From Xenococcaceae cyanobacterium MO_188.B32 (lineage in GTDB: Bacteria; Cyanobacteriota; Cyanobacteriia; Cyanobacteriales; Xenococcaceae), in assembly GCA_030065635.1 (NCBI GenBank), contig JASJDJ010000012.1, positions 1 through 64,000 on the forward strand: a stretch of 64,000 nucleotides of DNA, in the 5' to 3' direction. This document shows positions 1 to 64,000 of the stretch, piece after piece. Both the position numbers and the translations under genes were made by a program. Under the pieces are notes generated by a model. The model did no database searches and was not told the DNA's origin. It was given only the letters and a program-made list of their open reading frames with translations. Numbering within the stretch: the first letter of the stretch is position 1; every line of letters starts with the position of its first letter.

Positions 1-27
1 AGCTAAATCCTTAATATATCTGGGTTT

Positions 28-65
28 CAGACGAATTTACCTCGACGAGGTAAATTCGGCGTCTG
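28..65. repeat. 38-nt two-tier palindrome inside a pseudogene
   Basis: Five bases CAGAC (28-32) pair with GTCTG (61-65). Inside them a 12-bp perfect stem (33-44 with 46-57) closes on a single A, and the bases GGC (58-60) bulge out. The element puts a stop codon (51-53) in the reading frame of the kinase fragment that follows, so it probably inserted into, or rearranged, that gene. Similar two-tier hairpins are found at 54986-55025, 57569-57607 and 60662-60702. Confidence 0.6.
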
Positions 66-495
66 GTGAGGCTTTCACCCCTTTTTGAGCGGGAAAATTA
101 TCAAAGTCCCGCTAGCAATATGGGTTTGTACGCCAAAACCCTAGCCAATTTAGAAGGGGTAGCCCGTGGATTCGATCCAGAAGTTAACCTCCTCAATCAG
201 ATTAAACCCTTGATGACCGATTTATTCCGCCGTCAACTTTTTGGCGATCGCCCTGTAGAAACTTTACTCCGTACTGCTTTAGATATCAAGAGCTTGTATT
301 TGCGATCGCCTCAGTGACAATTTTGCCAGTACTCTGCGTCAACAACTAAAACATCAAGCAACTCAAACCGAAATTCAATCTTTACTTGCCGATCTATTAG
401 AAGAATGGAAGTTGAACTATATCAAAGGTTCTCACCAAAGCAATCCCGAAGAAACTCTAGCTGAAGCAGAAAAAATCAAAGATCGAGTTTCCTGA
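66..495 (+). pseudogene. Chimeric gene remnant: AarF/UbiB-kinase C-terminal fragment joined out of frame to another gene end
   Basis: The frame from 66 to 317 reads as a C-terminal stretch of an AarF/ABC1/UbiB family kinase (AKTLANLEGVARGFDP, then LMTDLFRRQL, then RTALDIKSLYLRSP), without the kinase core. At about 300-315 the sense shifts by one base into a frame that continues to a stop at 493-495 and reads RLSDNFASTLRQQ, then LLADLLEEWKLNYIKG. That second part does not look like AarF and I do not recognise it. The changeover lies on a GCGATCGCC (HIP1) sequence. No start codon with a ribosome site is visible and a palindrome interrupts the 5' side. I take it as a dead fusion of two gene fragments; a sequencing error would not explain the change of family. 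Confidence 0.55.
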
Positions 496-663
496 CAAAA
501 AAAATCATACTAAAGATTTATACCAGTAGAGCGATGTCTTTGAAAGTCATTCACTTTAAACTATAGGGAAGAAATAAATCAGTGTTGTTGCATTATTGAA
601 AGCCACAAAATGAAATAGCACTGGTAATAAACAGATAAGTAACAATTAAAAATATTATTTCCT

Positions 664-1017
664 ATGAACTTAGAAAATTTAACTAAAATTGCTAGTACTA
701 GTATTGTAGCTCTCAGTTTAACTTTGTCTCCTGGTATAGCTCTAAGTCAAGCACAAGAAGAAACTGTAGACCAAAATCTCGATCGAGCAGAACAAAATCT
801 AGATAATGCTGGTGAAAATCTCAAGCAAGCAGGAGAAGCTTTTGGTAACAGTATTCAGAATACTGGTGAAGCTGCTGGAGAAAGTTTAGAAAACACTGGC
901 GAAGCCATCGAGCGCAATTACGAACAAGCAGAAGAGCAAGTACAACAGTCCGTACAAGAAGCTCAAGAAAATATCGATCGCCTAAAATTGTCTCTCTATC
1001 TCCTGTTAAACGGCTGA
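664..1017 (+). CDS. Small secreted amphipathic-repeat protein, hypothetical
   Basis: 117 residues. Residues 10-30 form a signal peptide with a likely cut after SQA. The mature part is almost entirely charged and helical, with repeated 11-residue-like units of the type NLDNAGENLKQAGEAF and NTGEAAGESLENTGEAIE, resembling the apolipoprotein or LEA-like helical repeats of small cyanobacterial exported proteins. The last 14 residues (KLSLYLLLNG end) are suddenly hydrophobic and unlike the rest, so a frameshift near 980, again at a CGATCGCC site, is possible. It stands alone. Function unknown; periplasmic or cell-surface location is inferred from the signal peptide. Confidence 0.6.
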   Translation: MNLENLTKIASTSIVALSLTLSPGIALSQAQEETVDQNLDRAEQNLDNAGENLKQAGEAFGNSIQNTGEAAGESLENTGEAIERNYEQAEEQVQQSVQEAQENIDRLKLSLYLLLNG

Positions 1018-1136
1018 AAGCCTTGTACAGAGGCTTATTGCTCTCATTTATTAACCAACTCCATTTAAAAATAAGCGAACGGTGAGTCTTTAGTCCCAAT
1101 CTCCAGTCCTAATATGGCAATACCAACAAAAGTTAA

Positions 1137-1330
1137 CCTGAGTTCGGGATAAGCTGAAACCATTGTTTTTTGGTTGGAAATTTTTGCCTCTATCCAAGAT
1201 TTTTTTTACTAACCGCAGAGGCGGTGCGACCCCGCGTCGGCGCAAGACGTTTACCCTCGAATGGGGGCAAGGGAACGCCGACCGAGCAAGGGAACGCGCA
1301 CCGAGCAGAGATCGCAGAGAGGGGTTTCTG
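1137..1330. repeat. Degenerate dispersed repeat filling the 1018-1522 spacer (copy 1)
   Basis: The block starts with ACCTGAGTTCGGGATAAG (1137 on), passes through an A/T run and reaches AACCGCAGAGG, then GATCGCAGAGAGGGG. The same landmarks occur in the same order on the opposite strand at about 60885-60985. Between them is GC-rich sequence containing CCCTCGAATGGGGG (about 1254-1267), which recurs at about 54893-54906, and GGGAACGCGCACC, which recurs near 6291. The short reading frames across this block have skewed composition and I do not accept them as genes. Confidence 0.5.
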
Positions 1331-1419
1331 GTAGTGTCCGATAATCAAATGCAGTAGTGTTAGAGAAGGATCGATCTCTCTTAACCCGAACTGACGTAAA
1401 GTTAGGACATCTCAAAGCA

Positions 1420-1456
1420 AAGTAGCAAGTAGCAATTAGCAAGTAGCAATTAGCAA
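1420..1456. repeat. Heptamer tandem repeat (STRR type), five units
   Basis: Five consecutive 7-bp units alternate between AAGTAGC and AATTAGC. Short tandemly repeated repetitive heptamers of this kind are known from cyanobacterial intergenic DNA. The same AATTAGC word is repeated at 54944-54978 and around 57550-57620. Confidence 0.8.
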
Positions 1457-1522
1457 CAGTCTCTCTAAATTAAGAACTTTCTTGAACTATAATACAGGCT
1501 AACTATCTATTTAAACGCTATC

Positions 1523-2719
1523 ATGCTCGATTTAGCCAAATTAGCGGGACAAATACCGGGAATTAGCCAACATCTCCGTCAAGAAGCAGTAGCTTCTCGT
1601 CAGCGTTTAGAACAGGCTCAAAAGCTCTTCAGTCAAGCTCGAACTAGACAACAAGAATTAATAGCAGAACAAGAAAACTGGCGCGATCGCCTGATCTTTG
1701 CTGCTGCCGTTCCCGTCGAACCCCTCGATACTTGTATTGATATTCAACCTCCTCCTTACAGTCATAGTGTGTTTGCTACAGATGGCTCACAAATTTCTCC
1801 TTCCCACCACGAAATAGCCTACTGTTATCTAATCAATGTCGGTCGCATTATGCTGCACTACGGACAAAGTTTACATCCTCTTTTAGATAGTTTGCCAGAA
1901 GTCTTTTATAAAAGTGAAGACCTATATGTTGCCAAGCAATTTGGCATTCGCTTAGAAGAATGGATGGGCTATCTGCGTACTGTTTCCGAAGCACAAATAT
2001 TATCTGAGATGGCTTGTCGTTGGGTACTACCTCCAGGGGGACATCCAGATATAGCTAATTTGGCAATGGTAGATGGTTCTCTGATTTACTGGTTTCTCGA
2101 TGGATTACCTCAAGATGCCAGGAACAAAATTTTAGTTCCCATCTTAACTGCTTGGGATGAATTAAAGAAAACCAAAATTCCTCTGATGGGTTATGTTAGT
2201 TCGTCTAGAAGTGTTGAGGCATTAAATTTTTTTCGTCTACCAGCTTGTGTTTACGATCGTCCTAACTGTGTAGTTAACTGTAGCGACTTAGTCGATAATT
2301 ATCCTTGTCAAAAAATTACTTCCCTTAGAGATGCTACTTTCTGGGCAAGCCAGCTAGCACCAGGACAAAGAAGCCCTCTTTACCGTAGTTCTTTGAAAAT
2401 TCTCGATCTCTATGACGAATCCCAAAGAATCTATTTTTGTTACGTCAATGTCGGTTCAGAAATAGCCCGTGTTGAAGTACCTGCTTGGGTAGCAAAAGAT
2501 TTTGAAATTTTTTCGCAATCTATGAGTATTATGTTGGCACAGGTACATAAAGGTTATGGCTATCCTGTAGCTTTAGCAGAAGCCCATAATCAAGCAGTAG
2601 TTAGAGGGAGCGATCGAGCTCGCTTTTTTGCTCTACTCGAACAACAATTAATTCGTGCTGGAGTAAGAAATGTGGGAACATCATATAAAGAAACTCGTAA
2701 AAGAGGTAGTATCGCATAA
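1523..2719 (+). CDS. nurA: NurA-type DNA double-strand-break repair nuclease
   Basis: 398 residues. NurA proteins are RNase H-fold nucleases that resect DNA ends, usually with the HerA hexameric translocase. Two Asp-Gly-Ser motifs expected for the metal site are visible: FATDGSQI (Asp87) and MVDGSLIYW (Asp184). A helical N-terminal part (residues 15-58) rich in Gln and Arg precedes the domain, and the C-terminal third contains the conserved RVEVPAWVA segment. The ATG at 1523 is the first start in frame and follows an AT-rich leader. No herA lies in the window, so the partner, if any, is encoded elsewhere. Family assignment rests on motif and length recognition, not on a search. Confidence 0.75.
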   Translation: MLDLAKLAGQIPGISQHLRQEAVASRQRLEQAQKLFSQARTRQQELIAEQENWRDRLIFAAAVPVEPLDTCIDIQPPPYSHSVFATDGSQISPSHHEIAYCYLINVGRIMLHYGQSLHPLLDSLPEVFYKSEDLYVAKQFGIRLEEWMGYLRTVSEAQILSEMACRWVLPPGGHPDIANLAMVDGSLIYWFLDGLPQDARNKILVPILTAWDELKKTKIPLMGYVSSSRSVEALNFFRLPACVYDRPNCVVNCSDLVDNYPCQKITSLRDATFWASQLAPGQRSPLYRSSLKILDLYDESQRIYFCYVNVGSEIARVEVPAWVAKDFEIFSQSMSIMLAQVHKGYGYPVALAEAHNQAVVRGSDRARFFALLEQQLIRAGVRNVGTSYKETRKRGSIA

Positions 2720-2794
2720 ATTACTTTAATCGATTTTCATTTTTTGTAATATAATTGTTATTATAAGTGTTTTTTAAAGTTCAGCGAAGCTAAC

Positions 2795-2930
2795 TTTCAC
2801 GTTCCTAAGGGGCTGTGACTCAAAATTAATTCTAGTCCTCGAAAGCCTTATCAAAAGACAGGCAACTAACGGAACGGATATCTAACCTTCTTCTTTCCTT
2901 AAGGAAGTCCCACCGCTTGAGGTGATTTCC
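2795..2930 (+). mobile_element. Possible right-end / omega-RNA-like relic of an IS200/IS605-type element
   Basis: This non-coding stretch can fold: CGTTCC (2800-2805) pairs with GGAACG (2871-2876), and inside it TAAGG (2806-2810) pairs with CCTTA (2846-2850). Downstream, GGAAGTC...CACC and GGTGATTTCC (about 2903-2930) form an imperfect hairpin closed by GCTTGA. A nested structure followed by a terminal hairpin is the layout of the right end of TnpB-carrying elements, where the guide-like RNA is encoded. No transposase or TnpB frame is present, so at most this is a solo relic. The identification is from general appearance only. Confidence 0.3.
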
Positions 2931-2932
2931 AA

Positions 2933-3011
2933 GAAAGAATATACCACCTTTAAAAAGGTAAAACTAATGCTGCGTAACTGGATCCATCTATGAAAGGTGG
3001 TATATTCTTTC
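2933..3011. repeat. 19-bp perfect inverted repeat around a 41-nt spacer
   Basis: Bases 2933-2951 are the exact reverse complement of 2993-3011. Five further base pairs (TTTCC 2926-2930 with GGAAA 3014-3018) extend the stem after a two-base internal loop. It sits directly after the possible IS200/IS605 relic and 100 bp before the kinase gene. It could be a MITE-like element or an RNA hairpin. There is no T-tract, so it is not a typical terminator. Confidence 0.6.
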
Positions 3012-3112
3012 CGGGAAAAGGCCTGAGCAAAATAGTGAACTGTGAACTCCAAACTCTAAATCCATTATGGGTAGGGCAATGCCTGGTCTCTGACGAACTT
3101 TGAACTCACATT

Positions 3113-4576
3113 ATGGTGGATACAATAGAACAATCTCAACTGAAGCTACTATCTCAAAAAAAGGGTTTATTTTGGGAAGCACGTACTCGCATTTTAGCTT
3201 GGTATGCCCTCTTGATGGTGTGCTTGGTAGGTTTATCTATTCCTATTTTTACCCGATTAGTTATTCAGCAAGTAGATGAGAGAGTAATAGAGGATTTAAC
3301 TGAAGAATTAGAATCATTTCAAGAATTTCAAGAATCTATTGTTCGACAAAAAGAACTCGATTTAACTGTGCCAAAAACAACGGCAGCAGTTATTTTTGAG
3401 GATTTTTTAAATTCTCAAATTCCTGGGGACAAAACTTTTTTAATTGCCACAATTAATGGTGAATTTTATCGTGCCAGTCCTTCTGCATTACCTGAAGTAC
3501 TGAGAGAAGATTCACATTTAATCAAAGTTTTAGCCCAAACTACTCTAGCTGTAACAGGTCAAAATATAGCCCCCGATCCCGAAGCTGGGGATTTTCTTTA
3601 TAACACTCAACCCTTAGAAATTAACGACAATGTTGTCGGTGTTTTGATTGTTGCTAGTAGTGCGGATGGAGAACGAGAAGAAGTTTTTGCCACAGTCTAT
3701 ATAGTTATCCAAGTGTTAGTTTTTGCTCTATTTATTGCCTTGATGTTAGCTTGGATAATTGGAGGACAAGTTTTGCGTCCACTACGAACCCTCACGCTGG
3801 CTGCTAGTTCTATTGGGGAAAGCGACTTAACCCAAAGAATTCCGATTCGTGGTCAAGGAGAAATGGCGGATTTGGCTAAAACTTTTAACAAAATGATGGA
3901 GCGCTTAGAAAAAGCCTTTAAAACTCAGCGTAATTTTATTAATGATGCCGGTCATGAATTACGTACTCCCATTACCATTGTTCGCGGTCACTTAGAATTG
4001 TTAGAAGACGATCGAGAAGAAAGAAAAGCAACCATCGACTTGGTTTTAGATGAACTCGATCGCATGACTCGCTTTGTAGATGATTTAATTTTACTCGCCA
4101 AAGCCGAACAAGTATCTTTTTTACGTCTAGAAACAATCGATTTAGCAACTTTTACCGAGGAACTATATTTTAAAGCTAAATGTCTGGGCGATCGTAACTG
4201 GAAATTAGCAAAAAAAGGTCAAGGAACAATTATTGGCGATCGCCAACGTCTGACCCAAGCAATGATGAATTTAGCCGAAAACGCTACCCAACATACAAAG
4301 TTAAAAGATACTATTGCTCTCGGTACATATATCCGCGAAGAACACGTCCGCTTGTGGATAAGAGATACGGGAGAAGGCATTCAGCTTAAAGACCAAGAAA
4401 GAATTTTTCAACGGTTTGCCCGTGCTAGTAATACCCGTCGTCGTTCTGAAGGGGCTGGATTGGGTTTGGCTATTGTTCAAGCGATCGCTCATGGTCACAA
4501 TGGTCGTGTAGAGTTGTATAGTCTACCAGGAATAGGTTCGACCTTTACCCTGATTATCCCTCTAAAACCTAGTTAA
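3113..4576 (+). CDS. Membrane sensor histidine kinase (HAMP-HisKA-HATPase)
   Basis: 487 residues. A first transmembrane helix (about 27-50) and a second (about 195-217) bracket a periplasmic sensor of about 140 residues. A HAMP domain (218-270) follows, then the phosphoacceptor motif HELRTPITIV with His281, and an ATPase domain with the N box (NLAENATQHT), G1 (DTGEGI) and G2 (GAGLGLAI) motifs. All catalytic motifs look intact. The stop is 23 bp upstream of a response regulator of the OmpR class, and a PhnD-like lipoprotein follows 37 bp after that, so the three are probably co-transcribed. The ligand is unknown; the lipoprotein may take part in sensing. Confidence 0.9.
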   Translation: MVDTIEQSQLKLLSQKKGLFWEARTRILAWYALLMVCLVGLSIPIFTRLVIQQVDERVIEDLTEELESFQEFQESIVRQKELDLTVPKTTAAVIFEDFLNSQIPGDKTFLIATINGEFYRASPSALPEVLREDSHLIKVLAQTTLAVTGQNIAPDPEAGDFLYNTQPLEINDNVVGVLIVASSADGEREEVFATVYIVIQVLVFALFIALMLAWIIGGQVLRPLRTLTLAASSIGESDLTQRIPIRGQGEMADLAKTFNKMMERLEKAFKTQRNFINDAGHELRTPITIVRGHLELLEDDREERKATIDLVLDELDRMTRFVDDLILLAKAEQVSFLRLETIDLATFTEELYFKAKCLGDRNWKLAKKGQGTIIGDRQRLTQAMMNLAENATQHTKLKDTIALGTYIREEHVRLWIRDTGEGIQLKDQERIFQRFARASNTRRRSEGAGLGLAIVQAIAHGHNGRVELYSLPGIGSTFTLIIPLKPS

Positions 4577-4599
4577 GTTAGATAAGCCAAAAAATAATC

Positions 4600-5268
4600 A
4601 TGACTTCTATTCTTATAGCTGAAGATGAACCTCGTATCGCCTCTTTCATAGAAAAAGGTTTAAAAGCCAAAGGTTTTACTACTGCGATCGCCTCAGATGC
4701 GACATCAGTGGTGCCAATGGTGTTTAATGATAGCTTTGACTTACTACTATTAGATTTAGGCTTACCAGAAAAAGATGGCTTGGTAGTTTTGGAAGAATTA
4801 CGAGGTCAAGGAGCAGATTTACCTATTATTATTCTCACAGCCCGCGATGATATCAATGATAAGATAGCTGGCTTAGAAGGAGGTGCCGACGACTATATTA
4901 CTAAACCTTTCCGCTTTGAAGAGTTAGTCGCAAGAATTAATTTGCGTCTGCGCTCTAATCAAACTACTTCTACTACTAAAAATACTGTTTTACAAGTATG
5001 TCAGATTGTTCTCGATCTACGTACTAGAAAAGTAGAGTATCAAGGCAGACAAATAGAGCTTCCTGCTAAAGAATTTACCTTGCTCGAAACCTTGATGACG
5101 CATCCAGGGCAAGTAATGACGAGAGAGCAGCTTTTAGACCGAGTTTGGGGCTATGATTACTCTCCAGGTTCCAATATTGTTGATGTTTACATCGGTTATT
5201 TACGCAAAAAATTAAGCAGTGAGGCGATCGAAACAGTCAGAGGAGTCGGTTATCGATTGCAAGGTTAA
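4600..5268 (+). CDS. OmpR/PhoB-family response regulator
   Basis: 222 residues. The receiver domain (1-118) carries the acidic pair E9/D10, phosphoacceptor Asp52 (LLLLDLGLP), a conserved Thr in ILTA and the Lys of ITKPF. The winged-helix DNA-binding domain (130-222) has the usual LPAKEFTLLETLM and REQLLDRVWGYD segments and ends VRGVGYRLQG. It lies 23 bp after the histidine kinase and is surely its partner. Targets are not visible from the sequence; the PhnD-like gene directly downstream is an obvious candidate for joint expression. Confidence 0.93.
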   Translation: MTSILIAEDEPRIASFIEKGLKAKGFTTAIASDATSVVPMVFNDSFDLLLLDLGLPEKDGLVVLEELRGQGADLPIIILTARDDINDKIAGLEGGADDYITKPFRFEELVARINLRLRSNQTTSTTKNTVLQVCQIVLDLRTRKVEYQGRQIELPAKEFTLLETLMTHPGQVMTREQLLDRVWGYDYSPGSNIVDVYIGYLRKKLSSEAIETVRGVGYRLQG

Positions 5269-5305
5269 TTAAGTTAGTTATTCACTGAGTATTGCTCGAA
5301 CAATC

Positions 5306-6169
5306 ATGACTCGTGTATACAAAATATTGTTGTTTATTTTCCTTGGTGTATTTACTTATGCCTGTAATAATCAATCACAACTCAATTTGGAAAAATTAAC
5401 CATTGGAGTAGTCAGTTATGGAGAAGGGTCAGTATCGATATCGAACTATGAACGTTTGCAGCAATATTTAGCCCGCAAGACCCGTTCGATTGTAGAATTA
5501 GAGCCTACCTATAATGAATTACGAGCTTTAGAGCAAATTCAAAGAAAAAACTGGTCGATTGTGTTTGCACCTCCAGGACTCGCAGCACTCGCCATCGACA
5601 GAGAATTGTACAATCCGATTTTTCCTTTAGAGAAAGTTAGTACCTTAGAAAGATCGGTAATAATAGCAAGAGCCGATAGCGATATTACCAATCTTGGAGA
5701 TTTGTCTAATCAAACTATAGCCTTAGGCAAAAGAGGTTCGGCTGCGGGTTACTATTTACCTTTATACGATCTTTACGGTTTAACTTTAGCTAAAGTAATT
5801 TTTGCTTCTACTCCCAAGCAAGTTTTGAATTTAATTAGTGAAGGAAAAGTAGCATCTGGTGCGTTAGCAGAATATGAATACGAACGCTATCAACAGGATT
5901 TTCCCGACACCAAATTTAAAATATTACATAAAAGTCGTTGGATTCCTGCGGGGGTAGTCCTACTCAGCCCTAACATTGAATACAATCAACAAGAACAAAT
6001 TAAAACAATTATGATAGAAGCTCCTGCTGATATTATTGCCGATGCAGGTTACGTTCCTAGTTTTGAAGTTCCCGACTATCAAGAATTTATTAAATTAGTC
6101 AATAAAATTAAACCCTTAGAAGAACAAGTGCGTCAAACTCCTGCTACTTTAGTTATTCAGCAAGAATAG
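5306..6169 (+). CDS. PhnD-like phosphate/phosphonate-type substrate-binding lipoprotein
   Basis: 287 residues. The N-terminus is a lipoprotein signal (hydrophobic 7-18, then TYAC with Cys20 as lipid anchor). The body is a periplasmic binding protein of the PhnD/transferrin-like class: LTIGVVSYGEGS at the start, the APPGLAALAI segment, and SNQTIALGKRGSAAGYYLPLY typical of the second lobe. No permease or ATPase gene adjoins it. Instead it follows a two-component pair, which suggests it may serve as a ligand presenter for the kinase rather than as part of a transporter; that role is inference. The true ligand cannot be told from the sequence. Confidence 0.75.
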   Translation: MTRVYKILLFIFLGVFTYACNNQSQLNLEKLTIGVVSYGEGSVSISNYERLQQYLARKTRSIVELEPTYNELRALEQIQRKNWSIVFAPPGLAALAIDRELYNPIFPLEKVSTLERSVIIARADSDITNLGDLSNQTIALGKRGSAAGYYLPLYDLYGLTLAKVIFASTPKQVLNLISEGKVASGALAEYEYERYQQDFPDTKFKILHKSRWIPAGVVLLSPNIEYNQQEQIKTIMIEAPADIIADAGYVPSFEVPDYQEFIKLVNKIKPLEEQVRQTPATLVIQQE

Positions 6170-6195
6170 CAAGAGGAAATTGCGGTGCGCGGGGA

Positions 6196-6259
6196 GGGGG
6201 GTTTTAGAACCAAATGGATCGACTACAAGCACAGAGCCTAAAACTATTGAAAACCCCCC
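6196..6259. repeat. G6T4/A4C6 inverted repeat in the spacer before glyS
   Basis: GGGGGGTTTT (6196-6205) pairs with AAAACCCCCC (6250-6259) around 44 bases. Further C/G blocks (CCCCCGCTGGGG, GGGGTTTCCCC) and the word GGGAACGCGCACC follow. It may stop transcription from the upstream operon, but it lacks a clean T-tract and looks more like a dispersed repeat. Confidence 0.45.
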
Positions 6260-6399
6260 TTCCACCCCCGCTGGGGTTTCCCCGTGCCGAGGGAACGCGC
6301 ACCAAGACAGGGATTAGTTTCCTAATTTCTAAAAGCTAACGGCTAATAACTTTTATCTGTTATCCTTTTTTAACTGTAAGGCTATTTAAATAAATTTCT

Positions 6400-8544
6400 A
6401 TGGCTAACTATTTATTAGAAGTTGGAGTTGAAGAATTACCTGCTAGTTTTGTGCAAAGCGCGATCGCTCAATGGCAAGAACTAATCCCTAAAAGCTTGAA
6501 GTCAGAATTTTTAACTCCTGAAGCTATAGAGGTTTACGGCACGCCTCGTCGTTTAGCAGTTTTAATTAAAGGTATTCCTAGTAAGCAAGCAGATAGGGAA
6601 GAAGAAATTAAAGGCCCCCCCGTCAAAGCAGCCTTTAAAGACGGTCAACCCACTAAAGCAGCAGAAGGTTTTGCTCGCAAGCAAGGAGTAGCTGTAGAAG
6701 AATTAGAAATTAGAGATACTCCTAAAGGAGAATTTATCTTTATCCAGAAAAAAATTAAGGGACGAAATGTCACAGAAATTTTACAAGAATTATCCCCTCA
6801 GTGGATCGTCCAATTAGAAGGAAAACGCTTTATGCGTTGGGGAGATGGAGATTTACGTTTTTCTCGCCCTATTCGTTGGCTAGTTGCCTTACTAGATGAA
6901 GATATCTTACCTCTAGAACTGGTTAATGGCTCAGAAACAATTAAGAGCGGTCGCACTTCTGTCGGACATCGTATTTTACACCCAGAGTCTATCTCTATTC
7001 CCTCTGCATTAGCTTATGTCGATCGTTTGCATTCTGCCTATGTAGAAGTTGACTCGCAAAAGCGTAAAGAGAAAATAACAGCAGAAGTTAAAGCTGCAGC
7101 CAAGAAATTAGGTGGTTTTGCTCAAATTTACCCCGATCTACTGACAGAAGTTACTAATTTAGTCGAATATCCCACAGCAGTAATTGGCAAGTTTGAATCA
7201 GATTTTCTCCGTCTACCTACAGAAGTAATTACCACAGTGATGGTTACTCATCAACGCTACTTTCCGATCGAAACGCAAGAAAATAGCCAAGATAGCTTAC
7301 TTGCTAACTTTATAACTATTTCTAATGGCGATCCAGCTAAACAAGAAATCATCGCCGAGGGAAATGCCAGGGTAATTCGTGCCAGACTCGCCGATGCTCA
7401 ATTCTTTTATCGAGCGGATTGTGACGAACCTTTAGAAACCTACTTACCTCAATTAGAAACTGTTACCTTTCAAGAGGATTTAGGAACAATGCGCGATAAA
7501 GTCGATCGCTTGATGGAAGTGGCACAGACTATTAGCGAACAACTCAATTTAACTAAAAAACAACGGCAAGAAGTGGAAAGTACAGCCCTACTTTGTAAAG
7601 CCGATTTAGTTACCCAAATGGTCTACGAATTTCCTGAATTACAGGGAGTAATGGGAGAAAAATATGCGTTGGCTAGTGGAGAATCGGCCACCGTTGCTAG
7701 AGGTATTTTTGAACATTATTTGCCTAGAGGTGCAGATGATATTATGCCCGAAAGTTTAAATGGGCAAATAGTAGGAATAGCCGATCGATTAGATACTTTA
7801 GTCAGTATTTTTGGCTTAGGCATGATTCCTACAGGTTCATCAGATCCTTTTGCTTTGCGTCGTGCTGCTAATGCCATAGTTAGTATTACTTGGTATGCAG
7901 ATTTAGGAATTAATTTAGATGAATTAATTAAACAAGGTGCAGCAGATTTTATCTCTGCCCATCCCGATAAAGAATCTCCAGTTACCTCTGTGCAAGAATT
8001 TTTTATTCAACGTATTTATACCCTCTTACAAGACGAAAAACAAATTGATTACGATTTAGTTAATGCAGTTTTAGGCGAAGATGATTTTGAATATACAGAA
8101 AGAGCATTACAAAACTTATTGGATGTGCGCGATCGCGCTGTATTTCTCCAGTCAATTCGTGACAATAAAAAGCTAGATGAAATCTATGAAACTGTAAATC
8201 GATCGACTCGTTTAGCACGACAAGGCGATCTAAATACTCGAGAATTAGACCCCAAAGCTGTAGTCAATTCAACCTTATTGGAAAAATCATCAGAACAAGC
8301 TTTTTATAATGCCCTACTTGAATTAGTACCACAAACCCAAGCAGCCCAAACAGAACGAAACTATCAATTGTTGGTAGATGGGTTAGCTAAAATTGCTCCC
8401 ATCGTCAGCAACTTTTTTGATGGGGAAGATAGTGTTTTAGTTATGGCAGAAAATCCAGATGTTAAACGTAATCGTCTTAACTTGTTAGGATTATTACGCA
8501 ATCATGCTAGGGTCTTAGCCGATTTTGGGGCAATTGTTAAATAG
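6400..8544 (+). CDS. glyS: Glycyl-tRNA synthetase, beta subunit
   Basis: 714 residues, the usual length. It forms the alpha2beta2 enzyme with GlyQ (not in this window) and charges tRNA-Gly. The start [18 protein letters not shown] is the family signature. The [30 protein letters not shown] and YPTAVIG segments and the HD-like central region ([26 protein letters not shown]) are present through to the anticodon-binding C-terminus, which ends [20 protein letters not shown]. The gene is intact. The stop codon is part of a 20-bp word repeated 217 bp downstream. Confidence 0.97.
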
Positions 8545-8780
8545 GGTTGGCTGAAAAACTTGGGTTGAAAGATCTAATCTCTGAAAGAGCTATTAGAGTG
8601 TGTCATCAATTAAAGCGTAGATGCCAATTACTGATTGGGTTTCATAGCGGTTTTCAATTGGATAGAAAACATAATTCTCAGTGGGGTCAGGTTTAGTAAC
8701 CGAAGATTAGTCCACTCATATGAAAACCGCTGTCAGTCTGTAAAAATTTTTTAGTAAATAGGGCTTGCTGAAAAAGAAAG
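8536..8780. repeat. MITE-like block between two direct repeats after glyS
   Basis: The word TAAATAGGG-(C/T)-TTGGCTGAAAAA occurs at about 8538-8558 (overlapping the glyS stop) and, in slightly different form, at about 8755-8775. Between them AGCGGTTTTCA (8646-8656) is exactly inverted at 8721-8731. Sequences beginning TATAGCGGTTTTC with inverted ends are typical small non-autonomous repeats of cyanobacteria. No coding frame is convincing in 8545-8950. Confidence 0.5.
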
Positions 8781-8950
8781 TTAAACAATACTCAATTCGG
8801 TTTGAACAAAAGGCTTAAAAGTTAGGCAAGAAGCAGAGGACAGAATAATGGAAAAGCGATTGCCTGGATTTTTGTAAAAATATGTAAAGAAATATGTACA
8901 AAATTCGAGTAAGATAGGGTAAAGTATGTTAAATATTGTTAAGCAGCCGA

Positions 8951-9643
8951 ATGAGCTTTTTTAAACATAACCAACCTATCTTACGCCGTAAACAACAATC
9001 ACTAGACATCCAAGACCGCCAGGGATTATTACAACTAAAATTATCTTTTAAAAATAAAACTTTATTTTCGACAAGCTATACCAGAATAGACCAAGCTTTT
9101 GTAGTTTGGGGTCTTATCTCAGCGTTAATCTTTATGACAGCCCAATTTAATCCTATTAGCTGGACTATTCAAGCTCTTTTTTGGTCAGTGCTTACCATAA
9201 TCGGTACAATTACCATGTTTAAGATGACTCATTTTTGGGTCAAAGTAGAAAAGTTGCGCTGGGTATTATACACCTGGTCTTTTTTGATGCTTGGGGGTGT
9301 TGTTCTGACCGATCTTAGTATCTTTTTGGGTTGGGGACAGATATTAATTCATCTATGTCATCTGTGGTTGGGTTTGAGTGCTATTGGCTATTTGGTTACA
9401 GGATTGGGATTATGTTCCCGTGCTTTATTAGCTTCAGCTACTATTCATATCTTAGGTATCACCATCCTCCCCTATTTCCTTGGTTGGCAATTTTTACTAA
9501 CAGGTTTGATTATGACCACTAATCTATTAGTATTCGCGGAAATCCAGTGGGATATGCGTCCTCCCATTGACAATTACGCTTTACTAACAGAAGAACAAAA
9601 GCAATTTAATAGCGAGCAATATAAATTGCGTCAAGCTTCATAA
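8951..9643 (+). CDS. Conserved cyanobacterial integral membrane protein, unknown function
   Basis: About 230 residues from the ATG at 8951; a TTG 15 bases earlier is in frame but less likely. A basic cytoplasmic N-terminus of about 50 residues is followed by five or six hydrophobic helices ([55 protein letters not shown] and others) and a hydrophilic tail. There are no recognisable catalytic motifs. Its stop overlaps the end of the convergent ComB-family gene by 6 bp, so no terminator separates the two. I recognise the general type as a cyanobacterial hypothetical membrane protein but cannot name a family. Confidence 0.7.
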
Positions 9644-10372
9644 CTTGACTAAAACTCCTGGCTCTTTTTGAATAGGCAGAACATCTAAGATATTATTCTC
9701 AGCACAATACTTTAAATCATCATCACAACCCAATTTGAGGAGACGTTGTCCGTGACTTGCCAGACGGAACATTTCTACCAAATTGTTTTTCCATTGAGAG
9801 TAAAGAGCGATCGCGCCAACTACCTCATCATTTCCGGTAATCTCCTCTAAAGATAATTTGGCTTGCTCTATTAAAGACAGAGCGATCGCTCCTGCACAGG
9901 CAGTATCTTCTATAGCATAGCTACCCTGCCACCCCGAGCCTACTAGCCAAACAGTTTTGGGTTGAGTTTCTAACAAATAATTAACTGCTGCTTGACAATT
10001 CACTTGAGCAGCCGTAATAACAGTAGGAGATTGGGCTACTCTTTCTAAAGCGCGAGTCCCGTTGGTAGTGGTCATAAATAATCTCTTGCCCGTGACAACT
10101 TCAGTTGTAAAGTTGAGAGGAGAATTACCTAAATCGCATCCTTCTACTTTTTCCCCTCCTCTTTCTCCTGCCCGTAAGCGTTTTTTCGGTAGCCAAGCTT
10201 CAGAAGTCTTTAGTAATAAATCTATATCACTAAAAGCTTGCACTGCTTCTGCCCCTGCATCTAGAGCAGCAGCAATAGTTGTAGTCGCTCTTAAAACATC
10301 TATCACTACAGCACAATCAGGAAGTTTTTCTAAAGGAGTAAGTTCAGGAGTGTGGTAAACAAATAGTTTCAC
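9638..10372 (-). CDS. comB: 2-phosphosulfolactate phosphatase (ComB) family protein
   Basis: 244 residues, the full family length. ComB hydrolyses 2-phosphosulfolactate in coenzyme M synthesis of archaea; cyanobacteria carry a homologue without that pathway, so the real substrate here is uncertain. Visible signatures are [18 protein letters not shown] near the N-terminus (Asp25), [31 protein letters not shown] and [19 protein letters not shown], which match the ComB active-site regions. It is read toward, and overlaps, the end of the membrane protein gene upstream. Confidence 0.85.
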
Positions 10373-10515
10373 TTAGTTACACTTAATCAATAAACATAAA
10401 CTTTCGCAATTATACGTTATCTAGAACCCATTAAATGCAACTGTAAATAGTTTTATTGCGTCAAATTTATTATGTGTATAAGAGAAGATTTTTTTAATGC
10501 TGAAGGAGATAAACT

Positions 10516-12267
10516 ATGACCCAGAGCGAGCGATTTTTTGGTTGCCTTCTAGGTAATTCTATCTATTCCTCTAAAAATAAGATTATCAGTAAAAAATGGA
10601 TTGGCAGCTTATCTTTATTACTCATTCTACCTCTAGTTACGGGTAAAGTTATTTTAATCCAACCAGCTAATGCTCAAAATAGTCCTAAACAACAACTTTC
10701 TCAAGAAGCAAATATTCTCTATGTTGACTCAAAGCAAGGAAGCGATCGCCAAGGAAATGGTAGTAAGGAATCTCCTCTAAAGACTATCACTCAAGCCTTA
10801 AAAGTAGCGCAGCCCAACACGTTCATTTACCTCAATCCTGGAACCTATAGCGAACAGACAGGAGAAAGCTTTCCTTTAATTATCCGTAACAGCGTGACAA
10901 TTCAAGGTAGCCCTAGTTCTAAAGGGTATAATGTCGTGATTAATGGTAGTGGCGATTTTATTAGCCCTACTGGTGCAGGACAACAAGTGACGATCGCAGC
11001 CCTCAAAGAAGCAAAGGGAATAACTGGTGTTACCGTTATCAATCCTCATACAAGAGGGCATGGACTGTGGATTGAATCTGCTAGTCCTCAAGTGATTAGT
11101 AATAGTTTTATTCGTAACGGCAATACGGGATTATCTGTGAACGGTAAAAGTAATCCCATTATTAAGGATAATTATTTTTCGCGTAATGGAGGTAATGGCT
11201 TGCTTATTTATGGCACTTCTAAACCTCAAGTAGAAAATAATGAATTTGACAATACTGGTTTTGGAGTGAGTATAGTCGAAAATGCTGCACCAATATTACG
11301 TAGTAATAGTTTTAGTAGTAATCGTATTGGCATAATTTTAGAAGGTAATGCTCAAGCTGTTTTACGCGATAATGAAATTACTAATTCTTTAGAATATGGA
11401 TTAGTCGCGATCGCTCAATCTAGAGTAGATTTGGGGACAGTTACTCAACCAGGAAATAATATTTTTCGTAGTAATAAAAAGTTAGATATCCAAAATGCTA
11501 CTCCTAATTTAATTACTGCTGTCGGGACAGAAATTAACGGATATACAGAAGGAAATATCGATTTTCGCGGTACAGCGAATGCTCCTATTGCTGCTAAACC
11601 ACCAGAATTAAAACCTCTTAAACCTTTATCTTCCCTTCCTCCTAGAACAACAGATATATCTAGACGTTCTTCTCAACCTCTACCAATACCAGAAGTAGTT
11701 AACAGAGACAATAACACCCTACCATCACCGAAAATTATCACCTCTCCTCCATCTCCCTCATCTTCCTCATCACCCCCACCTCTCCCATCTTCCCCACCCT
11801 CCCCATCCTCAGCCAAAGAAACAAATGAGTTTATCTTTACCGCCCCGCCACCACTTTCAACTCCCTCGACTTCTTCTCCTACAGTAGAGTTTCGTAGTTC
11901 GACAGGCACTACATATGTCGATCGAGCTAAATTACCAGTACCTTCCGTTCCCCAATATAGTCCTCAAATTCAACCCTCTACTTTAAAACAATCCCCTCAA
12001 AATATGCAGATCGGTAGTTTGTCTGATGTATTAGGAGGGACATCTACAGCCAATGCTAATACGAGTACGACTAAGTATAGGGTAATTGCCGAAGCTACTA
12101 ACGATAACCAAAAAACACGAGTTCGCTCTCTGTATCCTGATGCTTTTACCACAATTTATCAAGGTAAATCTATGCTTCAAATAGGAGTTTTCAGTAATAG
12201 AAATACAGCAGAAAATGTCCTGCAATCCTTAGAAAAAATAGGCGTATATGGAGTAATTCTTAATTAA
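10516..12267 (+). CDS. Secreted DUF1565/right-handed beta-helix protein with Pro-rich linker and SPOR-like end
   Basis: 583 residues; AAGGAG lies 9 bases before the ATG. A signal peptide with a long N-region ends at about residue 55 (ANA-QN). Residues 70-130 (YVDSKQGSDRQGNG, SPLKTITQALKVAQP, NPGTYSE) are the DUF1565 entry to a parallel beta-helix, and residues 170-320 contain successive coils of the type NSFIRNGNTGLSV, DNYFSRNGGNGLLI, NEFDNTGFGVSI. A Ser/Pro-rich linker (about 385-470) follows. The last 65 residues (YRVIAEA, then MLQIGVFSNRNTAENVLQSL) resemble a peptidoglycan-binding SPOR domain. The arrangement suggests an extracellular carbohydrate-binding or -processing protein held at the wall; the substrate is unknown. 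Confidence 0.8.
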   Translation: MTQSERFFGCLLGNSIYSSKNKIISKKWIGSLSLLLILPLVTGKVILIQPANAQNSPKQQLSQEANILYVDSKQGSDRQGNGSKESPLKTITQALKVAQPNTFIYLNPGTYSEQTGESFPLIIRNSVTIQGSPSSKGYNVVINGSGDFISPTGAGQQVTIAALKEAKGITGVTVINPHTRGHGLWIESASPQVISNSFIRNGNTGLSVNGKSNPIIKDNYFSRNGGNGLLIYGTSKPQVENNEFDNTGFGVSIVENAAPILRSNSFSSNRIGIILEGNAQAVLRDNEITNSLEYGLVAIAQSRVDLGTVTQPGNNIFRSNKKLDIQNATPNLITAVGTEINGYTEGNIDFRGTANAPIAAKPPELKPLKPLSSLPPRTTDISRRSSQPLPIPEVVNRDNNTLPSPKIITSPPSPSSSSSPPPLPSSPPSPSSAKETNEFIFTAPPPLSTPSTSSPTVEFRSSTGTTYVDRAKLPVPSVPQYSPQIQPSTLKQSPQNMQIGSLSDVLGGTSTANANTSTTKYRVIAEATNDNQKTRVRSLYPDAFTTIYQGKSMLQIGVFSNRNTAENVLQSLEKIGVYGVILN

Positions 12268-12331
12268 TTGTTTGTTATCTAGCTTTAATAGCTTGTTTTA
12301 TAATAAAAGACCAGGCGATTCGCTCTAATCA

Positions 12332-12991
12332 ATGAAGACTATGACTAATTCTGCATTCGCTGAAGGCGGAAATTTTGCCAATTTTGATTTCTTTCAGCCC
12401 CAAGCCGATCGAGATAGCCAATTACTAAAACAATTAGGTTTTATCCCCGGATTGAAAGAAGTTTTAATGTTACGACAAGTGCACGCTTTGGAACACGCAA
12501 CGGTTTGGATTTTAAGCGATCTAGAACAAAAAAGACAAAACCAAGAAGCTGACATTCCAGCCAATCTTAATGACAACGAAACGATTGGAGGAATGTCTAC
12601 AGAAAAAGGCTTTTATCTTTACGGAGAAATTAATTCCTTAAAACTAAAACGTGCTGTCTGCTTAGCTTTGAATCGTCTTAAACAAGGAGAATGGGATTTA
12701 GCTATTCATCCTCGCTGCGGTACAAATATCTCTGTTGCTATGTTATTGACCACAGGAGCTATTTTAACTACCTATCTTTTTCTACCACGAGATCCTTTGG
12801 GACAACTCTTAGGGTTAGGATGTGCTACTACTGTAGCTAGTTGGCTAGCACCAGATATTGGCACATCGGTACAGAAATACTTCACTACAGCTATTCCCTT
12901 TAATCTCAAAATTCGAGAAATTGCTGAAACCGTTGATAATTTGGGTCGTACAGCCCATTTTGTCAGTTTGCAATGGCAAAACTCGCAATAA
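12332..12991 (+). CDS. DUF6391 family membrane protein
   Basis: 219 residues. The conserved core RQVHALEHATVWIL (about 47-60) followed by GGMSTEKGFYLYGEI, GEWDLAIHPRCGTNISVAML and two membrane helices (about 133-165) is the pattern of the cyanobacterial DUF6391 family. The closely spaced His residues and Glu in HALEHAT suggest a metal site, but no activity is established. It lies between the beta-helix protein and psaE, all on one strand with spacers of 65-76 bp, so co-transcription is possible but not shown. Confidence 0.75.
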   Translation: MKTMTNSAFAEGGNFANFDFFQPQADRDSQLLKQLGFIPGLKEVLMLRQVHALEHATVWILSDLEQKRQNQEADIPANLNDNETIGGMSTEKGFYLYGEINSLKLKRAVCLALNRLKQGEWDLAIHPRCGTNISVAMLLTTGAILTTYLFLPRDPLGQLLGLGCATTVASWLAPDIGTSVQKYFTTAIPFNLKIREIAETVDNLGRTAHFVSLQWQNSQ

Positions 12992-13067
12992 AACTTAAAG
13001 TTGTCACTTATGACAGAGGAGCGATCCAGTAGTATTTTGATATCTAAAGTTATTTGATTAAAAATCT

Positions 13068-13280
13068 ATGGCAATTAAACGAGGATCGAAAGTTAGAATT
13101 CTGCGCAAAGAATCATATTGGTATAAAGATGTAGGCACAGTTGCTAGTGTCGATCAAAGCGGTATTCGTTATCCGGTAATCGTCCGTTTTGATAAAGTTA
13201 ATTACACTGGCTTTAGTGGTAATGCTGGCGGTGTAAATACTAATAACTATGCTGAAAGTGAATTAGAAGAGGTTAGCTAA
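13068..13280 (+). CDS. psaE: Photosystem I reaction centre subunit IV (PsaE)
   Basis: 70 residues. PsaE is a small SH3-like stromal-side subunit that helps dock ferredoxin on photosystem I and supports cyclic electron flow. The entire protein fits the family: [34 protein letters not shown] and the [11 protein letters not shown] end. The ATG at 13068 gives the normal start MAIKRGS. It is monocistronic in appearance: 83 bases separate it from mutM. Confidence 0.97.
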
Positions 13281-13362
13281 AAACTTCTGCAAACTTCATC
13301 AAACTTCAGCGAAGACTGATAGGCTATTCTTAGTTATTTGAAACTAAAGGATAGTCTTAAGT

Positions 13363-14211
13363 TTGCCAGAACTACCAGAAGTAGAGACAGTAAGTCGGGG
13401 TCTAAATCAATTGACCCTTCAACAACAAATCATGGGTGGGGAAGTGTTACTAAAAAGGACACTTGCTTACCCTGTTTCTATCCACGATTTTTGGCAAGGA
13501 GTAAAAGGAGTCTCGATAGCGAATTGGCAAAGACGAGGAAAATATTTATTAGCTAAGTTGGCAACTCCATCCAATCGAGATGCAGGTTGGTTAGGAGTAC
13601 ATCTACGTATGACCGGTCAACTTTTGTGGGTCAAGCAAGATGAAACACTACCAAAACATACCCGCATCCGTCTTTTTTTTCCCTGCAAGCAAGAATTACG
13701 CTTTGTCGATACTCGAACTTTTGGCAAATTCTGGCTTGTTCCCCCTGGCATAGAACCAGAAAAGATCGTTAAGGGTTTGCAAAAATTGGGCCCCGAACCA
13801 TTTTCCGAGCAGTTTTCCCTATCTTACTTTAAAGACAAATTACACTCTAGTCACCGCCAGATTAAAACTTTATTACTAGATCAAGGAATCGTAGCAGGAA
13901 TAGGCAATATCTATGCCGATGAAGCTCTGTTTAAAAGTGGTATCAAACCAGAATCGGTTGCTACCAATTTAACCGATCGCCAGATCGAAAACCTTCACAG
14001 TGCCATTATTGAAGTTTTACAAGTTGCCGTAGATAACGGTGGAACAACTTTTAGCGATTTTCTCAATTTGCTAGGAGTAAGCGGTAATTATGGGAATTTC
14101 GCTTGGGTTTATGGCAGGAAAGAAGAACCTTGTCGCATCTGTGGTACTCCAATTAAAAAAATTAAGTTAGGCGGACGTTCTGCTCATTTCTGTCCTAATT
14201 GCCAAAATTAG
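13363..14211 (+). CDS. mutM: Formamidopyrimidine-DNA glycosylase (Fpg/MutM)
   Basis: 282 residues. A base-excision-repair enzyme that removes 8-oxoguanine. The start must be the TTG at 13363, because only it yields the invariant PELPEVETV after the initiator Met, with Pro2 as nucleophile and Glu3 as acid. Lys58 (RRGKYLLA) and the zinc finger CRICG...HFCPNC at the C-terminus, containing the Arg of GGRSAHFCP, are present. The helix-two-turn-helix segment IKTLLLDQGIVAGIGNIYADE is intact. It follows psaE, fitting a need for oxidative DNA repair but with no proven link. Confidence 0.96.
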   Translation: MPELPEVETVSRGLNQLTLQQQIMGGEVLLKRTLAYPVSIHDFWQGVKGVSIANWQRRGKYLLAKLATPSNRDAGWLGVHLRMTGQLLWVKQDETLPKHTRIRLFFPCKQELRFVDTRTFGKFWLVPPGIEPEKIVKGLQKLGPEPFSEQFSLSYFKDKLHSSHRQIKTLLLDQGIVAGIGNIYADEALFKSGIKPESVATNLTDRQIENLHSAIIEVLQVAVDNGGTTFSDFLNLLGVSGNYGNFAWVYGRKEEPCRICGTPIKKIKLGGRSAHFCPNCQN

Positions 14212-14277
14212 AAAAAGTAGGTAATGGATTGGATTTTTTCCGATCTTTCCTGCCTTTTTCATCTTTTCTATTTAAAT

Positions 14278-14820
14278 TTAATCTACTTGAATGAGGGCTA
14301 GATCGATATAATTTCCTTCAGGTTGAGTAATGTTTGCTTTTACATTAGGACCGAAAAATTTTTCAATTTTTTCTTGTCTTTCTTGCCACTGTTCTAAAGA
14401 GATAAAAGGAGAATCAAATTGCATTACCAGAGTATATGCTCCTTCTACTTGTGTTTCTTGAATACCAATTAATTCTGGTCTATCTGCATCTGAAGGACTT
14501 AAACCGATTCTCTCTAATGCTTCATCTAAATGTGCTTCTTGTCCGTAACGATAGCGAGTTACATCTTGACGTAATTGATTTTGTGTAGCGGTTGCTTGTT
14601 GTTCTCTTAAAGCGATAACTTCTGGGGTTGTAGGTTCGACATAGGGAACAGGCTTTAATTCAGCAGCTTTTAAGGCTAAACCCCCAAGTAAAATAGGTAT
14701 CCCATAAAAGATCGTTAAACTAAGGCTAGCATTACCCGTAGCATAAGCAATAAAGCCTACAATAGTAAGAATCCCACCGACAGTAAGCCCAAGAAGAGCT
14801 AAAGATATTTGACGCAGCAT
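14278..14820 (-). CDS. DUF2854 domain protein, membrane anchored
   Basis: 180 residues from the ATG ending at 14820 (MLRQISLALLGL); upstream in-frame codons run into the divergent small gene and lack family character. Two transmembrane helices (about 3-25 and 31-49) are followed by a soluble domain with YVEPTTPEVIALREQQ, TRYRYGQEAHLDEALERIGL and ERQEKIEKFFGPNVKANI. This pattern is the DUF2854 family shared by cyanobacteria and plastid-bearing plants. Function unknown. It is divergent from the 60-residue gene at 14888 with a 67-bp shared promoter region. Confidence 0.85.
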   Translation of the reverse strand: MLRQISLALLGLTVGGILTIVGFIAYATGNASLSLTIFYGIPILLGGLALKAAELKPVPYVEPTTPEVIALREQQATATQNQLRQDVTRYRYGQEAHLDEALERIGLSPSDADRPELIGIQETQVEGAYTLVMQFDSPFISLEQWQERQEKIEKFFGPNVKANITQPEGNYIDLALIQVD

Positions 14821-14887
14821 TTTTATGTATATAATTTGATCAATATTGTTTATTTTAGAGCTAGAGTCGATACAATCACTCAAAATT

Positions 14888-15070
14888 ATGGATAAATCTA
14901 CTATCAAAGCAAGAATCACTCAAATTCAAAGTAAAAGAGAATTGCTAGTACAACTGCTAGAAACACCTAACTTAGGTACATTGAGAATTGATGTAGATCA
15001 AGCTTTAGAAGAGTTAGATGAGCTAATTGAAGAATTTCAAGAAACATTTCCAGAGGAAAAATTAAGTTAA
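14888..15070 (+). CDS. 60-residue acidic coiled-coil protein, hypothetical
   Basis: The ATG at 14888 gives MDKSTIKARITQIQSKRELL; an earlier in-frame start at 14846 would lie in the DUF2854 promoter. The product is helical with heptad-like Leu spacing (LLVQLLETPNLGTLRIDVDQ, then ALEELDELIEEFQETF) and no membrane segment. It is followed by a palindrome (15078-15106) and a terminator (15235-15263). Codon use matches the neighbours and the frame is not a shadow of another gene. I do not recognise a family; it looks like a small conserved cyanobacterial protein. Confidence 0.6.
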   Translation: MDKSTIKARITQIQSKRELLVQLLETPNLGTLRIDVDQALEELDELIEEFQETFPEEKLS

Positions 15071-15077
15071 TTTAATA

Positions 15078-15106
15078 CTCGAGCGCGCTCGACGAGCGCG
15101 CTCGAG
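15078..15106. repeat. 29-nt near-continuous palindrome with 1-nt loop
   Basis: CTCGAGCGCGCTCG (15078-15091) is exactly inverted at 15093-15106 around one A. The centre CTCGACGAG is identical to the centre of the palindrome at 28-65. It lies 7 bases after the stop of the small gene. It is followed by AAAAAT rather than T residues, so it is an atypical terminator; it may be an RNA-stabilising hairpin or an inserted element. Confidence 0.6.
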
Positions 15107-15234
15107 AAAAATATTAGTGTTTATAAGGATGGCATTTAAAAGAAAATAGAAGATACTAAAGGAGAAGTAAATAACAACTAAATTTAAATACAAAATATAA
15201 ACACAAAATTTTTTGACAGGATTGACACCTTCAA

Positions 15235-15263
15235 AGTCCAACATTAATTGTTGGGCTTTTTAT
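15235..15263 (+). terminator. Rho-independent-type terminator
   Basis: AGTCCAACA (15235-15243) pairs with TTGTTGGGCT (15248-15257) with one G-T wobble, around TTAA, followed by TTTTTATT. It would end transcription coming from the small gene at 14888. Confidence 0.65.
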
Positions 15264-15320
15264 TAGCAAAAACAGGCTCACGAAAGCAAAAAAATAATAG
15301 CCATTGGCAACAATTAAGCT

Positions 15321-15638
15321 TTATGTGTCATCTAAAATCCACTCAGAAGCTCGTTCACCCAAATCTAAAGGAATATTTATTGCTTTACCCAATCGCGGTC
15401 GATCGCGAGTTTGTTCGATAAAATTTTGGACTTGTTGAACTCCCCCCCAAGCATGAAGATAGCTAGTAATTGCTTCTAAATGTTCTAAATATTCTTGTTC
15501 GGAGAGAGGAAAAGAAGCTTGTTCTAAGTACTTCCACATTACCTGGACGAAAATGCGCCCTTTAATTCGTCGCAACTGAATATCGTAGGAACAGCCCCAT
15601 TTGCTCAATAAAATCTGATGTAGTTCTTCGCCTGTCAT
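15321..15638 (-). CDS. DUF3067 family protein
   Basis: 105 residues, matching the small DUF3067 family of cyanobacteria and plants. The whole protein is conserved in type: MTGEELHQILLSKWG, IKGRIFVQVMWKYLEQASFP, YLHAWGGVQQVQNFIEQTRD, PRLGKAINIPLDLGERASEW. There is no signal peptide or membrane helix. Function is not established. It is transcribed away from petC, with a 400-bp repeat-bearing spacer between them. Confidence 0.88.
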   Translation of the reverse strand: MTGEELHQILLSKWGCSYDIQLRRIKGRIFVQVMWKYLEQASFPLSEQEYLEHLEAITSYLHAWGGVQQVQNFIEQTRDRPRLGKAINIPLDLGERASEWILDDT

Positions 15639-15779
15639 CTTCTTTGGTTTAATAGCCGAACTCTAACTCTTTTACACTCAAATACTCAATCTCTGTAATA
15701 ATTTAATACAGTAAGTTGTTAATATTCTTAAAGACAATAAACTTTATGGTTATGCTCTCGATCCTACAATGGTCACTTT

Positions 15780-15915
15780 TAAAGGGCAAAATATAAAGTC
15801 AGCGGTACACCGCCCTTCGGGTTCAACAGTTTGCAAAGCGTCGGGAAACCTGCCCACCGCAACTGTTTCACCGTACAACGACGGTGCCTGCGGGGGAAGG
15901 GGGCTAGAACACAAT
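15780..15915. repeat. GC-rich dispersed repeat in the DUF3067-petC spacer
   Basis: The 15639-16038 spacer has an AT-rich part, presumably promoters, and a GC-rich block at 15790-15915. In the block, AACAGTTTGC (15822-15831) is nearly inverted by GCAACTGTTT (15859-15868), and GCGGTACACCGC is a small palindrome. Composition differs sharply from the flanks. I see no credible gene; the minus-strand frame here has Arg/Pro/Cys content typical of a repeat shadow. Confidence 0.45.
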
Positions 15916-16038
15916 AGTTAACTGTTGGATTCACAAACATAAAATTAAATACAAGCCCCATTCCCCGACCGCATTCCGCGGTAAGTTTCGACTTTGTCCT
16001 CATTTTAGTTTACAAAAGTATACAATCGTCGTTTCACT

Positions 16039-16581
16039 ATGACTCAAATTTCTGGCTCTTCTGATGTTCCCGATATGGGGCGTCGCCAATTTATGAACCT
16101 ACTTACCTTTGGCACAATTACAGGTGTTGCTCTAGGTGCTTTGTATCCAGTCGTAAAATACTTTATCCCTCCATCTAGTGGTAGTGCTGGTGGTGGTGTA
16201 ACTGCCAAAGATGCCCTTGGTGATGACATAATTGTCAGCACATATCTTCAAGAACATCAAGCAGGAGACCGCAGTTTAGCCCAAGGACTAAAAGGCGACC
16301 CTACTTATGTTGTGCTCAAAGAAGATAATACGATCGAAAATTACGGAATTAACGCAGTTTGTACTCACTTAGGCTGTGTAGTTCCCTGGAATGCCAGCGA
16401 AAATAAATTTATGTGTCCTTGTCATGGCTCTCAATATGATGCTACAGGGAAAAAAGTCAGAGGTCCTGCACCTCTTTCTTTAGCCCTAGCCCATGCTGAT
16501 GTTACTGAAGATGACAAGCTAGTATTCACTCCTTGGACAGAAACCGACTTCCGTACTAATGAAAAACCTTGGTGGACTTAG
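16039..16581 (+). CDS. petC: Cytochrome b6f Rieske iron-sulfur protein
   Basis: 180 residues. It transfers electrons from plastoquinol to cytochrome f in the thylakoid b6f complex. The N-terminus has the twin-Arg-like [22 protein letters not shown] membrane anchor (about 14-40), a Gly-rich hinge (GGGV) and the Rieske cluster motifs CTHLGC and CPCHGS, each with its two ligands (Cys/His). The end [14 protein letters not shown] is typical. It is followed by petA after 109 bp from the petA ATG, the conserved cyanobacterial petCA operon. Confidence 0.98.
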
Positions 16582-16690
16582 TTGAGTTGAGTTGCCCTTG
16601 ATGGTAACGAGGGATTGACTACCCCGCCAACTTGGTTAATTTCCAGAACATTAAGGAAAATTATTAATTTGGAGATTGTTGAGAAAAGAG

Positions 16691-17677
16691 ATGAGAACAT
16701 ACATAAAATTAGCAATGGTCAGATTTGCTAAGGGCGCGATCGCCAAATTTATGGTAGTAGCGATCGCCACCGTTGCTATTTTTTTAGCTAGTGACCTAGC
16801 TTTACCTCAGTCTGCTGCTGCCTATCCTTTTTGGGCGCAGCAAACAGCCCCAGAAACTCCCAGAGAGGCGACAGGCAGAATTGTCTGTGCTAATTGTCAT
16901 TTAGCCGAAAAACCTGCTGAAATAGAAATTCCTCAATCTGTGTTGCCAGATACGGTTTTTGAAGCGGTAGTTAAAATTCCCTATGATTTAGATGCTCAAG
17001 AAATATATGGAGACGGTTCTAAAGGTGGTTTGCAAGTCGGTGCAGTATTAATGCTACCCGATGGCTTTAAGATTGCCCCTCCCGATAGAATCCCTGAAGA
17101 AATGCAGGAAAAAGTAGGTGGAGTTTACTTCCAGCAGTATAAAGAAGACCAAGACAACGTTTATATTGTAGGTCCTTTACCTGGAGATCAATACCAAGAA
17201 GTCGTTTTTCCCATCTTATCTCCCGATCCCAGTCAAGATAAAAATATTCATTTTGGTAAATACTCTGTTCATTTAGGTGCGAACCGCGGACGAGGACAAG
17301 TTTATCCTACTGGTGAACTTAGCAATAATAACCAATTCAAAGCTTCTGCAACTGGTACGATCGCTGCAATTAGTGAACCTGAAGCTGGTGGCTACGAAGT
17401 AACAATTGATACTGAAGACGGTCAGGTTGTTGATACTATTCCTGCCGGACCAGAGTTGATTGTATCTCAAGGAGAACAAATCGCTGCTGGAGATGCTCTT
17501 ACTAACAATCCTAATGTTGGTGGTTTTGGACAAAAAGACACAGAAGTTGTCTTACAAAGTCCTGCTCGCATCGCTGGAATGATCGCCTTTGTTGCTGGTA
17601 TTATGCTTTGTCAAATTCTACTAGTTGTTAAGAAAAAACAAGTAGAAAGAGTTCAAGCAGCAGAAATGAACTTCTAA
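16691..17677 (+). CDS. petA: Apocytochrome f
   Basis: 328 residues from the ATG at 16691. A TTG at 16676 is in frame but lies only a base after GGAG, too close for that to serve as its ribosome site. The signal peptide ends at AAA-YPFWAQ, so the mature N-terminal Tyr becomes the axial haem ligand; the c-type haem site VCANCH follows. The [14 protein letters not shown] and [17 protein letters not shown] segments and the C-terminal membrane anchor (about 293-313) ending VQAAEMNF are all normal. It is co-transcribed with petC and ended by a strong terminator. Confidence 0.97.
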
Positions 17678-17702
17678 ATTCATTTTTTCTAATTTAAAAG
17701 TT

Positions 17703-17740
17703 AAAGGACAAGTATTACATCCAATACTTGTCCTTTTTTT
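17703..17740. terminator. Strong bidirectional-looking terminator after petA
   Basis: AAAGGACAAGTATT (17703-17716) and AATACTTGTCCTTT (17723-17736) form a perfect 14-bp stem around ACATCC, with a T-tract after it and an A-tract before it. It separates petA from the convergent gene that ends at 17757. Confidence 0.92.
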
Positions 17741-17756
17741 AGCTAAATGCAAAATT

Positions 17757-19106
17757 CTAATGTTTATGTTCCTGACTTGAATCTTCATTTAAGAGTTCTT
17801 CCAGAAAGTTAGAAGTTGAATCGCTAATTCCTTCTTTTGGTCTGGTATCGTGATTTTGCTCTTCCTCTTCCTCTTCCTCTTCCTCTTCCTCTTCCTCTAA
17901 ATTAAGACTATTGTTTAATAGTTCCTCATTTGAATCCTGCTCTTTGCCTTCAACTAGAGCGGATAAATCATCTACAATACTATTAGCATCGCTTGGATGG
18001 TAATTTGGTTCTACTTTTTCGTTTAACCATTCGGAAATATTAGCTAATTCGCGATCGGTAATTGGTTCTTTCTGTTCTGAGGGGATTTCCCCACTAATTT
18101 CTTCAGTTATCGAAGAAAGATTATCCCAGAAATCATCCATTACACTAATATCTTTGTTGTTTGAATCAATTTTTTCATTCAACCACTCGGAAATGTTAGC
18201 CAAGTCCCGGTCAGTAATTGGTTCTGTCGGCTCTAGTTCTATTTCTGTACTCGTCTCCTCATTTTTTGTTAATGCGTCAGGTGGGGATTGAGCTATTGTT
18301 TCTGAGACTGTCAACTCTTCTGTTGAATTGCTTTCAAGGTTTTCACTTTCAACTTCAGTTGATTCAACTTTCGCTGTTGGAGTAGCCAAGAGTTCTTCAA
18401 TAATTTCTTCAGATTCTCTAAAAATTTCGGGAGAAATTGACTCTTCCAAAGATGGATTATCTTCTAGGTTCAATTCTTGTTCGGAGTTTTCACTTGGAGT
18501 TTTAGGAGCTTCTACTGACCCTGGAATATCATCCAACAAATTAGCATCTGTAGCAGTCTCTATGCTGATATTGTCTCTATTGTCTATTTCTTCTATATTT
18601 GGATCTTCTTTTGTCAACTTCTCGGTAACACCAGAATCTACAGCAACTTCAGAAGTTACATTCAGCGAAGTTGGAAACGACACGCCTAATGTCTCTGTTC
18701 TATCTTCTGATGTTGTCTGTTCTTCATCTATCTGCTCTGTTTTTGAGCTAGAGCTAGGTTTGATTAATAAAAAACCCAGTAAAGGAACTAAAATAATTAG
18801 GGGAACTAACCACCACAGCTTGAAGTTCTGATTTTCATCTGTTAAAGTTTCATTACCAGAAGCTTCAGGAGCAACGTCTTGAGCAATAATAGTCTCTTTT
18901 GATTTGTTTGTGTAACTGTCTATGTGTCTAGAGTTGATAGTTAGGTTGCTGCTGCTAACAGAGGATTCTTCTTTGAGAGTAGTTATTGGCTCTGCCCAAA
19001 AAGAATAAGATTTTACTTTGTCAGAGGATGCTACCGATTTAGGCGTAATTCCACAGGTTACTAATATAGCTAATGTTAATACCGAAGTATAGTGTTTATT
19101 TAACAT
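17757..19106 (-). CDS. Acidic, membrane-anchored hypothetical protein with internal repeats
   Basis: 449 residues. A signal peptide (about 6-27) is followed by a short exported segment, a transmembrane helix WWLVPLIILVPLLGFLLI (about 98-115), then some 330 residues that are strongly acidic and low in complexity. Two copies of PITDR(D/E)LANISEWLNEK (encoded at about 18174-18227 and 18019-18072) stand out as ordered islands. A Glu run of about 13, encoded by repeated CTTCCT on the plus strand (17859-17898), precedes the end. No family is recognised. The long acidic part suggests a binding or scaffold role on one side of the membrane, which is inference. Divergent from pyk. Confidence 0.7.
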   Translation of the reverse strand: MLNKHYTSVLTLAILVTCGITPKSVASSDKVKSYSFWAEPITTLKEESSVSSSNLTINSRHIDSYTNKSKETIIAQDVAPEASGNETLTDENQNFKLWWLVPLIILVPLLGFLLIKPSSSSKTEQIDEEQTTSEDRTETLGVSFPTSLNVTSEVAVDSGVTEKLTKEDPNIEEIDNRDNISIETATDANLLDDIPGSVEAPKTPSENSEQELNLEDNPSLEESISPEIFRESEEIIEELLATPTAKVESTEVESENLESNSTEELTVSETIAQSPPDALTKNEETSTEIELEPTEPITDRDLANISEWLNEKIDSNNKDISVMDDFWDNLSSITEEISGEIPSEQKEPITDRELANISEWLNEKVEPNYHPSDANSIVDDLSALVEGKEQDSNEELLNNSLNLEEEEEEEEEEEEEQNHDTRPKEGISDSTSNFLEELLNEDSSQEHKH

Positions 19107-19178
19107 CGTTAATCAAAAAAACTTAAGTAATCACCAATATTTTTGATAATTATAATGTTTATTTTTTGACTTTCTATT

Positions 19179-19213
19179 TTCAACTCAATTATTTGACAAG
19201 TAATTGAGTTGAA
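19179..19213. promoter_or_regulatory. 13-bp perfect inverted repeat between divergent genes (possible operator)
   Basis: TTCAACTCAATTA (19179-19191) is exactly inverted at 19201-19213 around TTTGACAAG. It lies midway between the acidic-protein gene and pyk, whose starts point away from each other. It has no flanking T-tract. A regulator-binding site is the likeliest reading; an RNA hairpin is the alternative. Confidence 0.45.
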
Positions 19214-19224
19214 TTGCAGATAAG

Positions 19225-19254
19225 GTGACTCAAAACCCAACCATCAAGTATAAT
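19225..19254 (+). promoter_or_regulatory. Predicted pyk promoter
   Basis: A perfect -10 hexamer TATAAT (19249-19254) is preceded, after 18 bases, by GTGACT (19225-19230), which matches TTGACA at four positions. Transcription would start near 19261, giving a leader of about 24 bases before the pyk ATG at 19285. The 13-bp inverted repeat lies directly upstream. Confidence 0.4.
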
Positions 19255-19284
19255 TGGGACTTGCTGTTGTCTCTGTCATAGGTA

Positions 19285-21084
19285 ATGAGATCGCCAAAAT
19301 ATTTGCGTCGAACAAAAATAGTTGCCACTGTAGGTCCCGCTACTCTTAAACCAGATGTATTACGTTCACTTATTAAAGCGGGTGCTACTACCTTAAGAAT
19401 TAACTTTTCCCATGGTACTCAGCAGGATCATCAAAAGGCTATTCGGTTGATTCGGCAGACAGCGTTTGAACTAAATCAACCAGTAGGTATTTTACAAGAT
19501 TTACAAGGTCCCAAAATTCGGTTAGGAAAATTTGCCTGTGGTAAGATTTCTTTGCAAAAAGGAGACTCTTTTATTCTTACCAGTCGTCCTGTGGAATGCG
19601 ATCGAGAAATTAGCTATGTAAGTTATCAAAACTTGACAGCAGAAGTGCCAGAAAAAGCAACTATTCTTCTCGATGATGGCAAAGTAGAAATGGTAGTAGA
19701 AAAAGTAGACTGCCAAAGTGAAAATTTGCATTGCCGAGTAGTTGTAGGTGGGCCACTGTCCAGCAACAAGGGAGTCAACTTTCCGGGAATTTATCTTTCT
19801 ATCAAAGCTCTAACCGAAAAAGACCGTGAAGATTTAATGTTTGGTCTAGATCAAGGAGTAGATTGGGTAGCCCTTAGTTTTGTCCGTAATCCTCAAGATA
19901 TTCTGGAAATTAAAGATTTAATTGCCAGTGCAGGCAAATCTGTCCCCGTCATTGCCAAGATTGAAAAACACGAAGCGATCGAGCAAATGGATGCTATTCT
20001 TTCCTTGTGTGATGGAGTCATGGTTGCTAGAGGAGATTTGGGAGTAGAATTACCAGCCGAAGACGTTCCTATTCTGCAAAAAAAGCTAATTGCTACAGCC
20101 AATAAATTAGGTATTCCCGTTATTACGGCTACTCAAATGCTGGATAGTATGTTGAATAATCCTCGACCTACTCGCGCTGAGGTATCTGATGTAGCTAATG
20201 CTATCTTGGATGGGACAGATGCGGTCATGCTATCTAATGAAACTGCGGTAGGTCAATATCCTGTAGAAGCAGTTATGACCATGGCAAAAATAGCTAAACG
20301 TATTGAAGGTGAACAAAAACGGATAGCACCCGATCCTAATATTAAAAAATGGTCTATTCCTAACGCTATTTCCGCAGCAGTTGGTCAGATTGCCGAACAG
20401 CTAGAAGCATCTGCAATTATGACCTTAACTAAAACTGGTTCTACTGCTCGTAATGTTTCCAAATTCCGCCCGAAAACACCAATTTTGGCGATTACTCCTC
20501 ATGTTAATGTATCGAGAAGATTGCAACTGGTTTGGGGCGTTAAACCTTTACTCGTATTAGATTTACCTTCCGCTACCCAAACTTTCCAAGCAGCAATTAA
20601 TGTTGCTCAAGAAAAGAATTGGTTAGATGCAGGAGACTTAGTCGTAATGACCGCAGGAACACTTCAAGGTGTTTCTGGTTCCACAGATTTAATTAAAGTC
20701 GAATTAGTGCAAGCAGTTTTAGGTCAAGGTACGGGTATTGGTCAGGGTGCAGTGAGTGGTAGAGCAAGACTAGCAAATCAGCCTAAAGATATTAAAGACT
20801 TCAATCGGGGAGAAATTTTGGTGACCTCTTCCACTAACGCGGGGTTTATAGATATAATTCGTCAAGCAGCAGGAATTATTACGGAAGAAGATAGTCTGAC
20901 TAGCCATGCAGCTATTCTTGGTTTACGCTTAGGAATACCTGTTATTGTTGGCTTTAAACAGGCAACTCAAATTATTAGAGAAGGAGCGATACTAACTTTG
21001 GATGCTAAAAGAGGAATCGTTTATTCTGGAACTATGAGCAGCAACATTAACAATGGCTCAGAATTAAAGTTATCAATGCCCTAA
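19285..21084 (+). CDS. pyk: Pyruvate kinase (long cyanobacterial form)
   Basis: 599 residues. Converts phosphoenolpyruvate and ADP to pyruvate and ATP. The catalytic barrel shows RRTKIVATVGPAT, LRINFSHGT, the KIEK and GVMVARGDLGVE motifs and ITATQMLDSM; the allosteric C domain follows to about residue 475. An extra module (about 495-590) with RARLANQPKDIKDF and EDSLTSHAAILGLRLGIPVIVG is the PEP-utiliser phospho-His domain (His in TSHAA) found on the long type of pyruvate kinase in cyanobacteria and some Firmicutes. All active-site motifs look intact. Confidence 0.97.
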   Translation: MRSPKYLRRTKIVATVGPATLKPDVLRSLIKAGATTLRINFSHGTQQDHQKAIRLIRQTAFELNQPVGILQDLQGPKIRLGKFACGKISLQKGDSFILTSRPVECDREISYVSYQNLTAEVPEKATILLDDGKVEMVVEKVDCQSENLHCRVVVGGPLSSNKGVNFPGIYLSIKALTEKDREDLMFGLDQGVDWVALSFVRNPQDILEIKDLIASAGKSVPVIAKIEKHEAIEQMDAILSLCDGVMVARGDLGVELPAEDVPILQKKLIATANKLGIPVITATQMLDSMLNNPRPTRAEVSDVANAILDGTDAVMLSNETAVGQYPVEAVMTMAKIAKRIEGEQKRIAPDPNIKKWSIPNAISAAVGQIAEQLEASAIMTLTKTGSTARNVSKFRPKTPILAITPHVNVSRRLQLVWGVKPLLVLDLPSATQTFQAAINVAQEKNWLDAGDLVVMTAGTLQGVSGSTDLIKVELVQAVLGQGTGIGQGAVSGRARLANQPKDIKDFNRGEILVTSSTNAGFIDIIRQAAGIITEEDSLTSHAAILGLRLGIPVIVGFKQATQIIREGAILTLDAKRGIVYSGTMSSNINNGSELKLSMP

Positions 21085-21204
21085 ACCCACATTTTTCACA
21101 AACTGAGCTTCAAAAGCTGTGTTTATTATAGTGTCTTGTGTCTAGGCGATCACTTCTTAACAAGACACCGTTTTTTTTTCAGTTTACTAAGCACTAAGAT
21201 AAAA

Positions 21205-21998
21205 ATGATTTCTGAACAAAACAATTGTAATATGGGTGCATTATTTGGCTTGGGTCGCAGTGGAACAACCTGGTTAGGAGCAATTGTTGCCAGTCATCCA
21301 GAAATCTTGTATCGTTTCGAGCCATTTCATCGGCTGCAAAAAATTTATATAGCCCCAAAGGTAAACCAATGTTGGTGTTTAAAGAAGTTGATTATCCTGA
21401 TATGGTGGTCAAGTTTTTGACAGAGACAGAAGTACCAATTGTTTACATAATACGTCATCCTTGTGCAGTGGTATCCTCAATCATGCGGGGTCAAGAAAAT
21501 TCCCTGATGCCTATGCCCGAACCGAGAATGGCTGTACTGAAAAGAGTATTAAATAAACACGAGCCTAAGCTAGCTAAGATATATGGGGAGAAACTCGATA
21601 AACTCACTATATCTGAGCAAGAAGCATTACATTGGCTAGTTGAAAATGGACGAGCATTGCGCATCTGTCAGAAGCATTCCCAAGGATTGATTGTAATTTA
21701 TGAAGAATTAACTGAACGTCCCTTAGAAATTGCTCAGAAAGTTTTTCAGCATTTTAATTTAACTATGCCAGAAGAATCAGTTGCCTTTATTGAAGAGAGT
21801 ACCAAAAAGTCATTGACATCAGCAATTAAGCGAGGAGAAGTAAACATGAACCAATACTTCACAGTTTTTAGAGATCCCAAAGTTTCTCGCGATCGCTGGA
21901 AAGAGGAAATGTCTAAAGAGGATCGAATACGAGTAATGCAAATTGTTAAAGATAGCCCAGAATTCTCCCTCGGTGCCGAAAGAGGTTTTTGGACTTAA
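21205..21998 (+). pseudogene. Sulfotransferase, broken by internal deletion and frameshift
   Basis: The N-terminal frame from the ATG at 21205 has the PAPS phosphosulfate-binding loop GLGRSGTTWLGAIVASHPEIL and EPFHRL. Around 21340-21370 the coding sense moves by one frame and continues as PKGKPMLVFKEVDYP, then the PAPS 3'-phosphate region (YIIRHPCAVVSSIMRG) and a normal C-terminus to 21998. Between the two halves the usual 40 or more residues seem to be missing, so this is deletion plus frameshift rather than a single base error. It belongs to the surface-polysaccharide locus, being next to the PP-loop gene. If the frame were restored it would sulfate a glycan, but as read it should be inactive. 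Confidence 0.65.
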
Positions 21999-22080
21999 AG
22001 AGTTCAGACACTAGTATTCTAAAAAACATTCATAGTCACCTGAATATAATCGGAAATATTACTTTTATTTGAGCAAATTA

Positions 22081-23325
22081 ATGAGAATTGAAAATTTCAG
22101 AAAAGAAACAAAGGACAATCTAGTCAAAGCCATAGCTACAGTAATCTGGGAAGATCGAGACCGACCATCTAAAGACCTCTATTTTGAAACTACAGCAGAA
22201 TACGGAGATGATCTTTTTTGTAATCCCAACTCGTTTCTGTTGACTTGTACTCTTCCAGCAATGCGCTATGGAGAAAAGAGAATTGCCCTCGATGCACCTA
22301 TTTGTCCCGAATTAAAAGATGGTTTAATTACTGCTATGAATTACTTAATCGATTGGCATGGGGGCGATCGCCGAGTAATTCCCATCGAAGCTCCACTTCA
22401 GTCTCAGGCTTTGTTTCCCCATAAGCCTCCTAGAGCAGGATGTTTATTCTCTGGCGGTATCGATGCTTTAGCTATGCTACGAGATAACCATCTTAATTTT
22501 CCTCCAGAACATCCCCGCTATATTCAAGATGGAATATTAGTTTATGGCGTGCTTAATGGAGAAGATGAATTTGACCCCAGTTTCCAAAATGTTATCAATG
22601 CTATCTCAATGATGGCAAAAGATGCAGGGATTAATTTAATTCAAGTTAATACCAATACCAATGCTCACTTGAGAGATTTAGACTCCGACTATAGTTTCTG
22701 GAGATTTGAATATCACGGTTCCTTTCTCGCAGCGATCGCCCATGCTTTTGCCCCCAGGCTAACCACAGTTTCTATTGCCTCTACTTATGATATTCCCCAT
22801 TTAGAACCTTGGGGTTCTCATCCTCTAATCGATCCCTTGTATAGTAATACAAATTTACAAATTCGTCACGAAAATGCAGCTTTGTCTAGGCTAGATAAAA
22901 CAAAATTAGTGGGAGAATGGGATGTGGCGTTAAAGCATCTGAGAGTATGTAATGAGAAAGAAAGCTACAGTCAGGGTAATTCTAACTGTGGTAAGTGTGA
23001 AAAGTGTGTCCGCACCATGACCGCTCTTTTAGCCTTGGGTATCTTGGATAAAACATCTACTTTTAGGGAGAATGATGTTTCTAAAAAGTTATTACTGGAT
23101 ACTTGCTATCTAAGCGATTCTTATGAAGAAAACTGTTATCGTGAGTTGATAGAGCCTTTGAAGCAAATAGGTCGGGATGATTTAGCGGATGGAGTTCAAC
23201 AAGTTATTACCAGATATCAAGAAAAAGACTTCAAAGGCTTGATCAAACGTTTCGATCGCGCCTTTCTGAACGGTAATTTATTGAGTTATGTCAGAGCGAA
23301 AAAAAAAGAAAAGCAGAACTCTTGA
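22081..23325 (+). CDS. PP-loop ATP-pyrophosphatase-like protein with zinc ribbon, in polysaccharide locus
   Basis: 414 residues from the ATG at 22081 (a TTG at 22069 is in frame). CLFSGGIDALAML at about 125-137 is a PP-loop of the SGG-x-D type that activates a substrate by adenylation, as in QueC and asparagine synthetases. At about 303-315 CGKCEKCVRTM resembles the Cys cluster near the C-terminus of QueC-like proteins. The first 100 residues (KDLYFETTAEYGDDLFCNPN, LPAMRYGEKRIALDAP) are not QueC and I do not recognise them. It ends one base before the convergent flippase gene. It may modify a sugar or activate a carboxylate for the polysaccharide; the substrate is not known. Confidence 0.7.
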   Translation: MRIENFRKETKDNLVKAIATVIWEDRDRPSKDLYFETTAEYGDDLFCNPNSFLLTCTLPAMRYGEKRIALDAPICPELKDGLITAMNYLIDWHGGDRRVIPIEAPLQSQALFPHKPPRAGCLFSGGIDALAMLRDNHLNFPPEHPRYIQDGILVYGVLNGEDEFDPSFQNVINAISMMAKDAGINLIQVNTNTNAHLRDLDSDYSFWRFEYHGSFLAAIAHAFAPRLTTVSIASTYDIPHLEPWGSHPLIDPLYSNTNLQIRHENAALSRLDKTKLVGEWDVALKHLRVCNEKESYSQGNSNCGKCEKCVRTMTALLALGILDKTSTFRENDVSKKLLLDTCYLSDSYEENCYRELIEPLKQIGRDDLADGVQQVITRYQEKDFKGLIKRFDRAFLNGNLLSYVRAKKKEKQNS

Positions 23326-23326
23326 C

Positions 23327-24610
23327 CTAATATTCATGCTTAAATGCTCGACGAGTTAACCAGAACACAATTAACCAGACAAAAATGAGTCTTAAAGAGT
23401 CAGAAATTAAGGTAGCCCAAGCAGCACCTTTCCAACTGTAGAGAGGGATTAACCATAAATTCAATCCTATGTTTAATAATGCAGAAGCAACTTGGACTGC
23501 ACTACGTGCTTTTTGATGACCTGCTCCCATTAAGGTATTAGCTGCAAGATGTTGAAACGCAGCGATCGCAGGTAGAGGAGCTAACCAGCGTAAAGCTTCG
23601 ATCGCATTTCGATATTCTTCTCCTAAAATAGTTGGTAAAAAAGAAGCAAAAATTAAATATCCAAGTAAACTAACAACTCCATAAAGACCTAATACAGGTA
23701 ACAAACGTTTAGCAAACCCAAAACTGCTTCTAATTCCTGATGCGCCATGTTTAAAAAATCTTGTGTAGGAAGCCCCAAAAATAGACAAAAGCAAAATATT
23801 TCCTACCTGAATAAAGCGATAAGCTGAACCGTAAATACCTGCCGCTGTCAGAGTTGACATGCTGGCAAGCATAGTTTTGTCTAGATTCGAGTTAATGTTA
23901 TTGGCAGACCCACTAATCGAAAAATAAATTCCCTCCTTAACAATTGGCTTTAGTTTTGATAGTACAGGTTTAGGATAACCAATCAGCTTATTGACAGTAA
24001 AAACTGAAATTCCACCAGCTATTGCAGAGCTTATGAGAAACAATGCAGCCCAAGTATCTACAGTTGGCTGAGGAAACAATGTGGCTAAACTAAAGGCTGC
24101 TATTAATTTTATGCCGATACCTAATATTCCTAATTGTGCTGCTTTTTTAACTCTATATACTGACATTAAAGCTTTAATACTAGCCTCAGATAATGACAAA
24201 AAAATTAAGTTAGCTATCAAAATCAGGAATATGCTCAACAAAGAAATATTACTAGCAAAAATCATCGGAGACAACAACAGTAAAACAGTTGTAAAACAAG
24301 CTCCGCTGACGAAGAGAGTCACTAAGGTATTGCCCCAATACAAACTAAATAAATTTTTGTCAGTTGATACATATTTAATTAAAATATGATCGCTACCTAA
24401 ACCAACAAAGGGAAAGGCAAGCGTACCTAAAGCAGTAACACTAATAAAAGAACCATAGTTTTCAGCACCTAAGGCACGAGCAAGGATAATAAAAGATCCT
24501 GCTTGCATGAATACTCTGAATACTTTTGCCAGTAACATCCATAAAGTATCTCGTGCTAGGTCTTTGCGAAACAGACTTGATATCTTCGATTTGATTGTTG
24601 ATAAATTCAT
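23327..24610 (-). CDS. Wzx-type polysaccharide flippase
   Basis: 427 residues with about 12 to 14 hydrophobic segments and a polybasic cytoplasmic start. The family features are visible: AGSFIILARALGAENYGSF near the start, ILIKYVS, the central FSISGSANNINSNLDKTMLASM, and the C-terminal ALLNIGLNLWLIPLYSWKGAAWATL. Such proteins flip lipid-linked oligosaccharide units across the plasma membrane for Wzy-dependent chain growth. It belongs with the glycosyltransferases and Wzc-type kinase on the same strand to 31144. No wzy polymerase is visible in the window. Confidence 0.88.
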   Translation of the reverse strand: MNLSTIKSKISSLFRKDLARDTLWMLLAKVFRVFMQAGSFIILARALGAENYGSFISVTALGTLAFPFVGLGSDHILIKYVSTDKNLFSLYWGNTLVTLFVSGACFTTVLLLLSPMIFASNISLLSIFLILIANLIFLSLSEASIKALMSVYRVKKAAQLGILGIGIKLIAAFSLATLFPQPTVDTWAALFLISSAIAGGISVFTVNKLIGYPKPVLSKLKPIVKEGIYFSISGSANNINSNLDKTMLASMSTLTAAGIYGSAYRFIQVGNILLLSIFGASYTRFFKHGASGIRSSFGFAKRLLPVLGLYGVVSLLGYLIFASFLPTILGEEYRNAIEALRWLAPLPAIAAFQHLAANTLMGAGHQKARSAVQVASALLNIGLNLWLIPLYSWKGAAWATLISDSLRLIFVWLIVFWLTRRAFKHEY

Positions 24611-24739
24611 ATTTGATATGACAAGATGTCCAGCCTTATCTGAGAGGATATCTGAGAAGTATAATTAGCTACTCCAAATGAGAGCGATCGCTGTATAAAT
24701 AACTTTATAACCCCTTGAAAGCTATGTATCCAGTAAGGG

Positions 24740-24764
24740 CAACAACGGGCAAAGCCCGTTGTTG
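24740..24764. repeat. 11-bp hairpin with AAA loop
   Basis: CAACAACGGGC (24740-24750) and GCCCGTTGTTG (24754-24764) pair perfectly around AAA. It lies between the AlkP-family gene and the flippase gene, both on the minus strand. On that strand no T-tract follows, so it is either a weak terminator or an mRNA-processing hairpin. The rest of 24611-24878 shows nothing else. Confidence 0.5.
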
Positions 24765-24878
24765 TTCATATAAGTAGGAAGCATATTTATTTATATATCT
24801 GACAGACTAGATGGCTTCTCTAGTATCTTTTCTGACTTTTTAGACATCCTCTGAAAAAAGCAAGAATTCAAGGCGATT

Positions 24879-26564
24879 TTAACCGTTAAAGTGTAAAGTA
24901 GAAATCTTGACTAAAGACTGACCATCAAAATAGTCAGGAATCGGCGCACCCATTAATTCTAAAATAGTAGGAGCTAAATCTACTGCTTCACCAGCTGGTA
25001 AATTAGAACCAGCAGCTATTCCCTCTCCCTTTGCCATCAAAAATCCCTGGCTTTTATGACCTCCGGCTCGACAGTGGGTTAAAGGTCCGATGCGTCCAAG
25101 GTCAGGACTATCCACAACATCAGTCATTGGTTCATTCCACAACACTACTAGATCGGATTCAGGCAATTTGGGGTCATCATCAAGAGAAGCATTTCGAGTT
25201 TTCACTACTTGTTTAACAATTGTTTTTCCTGTCCTCCCATCGCGCAGACGATACAGAATTTCTGTAATCTCGTCGCACACAGCATCATATTCAGAGGGTT
25301 CTACAATACCATCTCTTTCTCGACCTTTAAGGTTAATACGAATATGTCCGTTAGTAAAACCAGGTAAAGCAAAAGCTTTCATTTCTGGCCACAGATCCCA
25401 ATACCACATTACAGGCATCCAACCCATAGCCAATTCTCGTTCTATAGGTTCATCATTTAAGCTATAAGGGGAAATTAGTCCGTGTTTTTTTCCTCTGAGA
25501 AATTTCTTGTGAGTCCAAGTATGAAAAAGCTTTTTGATTAGATTAGGTTCGTCCATCTGACTCCAAATTTCTCCTGCCCAGGAATTCCTAATCGGTTTAT
25601 TGACCACTGGTGCAGGAGTTGTTCCTACTCGACCAGACGTAAGAGCGACTTTACCCTTAAAACTAAATCGATAAAGTAACTCTGGCAGAACTGCCATACT
25701 GAGCAAATCGGTAAAATTAGCTGCCATACCATGAACGGCAAAGCATAGGAGATAAGCATCTTCAGGAGCTTTTGTTAAAATTTCACCAATCGCCTTATCT
25801 ATGTTTTGGTAAGTTGCTAACATGGGGTCTGGGTTGGTACCTTTCTCGCTGAGATATTCATAGAGAACATGATCTGACTGACTGTAGTTATACAGATCGT
25901 GACCGACAGTATGGGTTTCAGCAAACACCATTAAAAATAAATCCCAATCTTCCCGCTTCATCAATTCGCGGGCAATCTGAGAATGACCCCGTACACTTTT
26001 CTCTAGTTCCTGCTGAATCCATTTAACATAATTTTTTTGCCACCAAATCCCATTGTCATTGTGCAAAATTGGATTTTTACCATATTTTTCAATGATGGCA
26101 GGGAATACTTCGGGAGGATGAGAATCGCTTACTGTATAAGGATAATGTCCTCCCCAACCTAAAACTTGCACGCCCTTAACTCGCTCCGAAAGAGTTGTTA
26201 CTGGCAAGTCAAACACGGCTACTTTATAGTCTTCTCCTAGAGCATAAAAAGGAGAATATTCTTGATAATCGTAACCACTATCAACAAGATCGGAAAAAAT
26301 TTCGTAATTTTCGGGATTATAACTGTATGTATCCCAATAGCCAGTTTTATCCGCACGACATCCAGTGGAAAAGGTTACCCATAAAGGTTCCGTTGTAGAG
26401 TACTCTGTCGGTACGCCACAATAATTAACGGTGTTGTTGAGGCGACCGTATGTTCCTTGGCGAGCAATTTTATTGAGGTTAGGAAGATAACCTTCAGACA
26501 TCCATTGTTCAATTAACCTTGGTTCAGCAGCGTCCAAGCCGATAGCTATAACTGGTTTGTTCAT
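24879..26564 (-). CDS. Alkaline-phosphatase-superfamily phosphodiesterase/pyrophosphatase-like protein
   Basis: 561 residues. The start IGLDAAEPRLIEQWMSEGYL and TEPLWVTFSTGC (nucleophile region, residues 57-69) are those of type I phosphodiesterase/nucleotide pyrophosphatase enzymes. FAETHTVGHD (215-223) supplies the next metal ligands. At the site usually written DHGM the protein has AVHGM (His278), lacking the Asp, and GPLTHCRAGGHKSQGF near the end supplies the last His. No signal peptide is seen, so it should be cytoplasmic. It alternates with GT2 genes in this locus, which suggests work on an activated sugar or glycolipid. A truncated second copy is at 27705-28349. Confidence 0.8.
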   Translation of the reverse strand: MNKPVIAIGLDAAEPRLIEQWMSEGYLPNLNKIARQGTYGRLNNTVNYCGVPTEYSTTEPLWVTFSTGCRADKTGYWDTYSYNPENYEIFSDLVDSGYDYQEYSPFYALGEDYKVAVFDLPVTTLSERVKGVQVLGWGGHYPYTVSDSHPPEVFPAIIEKYGKNPILHNDNGIWWQKNYVKWIQQELEKSVRGHSQIARELMKREDWDLFLMVFAETHTVGHDLYNYSQSDHVLYEYLSEKGTNPDPMLATYQNIDKAIGEILTKAPEDAYLLCFAVHGMAANFTDLLSMAVLPELLYRFSFKGKVALTSGRVGTTPAPVVNKPIRNSWAGEIWSQMDEPNLIKKLFHTWTHKKFLRGKKHGLISPYSLNDEPIERELAMGWMPVMWYWDLWPEMKAFALPGFTNGHIRINLKGRERDGIVEPSEYDAVCDEITEILYRLRDGRTGKTIVKQVVKTRNASLDDDPKLPESDLVVLWNEPMTDVVDSPDLGRIGPLTHCRAGGHKSQGFLMAKGEGIAAGSNLPAGEAVDLAPTILELMGAPIPDYFDGQSLVKISTLHFNG

Positions 26565-26703
26565 TAATTTAATAGTTTTTGATGGTTTGAATTTATGTAT
26601 GTAATTTTGTTGATTTTTAAGCTATTTTAATGTCTATTATCTGGTGCTTTCTTTACTGAGAAGAAGATAATTCTAGTTTGAATATCAGTTAATGAGTTCT
26701 ACA

Positions 26704-27705
26704 TTATACTTTGGTGTGAAACATAGTTTTTTGATTACTGTCTTCAGTATTGCCAAAATAGGATACTAAGCGTCGCTTAATTATCTTTGGTATTTGAGTA
26801 CTCAAATGTTGAAAAAACTCAGGATTTGTAACCATCGCCGTCAAAGCTGTTGACAATTCTCCTTGTTTTAGTGGTTCTACAATTCGATAATAATTTAGCC
26901 ATTTTTGGCTTTCACGTTTGTGAAGTAACAAAGCTCGAGCGACTTGAGGATTATTAGACAGATAGTCTTTATTTTCTAAAAAATCATTAATCTTCTGACA
27001 TTGATTCTCAAGACGTTCAATTTTATTGCTAGAAACAAGAGAAGCAGAACGACCGCGATAAAAATAATAGGGTTCGGGAACCAGAAAAAAAGTTGCCCCA
27101 TGTAAGAAGCACTGCATATCTAACCAGAAATCTTCACCTATTTTGAGAGTTTCATCATACTTGATGTTATGTCTAACTAAAAAATCTCTTTTCAATAAAG
27201 GTTTAGTAAAACCCAAACGCAACTTTCTTTTCCCTTCAATCTGCGAGCCAACAAAAGCAGCAGCCGTAATTCGAGTAATAGAATCAATATTTTCTCCACT
27301 CTGACCAATTAATGTTCCCCAAGGAGAACTATCGCCGTCTTCGATTAAATATAAATTGTCGGCGATAAAATCTGCGTTTTTTTCTTCAGCTATTTGAACT
27401 AGTCTTTCGAGTCTTTTTGGTGCGTACCAATCATCTGAGTCGAGAACTGCAACCCATTCGCCTGTTGCCGATCCAAGAGCGCGGTTGCGAGTACTTCCTA
27501 CACCCAAATTTTGCTGATTGAATAACAGTTTCACCCTAGGGTCGGCAAAGCTCTGAACTACTCCTACTGTATTATCTGTAGAACAATCATCAACTACAAT
27601 AACTTCTATATTTGTTAAAGTTTGAGATAGAACTGAGGAAATTGCCTTGTGTATATATTGCTCTGTGTTATATGCGGGTATAATTACGGATACTTTTATA
27701 TCCAT
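26704..27705 (-). CDS. Family 2 glycosyltransferase
   Basis: 333 residues. A GT-A fold glycosyltransferase: VSVIIPAYNTEQYIHKAISS at the start, EVIVVDDCSTDNT for the nucleotide, and VAVLDSDDWYAP carrying the metal-binding DxD. The acceptor half contains LKRDFLVRHNIKYDETLKIG and EDFWL (ED motif), ending in a basic tail. The ATG overlaps the stop of the truncated AlkP-type frame upstream (TAATG), so translation is coupled. Its first 150 residues are very similar to the fragment at 28316-28765, showing a local duplication. Donor and acceptor are unknown. Confidence 0.9.
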   Translation of the reverse strand: MDIKVSVIIPAYNTEQYIHKAISSVLSQTLTNIEVIVVDDCSTDNTVGVVQSFADPRVKLLFNQQNLGVGSTRNRALGSATGEWVAVLDSDDWYAPKRLERLVQIAEEKNADFIADNLYLIEDGDSSPWGTLIGQSGENIDSITRITAAAFVGSQIEGKRKLRLGFTKPLLKRDFLVRHNIKYDETLKIGEDFWLDMQCFLHGATFFLVPEPYYFYRGRSASLVSSNKIERLENQCQKINDFLENKDYLSNNPQVARALLLHKRESQKWLNYYRIVEPLKQGELSTALTAMVTNPEFFQHLSTQIPKIIKRRLVSYFGNTEDSNQKTMFHTKV

Positions 27706-28349
27706 TAGCTTACTTCCTGAGGTAAATTTGTAAGTAATTCTAACAAAGGTCTACCATCAAAATAGTCAGGAATCGGTGCACCCATTAAGTTGAGTATCGT
27801 AGCTCCAATATCTACTGCTCTTCCTGTTGAGAAATTAGAATTAGGTGTAATACCTTGTCCTTTAGCTAGTAAAAATCCATTTTCTCGGTGACCACCAGGA
27901 CGATTGTAAGTAATCGGTCCAATGTGCCCTACATCAGGACTATCTACTAAATCGGTAGGTATTTCATGCCAGATAACTATTAAGTCTGGGTCTGGCAGTT
28001 TAGGATTGTTGTCTAAAGGAAATTTACGTGTTCTGACAACTTGTTTGACTAGGGACTGCTGACTTCTGCCATCTTTTAAACGATAGAGAACATCAGTAAT
28101 TTCGCTGCACAAAGCATCATATTCTGAGGGTTCGACAATTCCGTCGCGATCGCGCCCTTTGAGATTAATACGAATGTGCCCATCAGCAAAAGCAGGGAGA
28201 GCAAACGCTTTCATCTCTGTCCATAGGGAAGAATACCACAAAGCAGGCATCCAACTTAATTCCACTTTGTTTTCCATAAGAGGGTAGGGAGAAAGTAAAC
28301 CATGTTTGGGTGCTCTTAAAAACTTTTTATGAGTCCAGGTTTGCCACAA
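27705..28349 (-). pseudogene. C-terminal fragment of a second AlkP-superfamily gene
   Basis: 214 residues corresponding to roughly the last 40 percent of the 561-residue protein at 24879-26564: WTHKKFL followed by KHGLLSPYP, NLKGRDRDGIVEPSEYDALC, then VDSPDVGHIGPITYNRPGG and the GAPIPDYFDGRPLLEL end. The nucleophile and first metal sites are absent, so it cannot be a working enzyme alone. Upstream, about 28355-28366, the frame breaks (TAG, then IKKLW) where it joins a glycosyltransferase fragment. It retains an in-frame ATG and the coupled stop/start with the downstream GT2 gene. Confidence 0.8.
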
Positions 28350-28765
28350 TTTTTTAATCTAATCATGGTTCCCCAAGGAGAACTCGAACTGTCTTCGATC
28401 AGATATAAATCATCAGCGACAAAGTCGGCATTTTTTTGTTCTGCTACTTCAACCAGTCTTGATAGTCTTTCTGGTGCATACCAATCATCAGAATCCAGCA
28501 CTGCGACCCACTTCCCTCTAGCTGCTCTGAGAGCTCGGTTACGGGCACCTCCCGCACCCAAATTTTGCGGGTTTAATAATAATCGTAAACGAGGATCGTC
28601 AAAACTCCGAACTACTCTTACTGTATTGTCTGTGGAACAATCATCCACCACAATGATTTCTATATTCTCGAGAGTTTGGCTGAGAAGAGAAGCGATCGCT
28701 TGATGTATATATTGTTCTGTATTATAGGCAGGTATAATTACTGATACCTCTACTTCTCGATTCAT
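28316..28765 (-). pseudogene. N-terminal fragment of a second GT2 glycosyltransferase
   Basis: 149 residues. The first 130 match the GT2 at 26704-27705 closely (VSVIIPAYNTEQYIHQAIAS, VDDCSTDNTVRVVRS, VAVLDSDDWYAPERLSRLV, YLIEDSSSSPWGT), then the sequence turns into RLKNCGKPGLIKSF, which is the AlkP-type gene read in the wrong frame. The acceptor-binding half is lost. An AAGGAG ribosome site is present before its ATG, so a truncated donor-binding domain may still be made. Confidence 0.8.
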
Positions 28766-28909
28766 CTATTTTATTCTCCTTCCATAGGTTGATTGAGTTA
28801 GGATCGCTAGTATTCAGGCTAATCGCAAGAATAGGTGTTTGTATTAGCAATAGCTATTGCAATATTTATAAGACTTTATCAGTAAAGTTAAAAGTTATAC
28901 TAATTCCCA

Positions 28910-31144
28910 CTAAACAACGGCTGCTTTAGGAGAATTAGAATTATCAACATAATCTTGTCTGCGAGAAAAATAACTTTTGGCATATCTAGCGTGGTAAGAA
29001 TAGCGTTCAAATTCTTTCTGTTGAACTCCATTAATGACCATACCCAAAACTTTTTGGTCTACAGCAGCTAAAATTTCTGTTGCTAAAATTGCGCTTTCAT
29101 GTTCTGCTACTCCCGGTCGACTGACAAAAAGAATTCCCTCAGCCATCTTACTCATAGTGAGTACATCTGCTGTAACTGGTAAAGGAGGGGCATCAATCAG
29201 AATCAGCTCGTATTCTTGTCGTGCTTGAGCTATCAAATTACTCATTTCGGGGGAATCTAACAAAGCTAGTGGATTTGGAGGTATTACTCCTGAGGTTAAA
29301 ATATCTAATTTTTCCATTGGCTGAGATACTACTGCTTCGATGTCTGTTTTTTGAGTGAGGATATCTTTTAATCCTGTTTGGTTATCTAGTTTCCATAGCT
29401 TATGCTGAGATGCTTTTCTTAAATCTCCATCTATCAGCAAAACTCGACGACCCATCTGGGCAGCAGCAGCAGCTAAGTTAGCTGAGACAGTTGATTTTCC
29501 TTCTCCGGGAACAGAACTTGTGAGGAGAATAACTTGAGGCTGTTTATGAGAGTCGATCAGTTTTAAGTTGACTTGAATCATGCGATACAGTTCGCTGCTC
29601 AAAGAATCGGGTTGTGTTTGTACAATTACGCCGGAGTTGTTTTCTTCTGGTTCTTCTGGAATAATACCCAAGACACTATAAGCAAATTTATCTTTAATTT
29701 CAGTAATGTTTTTCAGAGTATGGTCTTGCATTTCTAAAAACAATACGGAGAGATTAGAAAATAACAGACCAAGCAAAACTCCTAAAATCATTAAGCCTAG
29801 CTGACCAGAACTACCTCGTTCTGGAGATTGGGCAAATTCTATGATTTTAGCGTTAACAGTTTGTAGATTTTCGGCTAATTGTACTTCTTGCAAACTGCCT
29901 AAAAGTGTTTCATAGGTTGTCTGTGCAGCAGTAACCTGACGGACAAGGTCTTTTTCTTTTTGTTCTAGTTGAGGTAATTGTTTGGCTCGATTGAGATAAA
30001 CTTGCTGAGATTGATATAGAGAAGCTAATTGTCTTTGAAGACTTAGTTTTTCAATTTCTAAAGCAATAAATTTCTCTAGTTGACCTTCTCTGTTGTTATT
30101 GTTTCGGAGTAAACCATCATTAACTTTTACTCGTGAACCTACTCTTTGTCTGACTAACTGTCGTAATTTTTGATTTAAGTCTGCTTTTTTCTCTTCTAGA
30201 CTAATAATACTAGGATGATTATCTCGAAATCTTTGGCGTTCTCGAGCGAGTTCTGATTCTGTATTAATCAATTCTCTAAAAATACCTTCGACTACTGGAG
30301 AATTACCTAGTTGGCTAGCAGAAATTGCTTGTTTGAGGGTTAAACCAAGCTGTCTTTGTAAAGTGTTAGCTTGTGCTTGGACTCCTTGAAACTTAGAACT
30401 GGTACTCGCCAGTTGTCGGTTAAGATTCCCTAGTTCTAGAACAACAGTTTCTCGTTCTTTTGCTAGATCGACTATATTGTTTGCTTCTTTAAATTGTCGT
30501 AATTGCGATTCTGCTCTTACAACTTTTGTTTCCATTTGAGGAATTTGATCGCTAATAAACTCCCTTGCTCCACTAGTTTCTTCCTGATTACTACTGATTT
30601 GCTTTTCTATATAGGTATTCATTAAAGTATTGACTATATCAGCAGCAGTAAGGGGGTCTGAGTTTTTATATGTTATTTTGATTACGTCGCTTCCACCAAC
30701 AATATTAACTTCTAAATTTTTTTCTAAATCTTCTGGATTGAGAGGTTCTCCTTCTTCATTTTCTAGTTTGAGTCGATCGATAGTTTGTTGCAATATGGGA
30801 GTAGAAGTAATAACTTCAATTTGAGTACTCAAAGGGGTCTGATTATTTAGTAAAGGTTTTAATTCGCCAACACCTTCTCCTATATTTGCTAAAGATGAAG
30901 TGTTATTTTCTTTGAATAGTAATTTACCTTCAGCCTGATAGGTGGTTTTGAGTAGGGTACTCAAAGCAGTACTAACTCCTACAGTCAATAAAAATACAAA
31001 TAAAGCTGGTTTCCAGCGACGTTTTAATTTTTGGAAGTAATTTGTAAAGTCCAAATCTACAGATTCTTTTACTTCTATATAATTATTGGTGAAGGATAAA
31101 TTACCTTTTTGGATACCGCTATCGCTCGGCACTAAATTAGACAT
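28910..31144 (-). CDS. Wzc-type polysaccharide co-polymerase with tyrosine autokinase
   Basis: 744 residues. A cytoplasmic start leads into a first membrane helix (about 48-67), a Wzz-like periplasmic domain with long coiled-coil (about 190-430), a second helix (about 450-475), then the BY-kinase: Walker A SSVPGEGKSTVSANLA, Walker A' VLLIDGDLRK and Walker B LILIDAPPLP. The C-terminus is a Tyr cluster (YSYHARYAKSYFSRRQDY), the autophosphorylation site. Such proteins set chain length and export of capsular or released polysaccharide. It is the first gene of the minus-strand surface-polysaccharide group, followed by GT2 and AlkP-type genes and the flippase. Confidence 0.93.
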   Translation of the reverse strand: MSNLVPSDSGIQKGNLSFTNNYIEVKESVDLDFTNYFQKLKRRWKPALFVFLLTVGVSTALSTLLKTTYQAEGKLLFKENNTSSLANIGEGVGELKPLLNNQTPLSTQIEVITSTPILQQTIDRLKLENEEGEPLNPEDLEKNLEVNIVGGSDVIKITYKNSDPLTAADIVNTLMNTYIEKQISSNQEETSGAREFISDQIPQMETKVVRAESQLRQFKEANNIVDLAKERETVVLELGNLNRQLASTSSKFQGVQAQANTLQRQLGLTLKQAISASQLGNSPVVEGIFRELINTESELARERQRFRDNHPSIISLEEKKADLNQKLRQLVRQRVGSRVKVNDGLLRNNNNREGQLEKFIALEIEKLSLQRQLASLYQSQQVYLNRAKQLPQLEQKEKDLVRQVTAAQTTYETLLGSLQEVQLAENLQTVNAKIIEFAQSPERGSSGQLGLMILGVLLGLLFSNLSVLFLEMQDHTLKNITEIKDKFAYSVLGIIPEEPEENNSGVIVQTQPDSLSSELYRMIQVNLKLIDSHKQPQVILLTSSVPGEGKSTVSANLAAAAAQMGRRVLLIDGDLRKASQHKLWKLDNQTGLKDILTQKTDIEAVVSQPMEKLDILTSGVIPPNPLALLDSPEMSNLIAQARQEYELILIDAPPLPVTADVLTMSKMAEGILFVSRPGVAEHESAILATEILAAVDQKVLGMVINGVQQKEFERYSYHARYAKSYFSRRQDYVDNSNSPKAAVV

Positions 31145-31443
31145 AGCTTAAATTATTTTAATTTTTACCTTACTTATGGACTTAATATATTTATGTACTC
31201 AAAATATCCCCTTTACAATACATTTATAAGCGATAAAAGGAATATTTATCTTAAAGTTTCAGTGAAGTTCTCGATCCAAAAGATAAAAATTCTGAAAAGC
31301 AATTTTAATTTGGATTGGTTAAAAACTACTATGATTTGTAATTTATGATTATCCAAAGATATCTTATAAGTAAATATATTATCTAGATATTAGTATTTTA
31401 TATATTTATACTTACTTATTTATTCTTAACTACTATCTTTCAA

Positions 31444-32091
31444 CTAGGAGCTAATATTAGATGTAACTAAATGTATTTGACGAGAATTAGGAGCAAGATA
31501 AATCCAACCCAGGTCTTGTAAACGATGAATCAAGTTAGATATTGTTACTCCTAATTCATCGGCTAGAGAGTATAAATGAGACCATCTAGTTAAATCTTTT
31601 CCTTGTTTTAGCTGTACTAATATATACTGAGGCATTAGCAGACATCCAGCAAAGTATTGTGCTTGCCATTCAATTCCCGCGGAATGATTCGCACTACGAC
31701 ATACTAATGGTTTAGCTTGAATATTAATGCCTTTATTTTGCAGTCTTTTATAACGAGCTACTTGTTCGACATCAATATGGAGTACCCAATGTCCTATTTC
31801 ATGAGCAATGGTTGATTCTGCAAATCCTCCTTGAAGCTGAGAAATATTTTCATTAATTTCAATCAAGTATTCTAAGGGTAAAATCCTGGCAGCTATTTGT
31901 CCTTGTTCGTCATCAGCAATAACATCCCACACAATATCTAGTCCCAAAAATTCAGCAACCCTACTAGCATCTAAGGGATACTTAGGAATATAGTTTGGTT
32001 TTGGGTGCATTTTTACTAAAATTTCTAAAGCAATAGCTTCAATCTCAACTTTAGAAATAAAACGAAAAGGAGGGAAAATATCTAAAAACAT
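31444..32091 (-). CDS. ImmA/IrrE-family metallo-endopeptidase
   Basis: 215 residues from the ATG ending at 32091; a TTG two codons earlier overlaps the upstream stop. The zinc motif HEIGHWVLH (about 98-106) and the downstream Glu in GIEWQAQYFAGCLLMP (about 140-155) are the COG2856 signature, and a C-terminal winged-helix-like segment (LADELGVTISNLIHRLQDLG) is present. It follows an XRE repressor by two bases. In ImmR-ImmA and IrrE-DdrO pairs the protease cleaves the repressor on a signal such as DNA damage; that function here is by analogy. Confidence 0.85.
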   Translation of the reverse strand: MFLDIFPPFRFISKVEIEAIALEILVKMHPKPNYIPKYPLDASRVAEFLGLDIVWDVIADDEQGQIAARILPLEYLIEINENISQLQGGFAESTIAHEIGHWVLHIDVEQVARYKRLQNKGINIQAKPLVCRSANHSAGIEWQAQYFAGCLLMPQYILVQLKQGKDLTRWSHLYSLADELGVTISNLIHRLQDLGWIYLAPNSRQIHLVTSNISS

Positions 32092-32093
32092 AG

Positions 32094-32450
32094 TCAAAGT
32101 TCAGAAGATTGACTATCTACAGCAATTGCTTCTTGAAATACTCGTCGGGCAAATTCGGGATTTTCTCCCATGCGTCTAAATAAAGTGGGCATATTTTTAT
32201 AGTGTTGTTTGAGTAACTTTTCTTGGGCTTGAGGAATCCGCCCTGCTAAAAAGATTAACTCTTCTGCGTTTAAATTGAGATGGCGTGCCAAAGAACGAAT
32301 TACTTCTTCTTTGGGGGCATAATCTGCTCGCTTGTTTTCTAATTTAGATAAGTAAGTAAAGTCAATTTTTAAGAGTTTAGCTAACTCCCTTTGGCTATAA
32401 CCTTTATTTTTTCTTGCTTGACGAATTAGTTGACCAAAATTTTGAGTCAC
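32094..32450 (-). CDS. XRE-family transcriptional regulator
   Basis: 118 residues. An N-terminal helix-turn-helix (FGQLIRQARKNKGYSQRELA, then KIDFTYLSKLENKRADY, residues 4-48) is followed by RHLNLNAEELIFLAGRIP and a C-terminal part of about 40 residues (PTLFRRMGENPEFARRVFQ). The stop lies two bases before the ImmA-type protease start, so the pair is one operon. Likely represses its own promoter in the 85-bp spacer to the receiver gene, and likely is the substrate of the protease; both are inference from family pairs. Confidence 0.88.
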   Translation of the reverse strand: MTQNFGQLIRQARKNKGYSQRELAKLLKIDFTYLSKLENKRADYAPKEEVIRSLARHLNLNAEELIFLAGRIPQAQEKLLKQHYKNMPTLFRRMGENPEFARRVFQEAIAVDSQSSEL

Positions 32451-32534
32451 TCGATTTATCCTCTAGTTTAATCTCGATCTTATTGTAGTTTGAATAAAAA
32501 TTCAACTAAGCTATTTAGTAACTAAACTTTAGTT

Positions 32535-32909
32535 TTACCAATTTAAAATAGTTTTAATTTGATCGACTAGATTATAAGGTTCAAAAGGTTTAATAATTAC
32601 CCCAGCAACTCCTATAAATTGAAGTTTTCTTTGTTCGCTAATTTTAGATTTTGCCGTCAAGAAAATAGTAGGTATCAATTCAGTTTGACTGCGAGTTTGT
32701 AGTTGCTGAAAAGTTTTCAGCCCGTCCATGTCTGGCATCATTACATCAAGCAAAATAGCATCGGGTTTTCTATTTTGAGCTGCTGTCAATGCTTCTTTTC
32801 CAGAAGCAGCGGGAATGACTTCCCATCCGGCGATTGCTTCTAAACAAATTTGGATGACTTCTCTTATTCCATCGTCATCATCGACAACTAAAATACGTTT
32901 CTGAACCAT
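32535..32909 (-). CDS. Single-domain response regulator (CheY type)
   Basis: 124 residues, a lone receiver: VDDDDGIREV acidic pocket, ILLDVMMPDMDG with the phosphoacceptor Asp, FLTAKS and VIIKPFEP with the conserved Lys. It has no output domain. It lies 85 bp after the large hybrid-sensor gene at 32995, on the same strand, and so probably relays its phosphoryl group to or from a protein partner in this three-gene set. Confidence 0.93.
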   Translation of the reverse strand: MVQKRILVVDDDDGIREVIQICLEAIAGWEVIPAASGKEALTAAQNRKPDAILLDVMMPDMDGLKTFQQLQTRSQTELIPTIFLTAKSKISEQRKLQFIGVAGVIIKPFEPYNLVDQIKTILNW

Positions 32910-32994
32910 AATATTGTTGGTACATAGATGTTGCTTGGGTTAACCCGAGTTTTGGATAGGCTGAAATACTTATTCTATCTAAATTATTGATGGA

Positions 32995-35900
32995 TTATTC
33001 AACAAAAGGAATAGTAAAGTAAAAAGTACTACCCTTTTCAACCATACTTTCTACCCAAATTTTACCGCCATGTTGTTCTACAATATTACGACAAATGGCA
33101 AGTCCCAGACCGGTTCCACCTTTTTGACGAGAATCAGAGGCATCAACTTGGTGAAATCGCTCGAATATACTTTCTAATTGCTCGGTTGGAATACCTCTAC
33201 CTTCGTCTTTAACCACAAATAAAATCTGAGGTTGTTGTTCTAAATTATCTGGATGTTCGCTCTGGGCACATAGACAAACACTAGAGCCTGGTTTGGAAAA
33301 TTTAATAGCATTAGTCAGAAGATTAGTTAATACTTGAATTAAGCGATCGCCATCAGCATAAAAAACTACATCTGCTTTTTGCAATTTGAGGTGAACGCCT
33401 GCTTGGTTTGCCATAAATTGGATTTGTTCGATCGCTTGTTTAATAAGTTCTTTAGCATTGACTTTTTGCTTAATTAACTCAATATTTCCCGATTCTAAGC
33501 GTTCTAATTCCAAGATATCTTTGACTAAGCGAACTAGGCGTTCTGTGCTTTCTGCTGCAATTTGTAAAGTACGTTTACCTTGAGTAGATTCAGGTGTTAC
33601 CGCACCTTTAACCAATAAAGATAAGGCACCATGGACGGCAGTCAGAGGAGTGCGTAGTTCATGACTGACAACCGAAATAAACTCATCTTTCATTTTTTCA
33701 ATGGCATGACGCTCTGTAATATCTTCTCCAATACAGATCATGCCTATGGGTTCTCCTTGCAGATTGCGTAATTGAGTACTATTCCAAGCAACAACTTTAC
33801 ATTCTCCCGATCTAGTCAAAATAACCTTGCGATGATTTTGAGAACAAGAATTGGGCTTTAGTACCTTTTTAAATAGTTTTTCTGCTTCTGGTCTATCTTG
33901 AAAACGAATAAACTTATCGAGCCATTTTTGACCGATAACTTCTTCTCGGTCGTATTCGGTAACTTCTAGTAAATAGGGATTGACATAATCAACGTTTCCC
34001 TGCGGATCTAATGCTACAACTAGCATACGTACATTTTCTAGTAGAGTACGCCAGCGTCGCTCAGATTCTTGCAAAGTAGCTTCAATTTCTTTGCGGTCGT
34101 TAATATCGATACAAGAACCAATGTAACCGGCAAAGCTACCATCTGGTCTATATCTTGGTGTTCCATAGTCTAATAACCAGCGATATTTTCCATCCCATCG
34201 CCTGAGACGATATTCTTGCTGAAAAGGCTGACGGGATTTAAAAGATTCTTGATGAATAGCTATACATTTGGTCAAATCCTGGGAATGAACTTCCTTAGCC
34301 CAGCCATAACCGAGTTCTTCTTCTATCGTCTGTCCCGTATAATCTAACCAAGATTTATTAAAGAAAGTACATTTTCCTTCTTCGTTAGCTATCCACATCA
34401 ATAGGGGAAAGCAATTTGCCATGGTTTGAAAACGAGTTTCACTTTCCTGTAAGGCTGCTTGTGCGTATTCCCTCTGTTGTAATTCTTGTTGCAGACGCTT
34501 ATTAGCTTCTCTTAGTTGAACTGTACGTCGATCGACTCTAATTTCTAACTCTTCTTTGGCTTTTCTCAGTTTTATTTCTGCTTGCTGACGTTGGATCTCG
34601 ATTTGATAAACTTCGATAAATTTACCAATACTCTGAGCCATTAATTCAATAATTTCCCGTTCGTGAATACTAAAATCACGATTTCTTATTTGAGTAGAGG
34701 AAAAATTGAGAGTACCATAAACTTCTCCATATACTAATATAGGAGTACTAATGTAGCATTCTAGTTGTAAATTTTGATAGACGGGATGATGGCGTAATTT
34801 AATATCTGCGCCAATATTATTGTAGGTAATGGTCTTTTTTGTTCTGACTACTTCAGCACAAAATGTCGTGCCGATGTCAAATTGTTGATTAGGAGAGAGA
34901 AATTCTATCTCGGATTGAACTGCATATATGGTGTAGGTTTGTGCTTGAACTCGACTAATAATTCCCGTAGCGCACTGAAAAATAGAACATCCAGTCTTGA
35001 GATAGTCATTAAATAATTTTTTTAAACTACTGTAGTGCGTTGTATTCAGACGATGTAACTGCTTGAGATTGTAACTAAATTCAGCTAATTCGGCTGATTT
35101 GTGCAGCAATTCAGCTTCTACTTGCTTGCGAGAACTAATATCTTTATGAGTACCCACCATACGTATCGGTGTACCGTGGCGGTCGCGGGTCACTACTTTC
35201 CCATAATTAGCAATCCATTTCCATTCCCCAGATTTAGTCCGCAAGCGATGATCGAAAGAATAAGGAACAGAACTATCTTGAAGATGATTGTGCAAAATAT
35301 TCATTACCCAAGGTTTATCTTCTGGGTGAATTAATTTTTCCCAAGTGTAATAGCTAGCTGGTAACTCATCGGGTTCGTAGCCGAGCATTTGTAACCATTG
35401 AGGGCTCAAATAAACTTCATCTGTCAAAATGTTCCAGTCCCAAAGTCCATCTCCCGAACTTTCTAAAGCTAACTGTAAACGCTCTTGACTGCGTCTTAGT
35501 TCCTCTTCTGCTTGGAGTTTTTGTTCTTGTTTGGCTAATAATTCAGCTTGTTGGATGGCGATGGCAACCTGATCGATCAATCGTTTGAGATAATCAATCT
35601 CTGTTTTGTGCCATTGCCTTGGCTTACTACATTCATTAACAACTAGTAATCCCCACAAATAATTGTTAGATCTAGGTGTTTTTGGCAAAATAATCGGGAC
35701 GATTAAATTGGCTTGAACGTGCAATTTATGGCAAAAATGATAATTGCTCTCATCTATCTTGGTGATTACTTTTCCCCGTTGATACAATGGAAAAAAAGAA
35801 GAGGTAAATATGCAATCTTGAATATTCTCTTCTATAATCGACCATTTTTGATGACTGAGAGACTCAACCGCAACAAAACTCTTGTCTTGAGGTTTGAACT

Positions 35901-36054
35901 GATAAATAAATACGCGCTCGCTTTCTAGTAATTTACGTACTTCTTGGACTGTTACTTGTAAAATCTCTTGAAGGTTAAGAGACTGTCGAATTTTCAGAGC
36001 AACGGTTGCCAGAAGATAATTAATTTTTGTTTCTGGTGAAATCGGTAAAATCAT
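32995..36054 (-). CDS. Multi-sensor histidine kinase (GAF-PAS-GAF-PAS-PAS-HisKA-HATPase)
   Basis: 1019 residues, no membrane helix. In order: GAF (about 15-175), PAS with PAC (195-315), a second GAF (about 335-490), coiled coil (about 490-545), two PAS/PAC units (about 545-660 and 665-785), phosphoacceptor motif VVSHELRTPLTAVHGAL (near 800) and ATPase with NLLTNAIKFSKPG, DEGRGIP and GTGLGLAIC. Neither GAF shows the Cys pattern expected for a clear bilin-binding phytochrome, so the signal may be redox, light or small molecules. It sits between a CheY protein and a complex receiver/GGDEF protein, with spacers of 85 and 54 bp. Confidence 0.93.
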   Translation of the reverse strand: MILPISPETKINYLLATVALKIRQSLNLQEILQVTVQEVRKLLESERVFIYQFKPQDKSFVAVESLSHQKWSIIEENIQDCIFTSSFFPLYQRGKVITKIDESNYHFCHKLHVQANLIVPIILPKTPRSNNYLWGLLVVNECSKPRQWHKTEIDYLKRLIDQVAIAIQQAELLAKQEQKLQAEEELRRSQERLQLALESSGDGLWDWNILTDEVYLSPQWLQMLGYEPDELPASYYTWEKLIHPEDKPWVMNILHNHLQDSSVPYSFDHRLRTKSGEWKWIANYGKVVTRDRHGTPIRMVGTHKDISSRKQVEAELLHKSAELAEFSYNLKQLHRLNTTHYSSLKKLFNDYLKTGCSIFQCATGIISRVQAQTYTIYAVQSEIEFLSPNQQFDIGTTFCAEVVRTKKTITYNNIGADIKLRHHPVYQNLQLECYISTPILVYGEVYGTLNFSSTQIRNRDFSIHEREIIELMAQSIGKFIEVYQIEIQRQQAEIKLRKAKEELEIRVDRRTVQLREANKRLQQELQQREYAQAALQESETRFQTMANCFPLLMWIANEEGKCTFFNKSWLDYTGQTIEEELGYGWAKEVHSQDLTKCIAIHQESFKSRQPFQQEYRLRRWDGKYRWLLDYGTPRYRPDGSFAGYIGSCIDINDRKEIEATLQESERRWRTLLENVRMLVVALDPQGNVDYVNPYLLEVTEYDREEVIGQKWLDKFIRFQDRPEAEKLFKKVLKPNSCSQNHRKVILTRSGECKVVAWNSTQLRNLQGEPIGMICIGEDITERHAIEKMKDEFISVVSHELRTPLTAVHGALSLLVKGAVTPESTQGKRTLQIAAESTERLVRLVKDILELERLESGNIELIKQKVNAKELIKQAIEQIQFMANQAGVHLKLQKADVVFYADGDRLIQVLTNLLTNAIKFSKPGSSVCLCAQSEHPDNLEQQPQILFVVKDEGRGIPTEQLESIFERFHQVDASDSRQKGGTGLGLAICRNIVEQHGGKIWVESMVEKGSTFYFTIPFVE

Positions 36055-36108
36055 ATTGAGTCTAACAGATCGATACCAGTATGTTTGTAATAAAAAATAA
36101 ATGCTACG

Positions 36109-38499
36109 CTACACATTTTTTCCTTTTGCTTTTGCTCGATCGAGAGCTCGATCTGCTGCCTGGTAGAGAGTTTCTATATTGTCACCATCTAGAGGGTATT
36201 CTGCTACTCCAGCACTAAAGCTAACCTTAAACTTATTTTGTCGAGCATCTATAAATCTCTGTTGGCGAAAGATAGTTAGCAAGTCTGTCAATCTAGTTAT
36301 AGCGGAACTTTTAGTCATATCATATAGACCAAATATAAATTCTTCTCCACCCCAACGAGCAATAACATCTTCGCTTCTAAAAACCCGTTTAAGTAGCTTG
36401 CCAAAACTACTCAGTACTACATCTCCCATATCGTGACCATAGCTATCATTAATGTGTTTAAAATTATCCAGATCGATAATAATAAAACACCAATGTTTTT
36501 GCTGACGTTGGGCAAGTTTGAGCATTCGATTTAATTGCCGAATAGAAGATCGGCGATTACTAACTCCTGTGAGGGCATCTGTCTCGGTTAACTGACGGCG
36601 ATATCTTTCTTTATCTAAGCGATTGAGGATACGGGCTAATAGTTCTTCAGGAATAATTGGTTGACAAAGATAGTCGTCTGCACCGACAGTAAACACTTGT
36701 TGAATTGTTTGAGCGTCTTGATAGACAGAGGTAAATAGTATGGGTAACTGATACCAACGAGGATCGTTGCGTACTACCTGACAGAGTTCAATGCCATTTA
36801 CATAAGGCATTTCTACCTTGGCAATTATTAGATCGGGATTAGATTGTTCTAAAATATCCCAAAATTCTCGCGAATCTTCGAGAAGAGTAACCTGAAAACC
36901 CGAAGGTTCTAATAAAGTACGAATTAGATCGAGAGTTCGATGCTCGTCATCTACTACCAAGATCTTGGCAACAGGAGGATAAGATTGTCGTAAAATCTGG
37001 TTAATGCTTTCCATCACTTGATGGGGAGAAACTGGTTTGGGTAAGAATCCCTTGCCTCCCATGCGAGCTACCCTAACCCTTGCAGTGAAGCTCTCTCGTG
37101 CAGTCAAGACAATTACAGGAATGGAAGATTTTTGGGGACTTAGTTCTTGTAATAATTCAAAGCCCCCCTCTTCTGATTCAGGGAAAGACAAATCTAATAG
37201 TATTACATCAGGCTTAATTAAAGAGACTGCTTTTTTGGCTTCGTCTAAATTATGGGCTACTTCAGCTTTTATTCCCCAGGTTTTGGCTTCAGCAATTAAA
37301 GCTTTAGTCAGAGCAATATCATCGTCAATAATTAGGAGTCGATGGGGAATATCACTACCTAAAGGAAGAGGAGTTAAATGAGATACAACTGTATCACAAT
37401 ACTCTGTAATAGTTAATTCGGCGGTTAATTCTGGCAATATTTGCAATAAATTATTAATGTCTTTTTGATTTAAAGAGTTATTAGTATTCTCTAAGATATG
37501 CTCGATTTGACGGGCTTTGTCTGAAGCAACAGCTAAACCGAAACTACCCAGGGAACCTGCTAAAGTATGAGAAATTTTCATTGCCTGCTTTCGCACAATA
37601 TCTTGCCAGTTTTCTGTTTTTAAGGCTTTGATTGATTGTTCCAAAGTTTGCAATTGTTGTAGATATTGAGTCCGATATTGTTGCCATACTTTAGTTAAAC
37701 TAGAACTATCCCAGGATTGCTGTCTAGCATAGTTAATAGAAGTGTTTCCGCCTTGGTTATCAGGCAAATCTGTTAAAATTTCGGGTTTATTGCTTCTTTT
37801 TGTGGTAGTAATTTCTGATTCCGATCGTTGTTTTAGTCGATACCCCAAACCATAAATTGTTTCAATTAGATTAGCTTCTGCACCAGCTTTTTTCAATTTT
37901 TGGCGCAAGCCTTTTATTTGAGTTCTCACTGCGTTTTCTGAAGGGAAATCTTCGAGGGACCATAAATGGTCTAATAAAGCACTTTGACTAAAAATTCTGT
38001 GAGGATGACGCAAAAATAACTCTATCAAAGCATACTCTTTAGCTGTTAATTTAACCCTGCGATAATTGTATTCTACTTGGCAATTATTAGGATCCAAGAC
38101 GAGGTTACCCCATTGCAAAATTGGTCGTAAAGAATCATTACCCCGTCGTAGTAAAGCACGAATGCGAGCTAATAATTCTTCTATTTCAAAAGGCTTTACT
38201 AAATAGTCATCCGCCCCAGCATCCAAACCACTCACTTTTTTGCTAGTTGTATCTTGAGCAGTTAATAGTAAAATAGGAGTATGATCGCCTCTGCTTCTAA
38301 TTTTTTGACAAACTTCAATCCCGTTTAATTTCGGCAAAACTAGATCTAGTAAAATTAAGTCGTATTCAAAAGAATTAGCTAGTTCCAAGCCATCATAACC
38401 ATTGCTAGCAAAGTCTACTATCGAGTTCTGTTGCTCTTTAAGAGCTCGTTTGACTAAATCGGCAAGAAGACAATCATCTTCTATTAGCAGAATTTTCAT
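36109..38499 (-). CDS. Multi-domain response regulator (REC-wHTH-Hpt-REC-REC-GGDEF)
   Basis: 796 residues. REC1 with Asp52 (LILLDLVLPK); OmpR-type winged helix (about 125-225, LTAKEYALIELFL, IYGLGYRLK); Hpt domain with HTLAGSLGSFG (His near 310); REC2 with PDVILLDLSFP; REC3 in which the expected Asp is Lys (PDLIIAKVEMP), so it cannot be phosphorylated normally; and a GGDEF domain with GGEEF (RWGGEEFIFGLYD), an active diguanylate cyclase motif. It thus joins gene regulation, phosphorelay and cyclic-di-GMP production. First gene of the regulatory operon, 54 bp before the hybrid sensor. No receiver-less duplicate is present nearby. Confidence 0.92.
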   Translation of the reverse strand: MKILLIEDDCLLADLVKRALKEQQNSIVDFASNGYDGLELANSFEYDLILLDLVLPKLNGIEVCQKIRSRGDHTPILLLTAQDTTSKKVSGLDAGADDYLVKPFEIEELLARIRALLRRGNDSLRPILQWGNLVLDPNNCQVEYNYRRVKLTAKEYALIELFLRHPHRIFSQSALLDHLWSLEDFPSENAVRTQIKGLRQKLKKAGAEANLIETIYGLGYRLKQRSESEITTTKRSNKPEILTDLPDNQGGNTSINYARQQSWDSSSLTKVWQQYRTQYLQQLQTLEQSIKALKTENWQDIVRKQAMKISHTLAGSLGSFGLAVASDKARQIEHILENTNNSLNQKDINNLLQILPELTAELTITEYCDTVVSHLTPLPLGSDIPHRLLIIDDDIALTKALIAEAKTWGIKAEVAHNLDEAKKAVSLIKPDVILLDLSFPESEEGGFELLQELSPQKSSIPVIVLTARESFTARVRVARMGGKGFLPKPVSPHQVMESINQILRQSYPPVAKILVVDDEHRTLDLIRTLLEPSGFQVTLLEDSREFWDILEQSNPDLIIAKVEMPYVNGIELCQVVRNDPRWYQLPILFTSVYQDAQTIQQVFTVGADDYLCQPIIPEELLARILNRLDKERYRRQLTETDALTGVSNRRSSIRQLNRMLKLAQRQQKHWCFIIIDLDNFKHINDSYGHDMGDVVLSSFGKLLKRVFRSEDVIARWGGEEFIFGLYDMTKSSAITRLTDLLTIFRQQRFIDARQNKFKVSFSAGVAEYPLDGDNIETLYQAADRALDRAKAKGKNV

Positions 38500-38776
38500 T
38501 TTTTTTCCGCCTGGAAAATTCGCTTTTCACTGTTTATATTAATCGTAATCTATCCGTGATTATACTTAAATAATTCTGGATCTTGTAATTTCTAGATAAT
38601 ACTTACCATATTCGACTCCACTAATTACTTTTTTCAGAACTAAATACACAATTTTTTTTACTTAAGAGCAGTATAAATAGTATGACCACCTGTCAAAGTT
38701 CGCTCCAGTAATATTTATTTTTTACTAACCAATAGAAAAGAGTTATTTTTTTCTCCCTATTATTTGATTTTTAAAT

Positions 38777-40108
38777 TTAATAATTACTCGGTCTAGCTAA
38801 ATTTTCAAATTTAGTTAATTCAGATTTGAACAGTAATTTTACCGTACCCGTTGGCCCATTTCTATGTTTAGTAATAATTATTTCTGCTATACCGCGAGCG
38901 GGAGTATCGGGATTATAATATTCTTCGCGATATAACATAATTACTAAATCCGCATCTTGCTCGATCGAGCCACTTTCTCTAAGATCGGAAAGCATGGGAC
39001 GTTTATTAGTTCTTTGCTCTACTCCCCGACTAAGCTGAGATAGGGCAATAATAGGAGCATTAATTTCGCGAGCTAAACCTTTTAAACTTCGCGTAATTTT
39101 GGATAATTCTTGAACTCGATTATCGCTTCCACTTCCTTCCATTAATTGCAAATAATCGAGTAATACTAAACCCAATTTATCTTTCTGTTGTGCTTGCAAA
39201 CGACGGACTTGTGAGCGCATTTGCATTACACTTAAATTTGCCGTATCGTCGATATATATCGGTAACTCAGACAGATTAGCAACGGCATTAATCAAAGGTT
39301 CAAATTCATTTTGGCTAATTCTACCAGAGCGCAAACGGTTACTAGCAATTTTAGCTTCTCCAGATAGCATTCTTTGCGTTAATTGTTCCCGCGACATTTC
39401 CAAACTAAAGACAGCTACAGGCAATTTTTGTTCCCTGGCGATGTTAGCAGCAATATTCAGACAGAAGGAAGTTTTTCCCATTGATGGTCTACCAGCAATA
39501 ATAATCAAGTCAGAACGACTAAAACCGCTAGTCATAGCATCTAGGTCGTAAAAACCTGAAGGAATACCGGGTAAAGCTATTTCTTGATGCAGGTTTTCGA
39601 TGTCCGTAAAAGTCTGAATAATAGTTTCTGAGATAGGAACTAAACCCTGTTGCGGACGTTCTTGAGTCAGACGAAAAATTTTCTGTTCCGACTCGTCGAG
39701 GACTTTTTCCAACTCTTCTGCGGTATCGTAACCGAGATCGACTATTTCATGTCCAGCAGAAATTAATTGACGACGAACATACTTATCCATTACTAGAGTA
39801 GCAAGGCGATCGACATTAGCAGCAGAAACAGTACGATTGAGTAGTTGGGCTAACTTAGTAGTACCACCAATCTTTTCTAGTAAACTGCGATCGGCTAGCC
39901 AAGTGCTTACAGAGATTAAATCTGTAGGTTTTCCCTGACCGTGCAACACCATAGCTGCATGATATATTTCTCGATGAGCTTGGACATAGAAAGCATCTTT
40001 CGCCAGAATATCTGCTACCCTTACCATCGCTTCTGGGTCGAGCAATATTCCACCCAAAATTGCTTCTTCTGCTTCAATAATTTGTGGTGGTAAGGAGTTT
40101 TCTAACAT
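38777..40108 (-). CDS. dnaB: Replicative DNA helicase
   Basis: 443 residues, full length and without an intein, which some cyanobacterial DnaB proteins carry. The N-terminal domain (1-110: PPQIIEAEEAILGGILLDPE) binds primase. The RecA-type motor has Walker A AGRPSMGKTSFCLNIA, the Walker B region LGLVLLDYLQLM and the ending segment RNGPTGTVKLLF. The gene is on the minus strand between the regulatory operon and ctpA, 71 bp downstream of ctpA. Replication-initiation partners are not in the window. Confidence 0.97.
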   Translation of the reverse strand: MLENSLPPQIIEAEEAILGGILLDPEAMVRVADILAKDAFYVQAHREIYHAAMVLHGQGKPTDLISVSTWLADRSLLEKIGGTTKLAQLLNRTVSAANVDRLATLVMDKYVRRQLISAGHEIVDLGYDTAEELEKVLDESEQKIFRLTQERPQQGLVPISETIIQTFTDIENLHQEIALPGIPSGFYDLDAMTSGFSRSDLIIIAGRPSMGKTSFCLNIAANIAREQKLPVAVFSLEMSREQLTQRMLSGEAKIASNRLRSGRISQNEFEPLINAVANLSELPIYIDDTANLSVMQMRSQVRRLQAQQKDKLGLVLLDYLQLMEGSGSDNRVQELSKITRSLKGLAREINAPIIALSQLSRGVEQRTNKRPMLSDLRESGSIEQDADLVIMLYREEYYNPDTPARGIAEIIITKHRNGPTGTVKLLFKSELTKFENLARPSNY

Positions 40109-40179
40109 AGAGAAGGAAGAACTAACAACTTTAAGTAGAACTTTTATACTATCTCATAATTCCGAACTCCGAACCAAAA

Positions 40180-41415
40180 TTAAGCAGCATTGGCAACTAC
40201 AGTATCAGTAGTTAATAATTTGACTGCGGTTTGATATTGTCGGTCTGTTTCTGTGGCAATTTGATTATAAGTAATTGGTTCTTGAGAAACTACACGATCG
40301 GGTTGGATTCCTAGTTTGTTAATATCTTTATGGCTAGGAGTTTCGTATTTAGCTACGGTGACGGCTAACCCCGCACCGTCAGGTAATTCAAACAAAGACT
40401 GAATCAAACCCTTACCAAACGTTTTTTCACCAACTAGTAATGCCCTACCATTATCTTGTAAGGCTCCTGCTAATATTTCACTGGCACTGGCAGTTCCTTG
40501 ATTGACTAATACTACTAAAGGTTCGTCGGTTAAGGCCGACCCAAAAGATTCAAAACTACCAATAGTCCCTTGACGATTCACTGTGTAAACTATCGTCCCT
40601 TCATCTAGCCATAAACGAGCTATTTCTACTCCTGCTTGTAATAAACCACCTGGGTTATTTCTCAGATCGAGAATATAAGCTTCTGCCCCTTCTTTATCCA
40701 ATTTATCTACTGCGTGAGCAATTTCTTTGGTGGCGTTGGCACTAAATTGATTGAGGCGGACATAGCCAATGAGAGTTTCACTGTCTTTTTTGAGAGTAGC
40801 ATAGACAGGATTGAGAGAAATGCGATCGCGTACTAATTTAACCGTGCGAGTATCTCCTTGGTTTTTAGATTGGATTTTTAGTGATACTTTCGTACCTATC
40901 GGTCCTCGCATTCTCGCTGCTGCTTCATCAAGAGTCAGAGTAGTAGTACTTACACCATCAATTTCCAAAATATAATCTCTTGGTTCAATACCTGCAGACT
41001 CTGCGGGAGAACCAATTAAGGGACTTACCACTTCAACTAATTTGCTTTCTGGGTCAAGATTAATTTGTAATCCTACCCCCGATAATTCGCCAGAAGTATT
41101 GACTTGTAAACTATGATACTGTTCTGGTCTAAGTAGTCTAGTGAAAGGGTCTTCCAGACTAGCCAGCATTTCTTCGATCGTCGTGTAAGTTTCTTCCCTA
41201 CTGTTGAGAGGCTTTTTAATAAATTTTTGGCGCATCAGCCACCAATTTTGATGATTGAAAGTTTCATCTACATAAGACTGATTGACAATTCGCCAAGATT
41301 GCAGGAGTAATTTCTGTTCTTCGGTAAATGCGTATGCATCGGGAATAAACCAAGTCAAAGAAGATATTAGAAAGATAACCAGAGTAAGACTAACCCAGAA
41401 AGCTTTTTTCAGCAT
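40180..41415 (-). CDS. ctpA: Carboxyl-terminal processing protease (S41, CtpA type)
   Basis: 411 residues. A signal peptide (about 5-29) sends it to the lumen or periplasm. A PDZ domain (about 95-180, GELSGVGLQINLD) precedes the S41 catalytic part: GTASASEILAGAL with the nucleophile Ser and GEKTFGKGLIQ with the general-base Lys. CtpA matures the D1 protein of photosystem II in cyanobacteria, and genomic closeness to petB is recurrent in the phylum. Three Ctp paralogues usually exist, so assignment as CtpA rests partly on the petBD neighbour. Confidence 0.88.
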   Translation of the reverse strand: MLKKAFWVSLTLVIFLISSLTWFIPDAYAFTEEQKLLLQSWRIVNQSYVDETFNHQNWWLMRQKFIKKPLNSREETYTTIEEMLASLEDPFTRLLRPEQYHSLQVNTSGELSGVGLQINLDPESKLVEVVSPLIGSPAESAGIEPRDYILEIDGVSTTTLTLDEAAARMRGPIGTKVSLKIQSKNQGDTRTVKLVRDRISLNPVYATLKKDSETLIGYVRLNQFSANATKEIAHAVDKLDKEGAEAYILDLRNNPGGLLQAGVEIARLWLDEGTIVYTVNRQGTIGSFESFGSALTDEPLVVLVNQGTASASEILAGALQDNGRALLVGEKTFGKGLIQSLFELPDGAGLAVTVAKYETPSHKDINKLGIQPDRVVSQEPITYNQIATETDRQYQTAVKLLTTDTVVANAA

Positions 41416-41623
41416 AAGTGCAGATATTAACCTATAGTTTTTTATTACTTTAATTTATATATTTTTAAAATTGGGACAATAAGATCGTCGTCCGTAAATT
41501 TTAGCGCGATCGACTCTTAAAATGCTTTATACAAGCTAAATATATTAGAAAAGACCAGAAAATCTTTTGATAATATTTCCCATCCTAGCTTAAAGCTATG
41601 TTACATTTTTTAATAGGAAAAAT

Positions 41624-41649
41624 CTGTTTAGCTCTTTCTCTCTAAACAG
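41624..41649 (+). promoter_or_regulatory. Leader hairpin upstream of petB
   Basis: CTGTTTAG (41624-41631) and CTAAACAG (41642-41649) pair perfectly around ten pyrimidine-rich bases, 143 bp before the petB ATG. The 41416-41791 spacer holds the divergent promoters of ctpA and petB; no gene is seen in it. A GTTACATTTT sequence (41600-41609) resembles half of an RpaB-binding HLR1 site, but the second half is missing. Confidence 0.4.
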
Positions 41650-41791
41650 GTAAACATCGAGAATCTACATCTCTTTGTTCTATTACAAAATAACCCTTAC
41701 CATACACCTTAGCAGTCTAGCTGACTCTAAAGGGTTCCGTTAGGTAAGTGCAACCATAAATCCACAAATATTTATAGCTGACTCTGGCTTC

Positions 41792-42460
41792 ATGTTTACT
41801 AAACAAGTAACCGATTCAAAAATATATCAATGGTTTGACGAACGTCTCGAAGTTCAGGCGATTTCTGATGACATTAGTAGTAAGTATGTACCACCCCATG
41901 TCAATATTTTCTATTGCTTAGGTGGGATAACTTTAGTCTGTTTCTTAATTCAGTTTGCCACTGGATTTTGTATGACTTTTTATTACAAACCAACTGTAAC
42001 TGATGCTTTTGCTTCGGTACAGTACCTGATGAATGAAGTTAACTTCGGTTGGCTAATTCGTTCTATCCATCGCTGGTCTGCTAGCATGATGGTGCTAATG
42101 ATGATTCTGCACGTATTCCGTGTATATCTTACTGGTGGTTTTAAAAAGCCTCGTGAGTTAACCTGGATTACTGGCGTGGTTATGGCAGTAATTACTGTTA
42201 GCTTTGGCGTAACTGGTTATTCTTTACCTTGGGACCAAGTAGGTTACTGGGCGGTAAAAATTGTATCTGGTGTACCTGCTGCTATTCCTATTGTTGGCGA
42301 TCAAATGGTAGAACTACTACGTGGTGGTGCTAGTGTTGGTCAAGCAACTCTAACTCGCTTCTACAGCTTACACACCTTCGTACTACCTTGGTTAATTGCA
42401 GTATTTATGTTGCTGCACTTCTTAATGATCCGCAAACAAGGTATTTCGGGTCCTTTGTAA
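41792..42460 (+). CDS. petB: Cytochrome b6
   Basis: 222 residues, the standard length. Core b-type haem subunit of the b6f complex with four transmembrane helices. Family landmarks: [60 protein letters not shown] (haem-binding His pair), [39 protein letters not shown]. Cys35, site of covalent haem c_n, is present in FYCLGG. petD follows after 166 bp, an operon arrangement conserved in cyanobacteria. Confidence 0.98.
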
Positions 42461-42626
42461 ACAAAATCAAAATACTTACAGTTAAGCTTAGATTTGCCTT
42501 TTCTGTAAAGTTTAAAGCGAATTATCTGTAATTTTCCTACAGAGTCACATACTCCAACAGCAAATAGCAATTATCTTATATATATATTAATTGCCTGCTG
42601 ATTCCGACGAAACAAAGGAGAAAACA

Positions 42627-43109
42627 ATGTCAACTTTAAAAAAGCCCGATCTTAGCGATCCATCTTTAAGAGCTAAGTTGGCGAAAGGAATGGGTCACAA
42701 TTATTATGGTGAACCTGCCTGGCCTAACGATTTGCTCTATATCTTCCCAGTAGTTATCTTGGGAACTATTGGTTTAGTAGTGTGTTTAGCTGTACTAGAT
42801 CCTGGTTTAGTAGGCGAACCAGCTAATCCTTTTGCTACTCCCCTGGAAATTTTACCAGAATGGTATCTTTATCCTGTTTTCCAGATTTTACGTGTTATAC
42901 CTAACAAACTATTAGGAATCGCTGCTCAAACAGCAGTTCCTTTAGGTTTAATGCTAATTCCTTTCATCGAAAGTGTAAACAAGTTCCAAAATCCCTTCCG
43001 TCGTCCTGTAGCTACCACTGTATTCTTATTTGGTACTTTGGTAACTATTTGGTTGGGAATTGGTGCTACTTTCCCCATCGATGAATCTTTAACTCTAGGT
43101 TTGTTCTAA
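42627..43109 (+). CDS. petD: Cytochrome b6f subunit IV
   Basis: 160 residues from the ATG at 42627, which has AAAGGAG nine bases upstream; in-frame codons before it are not part of the family. Three membrane helices form the quinol-site half of the b-type core. [40 protein letters not shown], the [13 protein letters not shown] motif of the Qo site and [13 protein letters not shown] are all present. Co-transcribed with petB. Confidence 0.98.
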
Positions 43110-43143
43110 GACACTAATAGTCTTGAGACCGATCTAATTGAAA

Positions 43144-43195
43144 CGCCTGCGATCGCTTGTAGTTCAATAAATTTGTTCTAAGGCGATCGTAGGCG
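43144..43195. terminator. Terminator-like hairpin after petD
   Basis: CGCCTGCGATCGC (43144-43156) pairs at 12 of 13 positions with GCGATCGTAGGCG (43183-43195). The stem uses a HIP1 octamer. It lacks a good T-tract, so it could equally be an mRNA-stabilising structure. Confidence 0.45.
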
Positions 43196-43274
43196 CTAAT
43201 TATTTAGATAGGATTCCTATATATCCTCGGTATTTAAAATAAATGTATATCTTTAAAACTTAAATTTTGTTTAA

Positions 43275-44270
43275 CTATTGCTTTTTTTTAAATGATATAG
43301 ACAGATTAATTTTTTCTAAATAGGTTTGTAAATAAAATAGTAATGAATAAATAAAAACTAGAATCCCCATCATCTCTAATGATTCTTCTACTGTAGTAAT
43401 CATTTCATAGACAAAGTTGTTTTCTCCATACATTTCCGAATGATCCCCTCCCATCATTTCTACTCCTACTGCTCCTCCTACATAAATCATACCTGATAAG
43501 ATGAATAACGTTCTTATTTTTCGAGGTAGAGATTTAAGGAAAGAAATAAATGTCATCGTAAAAACAAGTAAAAATATAAAAGCAGGAATTACCCAGGTAA
43601 AATAAAAAACTCCACTAACATTTACTGGTTCTTTTAGAACATTTAAAATTTCATGCATCATTACAATTTCATCAATAGCTAACAAGAGAAAAAGTAAAGA
43701 TAAAAATTTATAATGTCTAGTATAACGAGAGTCGATCGCTTTTTTTTGACAAGCAATAACCGCTAATAATATCGAGCAAATCCCCAAGCTTAATGCTGAA
43801 TAAAAAGTTAGAAATAAGGATTCTGTATCTAGGCGGAGCAATCTTTCTGAATGATTTCCACCACCATATTGATTGAAAATAAATGCACCTGAATCAGATA
43901 ATATATTAGTGAAAATTAAGATCATAATAATGACCAATAAAATTTTACATACTCGGTCTGGTGGCAAGTTTAAAGTAAACCTATTTTGTTTACTTACTTG
44001 GTTTTTAGAGTATAGATTTAAGTTATATTTCTTTTGTCTTTCTCGTTCTGGTTGAATAATTTTTTCAACGAAATAATTTAGAGTATTTTGTTTTAGCCAA
44101 CCTCGAATAAGTAAAATTTCTCCTATTTTTTTGTAAGGATATACATTTTTTTGTGCTATTAAAGCCTCTTGAAGTTGCTCTGGAGTAACTATACCTGCTT
44201 CAAGAAAATAATAGCCAAAAAGTTTATGATTACTTTTTTTGTGCTTAAAGTTATTGTATGTAGATTGCAT
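43275..44270 (-). CDS. Polytopic membrane protein with GspE-N/DUF2949-like N-terminal domain
   Basis: 331 residues. The first 70 (LFGYYFLEAGIVTPEQLQEA, then KIGEILLIRGWLKQ, then FVEKI) resemble the two-helix module at the start of GspE/PilB ATPases and of cyanobacterial DUF2949 proteins. After a basic linker there are seven membrane helices, with acidic and His residues in or near them: LAIDEIVMMHEIL, GAVGVEMMGGDH, TTVEESLEMMGI. The pattern DE..HE / GVE / EE..EM is shared by a group of uncharacterised bacterial membrane proteins. Such polar residues in helices suggest a metal-dependent membrane hydrolase or a transporter; this is inference. It is monocistronic and low in GC. Confidence 0.65.
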   Translation of the reverse strand: MQSTYNNFKHKKSNHKLFGYYFLEAGIVTPEQLQEALIAQKNVYPYKKIGEILLIRGWLKQNTLNYFVEKIIQPERERQKKYNLNLYSKNQVSKQNRFTLNLPPDRVCKILLVIIMILIFTNILSDSGAFIFNQYGGGNHSERLLRLDTESLFLTFYSALSLGICSILLAVIACQKKAIDSRYTRHYKFLSLLFLLLAIDEIVMMHEILNVLKEPVNVSGVFYFTWVIPAFIFLLVFTMTFISFLKSLPRKIRTLFILSGMIYVGGAVGVEMMGGDHSEMYGENNFVYEMITTVEESLEMMGILVFIYSLLFYLQTYLEKINLSISFKKKQ

Positions 44271-44902
44271 TTGATTAATATCACTGTTATTTACTTCAGT
44301 TAATTAAAGCTAGTAATAATACAAGTTTTTTTTATATCTTGCTTAAAAATAAGTCAAATAAAAAATAAATTATTTAATTTTAAGAGATTTTATAATTCTT
44401 AAGATAAACCTGTCAATTAATATTGCTTGATTTCATATTAGCTTTTTGACTATAGGCAAAAAAAACAAGAACTATTTATAATTCTGACCCGAGCGAGAGC
44501 GATATCCAATCAAGAGAAAATTTACTAATCACTGGAGTTTGATTGGTTTGAGATAATGAGTTTAAATTAACTTTAAAATAATCAAATAAACTTAAACTAA
44601 TAATTACTTACTTTTTGTTCCTTTATTTACTTGCTTTACGTCAACGTCCAACGAAGTTTATATTCATTTATGTCTACAATTATTAAAAAACCCAAACGCC
44701 AACCAATCTACCAATCATCGATAATCGCGATATTTAAAACTGGATTAAAAACATAAATAATTTGCCAAGAGCATTGAGTGGTTAGCAAACGTGGTATTTT
44801 GATGCCAGTTAAAAATGCGAATATTACGATCGCCAGGTTTGTCACTCTTTCAGATATGATGAGACATACTGAGTAAAGTTAAACTTAATATTTTGTTATC
44901 TG
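44271..44902. other. Long spacer without recognised gene
   Basis: About 630 bases, AT-rich, between the divergent membrane protein gene and acpP. One small frame at 44670 (28 codons, starting MSTIIKKPKR) has no ribosome site and no support. I see no tRNA, terminator or clear repeat. It must hold the promoters of both flanking genes. Confidence 0.5.
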
Positions 44903-44949
44903 GGAAACGGTAATACCCGCCCCGTTTCCTACCTATTAACAAAAATAGG
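44903..44949 (+). promoter_or_regulatory. Two consecutive hairpins in the acpP leader
   Basis: GGAAACGG (44903-44910) pairs with CCGTTTCC (44922-44929), and CCTATT (44932-44937) pairs with AATAGG (44944-44949), ending 21 bases before the acpP ATG. They could be a leader that controls translation or attenuation of acpP, or simply protect its mRNA. Confidence 0.4.
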
Positions 44950-44970
44950 GTCTTTAGCGGGAGAAAGTCC

Positions 44971-45216
44971 ATGGATAAAGAAGTTTTTGAAAGAGTAAAA
45001 AAAATTGTAGTCGAGCAATTAGAAGTAGAAGAAGACCAAGTAACGCCAGAAGCCAGTTTTGCTAACGATCTGGGGGCAGATTCCCTAGATACAGTAGAGT
45101 TGGTCATGGCATTAGAAGAAGAATTTGATATAGAAATTCCTGATGAAGCAGCAGAAAAAATAGATACAGTAGGTAAAGCAGTGGATCATATTAGTTCTGA
45201 AAAAGCGACTGCTTAA
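44971..45216 (+). CDS. acpP: Acyl carrier protein
   Basis: 81 residues. Carries the growing fatty acyl chain on a phosphopantetheine bound to Ser38 in [15 protein letters not shown]. Helical, acidic, no signal peptide. GGGAG lies 11 bases upstream of the ATG. fabF follows after 87 bp: the usual acpP-fabF pair of fatty acid synthesis. Confidence 0.97.
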
Positions 45217-45303
45217 ATAAAAAATATCTTATCAACCGTCAAACTATTGACTGAAAATTAAAACGGCATTCTGGAGAAAAAGTACCTCACTAAATTTAGG
45301 ATA

Positions 45304-46554
45304 ATGACAAATTGGCACGTTAAACGGGTTGTGATAACAGGTCTCGGCGCAATTACGCCTATTGGTAATAATCTGAGCGAGTACTGGGAAGGTTTATTAA
45401 ATGGACGTAATGGTATAGCCCCTATTACTTTATTTGATGCTTCCAAGCACGCCTGTAGAATTGCTGGCGAAGTTAAAGGGTTCGATCCTCACAACTATTT
45501 TGAAAAAAAAGAGGCAAAACGCATGGATCGCTTTACTCAATTTGCAGTAGCAGCCAGTAAACAAGCGATCGCCGATGCCAAATTTGTCATTGACGACCTA
45601 AATGCAGACCGGGTGGGGGTGTTAATTGGTACTGGGGTCGGAGGTCTGAAAGTTATGGAAGACCAACAGGAAATTTTGTTGACCAAAGGACCGAGAAAGG
45701 TTAGTCCATTTACTATTCCTACCATGATCGCTAATATGGCTGCGGGTCTAACAGCAATACACACTGGTGCTAAAGGTCCAAATTCCTGTACCGTAACTGC
45801 CTGTGCTGCTGGTTCTCATGCGATTGGCGATGCTTTTCGTCTAATCCAGAGAGGATATGCTACGGCGATGATTTGTGGCGGTACGGAGGCAGCAGTTACG
45901 CCTTTATCTTTTGCTGGATTTGCTTCTGCTAAAGCCTTATCGACCCGTAACGACGATCCTGCTCATGCCAGCCGTCCTTTCGATCGCGACCGTGATGGCT
46001 TTGTGATGGGAGAAGGGGCTGGTATTTTGTTACTAGAAGAGTTAGAACAAGCTCTCAACCGCGGGGCGAGAATATATGGGGAGATTGTGGGTTATGGAAT
46101 GACCTGCGATGCCTATCATATGACTTCTCCCGTACCCGATGGTCAAGGGGCTACTAAAGCCATAGAATTAGCTTTAAAAGATGCCCAACTGTCTCCAGAG
46201 CAAGTAAGTTATATTAATGCTCACGGAACGAGCACTCCTGCTAATGACCCCACTGAAACCAAGGCAATTAAAAAAGCCCTAGGTAAAAGTGCTTATCAGG
46301 TAGCAGTGAGTTCGACTAAATCAATGACGGGTCATCTTTTAGGCGGTTCTGGTGGCATAGAAGCAGTTGCAACAGTAATGGCGATCGCTAACGACAAAGT
46401 ACCACCAACAATTAACCTCGAAAATCCAGATCCAGAATGCGATCTAGACTATGTTCCCAATCAATCTCGCTCTCACCAAGTGGAAGTAGCTTTATCCAAT
46501 TCCTTTGGTTTTGGCGGTCATAATGTTACCTTAGCCTTCAAAAAATATAACTGA
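45304..46554 (+). CDS. fabF: 3-oxoacyl-[acyl-carrier-protein] synthase II
   Basis: 416 residues. Condenses malonyl-ACP with acyl-ACP. The catalytic Cys167 is in [15 protein letters not shown]; the two His residues are in [15 protein letters not shown] and [16 protein letters not shown]; the Gly-rich end [15 protein letters not shown] is intact. The ATG at 45304 gives [19 protein letters not shown], the family start. It is paired with acpP upstream; tkt follows after 200 bp with its own spacer that contains small inverted repeats. Confidence 0.97.
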
Positions 46555-46754
46555 ACTGTAAAAGGTGAATTCTGAATTAATAAAGGGGTTGATTGCTCGA
46601 TCGTCGGGTTCATAGCCAAATTTTAGATTTTTTCCCCCCTTGCCGATCGATCCCAAACAATGGGATGATGGGACTTAGCCTTGGGGCAACCCACAGCCAT
46701 CAGGTTTCAACTCTCACAAATATTGTTTTATCGTAGTCCACTTCTAGATAAATT

Positions 46755-48770
46755 ATGGTAGTTGCCACCCAGTCACTCGAAGAACTTTGTATCAATTCAA
46801 TTCGCTTTTTAGCAATTGATGCTGTAGAAAAAGCTAAATCTGGTCATCCAGGACTGCCTATGGGGGGTGCTCCCATGGCTTTTGTCCTTTGGGACCGCTT
46901 TATGCGATACAATCCCAAAAATCCCCAGTGGTTCAATCGCGATCGCTTTGTTTTGTCCGCCGGTCATGGCTCTATGTTGCAGTATGCTCTGCTTTATTTA
47001 ACGGGCTTTGATAGCGTCAGCTTAGAAGAAATTAAAAATTTCCGTCAGTGGGAATCTAAGACTCCCGGACACCCCGAAAACTTCATGACACCAGGGGTAG
47101 AAGTTACTACCGGACCCTTGGGTCAGGGAATTGCTAATGGAGTAGGTTTGGCAATGGCAGAAGCACACCTTGCTGCGATGTACAACAAACCCGATGCTAA
47201 AATTGTCGACCATTACACCTACGTAATTTTAGGTGATGGTTGCAATATGGAAGGCGTTTCTGGTGAAGCTTGTTCTTTTGCAGGACACCAAGGCTTAGGT
47301 AAACTGATTGCGCTGTACGACGACAACCATATTTCCATTGATGGTTCCACCGATATAGCATTTACCGAAGATGTTTCTAAGCGATTTGAAGCTTACGGTT
47401 GGCACGTTTTACACGTCAAAGATGGCAATAATGATTTAGACGGAATTGCTAAAGCGATCGAAGAAGCTAAATCTGTTACCGATAAACCCACCATGATTAA
47501 GGTGACAACTACCATCGGTTATGGTGCTCCCAATAAACAAAATACGGCAGGTATTCACGGTTCCGCTCTTGGTACAGATGAAGTCAAACTCACCCGTGAA
47601 AACTTGGGTTGGGAGTACGAACCTTTTGTATTGCCGGAAGATGCTGTCAAGCATATACGAAAAGCAGTGGAACGCGGTGCTGGCTATGAAGAAGAGTGGA
47701 ACGAAACTTTTGCTAGCTACAAATCAAAATATCCCAAAGAAGCAGCAGAATTTGAACGTTTGTTGAATGGTACCCTTCCCGATGGTTGGGATAAGGTATT
47801 ACCTACCTACACCCCCGAAGATAAAGGTTTAGCAACTCGTAAATATTCTGAAGCTTGCCTGAATAAATTAGCATCAGTTTTACCCGAACTTATCGGTGGT
47901 TCGGCTGACTTAACTCATTCTAACCTTACTGAAATTAAAGGTGAAGGCGAATTCCAGAAAGGTGCTTTCCAAAATCGTAACGTTCACTTCGGCGTACGCG
48001 AACATGGTATGGGCGCAATTTGTAACGGTATAGCCCTTCATAATTCGGGATTAATTCCTTATGGTGCGACTTTCTTAATCTTCACAGATTATATGCGTGC
48101 TGCTATTCGCTTATCCGCACTGTCTCACGCTGGTGTAATTTGGGTAATGACCCACGATTCGATCGGACAAGGTGAAGATGGTCCTACCCACCAACCAATT
48201 GAAACTTTGGCTTCATTGAGAGCTATTCCTAACCTAACTGTAATTCGTCCCGCAGATGGAAATGAAGCTTCTGGGGCTTATAAGGTAGCCGTCGAAAGAG
48301 CTAAGAAAAAAGCACCTACTTTATTATCGTTTACTCGTCAAGGTGTACCCAACTTAGCAGGTACTTCCTTAGAAAAAACTACCAAAGGCGCGTATACCTT
48401 AGTAGATTGCGATGGAACTCCAGACTTAATTTTGATTGGTACTGGTTCGGAAGTACAACTTTGTGTCGGTGCTGCCGAAAAACTTTCTAGCGAAGGTAAG
48501 AAAGTCCGTGTAGTTTCCATGCCTTCTTGGGAACTATTTGAAGCTCAAGACCAAGCTTACAAAGAATCTGTATTACCTAAAGCAGTTAAGAAGCGTGTAG
48601 CTGTAGAAGCTGCCTCCAGTTTTGGCTGGTGTCGTTATACAGGCGATGAAGGTGGTATGGTAGGTATTGAGGAACGCTTTGGTGCATCTGCTCCCGGTAC
48701 TGTCTGTCTCGAAAAATTTGGCTTTAGTGTAGATAATGTAGTTGCCAAAGCCAAAGAAGTATTAGGTTAA
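46755..48770 (+). CDS. tkt: Transketolase
   Basis: 671 residues, full length. Thiamine-diphosphate enzyme of the Calvin cycle and pentose phosphate pathway. Visible are the [14 protein letters not shown] segment, [34 protein letters not shown], the ThDP-binding [13 protein letters not shown]...N motif, and the transketolase signature in [20 protein letters not shown]. Codon choice is closer to the preferred set than in the neighbours, as expected for a highly expressed gene. It ends at a good terminator. Confidence 0.98.
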
Positions 48771-48805
48771 TTTATTTTTTAGCTTAATTTCAGTTATTTA
48801 CAACT

Positions 48806-48833
48806 AACCCTCTGTAACAAGAGGGTTTTTTAT
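48806..48833 (+). terminator. Terminator of tkt
   Basis: AACCCTCT (48806-48813) pairs with AGAGGGTT (48820-48827) around GTAACA and is followed by T residues to 48831. Confidence 0.88.
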
Positions 48834-49022
48834 TTGCTCTTTTAAACTTTTTAGATAAATTCAAGCTGATTCAATAAAATTTACTAGTTTTTCACTTTTT
48901 TCAATAGTCGATTTTCCATAGCTCCATTATCATTTAACCGCTCGAATCTTACTAATATTTTGTTAATAAGTTGACTATATTCAGGATAGAAATAAGACTT
49001 CTTGAGGTCTTCATAATTACTT

Positions 49023-49125
49023 ATATAGCAATCCGATTTGATTCATGAACAGCGCTCGGCGATCGCGTCATATTGGATTTGTTCCAGAGATTTTGGAGTT
49101 GACAACTCAAATCGGATTGCTATAT
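49023..49125. repeat. MITE-like element with 19-bp perfect inverted ends
   Basis: ATATAGCAATCCGATTTGA (49023-49041) is exactly inverted at 49107-49125, enclosing 65 bases with a HIP1 octamer. Small elements with TATAGCAATCC ends are frequent in cyanobacteria. It lies in the 48771-49346 spacer, which otherwise holds only the tkt terminator and AT-rich sequence. No coding frame. Confidence 0.7.
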
Positions 49126-49346
49126 CTAAATCGGGATTAGCTTATAGCTATTTAACACTCAAATAAAAACTAATTATAAATTTCTTTTTATATCTCTTAA
49201 AAGTAAAATTTCGGATAATTTTTCAAGGTTTATGTATTAAAAGAAGTTGCTAATTTAAACCCAAAAAAATTTACATAACTATCATATTTTTTACTTTTTC
49301 TTTTTATCTTAAGTAAACAAGTAAAGGAAATTAGTGAGGAATAACT

Positions 49347-49880
49347 ATGAAATTTCAAATTAAAGCTCTCTCTGCGACTTTGGTGTTAGCTTCTCTTTTA
49401 GGTGCTTGTTCATCTGTTAATAGTTCTACCCCTTCTGTTGACGAACCTTCTGTTAATAGTGGTATTGAATTAGAATCTTCAGAAGGACTCGAAGGTGTAG
49501 AAGAAGTTCCTACCGATAGTGCTGAGATAGAAAGTTCTGACTATCAAACTACTGAAGAACCCACTACTGAACTAGATTCTGCTGAAATGGAAGGTTCTGA
49601 CTATCAAACTACTGAAGAGCCTACTACTGAACTAGATTCTGCTGAAATGGAAGGTTCTGACTATCAAACTACTGAAGAGCCTACTACTACTGAACTAGAC
49701 TCTGCTGAAATGGACAGTTCTGATTTAGAAACAGCAGAGCAAGAGACTCCAGAGATAGAGTCCAGTGAAGCTCCTCTCGAATCTGATGGTTCTGAAGTAA
49801 TCTTACCTGTAGAAGATGCTGCCGAAACACCTACAGAATCCGAAGCTGCTGAAAACTCTACTCTAGAGCCTGCTCAATAG
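49347..49880 (+). CDS. Repeat-bearing acidic lipoprotein
   Basis: 177 residues. LVLASLLGACSS is a lipobox with Cys21 as anchor. The rest is Ser/Thr/Glu-rich and without predicted fold; a 20-residue unit (SDYQTTEEPTTELDSAEMEG) is present three times nearly identically (DNA 49515-49722), with a fourth degenerate copy and one extra Thr codon in the last. Near-identical DNA between units shows recent expansion. The GAGGAATAACT before the ATG is a fair ribosome site. The function is unknown; it resembles surface spacer proteins that are variable in length. Confidence 0.75.
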   Translation: MKFQIKALSATLVLASLLGACSSVNSSTPSVDEPSVNSGIELESSEGLEGVEEVPTDSAEIESSDYQTTEEPTTELDSAEMEGSDYQTTEEPTTELDSAEMEGSDYQTTEEPTTTELDSAEMDSSDLETAEQETPEIESSEAPLESDGSEVILPVEDAAETPTESEAAENSTLEPAQ

Positions 49881-49943
49881 AATGCTGACACAAGGGTAGA
49901 AAACTGTGTCAGAAATTGTCGTCCAGCTTAACTTTATTTTATT

Positions 49944-49974
49944 ATCCCTTCTTTGAGGAGGGATTATTTTTTTT
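49944..49974 (+). terminator. Terminator after the repeat lipoprotein
   Basis: ATCCCT (49944-49949) pairs with AGGGAT (49959-49964), followed by TATTTTTTTT. Confidence 0.6.
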
Positions 49975-50010
49975 ATAGCAAAATTTAAGCTAACTTAACA
50001 GATTTTATGC

Positions 50011-50772
50011 TCAGTTTAAGTCTAATTGATAAGTTTTTCCCGATTTAGATGAAATTGCTTTAGTAGCCAGATTATTTTTCTTTAGTAAAGATTTAAAAGT
50101 CTGAACACTCCCTTCTTCTCGTAACAGAGATACTAGCAAACCATCAAAGCTAACATCGTCACCTCCAGCCGTAGACAAAATAACTTTTGGTTTGAGCCAT
50201 TGGCATACTTCTAAAGCAGATTTTTGTCCCTTTAGTACTGCGCCTAGCAGGGGGAGTTTAATGCTAGTAATTGAGGTAACAACTACGTCAATGGGGGCAA
50301 TTTCTTGTAGAGAAGGGGAATGATAGCCATGAGGCTCATAGTAGAGAGTTTTTTGAGTAGTCAAACCTCTAAGTACGTAACCATTTTCTACTAAAGTAGG
50401 TCCAATGGGAGAACCAGGAACAGCCTTGATTTCAACTTTATCTGCTAGAGTAAAACTCTCTCCATGATCTAAACAAGTAACATTGGTATAACCAAGTTCT
50501 CGAACGACTTTGGTGGCATTAGGAGAAGCTACCACAGGAAGATTACGATCTAATTCTTTCAGAGTAGGAGTATGAGCATGATCTTCTAATCCTTGGGAAA
50601 GAAGAATAAGGTCTATATTTTCTGGTATTGCAGGAGGATTGTTCTTTTTACCCGAGAATAGCCAGGGAAGATTACCAAAAACTAATTTGCCTACTAGCCA
50701 GGGGTCTAAGAGTATTCTTTGACCCTCTATTTCAATTAGCCAAGAATTACTATCTAAATAAGTTAAATCCAT
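50011..50772 (-). CDS. MBL-fold protein with altered metal motif
   Basis: 253 residues. The beginning (MDLTYLDSNSWLIEIEGQRI, LLDPWLVG) and the body (VVASPNATKVVRELGY, GSPIGPTLVENGYVLRG, YYEPHGYH, VILSTAGGDDVSFDG) are those of UlaG-like metallo-beta-lactamase-fold proteins found in cyanobacteria and plants. At the place of HxHxDH it reads LSQGLEDHAH, so the first two His are Gln and Leu, while DH is kept. It may bind a single metal or none. No signal peptide; cytoplasmic. It is monocistronic and divergent from the M23 peptidase gene. Confidence 0.8.
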   Translation of the reverse strand: MDLTYLDSNSWLIEIEGQRILLDPWLVGKLVFGNLPWLFSGKKNNPPAIPENIDLILLSQGLEDHAHTPTLKELDRNLPVVASPNATKVVRELGYTNVTCLDHGESFTLADKVEIKAVPGSPIGPTLVENGYVLRGLTTQKTLYYEPHGYHSPSLQEIAPIDVVVTSITSIKLPLLGAVLKGQKSALEVCQWLKPKVILSTAGGDDVSFDGLLVSLLREEGSVQTFKSLLKKNNLATKAISSKSGKTYQLDLN

Positions 50773-50960
50773 ATTATTTTGACTTAAGTGTTTTTTTATC
50801 GTAATTGAGTGAGAACAGAAACGATCGCACTATGAAAAAAAAGTAAAGTTTTGTATCTATTTTACCCAAATTTTACCAATAGTGCTGTTTCCTCCTCTTA
50901 TTGTCTTCCTGTCAGCCGAAATCATACAATGATATAACAATATCTAGTTTCTCTCGAACC

Positions 50961-51989
50961 ATGATTTTTCGACGAAAAAGAAACCTGGTTTTTATCTTAC
51001 TTAGTCTAGGTTTGACTATCCTTTTGGGTTGTCTTAATAGTCCATCTCGATCTCAAATCGACAATAATATCACCAATAATCAGCCCCCTAAGTTAATTCT
51101 TCCTATTGACTGTAATCTCGGTCAAGACTGTTTTATCATGCACTATGTAGACAGAGATCCTAGCCCCAAAGAGGTTGATTTTGGTTGCGGACGACAAACC
51201 TATGATGGGCACAAAGGAACAGATTTTGGTATTAGCGATCTTCAGACAATGGAAGCTGGCGTATCGGTATTAGCAGCAGCACCGGGAACGGTTTTAAGAA
51301 TAAGAGACGGTGTAGAAGACAAGTTAGTTAACGAACAAACCGATAAACAAGCGATCGAAGGGCAAGAATGTGGTAATGGTATGGTAATCGACCATGGTAA
51401 TGGTTGGGAAACTCAATATTGCCACTTACGCAATGGTAGCATTACCGTTCAACCAAATACAAAGGTAGAACAAGGAACAGTGCTAGGTAAGGTTGGTTCA
51501 TCGGGGTTGGCTTCTTTTCCCCATGTTCATCTTTCTGTTCGCTATCAAGGAGAAATAATCGACCCTTTTGTGGGTACTAGTTCGGCTACGGAGTGTAACA
51601 CGCAACGTAATCCTCTTTGGGCAAAATCTCTTGAATATGTGCCTACAGGTTTAATTAGGTCTGGATTTGCGCCCCAACCACCCAATCAGCAAGAATTATG
51701 GCAAGGTAAATATACTGAGAATCAATATTCTCTCAATATTCCCGCATTAGTATTTTGGGTTCATGCGTACGGAGTGCTGACAGGAGATAGAGAACAATGG
51801 CAACTAATCGATCCTAATGGAGAAATAGCACTACAACAAGAACAACAATTAGAAAAATATTATCGGAGTTGGGTTAGTTATGTCGGAAAGCGTAAAATTA
51901 TTCCAGGTGTTTGGCAAGGAGAATATAAATTACTAAGAGATGGTAGTCCAGTTTTTACAGTAAAGCGGGAAATTGAAATTAGATCGTGA
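50961..51989 (+). CDS. M23-family peptidase, lipoprotein
   Basis: 342 residues from the ATG at 50961 (MIFRRKRNLVFILLSLGLTI); 20 codons of open frame upstream have no ribosome site. LTILLGC is a lipobox. The LytM-type domain has HKGTDFGI (His and Asp zinc ligands), GNGWETQYCHLRNGSI and FPHVHLSVRYQ (HxH). About 130 C-terminal residues form a separate beta-rich domain of unknown family. Probably a cell-wall hydrolase or a regulator of one at the outer face of the periplasm. It overlaps the ferredoxin gene by four bases (GTGA). Confidence 0.87.
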   Translation: MIFRRKRNLVFILLSLGLTILLGCLNSPSRSQIDNNITNNQPPKLILPIDCNLGQDCFIMHYVDRDPSPKEVDFGCGRQTYDGHKGTDFGISDLQTMEAGVSVLAAAPGTVLRIRDGVEDKLVNEQTDKQAIEGQECGNGMVIDHGNGWETQYCHLRNGSITVQPNTKVEQGTVLGKVGSSGLASFPHVHLSVRYQGEIIDPFVGTSSATECNTQRNPLWAKSLEYVPTGLIRSGFAPQPPNQQELWQGKYTENQYSLNIPALVFWVHAYGVLTGDREQWQLIDPNGEIALQQEQQLEKYYRSWVSYVGKRKIIPGVWQGEYKLLRDGSPVFTVKREIEIRS

Positions 51990-52327
51990 AAATATATAAA
52001 GTGCGTTTAGTTAATCAAGTCCTAAAGCTCGATCGCACGATCGAAGTGCCAGAAAATGAATATATCTTAGACATGGCTGATGAAGCAAATATTCGCCTAC
52101 CTTCTGGTTGTCTTCAAGGAGAATGTTCTGCTTGTCTGGCAAAGCTGATTACTGGTAAAGTTAATCAAAACGAGCAAAAATTTCTCAAACCTTCCGAAGT
52201 AGACGCAGGTTACACCGTTACTTGTGTTGCTTATCCTTTATCTGATTGCACCTTACAAACTCATCAAGAACAAGTTCTTTATCAAAATTCTCTTTACTTT
52301 ACTAAAGACAAATCAATTAATAATTAA
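51986..52327 (+). CDS. Plant-type [2Fe-2S] ferredoxin-like protein
   Basis: 113 residues starting at GTG, which overlaps the peptidase stop (GTGA). Ligands are Cys42, Cys47, Cys50 and Cys80 in PSGCLQGECSACLAKL and YTVTCVAYP. It has a C-terminal extension of about 20 residues beyond PetF. It differs from photosynthetic PetF in many surface residues and in the absence of ALIALKEE-like end, so it is an alternative ferredoxin. The coupling with a wall peptidase gene is odd and has no known meaning; the next gene (DUF1824) follows after 16 bp. Confidence 0.9.
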   Translation: MKIYKVRLVNQVLKLDRTIEVPENEYILDMADEANIRLPSGCLQGECSACLAKLITGKVNQNEQKFLKPSEVDAGYTVTCVAYPLSDCTLQTHQEQVLYQNSLYFTKDKSINN

Positions 52328-52343
52328 TAATCAATAATCAAAA

Positions 52344-52769
52344 ATGTCTGTATTACAACCAACAGATTTAGATATAGATGAAGCTTTGAAAATCTTGAAT
52401 GTATATAGTTGCGCTCAAGTAAAAAATACTGAACCTTCAGTTGAGAAAGAGCAACTTCGCCAAGCTTTATTATTAGTAACAAGCCTGTCAGAATCAGAAA
52501 ATTTAGGGATTTGTGCGGATAATGTCCAGCAAGGTTTTACTGCTTTAAAAAGTTATTTGAAAGCTTTAGGTTATAAAAATAACTTAGAACAAGATTCTAC
52601 AGCGAACGATCGAGAGCCAGTTTATATAAAATTTAATACAGCTAAAATGTCTTATTACGTAGATGAATATATTGGTAAATATCGAGGTGTTTTGGTATCT
52701 TGTCAGAGCGAAGATGACAAAATTGTAGGTACTTATGGTCATTTCCCCCTCGATTTATTTGTTAACTGA
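52344..52769 (+). CDS. DUF1824 family protein
   Basis: 141 residues. The conserved pattern DIDEALKILNVYSC, LRQALLLVTSLSESENLGIC, then GFTALKSYLKALGY and the end VYIKFNTAKMSYYVDEYIGK, YRGVLVSCQSEDD fit the small cyanobacterial DUF1824 family. No signal peptide. Function unknown. It sits 16 bp after the ferredoxin gene and is likely in one transcript with it. An STRR block follows its stop. Confidence 0.75.
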   Translation: MSVLQPTDLDIDEALKILNVYSCAQVKNTEPSVEKEQLRQALLLVTSLSESENLGICADNVQQGFTALKSYLKALGYKNNLEQDSTANDREPVYIKFNTAKMSYYVDEYIGKYRGVLVSCQSEDDKIVGTYGHFPLDLFVN

Positions 52770-52801
52770 TGTTATTAACTCATCGATCTGTAAGGAAAAG
52801 A

Positions 52802-52829
52802 TAAGAGATAAGAGGTAAGAGGTAAGAGG
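52802..52829. repeat. Heptamer tandem repeat (TAAGAGG), four units
   Basis: Four consecutive units TAAGAGA/TAAGAGG. STRR-type; located between the DUF1824 gene and the phosphoribosyltransferase. Confidence 0.8.
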
Positions 52830-52910
52830 TTCTAGTCTTCTATTTTTACAGTTGATTGAGACTATTCACCATAATTCAATAATTGAATCCTCTGACTTCA
52901 GGTAGAGGTA

Positions 52911-52952
52911 TTACTCATTACTCATAACTCATTACTCATAACTCATTACTCG
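52911..52952. repeat. Heptamer tandem repeat (TTACTCA/TAACTCA), six units, entering a gene
   Basis: Six 7-bp units. The last three lie inside the phosphoribosyltransferase frame and encode its final residues VMSYE and stop codon on the minus strand, so the repeat has set the protein's end. Confidence 0.85.
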
Positions 52953-53624
52953 TGAAGGTTGATTATACTGCTGCAAAATAGTAATAACTTCTTCTAAAGA
53001 AACTTGAGCAAATTTCTGATAAAAACGGCTTACACTTAAAAAGGGATAAGGAGTAGCCAAAAGCAAAACTCGATCGCTCCACAATTCTAGTTTGGGTACT
53101 AAATCTGGTGGGGCAACAGGTGCGCAAATCCAGACTTCTTTTACTTGCTTATCTTTGATTTCTTGGGCTGCTACTGCCATAGTCATACCCGTGGCAATAC
53201 CGTCATCTACAATGATAGCGATCGAGCCTTGAGGATTTACCTTGGGACGATAAAGAGATAACTGAGCTTCCCTCTCTCGAGCCTTTTGTTGAGCATCTTC
53301 CATTGCTTCTTTTAAGCCACGCCAACTAATTTTACGTAACAAGTGAGGTTTAGTCCACATTAAGTTACCCTTACTGGTGACTGCGCCAATAGCTAATTCT
53401 GGATTATCAGGAGTAGTAATTTTTTTAGCTACAATTATATCTAGAGGGCAACCTAACTCTCGTGCGATCGGCAAAGCTATGGGAATGCCTCCACGAGGGA
53501 GAGCATAAACGATTAAGGGGGTATCTATTTTACTGCTCTCAAATTGTTTTTTATGTAAGCTGACTAGCTTGGCTAGCTGCCTACCAGCATCGGGGCGGTC
53601 GCGAAAGAGAATACTAAGAGTCAT
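52932..53624 (-). CDS. Phosphoribosyltransferase-domain protein
   Basis: 230 residues from the ATG ending at 53624, which has GGAAGG upstream; the longer frame to 53753 would overlap the start of prfB. LFRDRPDAGRQLAKLVSLHK at the start, ALPRGGIPIALPIARELG, KKITTPDNPELAIGAVT, and the PRPP-binding motif IAIIVDDGIATGMTM are typical of the predicted phosphoribosyltransferases in COG1926. The substrate is unknown. Its last residues are encoded by a heptamer repeat. Divergent from prfB, with 109 bp between the starts. Confidence 0.87.
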   Translation of the reverse strand: MTLSILFRDRPDAGRQLAKLVSLHKKQFESSKIDTPLIVYALPRGGIPIALPIARELGCPLDIIVAKKITTPDNPELAIGAVTSKGNLMWTKPHLLRKISWRGLKEAMEDAQQKAREREAQLSLYRPKVNPQGSIAIIVDDGIATGMTMAVAAQEIKDKQVKEVWICAPVAPPDLVPKLELWSDRVLLLATPYPFLSVSRFYQKFAQVSLEEVITILQQYNQPSRVMSYE

Positions 53625-53733
53625 TAGCCCTTCCTTATCTTGACACAGATTATATTTATATGATAGATGGTTATGTTTAAGTAAACTAGGCAACATTACT
53701 TTTCGATATAAAATAGAACTAACAAAAACTAAC

Positions 53734-54844
53734 ATGGAAATCTCAGAACTCAAAAAAGAAATAGAAGGAGTATCTTTACGCCTGGGTAAAACTCAGGAGT
53801 ACCTTTGACCTACCTGCCCTATCAGCTAAAATTCAAGATTTAGAACAGCTAGCTGCTCAACCAGATTTTTGGGACGAGCGGGAACTAGCTCAAAATACAC
53901 TGCAAGAGCTAAACGAGCTTAAGTCTAATCTAGAACAGTATCGGCAATGGGAAACAAACTTAGAAGATACGAGGGCGATCGCTGAATTATTAGAATTAGA
54001 AGAAGATGAAGCCCTAGCTACAGAAGCGGAAACTAACTTAACTAATCTTCAACAAGAATTAGACCGTTGGGAACTACAACAATTACTGTCTGGCCCTTAT
54101 GATGTTAAAGGTGCAGTCTTAACTATCAATGCGGGTGCTGGCGGTACAGATGCCCAAGACTGGGCGGAAATGTTGCTGCGGATGTACACTCGTTGGTCAG
54201 AACAACAAGGTTACAAAGTTAATTTAACTGAAGAATCCCCAGGAGACGAAGCAGGAATCAAATCAGCTACTTTAGAAATAGAAGGACGTTACGCCTTTGG
54301 TTATCTCAAAGCCGAAAAGGGTACTCACCGATTAGTCAGAATTTCCCCTTTTAATGCCAACGGCAAACGCCAAACCAGCTTTGCTGGAGTAGAAGTAATG
54401 CCTATTTTGGGAAATGAAGCAATTAATCTAGAAATTCCCGAAAAAGACCTAGAAATTACTACTTCGCGTTCTGGTGGCAAGGGAGGGCAAAACGTCAACA
54501 AAGTAGAAACAGCAGTGCGTATTGTTCATATACCCACAGGAATTGCCGTTCGTTGTACCCAAGAACGTTCTCAACTCCAAAATAAGGAAAAAGCTCTCGC
54601 CTTACTCAAAGCTAAGTTACTAGTAATTGCCCAAGAACAAAGGGCGCAAGCAATTGCCGAAATTCGAGGAGATATGGTAGAAGCTGCCTGGGGTAATCAG
54701 ATTCGTAATTATGTGTTCCATCCCTATCAAATGGTCAAAGATTTACGCACAGAAGTAGAAACTACAGCAGTCAATGATGTGATGAATGGTAATTTAAATG
54801 ATTTTATAGAAGCCTATTTGCGTCAAGAAAACCAATTAGTTTGA
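53734..54844 (+). CDS. prfB: Peptide chain release factor 2, with programmed +1 frameshift
   Basis: The ATG at 53734 opens a 24-codon frame ([20 protein letters not shown]) that ends at TGA 53806-53808; decoding continues in the +1 frame from GAC at 53807 ([20 protein letters not shown]), giving about 369 residues, the normal RF2 length. RF2 ends translation at UGA and UAA. The codon-recognition SPF motif ([12 protein letters not shown]) and the catalytic GGQ ([11 protein letters not shown]) are present. An apparently independent frame starting at 54170 is only the second half of the gene. Confidence 0.95.
53795..53809 (+). promoter_or_regulatory. RF2 recoding site
   Basis: AGGAG (53795-53799), TAC, then CTT TGA C: the Shine-Dalgarno-like stimulator followed by the slippery CUU-UGA-C of autoregulated prfB genes. 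Low RF2 lets the ribosome slip at the UGA and make more RF2. Confidence 0.93.
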
Positions 54845-54846
54845 GT

Positions 54847-55025
54847 TCGGAGCGACCTTCGGTACCCCGCTTGCGCGTACGGAATTCGCTTGCCCTCGAA
54901 TGGGGGGAGTTCGGAATTAAGCAAAAGTCGAAATAGTCAACTACTAGCAATTAGCAATTAGCAATTAGCAATTAGCAAAAAAGCGCGTGGATGACGCGGA
55001 GGTTTCCTCCGCAAGTCAGACCACG
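54847..55025. repeat. Composite repeat: GC-rich block, heptamer array and hairpin element
   Basis: Bases 54847-54910 hold a GC-rich block with CCCTCGAATGGGG, shared with 1254-1267. The heptamer array (CTAGCAA, then four TTAGCAA) covers 54944-54978. Immediately after it, 54986-55025 is a two-tier hairpin: CGTGG/CCACG outside, GAC/GTC, and GCGGAGG-TTT-CCTCCGC inside. The hairpin intrudes into an open frame upstream of mtnB, which explains the false long N-terminus. Confidence 0.65.
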
Positions 55026-55083
55026 TAAGACACCCTTTAACAAACAACACATCACCTTAACTTGTCACGAATGCCTAATCCCC

Positions 55084-55704
55084 ATGAATAAAGTTCCCCG
55101 TCAAATACTTATTGCTACTGCCCGCCAATTTTACCAACAAGGTTGGATGATGGGGACTGCGGGAAATTTATCTATTCGCAATCGGGACGATAGTTTTTGG
55201 ATTACTGCCAGTGGAAAAAGTAAAGGACAACTAACAGAACAAGATTTTGTGCGAGTTGACTCAGAAGGACAAGTTATAGAGTCGCCCGATCCTGATAATC
55301 GTCCTTCAGCAGAAACAAGTATTCATCAAGTTATTTACTCTCTTTTTCCAAAAGTAACTGCTTGTTATCATGTTCATTCGATAGAATCCAACCTCGTTTC
55401 TACTTTTGCTGTTAGAGATACGATCGCGTTACCTCCTTTAGAAATGCTCAAAGGTTTGGGAGTATGGACAGAAAATCCGCAAGTGAAAATAACGATATTT
55501 GAAAATCATTTAGAAGTACCTCGTATTGCCCAAGATATAAGCGATCGCTTTACTCAGAATCCTCCAGAAATTCCCGCTTTACTCATCCGCAACCACGGTG
55601 TTACTGTTTGGGCATCATCACCCACTGCAACACAAAATCATTTAGAGATAGTAGAATACATTTTTCGTTATCTGATAGCTGCTCGTCAAGTTAGTGAATG
55701 GTAA
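55084..55704 (+). CDS. mtnB: Methylthioribulose-1-phosphate dehydratase
   Basis: 206 residues from the ATG at 55084, the typical MtnB length; the 31 codons before it come from a repeat element. MtnB is a class II aldolase-fold zinc enzyme in the methionine salvage pathway. TAGNLSIRN, WITASGKSKGQL, PSAETSIHQVIY, YHVHSIESNLVS (HxH zinc ligands) and LIRNHGVTVWA are present. No other methionine salvage gene (mtnA, mtnC, mtnD) lies in the window. The stop is followed by a heptamer array. Confidence 0.9.
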   Translation: MNKVPRQILIATARQFYQQGWMMGTAGNLSIRNRDDSFWITASGKSKGQLTEQDFVRVDSEGQVIESPDPDNRPSAETSIHQVIYSLFPKVTACYHVHSIESNLVSTFAVRDTIALPPLEMLKGLGVWTENPQVKITIFENHLEVPRIAQDISDRFTQNPPEIPALLIRNHGVTVWASSPTATQNHLEIVEYIFRYLIAARQVSEW

Positions 55705-55705
55705 A

Positions 55706-55761
55706 TTAGTTGTTAGTTGTTAGTTGTTAGTTGTTAGTTGCTAGTTTTTAGTTGTCAGTTA
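55706..55761. repeat. Heptamer tandem repeat (TTAGTTG), five perfect plus three altered units
   Basis: Five TTAGTTG units run from 55706 to 55740, then CTAGTTT, TTAGTTG and TCAGTTA. The array begins just after the mtnB stop and ends 54 bp before pyrG. Confidence 0.85.
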
Positions 55762-55809
55762 ATGGCAAAATAAACGGGTTAGATTTTAATCAGCGATCGA
55801 GTTATTTAG

Positions 55810-57513
<1,704 letters not shown>

Positions 57514-57547
57514 ACTCTTTTTTTCCTAATTCACACCAGACGTTATA

Positions 57548-57618
57548 ACAATTAGCAATTAGCAATTCGGGCGGTCAGCATTCTGAGGAGACCTCAGAAT
57601 TACGCCCTCACAATTAGC
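57548..57618. repeat. AATTAGC heptamer repeat split by a hairpin element
   Basis: AATTAGC units stand at about 57550-57567 and again at about 57612-57622. The 39 bases between, 57569-57607, form a two-tier hairpin: GGGCG/CGCCC outside and ATTCTGAGG-AGA-CCTCAGAAT inside. The split suggests insertion into an existing array. Confidence 0.65.
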
Positions 57619-57672
57619 AATTAACTGATTTTGATTTATCGTTAAAATTCGCTTAACCCCGAACCTAAATAT

Positions 57673-58755
57673 ATGTCAGAAAAACGTCTTAATATTTCAA
57701 GTGCTAACTTAATTCTGATTGTTACTATTAGTTTGCTATTAGTGCTTTTATGGCAATTAAGAAGCTTGATTGTCGTGTTAATGATTGCTGTAGTTATAGC
57801 AGCTACGCTAGCACCAATTATTGCAGTAGCTCAAAAATTAGGAGTTCCTCGCTGGTTGGCTACGATCTTAGTTTACTTGGGTTTAATTGCTATCTTGACA
57901 GGGTTAGTGTTTCTAATTGGTCCGACTGTAACAGAACAGATTCAAAGATTAATACGTAAGTTACCATCTTATCTAGAAAGCTTGCGATCGCTCATAGATA
58001 ATTTAGCTATGCGTTTTGGTATGACAGAACCAGGCAAGCCGACAATAATTAGTCAGTTGCTAGACCCGCAGGCTCTGACTAATTGGGCAATTCGTTCTAG
58101 TCAACAGTTAGTAATTCGTTCCTATGGAGTTACCAGGGGTATTATTGGCAGCGTTTTTAGTTTATTGCTGGCTTTTCTACTTTCTGGATATATGCTGTCT
58201 GGTTCGGATAAACTCCTGACAGATATTATCAATCTTTTCCCTCATCCTTGGAATGAACGTTTAACCGAGCAAATAAAACCAGTTAGTCAGAGAATGGGGG
58301 GTTATATTCAAGGACGTATTGTAGTTTCTACCATTTTAGCGATCGCGATTAGCATTGGTTTGGGATTTTTAGGACTATCAGAATTAGCCCTCGGTTTGGG
58401 AGTAATTGCTGGTTTTACTAATCTAATTCCTTTTTTTGGTCCAGTTTTAGGTTCAATTCCTGCTCTCATTGTCGCCACTGCCCAGGGCGGATTAACCTTT
58501 ATTTGGGTACTACTTCTATTTGTGATTATTCAAAATGTAGAAACCTACGTTCTCGATCCTCTCTTGGTTGGTTCTTCCGTTAGAGTGCATCCCTTATATC
58601 AACTATTAGCGGTTCTGGGTGGAGCACAAGTATTGGGTATTATTGGAGCATTAATTGTTCCTCCGTGGGTAGCAGGAGGGGGATTACTGTTAGAGAATCT
58701 TTACACCAAACCCAAGTTATTGGCAGAGGGCAAGATGTTAGAACTAAAAAAATGA
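57673..58755 (+). CDS. AI-2E family transporter (TerC/PerM-like permease)
   Basis: 360 residues and about eight membrane helices. The pattern of paired N-terminal helices (LILIVTISLLLVLLWQL, LIVVLMIAVVIAATLAPI, LATILVYLGLIAILTGLVF), a soluble domain (140 or so) and the conserved LGVIAGFTNLIPFFGPVLGSIPALIVA places it in the AI-2E/UPF0118 family. Members have been assigned to autoinducer export, cation/H+ exchange or unknown roles, so the substrate is open. It lies 53 bp before the VWA gene, on the same strand. Confidence 0.9.
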   Translation: MSEKRLNISSANLILIVTISLLLVLLWQLRSLIVVLMIAVVIAATLAPIIAVAQKLGVPRWLATILVYLGLIAILTGLVFLIGPTVTEQIQRLIRKLPSYLESLRSLIDNLAMRFGMTEPGKPTIISQLLDPQALTNWAIRSSQQLVIRSYGVTRGIIGSVFSLLLAFLLSGYMLSGSDKLLTDIINLFPHPWNERLTEQIKPVSQRMGGYIQGRIVVSTILAIAISIGLGFLGLSELALGLGVIAGFTNLIPFFGPVLGSIPALIVATAQGGLTFIWVLLLFVIIQNVETYVLDPLLVGSSVRVHPLYQLLAVLGGAQVLGIIGALIVPPWVAGGGLLLENLYTKPKLLAEGKMLELKK

Positions 58756-58808
58756 AATTGGAACTATAGGGTATTAATCTGTATCGAGAAAATTAGTTCA
58801 ATAATACT

Positions 58809-60638
58809 ATGAAAGTTAATTATTCTTTTAGTCAATCATCAATTGCTGTTTCTCAGGCTACTACTGTCGATGTAATTCTCAATTTTTATGAAAAGACAGA
58901 TAAATCTAGTGATTTTCAGCGTCTTCCTTTAAATTTAGCCTTAGTATTGGATCGGTCTGGTTCAATGGCCGGATATCCTTTACAGAACGCCAAAACAGCA
59001 GCACAACAACTTGTAGAATATCTTACCTCAGAAGATTATCTTTCTGTCGTTATCTATGATGACAAAGCACAAACTGTTTTACCCACTCAATTAGTTACAG
59101 ACAAAAGCAATATCAAAAATATTATCGGTAAAATTGGCGTAGGGGGATGTACCAATCTTAGTGGTGGTTGGTTGATGGGCTGTGACAATGTGCAATCTCA
59201 GCAAGATAAAGAAAAATTAAATCGAGTATTACTTTTAACCGATGGACAAGCTAATGTGGGTGTTGTAGACCCGCAAGTGTTAACTAAGACAGCCCAAGAG
59301 AAAGCAGAAGCAGGAATATTTACAACAACTCTAGGCTTTGGTCATTATTTTAATGAAGATTTACTCATTTCCATGGCTGATGCGGGAAAAGGGAATTTTT
59401 ACTTTATTCAATCTCCTGAAGATGCAGCAGATGTTTTTAGAGTAGAGATGGAAAGTTTAGTTTCTGTCGTTGCCCAAAATCTTAAAGTGCAATTAGAGTT
59501 AACTGAGGGAGTAGAAGTTACAGAATTACTCAATAGCTACAGTTCCACCAAAAATAATAATATTTTAGAAATCTTCTTAGGTGATGTTTACGGTGTAGAA
59601 ACAAAACCTCTAGCTTTGCAGTTTTCTCTCCCTAGTTTCGCAGCAGAAGGCGATCGACAAATAGCTAAAATCACTTATAGTTATGAAACTATTGTCGATG
59701 GAAGTATTCAAAAACAAAGTGATAGTCTAACTCTGTCGATAAAGGTAGTATCATCTGAAGAAGCAGAAAAAATCGAACCAGATGCAGAAGTCGATCGACA
59801 AACTAGCCAGCTAAGAATTGCCAAAGTTAAAGATGAGGCAGTGTCTTTCGCAGATAAAGGTAATTATCTAGAAGCAGCTAAAATTTTGCGAGAAACGGTT
59901 AAAAATCTCCAATTAAAGGCTCTAGATGAATACTTTACTATTGCCGAAGAAATCGAACAACTTGATTATTATGCCCAGAGTCTAGAGAAAAAACGCTTCG
60001 ATCTCAATTTGCGCAAAGAAATGCGAGATCAATCTTATCAAGCCAGAAAACGCGATCGCGAAGATTTACAATTAAGAGGTTCGACGGTTGGTGCATCTAG
60101 TAATTTACCAAGAGTAACCGAGGCTGGCGATGGTATTGTCTTAAAATGCGAAAAAATCAAAGCCAAGCTGCGTATTAGAGTAATTTCTGACGGTTATAAC
60201 CCCGATCTCAATGTTCAGTTTCCCCGTAGTATTCGGGAAGAAGGAGTAACCTATGTCGTTGATGAACTTATCCTCTCAGCCAAAGGAAATTTTTATCGTA
60301 CCTCGGGAGAAATTAAACGATTACTCAAACCAGGTGAAGTAGTAGTTACCAATAACTCTAGAGTTACCAGACAATTAGCCAAATCCAAAGTAACTTGCAC
60401 TGCTGCCGATCTAGAAACTACCGATACTATTGGAGATTGTGTCTTAGTTCAATGTATCAAAGACAAAAGTAAATTAAGAGTGAGAGTAGTTTCGGATGGT
60501 TATAATCCCGACTGGAATATGCGTTTTCCTAAAAGTATTCGGGAAGAAGGAATGCTATATGTTGTAGATGATGTTAAAGAAAGTTCTAGTGGTGGTTTTT
60601 ATTGGGCTTATGGAAAGATAAAAAGGTTTATTCAGTGA
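58809..60638 (+). CDS. VWA-domain protein with duplicated C-terminal domain
   Basis: 609 residues, no signal peptide. The von Willebrand A domain (about 40-220) has an intact MIDAS: LVLDRSGSM (Asp48, Ser50, Ser52), the Thr of GCTNLSGG and the Asp of LLLTDGQAN. A beta-rich region (225-330) and a helical, coiled-coil region (about 335-425) follow. The last part holds two copies of a domain of about 65 residues, at about 440-510 and 545-609, sharing VSDGYNPD and FP(R/K)SIREEG. I do not recognise this repeat as a named domain. VWA proteins of this type in cyanobacteria are cytoplasmic and of unknown job, often linked with stress. The gene is 53 bp after the permease gene. Confidence 0.85.
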   Translation: MKVNYSFSQSSIAVSQATTVDVILNFYEKTDKSSDFQRLPLNLALVLDRSGSMAGYPLQNAKTAAQQLVEYLTSEDYLSVVIYDDKAQTVLPTQLVTDKSNIKNIIGKIGVGGCTNLSGGWLMGCDNVQSQQDKEKLNRVLLLTDGQANVGVVDPQVLTKTAQEKAEAGIFTTTLGFGHYFNEDLLISMADAGKGNFYFIQSPEDAADVFRVEMESLVSVVAQNLKVQLELTEGVEVTELLNSYSSTKNNNILEIFLGDVYGVETKPLALQFSLPSFAAEGDRQIAKITYSYETIVDGSIQKQSDSLTLSIKVVSSEEAEKIEPDAEVDRQTSQLRIAKVKDEAVSFADKGNYLEAAKILRETVKNLQLKALDEYFTIAEEIEQLDYYAQSLEKKRFDLNLRKEMRDQSYQARKRDREDLQLRGSTVGASSNLPRVTEAGDGIVLKCEKIKAKLRIRVISDGYNPDLNVQFPRSIREEGVTYVVDELILSAKGNFYRTSGEIKRLLKPGEVVVTNNSRVTRQLAKSKVTCTAADLETTDTIGDCVLVQCIKDKSKLRVRVVSDGYNPDWNMRFPKSIREEGMLYVVDDVKESSSGGFYWAYGKIKRFIQ

Positions 60639-60661
60639 GTTCGTTGACCTTTCGTAGTCAA

Positions 60662-60702
60662 GGGCGCGACACTGGAAACAAGTTCCAGTGCTTGAGTCGC
60701 CC
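60662..60702. repeat. Two-tier hairpin element after the VWA gene
   Basis: GGGCG (60662-60666) pairs with CGCCC (60698-60702), enclosing CACTGGAA-ACAAG-TTCCAGTG (60670-60690). It is 41 nt long, the same architecture as those at 28-65, 54986-55025 and 57569-57607. Located 23 bp after the VWA stop; it may serve as a terminator here but has no T-tract. Confidence 0.6.
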
Positions 60703-60884
60703 GTGCTTCGCGTAAAGAGTTCAGAGTTTTAATTTTTATAGAACTCATATAATACTTAACCTCAGTTCGGGTAAAGCAATCTAGTATCATCATTTTAGGA
60801 TACCTAAATTGACAAATGCGATTATCCTCCCTTACCCCTTAACCGATCGATTATGAAACATAACCAATAAACCTCTCTCTGCGC

Positions 60885-60985
60885 TCTCTGCGCCCTCTGC
60901 GGTTTAATAAAAAATGGTTTTCCAATTGAGACTTAAATTTTTAATGAAAGAATCGAGGTTTCAACTTATCCCAAACTCAGGTCAT
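60885..60985. repeat. Dispersed repeat (copy 2, inverted relative to 1137-1330)
   Basis: Read on the minus strand it gives ACCTGAGTTTGGGATAAG, GTTGAAACC, an AT-rich centre, then AAACCGCAGAGGGCGCAGAG: the same landmarks as at 1137-1330. The element ends at the tandem CTCTGCG words at 60882-60905. Together with the hairpin element it fills the 60639-61022 spacer; no gene is seen. Confidence 0.5.
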
Positions 60986-61022
60986 GTAAATAACGATCGA
61001 AGTTCTCGAACATAACTCATAT

Positions 61023-61673
61023 TTACCAATTCACAACAGAAGGACATAAATGAGCCAATTGACAGACATCACAAGCTGGTTTGCGGGCTTTACAAACTGC
61101 TCTGCCATGATAAATTATGCTAATAGAAAAGTTTTCCCAGTCTGGTTGAGGTAAAAGACGCATTAAATCTTGTTCGATACGGATTGGATCGTTATGTTTG
61201 GTAAGTCCCAGTCTTTGGCTGATACGTTTTACATGAGTATCTACAGTTACTCCTTCAATAATGCCGTAACCATGAGCCAAAACGACATTAGCAGTTTTAC
61301 GGGCAACTCCTGGTAACTCGAGCAATTGTTCCATTGTTTTCGGGACTTCCCCCCCAAACTCACTCACAATTAATTGACAAGCACCCTGAATATTTTTCGC
61401 TTTATTACGATAAAACCCAGTAGAACGAATGAGATTTTCTAGTTCTTCTCGATCGGCAGCAGCCAAAGAAGGAGCATCTGGAAACCGAGCGAATAAAGCA
61501 GGAGTTACTTTATTAACTCGCTCATCCGTACACTGGGCAGAAAGAATAGTTGCAACTAGCAATTGCACTGTAGTTTCGTAGTTAAGACTACAAGTCGCCT
61601 CAGGATACATCTGCTTGAGTAGCCTTAATATTTCCCGCGATCGCTTTTTAGTTGCTTGATAAGTAATGCTCAC
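61023..61673 (-). CDS. nth: Endonuclease III
   Basis: 216 residues. DNA glycosylase/AP lyase for oxidised pyrimidines. The helix-hairpin-helix LPGVARKTANVVL carries the catalytic Lys, VDTHVKRISQRLG carries the catalytic Asp, and the C-terminal CKARKPACDVCQLAHLC is the four-Cys site (spacing 6-2-5) of the [4Fe-4S] cluster. It lies 24 bp downstream of rseP on the same strand. Confidence 0.97.
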   Translation of the reverse strand: MSITYQATKKRSREILRLLKQMYPEATCSLNYETTVQLLVATILSAQCTDERVNKVTPALFARFPDAPSLAAADREELENLIRSTGFYRNKAKNIQGACQLIVSEFGGEVPKTMEQLLELPGVARKTANVVLAHGYGIIEGVTVDTHVKRISQRLGLTKHNDPIRIEQDLMRLLPQPDWENFSISIIYHGRAVCKARKPACDVCQLAHLCPSVVNW

Positions 61674-61697
61674 AATAGCATTTTTTTTAATAACAAC

Positions 61698-62789
61698 TTA
61701 TTGAAACAAACCTTGGAAGAAGGCTAGGTTAGCCGTATCCCGAACAATCAGAAAAACACCAAGACTCAATAATAAAACAAAACCAGTTTGCATAATTCCA
61801 TCTTGCAGTTTAGCTGGTAAAGGTTTACCTAATACTCCTTCAATTGCCAGAAAAGCAAGTTGTCCTCCATCTAGTGCTGGTAGAGGCAAGATATTGATAA
61901 TCGCCAGGTTAATGCTAATTAAAGCACCAAACTGAAATAAATTACTGAGGTCGTTACGAGCTAGTTCTGCACCTACTGCCACAATAGCGACTGGACCTGC
62001 TACCTGTTCGGCATTTTCACCGAAATTGCTAATTAGTTGCCAAAAACCTTTACCTATTAGTTGAGAAATTCTTTGATATTCAGTTGCAGACGCGCTAAAA
62101 GCTTCAATAATATTGTCAGGACGATGACGAATCACTTCTCCATTAGGAGCAAGCATTACGCCAATTTTTCCCTGTCCTTCTTTATTTACTGCTGGTGTTA
62201 CAGTGAGATTGATTTTTTCGTTTTCTCGTAAAATAGTTAATTCTAGAGGCTGGTTAGGAGAATTTTGAATTTTTTTCCTGACAATCTCTAAAGAATCTCT
62301 AGATGCTGTTAGTTCTTGTTTGTCTATTGCCAAGATAATATCTTTTGCTTTAATTCCTGCTTGATTTGCTGCGGAATTTTCTTCTGCTACCATTTGAGGA
62401 ATTAAGACACCAGGCTGATAATTTACTTCCTGAAAGCCAATGGTTATTCCTTGTCCAACTAGGAGAAAATAGGCAAAAATCAGGTTGGCAATTACCCCCG
62501 CACTAATCACAATTGCTCGATCGAGAATCGGGCGATTGCGTAGTAAATTAGGATCGTCGGGAGGAATAGGGCTATCTGGGTCATCATCGGGAAAACCGAC
62601 ATAACCACCGAAAAGTAATGCTCTTAAAGAATATTCTGTTTCTGCGCCTTGATATTTTAAAAGGACTGGACCCATACCAATTGCAAAACGATTGACATGA
62701 ATTCCCTGTAAACGGGCTGCTGCAAAGTGTCCCAATTCGTGGACTGCAATTAATAATCCCAATACGGCGATCGTCGCTAGGATTGACAT
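61698..62789 (-). CDS. rseP: Site-2 intramembrane protease (RseP/MmpA family)
   Basis: 363 residues with four membrane helices. The zinc motif HELGH (His17, Glu18, His21) lies in the first helix (VLGLLIAVHELGHFAA) and the third ligand in LPLPALDGGQLAF near residue 305. A PDZ domain (about 125-205) contains NQAGIKAKDIILAID. Such enzymes cut anti-sigma factors or other membrane proteins in the bilayer; the substrate is not visible. An upstream partner gene (site-1 protease) is absent. Confidence 0.95.
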   Translation of the reverse strand: MSILATIAVLGLLIAVHELGHFAAARLQGIHVNRFAIGMGPVLLKYQGAETEYSLRALLFGGYVGFPDDDPDSPIPPDDPNLLRNRPILDRAIVISAGVIANLIFAYFLLVGQGITIGFQEVNYQPGVLIPQMVAEENSAANQAGIKAKDIILAIDKQELTASRDSLEIVRKKIQNSPNQPLELTILRENEKINLTVTPAVNKEGQGKIGVMLAPNGEVIRHRPDNIIEAFSASATEYQRISQLIGKGFWQLISNFGENAEQVAGPVAIVAVGAELARNDLSNLFQFGALISINLAIINILPLPALDGGQLAFLAIEGVLGKPLPAKLQDGIMQTGFVLLLSLGVFLIVRDTANLAFFQGLFQ

Positions 62790-62916
62790 AGTAAATAAAA
62801 GGTAATCTATACTAAAGTTTATTATGGTCTACTATTGTAGAATATTTAAGTAATGTTGCCCTGTTTATCGTCGATCGCTGAGAATAAATAATCAACTTTT
62901 TAGCTAGAAAACAAGC

Positions 62917-63567
62917 TTACTTCATTCTTTCCTGCAACTTAAGATACACATCCCTAAGCTCGACTTGATGATAAGCTAGAGCGACTAAGGTATGATAAAA
63001 CAAGTCAGCTACTTCTGAGGCAATCTCTTCTGGATTATCATCTTTACAAGCCATAACTACTTCAGCAGTTTCTTCACCAATTTTTTTGAGAATTTTGTTA
63101 TCCCCAGCTTGAAATAAGCTACAGGTATAAGAACCTTCTGTGGGACGAGCGCGTCGATCGCGAATAATCTTAAATACTTCGGATAAAGTATTAGACGGAG
63201 GCGCAGCTTTAGTACTATCTATCTGATGGAAACAACTCCTTTCCCCTGTATGACAGGCAATATCACCAATTTGCTCGATCGTGATTAAAAGAGCATCACT
63301 ATCACAGTCATAGCGAAGAGAACGTACTTTCTGAATATGCCCTGAAGTTGCACCTTTATGCCATAATTCTTGGCGCGATCGACTCCAGTACCAAGCTTCA
63401 CCTGTTTCTAGAGTTTTTTGCAATGATTCTCGATTCATCCAGGCCATCATTAGCACTGTACCATCGAGATAGTCTTGCGCGATCGCAGGAATTAACCCTT
63501 GTTCATTGTAGCGGAGTTCATCAAGGGGAATAGTTTGGTTAAGAGAGATAGATTGGGAGAAAGGCAT
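62917..63567 (-). CDS. hisI: Bifunctional phosphoribosyl-AMP cyclohydrolase / phosphoribosyl-ATP pyrophosphatase
   Basis: 216 residues from the ATG ending at 63567; nine more codons are open to 63594. Second and third steps of histidine synthesis. The HisI half (about 10-115) has [33 protein letters not shown] and [13 protein letters not shown] with the metal-binding Cys and His. The HisE half (about 120-216) has [27 protein letters not shown] and [13 protein letters not shown]. The fused form (often called HisIE) is usual in cyanobacteria. No other his gene is adjacent. Confidence 0.97.
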
Positions 63568-63827
63568 ACTTTTATTGGTTAGTATATTTACCAATATAGT
63601 ATTTTATTCTCTTTTCTCCTCCTCATTCTTTGTTTCCTCCGCGATCCTACTTAAAATCTCAGCCGAACATTTAATTTTTCCGCATTTATACCGATACATA
63701 TTTAATCAGAATCAATTAAAAGATTAATAAAATTTCCCTTATTTAAGAAATAACCCTCGAATTAATGCAGAAAAATCGAGCAATTATCGGTTATCCCAAC
63801 ATTACAACTATTGAGCTATAAAAATAG

Positions 63828-64000
63828 ATGAGTTACAACTGTCAAGATAGACGACCTGTCCACAAGCCTAAGCTAAATCTCACGACAGCCAGCAGTGAGC
63901 TTAGGGACCAATTTTCTCCCAAATCCTTAGGAATATTCTTCTCCCTTTTTCTCATGGGGACAGCTATAGTTAGCTATTATGTCGTCAGAGAAATACAACT
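63828..64000 (+). CDS. Start of an unidentified membrane protein, cut by the window edge
   Basis: An ATG at 63828 opens a frame of at least 57 codons that runs off the end. The first 34 residues are hydrophilic (MSYNCQDRRPVHKPKLNL), followed by a membrane helix, LGIFFSLFLMGTAIVSYYVV. One cytoplasmic segment and one helix at the start fit many secretion adaptor (HlyD-like) or sensor proteins, but no family can be named. The spacer 63595-63827 shows only AT-rich sequence. Confidence 0.45.
   Translation, partial: MSYNCQDRRPVHKPKLNLTTASSELRDQFSPKSLGIFFSLFLMGTAIVSYYVVREIQ

Follow-up and report, generated by a model that had tools for sequence, protein, structure and literature searches.

What does an intact PP-loop ATPase do beside a broken sulfotransferase gene in a polysaccharide locus? 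The question is posed by the window, as we call the whole 64,000-nucleotide stretch of Xenococcaceae cyanobacterium MO_188.B32 analysed here, in which an initial annotation had picked out a 414-residue protein with an SGGIDA PP-loop and a CGKCEKC cluster, and had considered a new modification of a surface sugar or of a sulfate or carboxylate donor. We found that the protein is encoded by an intact plus-strand frame at 22069..23325, which opens with TTG and has an in-frame ATG at 22081; since the window protein and its close relatives share this start methionine, the length of 414 residues (22081..23325) is correct. Both motifs were located in the translation, the PP-loop at residues 124-129 (22450..22467) and the cysteines as a four-cysteine site, C290 / C303-GK-C306-EK-C309 (22948..23007), with the spacing C-x12-CxxCxxC. 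In a single pairwise comparison, with the 85% identical copy at locus L007, dN/dS was 0.11 over 413 codons, which establishes purifying selection on the gene and argues that the frame is not a chance one.

The initial annotation had likened the two motifs to those of QueC, and a family search placed the protein outside queC. No Pfam model reached its cut-off for the window protein, with PF06508 (QueC) scoring 11.7 bits against a gathering score of 22, and NCBIfam gave no match at E up to 1. Among 63 members of our alignment A1 (the window protein and those of 62 of 81 loci, with 19 near-copies, frame-shifted or partial sequences omitted and the start of L084 shortened), 23 match PF06508 only weakly (E up to 0.1; best E 0.0022). 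The SGGxDS loop of QueC appears in the window protein as the one-letter variant SGGIDA and its C(x)8CxxCxxC site as a spacing variant, here with a putative zinc. YxQxHxxE, VPxRN and YPDC, the canonical QueC motifs according to the available text of PMC13329287, occur in 0 of 120 family sequences vs 13 of 13 cyanobacterial QueC controls. A canonical QueC (249 bits) lies on a separate contig of the same genome and one was found in all 13 genomes searched, this one included, while the window neighbours that we scanned contain no queuosine gene, as had been claimed. The first third is indeed unlike QueC, with profile-profile alignment spanning window residues 118-319 only. Canonical QueC identity is ruled out by the Pfam score, the absent motifs and the true QueC elsewhere in the genome; the latter two observations also leave next to no probability for a divergent QueC that makes preQ0 or another tRNA or DNA base, a reading for which the same core fold and zinc-type motif would otherwise speak.

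Within the QueC/QatC-type PP-loop ATPases, the window protein belongs to a branch that has no name. A scan of 84,980 species, each represented by one genome, revealed 126 stretches coding for relatives, of which 80 were kept; among named organisms, the gene's nearest relatives belong to Xenococcaceae and Pleurocapsales, and record titles give the members of the family tree 15 phylum-level labels. Plasmid matches extend the family to Priestia and a haloarchaeon, and the protein is annotated as hypothetical in 15 of 15 plasmid records. Its distribution in cyanobacteria is patchy, with members in 18 of 148 genomes of the order (single-sequence search, E 1e-20) and 12 of 292 genomes of the phylum (profile search, E 1e-15). 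Conservation was assessed on 120 of 133 profile matches, chosen by length and including the window protein, and 34 window positions proved conserved in at least 85% of them, among these the SGGxD loop, R270, K273, C290, N302, C303, C306, K308 and C309. The four-cysteine pattern is present in 120 of 120 sequences, and the cysteines, G126, D128, N302 and K308 are invariant. A further family motif, GSHP, occupies residues 245-248 (22813..22824). The window protein has alanine as the last residue of the PP-loop, a position occupied by serine in 97 of the 114 sequences (this protein included) whose loop could be recognised.

The predicted model of the window protein is confident (mean pLDDT 94.0). 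Foldseek returned no match to the full model at E 0.001 or below, and a second aligner ranked QatC first (9y01_B; Z 14.7, rmsd 4.7, 295 residues aligned over residues 1-375), followed by QueC (2pg3 and 3bl5; Z 12.8, with 186 and 182 residues aligned from residue 116) and Cap9 (9nto; Z 11.8, 170 aligned), so that the structural comparison with QueC suggested by the initial annotation put QatC above it. Residues 1-115 (22081..22425) form an N-terminal domain beyond the part alignable with QueC, and because the span 116-375 can supply no more than 260 of the 295 residues aligned with QatC, the remaining 35 or more must fall within it. Folded alone, this domain had a pLDDT of 93.5. Foldseek again found no match with an E of 0.001 or better, and the chains retested with VIA, a set without QatC, yielded weak RNase H-like matches at best (Z at most 6.1). 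Comparison by hhalign with two QatC sequences (15% probability) and with six QatC-like ones (14.5%) involved too few sequences to be informative. N-acetyl sugar amidotransferase (NASAT; 8WEX) was absent from the structural match list, an absence that amounts to no exclusion. A QueC-type fold and ATP chemistry are well supported, and it is likely that the N-terminal domain is akin to the QatC extension.

This resemblance raises the possibility that the window protein modifies other proteins in the manner of QatC or Cap9, attaching a small acid to a partner's N-terminus, possibly in defence. QatC is the top structural match, and the extensions that surround the QueC core in QatC, as described in the available text of PMC12424860, are predicted in the window protein too. 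On the other hand, PADLOC assigned no family to the window protein at E up to 1 and, among 63 relatives, placed no more than 3 in QatC (best E 0.011), its QatC model had no match in genome G000 at E up to 1e-10, and the YPDC substrate motif is absent. General Pfam and PADLOC scans, as opposed to gene-by-gene searches, recognised no qatA, qatB or qatD among the neighbours examined, those of the window gene included; according to the available text of PMC13329287, QatB is not covered by any Pfam model. At a distance of 8 kb from the window gene there is a capH/capP-like pair, which does not make up the partner set of either Qat or type IV CBASS, and no CD-NTase was found among the window neighbours scanned. 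We therefore consider protein modification quite improbable. As for a defence system in general, that reading was rejected on the negative PADLOC result for the window protein and the near-negative one for its relatives.

The immediate surroundings of the gene largely agree with the initial annotation. Upstream on the plus strand, an N-terminal sulfotransferase remnant in frame 1 (21205..21411) matches positions 5-30 of the Sulfotransfer_3 profile (E 0.0012, below the Pfam cut-off) and contains the PAPS-loop motif GLGRSGTTWL, while a C-terminal part in another frame (21369..21998) matches positions 84-244 of Sulfotransfer_1 (E 0.0004; 20.3 bits vs a cut-off of 22). The gene is therefore broken: a frame shift separates the two parts and, to go by the profile positions, a middle stretch is missing. 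A sulfotransferase lies within three genes at 3 of 113 loci; the sulfate-donor role was rejected, since the broken neighbour, the only sulfotransferase called beside the window gene, was its sole support. The flippase, GT2 and Wzc neighbours had been named correctly: Pfam scans placed, all on the minus strand, a polysaccharide flippase (Polysacc_synt; 23327..24610), a type I phosphodiesterase (24879..26564), a GT2 glycosyltransferase (26704..27705) and a Wzc-like tyrosine autokinase or chain-length protein (28910..31144), with truncated second copies of the phosphodiesterase and GT2, seen by ORFs, Pfam and BLAST, at 27705..28765. The PP-loop gene is convergent with the flippase gene and ends 1 base from its stop, and it therefore lies outside the flippase-Wzc operon. 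A Pfam scan of the neighbours found no uronate-forming enzyme next to it. The window as a whole is cyanobacterial, to judge by the cytochrome b6f genes that can be picked out by eye among its translations and by the nearest relatives named above.

Broken and truncated genes nearby suggest another explanation, namely that the window gene is a family member that has lost its importance in this genome and is decaying. Besides the adjoining sulfotransferase and the truncated GT2 and phosphodiesterase copies, the genome holds two further PP-loop copies, which are fragmentary or contain stops, and the SGGIDA loop is itself a variant. Yet the full-length frame keeps the residues invariant in A1, the dN/dS ratio is low, and SGGIDA also occurs at L007, L009, L010, L115 and L116. 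Decay thus has a slim chance of being correct.

Is the polysaccharide setting peculiar to the window or shared by its closest relatives? The most informative parallel comes from locus L120 of genome G128, from another family of the same order, where a PP-loop gene 44% identical to ours is found together with a flippase, a GT2 and a phosphodiesterase. The GT2 and phosphodiesterase are 52% and 61% identical to those of the window, but the two flippases gave no BLAST match at 1e-10, so the presence of a flippase in both sets may be a matter of chance. Across the cyanobacterial subclade, a glycan gene lies within three genes at 5 of 14 loci (duplicate removed) and none was called at the other 9, L007, L009, L010, L115-L118 and L148 being among those without a call within that range. 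In all, 8 of 78 subclade neighbours are of glycan type vs 3 of 357 control genes (p 8e-5), and 4 of 13 loci have a glycan gene when the window itself is left out (p 0.004). DegT and hexapeptide-type genes adjoin the PP-loop gene at L008. A GMC oxidoreductase gene adjoins it at five loci: L011, L013 and L049 (Desulfobacterales, Nitrospirota and Chloroflexota), each with an ABC transporter that is Wzt-like by eye, and L119 and L123 (cyanobacteria), the former adding a GT61 transferase and an epimerase. The glycan link is weaker in the window's own subclade than in the wide family.

In the wide family, we counted as glycan type any polysaccharide pyruvyl transferase (PSPT), GT2, GT4, flippase or sulfotransferase gene within three genes of the PP-loop gene. 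At 16 thinned cyanobacterial loci, 19 of 86 neighbours are of this type vs 3 of 357 in the control (p 5e-12), which establishes the glycan association in these cyanobacteria, and a PSPT gene is within range at 10 of the 16. The controls were 20 regions of ten related genomes, all cyanobacterial. Thinning left one locus per genus or contig, with two genomes still contributing two each, and copies were removed from the final count (L114 is the contig of L008, and L180 apparently that of L081). Loci of this kind supplied some of the seeds for the neighbourhood profiles, and 8 of 15 PSPT loci contained no seed. For the GC-rich L152 and L182, whose PP-loop genes escaped the ORF caller, and for L149, whose PSPT went uncounted, annotation was used instead. 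A Wzt-like ABC-transporter profile showed no enrichment (7 of 605 near genes vs 9 of 357 control genes) and was dropped as a glycan marker, as it also matches controls.

Gene order and Pfam content extend this picture. The order GT2, pyruvyl transferase, AsnB-like, PP-loop recurs at L126, L128 and L181 and is mirrored at L055, and an AsnB-like protein stands beside the PP-loop gene at 6 loci. Among near neighbours at loci outside the Desulfobacterales clade (set A2, 139 of 148 proteins after 9 very long or likely antisense ORFs were dropped), Pfam recognised GT2 in 7, PS_pyruv_trans in 4, Glycos_transf_1 and GMC in 3 each, and Polysacc_synt and Asn_synthase in 2 each; of families without a glycan connection, proton antiporters and AAA_21 each account for 4 of the 139. 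Of 15 plasmid records matched, nine were inspected, and seven of these carry a PSPT gene within two genes (Gemmobacter 1, Gloeothece 2, Azospirillum 2, Priestia 2). Priestia adds UDP-glucose dehydrogenase, GalU and two consecutive PP-loop genes, a Nostoc plasmid has Wzc-like and glycosyltransferase genes 5-12 kb from the PP-loop gene, and on a Halorientalis plasmid an ATP-grasp gene adjoins it, with a flippase farther away.

A different context prevails in a related clade of 38 loci (of L015-L059), mostly from Desulfobacterales, in which a RimK-like ATP-grasp gene lies within three genes at 34 of 38. It is usually directly upstream on the same strand; of 33 gaps measured, 32 fall between -23 and 180 bases. 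It is often preceded by a gene for a protein of about 600 residues that has a GNAT domain at its end. None of the 190 neighbouring genes at these 38 loci is of glycan type; the seven loci of L015-L059 that lie outside the RimK clade were excluded, and with them the count is 3 of 228 over 45 loci. With no glycan gene called in the RimK clade, glycan loci are not the setting of every branch of the family. The link to polysaccharides drawn by the initial annotation stands for the wide cyanobacterial family and the plasmids, but within three genes no glycan gene was called in the mostly Desulfobacterales clade or at 9 of 14 loci of the window's own subclade. Neighbours unrelated to polysaccharides, which it had named as evidence against itself, are thus seen in part of the family.

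These observations are what one would expect if the enzyme formed amides on small molecules or peptides with no tie to glycans, giving a soluble product with a RimK-type ligase in Desulfobacterales, and if the window setting were incidental. The frequency of RimK-like partners, a glycan count of 0 of 190 vs 3 of 357 in the control, the unrelated neighbours of most close cyanobacterial relatives and the position of the window gene on the strand opposite the EPS run all agree with this explanation. The strong ties to glycan genes seen on plasmids and in the wide family among cyanobacteria argue against it, as do the glycan-type settings at the five GMC loci, which are in or near the same large clade. 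On balance, we regard it as rather unlikely.

The two kinds of partner context have a thread in common. ATP-grasp and AsnB-like proteins both act on carboxylates, and carboxylate chemistry is what unites the contexts in which they accompany the PP-loop gene. Our leading reading, a tentative one that falls somewhat short of even, is that the window protein is a QueC-fold enzyme that adenylates a carboxylate and forms an amide on a sugar or glycan acid, thereby decorating a surface polysaccharide. QueC converts a carboxylate with ATP and ammonia to an amide and then a nitrile, and Cap9 forms an amide with a protein amine (available text of PMC13329287 and PMC12424860). By analogy, ATP would probably bind at SGGIDA, the carboxylate would be adenylated, and an amine, either ammonia or a small amine, would displace AMP to leave an amide, as in the first half-reaction of QueC and much as Cap9 acts on an N-terminal glycine. 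We infer each of these features, from adenylation and the carboxylate substrate to the amide product and the glycan target. The carboxylate would most likely belong to a sugar or glycan precursor, both in the window and across much of the wide family; candidates are a uronic acid, a sugar oxidised by a neighbouring GMC enzyme and a pyruvate ketal. The gene product would then decorate the surface polysaccharide. Counting against this reading are the sparse glycan calls around close relatives of the window gene, the lack of any in the mostly Desulfobacterales clade, the absence of a uronate-forming enzyme beside the window gene, and the alanine that closes its loop, given that the QatC double mutant S156A/S161A is dead. 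The interpretation in the initial annotation is partly supported, and a glycan role for this QueC/QatC-like branch is probable but unproven.

The QueC scaffold has so far been associated with the synthesis of tRNA bases and, recently, with protein modification in phage defence. If true, its use on surface glycans would provide a new route to sugar-acid activation and a function for a family annotated as hypothetical, with pyruvyl transferase, GMC oxidoreductase, AsnB-like and ATP-grasp genes offered as candidate partners. A broader proposal, which we hold to be unlikely, is that of an undescribed and widespread class of QueC-fold ligases that would place amides, or nitriles by way of the second QueC step, on carboxylated surface-glycan sugars in bacteria and archaea, in partnership with PSPT, GMC, AsnB-like or ATP-grasp proteins. 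A nitrile-bearing polysaccharide would be its boldest outcome. We found no description of the family in polysaccharide loci in the literature, where our coverage of subscription journals was thin and the result is therefore weak evidence of novelty.

How does the window protein compare with known systems? Among enzymes of glycan loci, NASAT (WbpG/PseA) is a PP-loop and tetracysteine-zinc enzyme of an LPS pathway, according to the available text of PMC10607449. Unlike the window protein, it combines its own motif, CxxC-Xn-[GN]xCxxC, with SGGxDS, and the NCBIfam search at E up to 1 yielded no NASAT/WbpG match. The AsnB-like uronamide synthetases typified by WbpS (PF00733) are another PP-loop family and carry a glutaminase-type domain, and PF00733 was absent from the window protein's Pfam matches at E up to 1. 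Their reaction may nevertheless be similar, as WbpS produces a uronamide from the carboxylate of a sugar acid (available text of PMC7468200); capsule glucuronate can be amidated by an ATP-grasp domain (PMC11800379, available text), and an AsnB-like enzyme can make a peptide C-terminal nitrile (PMC13060819, available text). The glycan-locus precedents, that is, WbpS, the ATP-grasp domain and NASAT, belong to other folds or families.

The closer comparisons are those within the fold. QueC shares the PP-loop, the C-xn-CxxCxxC site and the core, but the window protein has in addition the 115-residue N-terminal domain and a long helical C-terminus, and it differs in the motifs and Pfam score given above. 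Cap9 of type IV CBASS has the QueC core and, in joining CDG to an N-terminal glycine (PMC12424860, available text), performs the carboxylate-to-amine ligation that we propose for the window protein; it is, however, only about 185 residues long and keeps the QueC active-site motifs (PMC13329287, available text), which the 414-residue window protein lacks. QatC, from the qatABCD anti-phage system, differs in that its PADLOC model does not find the window protein and that no qatA, qatB or qatD setting was recognised around the window gene. According to the available part of PMC12424860, which leaves its reaction unresolved, it consists of a QueC core flanked at the N- and C-termini by extensions required for defence, and the double mutant S156A/S161A is dead. 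The window protein resembles it in the predicted core with extensions at both ends, in the SGGxD loop, in the late four-cysteine site and in the family GSHP motif, whose HP is paired by hhalign with the HP motif described for QatC in the available text of PMC13329287.

The relatives of the PP-loop gene recur in several distinct gene neighborhoods. Among the cyanobacteria, four loci (L126, L128, L181, and L055) share a cassette in which a GT2 gene, a polysaccharide pyruvyl transferase gene, and a gene for an AsnB-like protein are followed by the PP-loop gene. A glutaminase is expected to carry Cys2; in L126 and L181, however, the sequence of the AsnB-like protein starts with MANF and so lacks this glutaminase residue. 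A glycan cluster was also observed on the Priestia plasmids (L153 and L183), where two PP-loop genes in tandem accompany genes for a UDP-glucose dehydrogenase, a pyruvyl transferase, and GalU, and the annotation of the L153 stretch includes a DUF6395 gene.

The loci of the mostly Desulfobacterales clade (L015-L059, excluding L017, L018, L049, L052, L054, L055, and L058) typically carry a different set, in which genes for an approximately 600-aa protein ending in a GNAT domain and for a RimK-like ATP-grasp protein occur with the PP-loop gene, as exemplified by L024:3836-7984. Close to this set there is often a gene for a TLC-type transporter that includes a cNMP domain, as well as a formylglycine-enzyme-like gene, which we recognized by eye.

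In the window's own genome, we found two fragmentary further copies of the PP-loop gene, one on contig C91 (140-558) and one, with stops, on contig C39 (83089-83637). Within the window itself, the phosphodiesterase gene and the GT2 gene each have a truncated second copy (27705-28765); these two copies overlap and lie beside the intact genes. In addition, an HTH and IrrE-like peptidase pair resembling capH/capP is present at 31447-32450.

Two relatives are longer, at 620 aa (L176) and 622 aa (L177); L176, the one scanned, matches Peptidase_S11 at residues 383-552, C-terminal to the PP-loop part. Lastly, cyanobacterial proteins of 470-486 aa from six loci (L206-L211), with the motifs SGGLDA and CGYCSSC, form a separate group that matches the model of QatC, from the qatABCD anti-phage system, at 128-151 bits.
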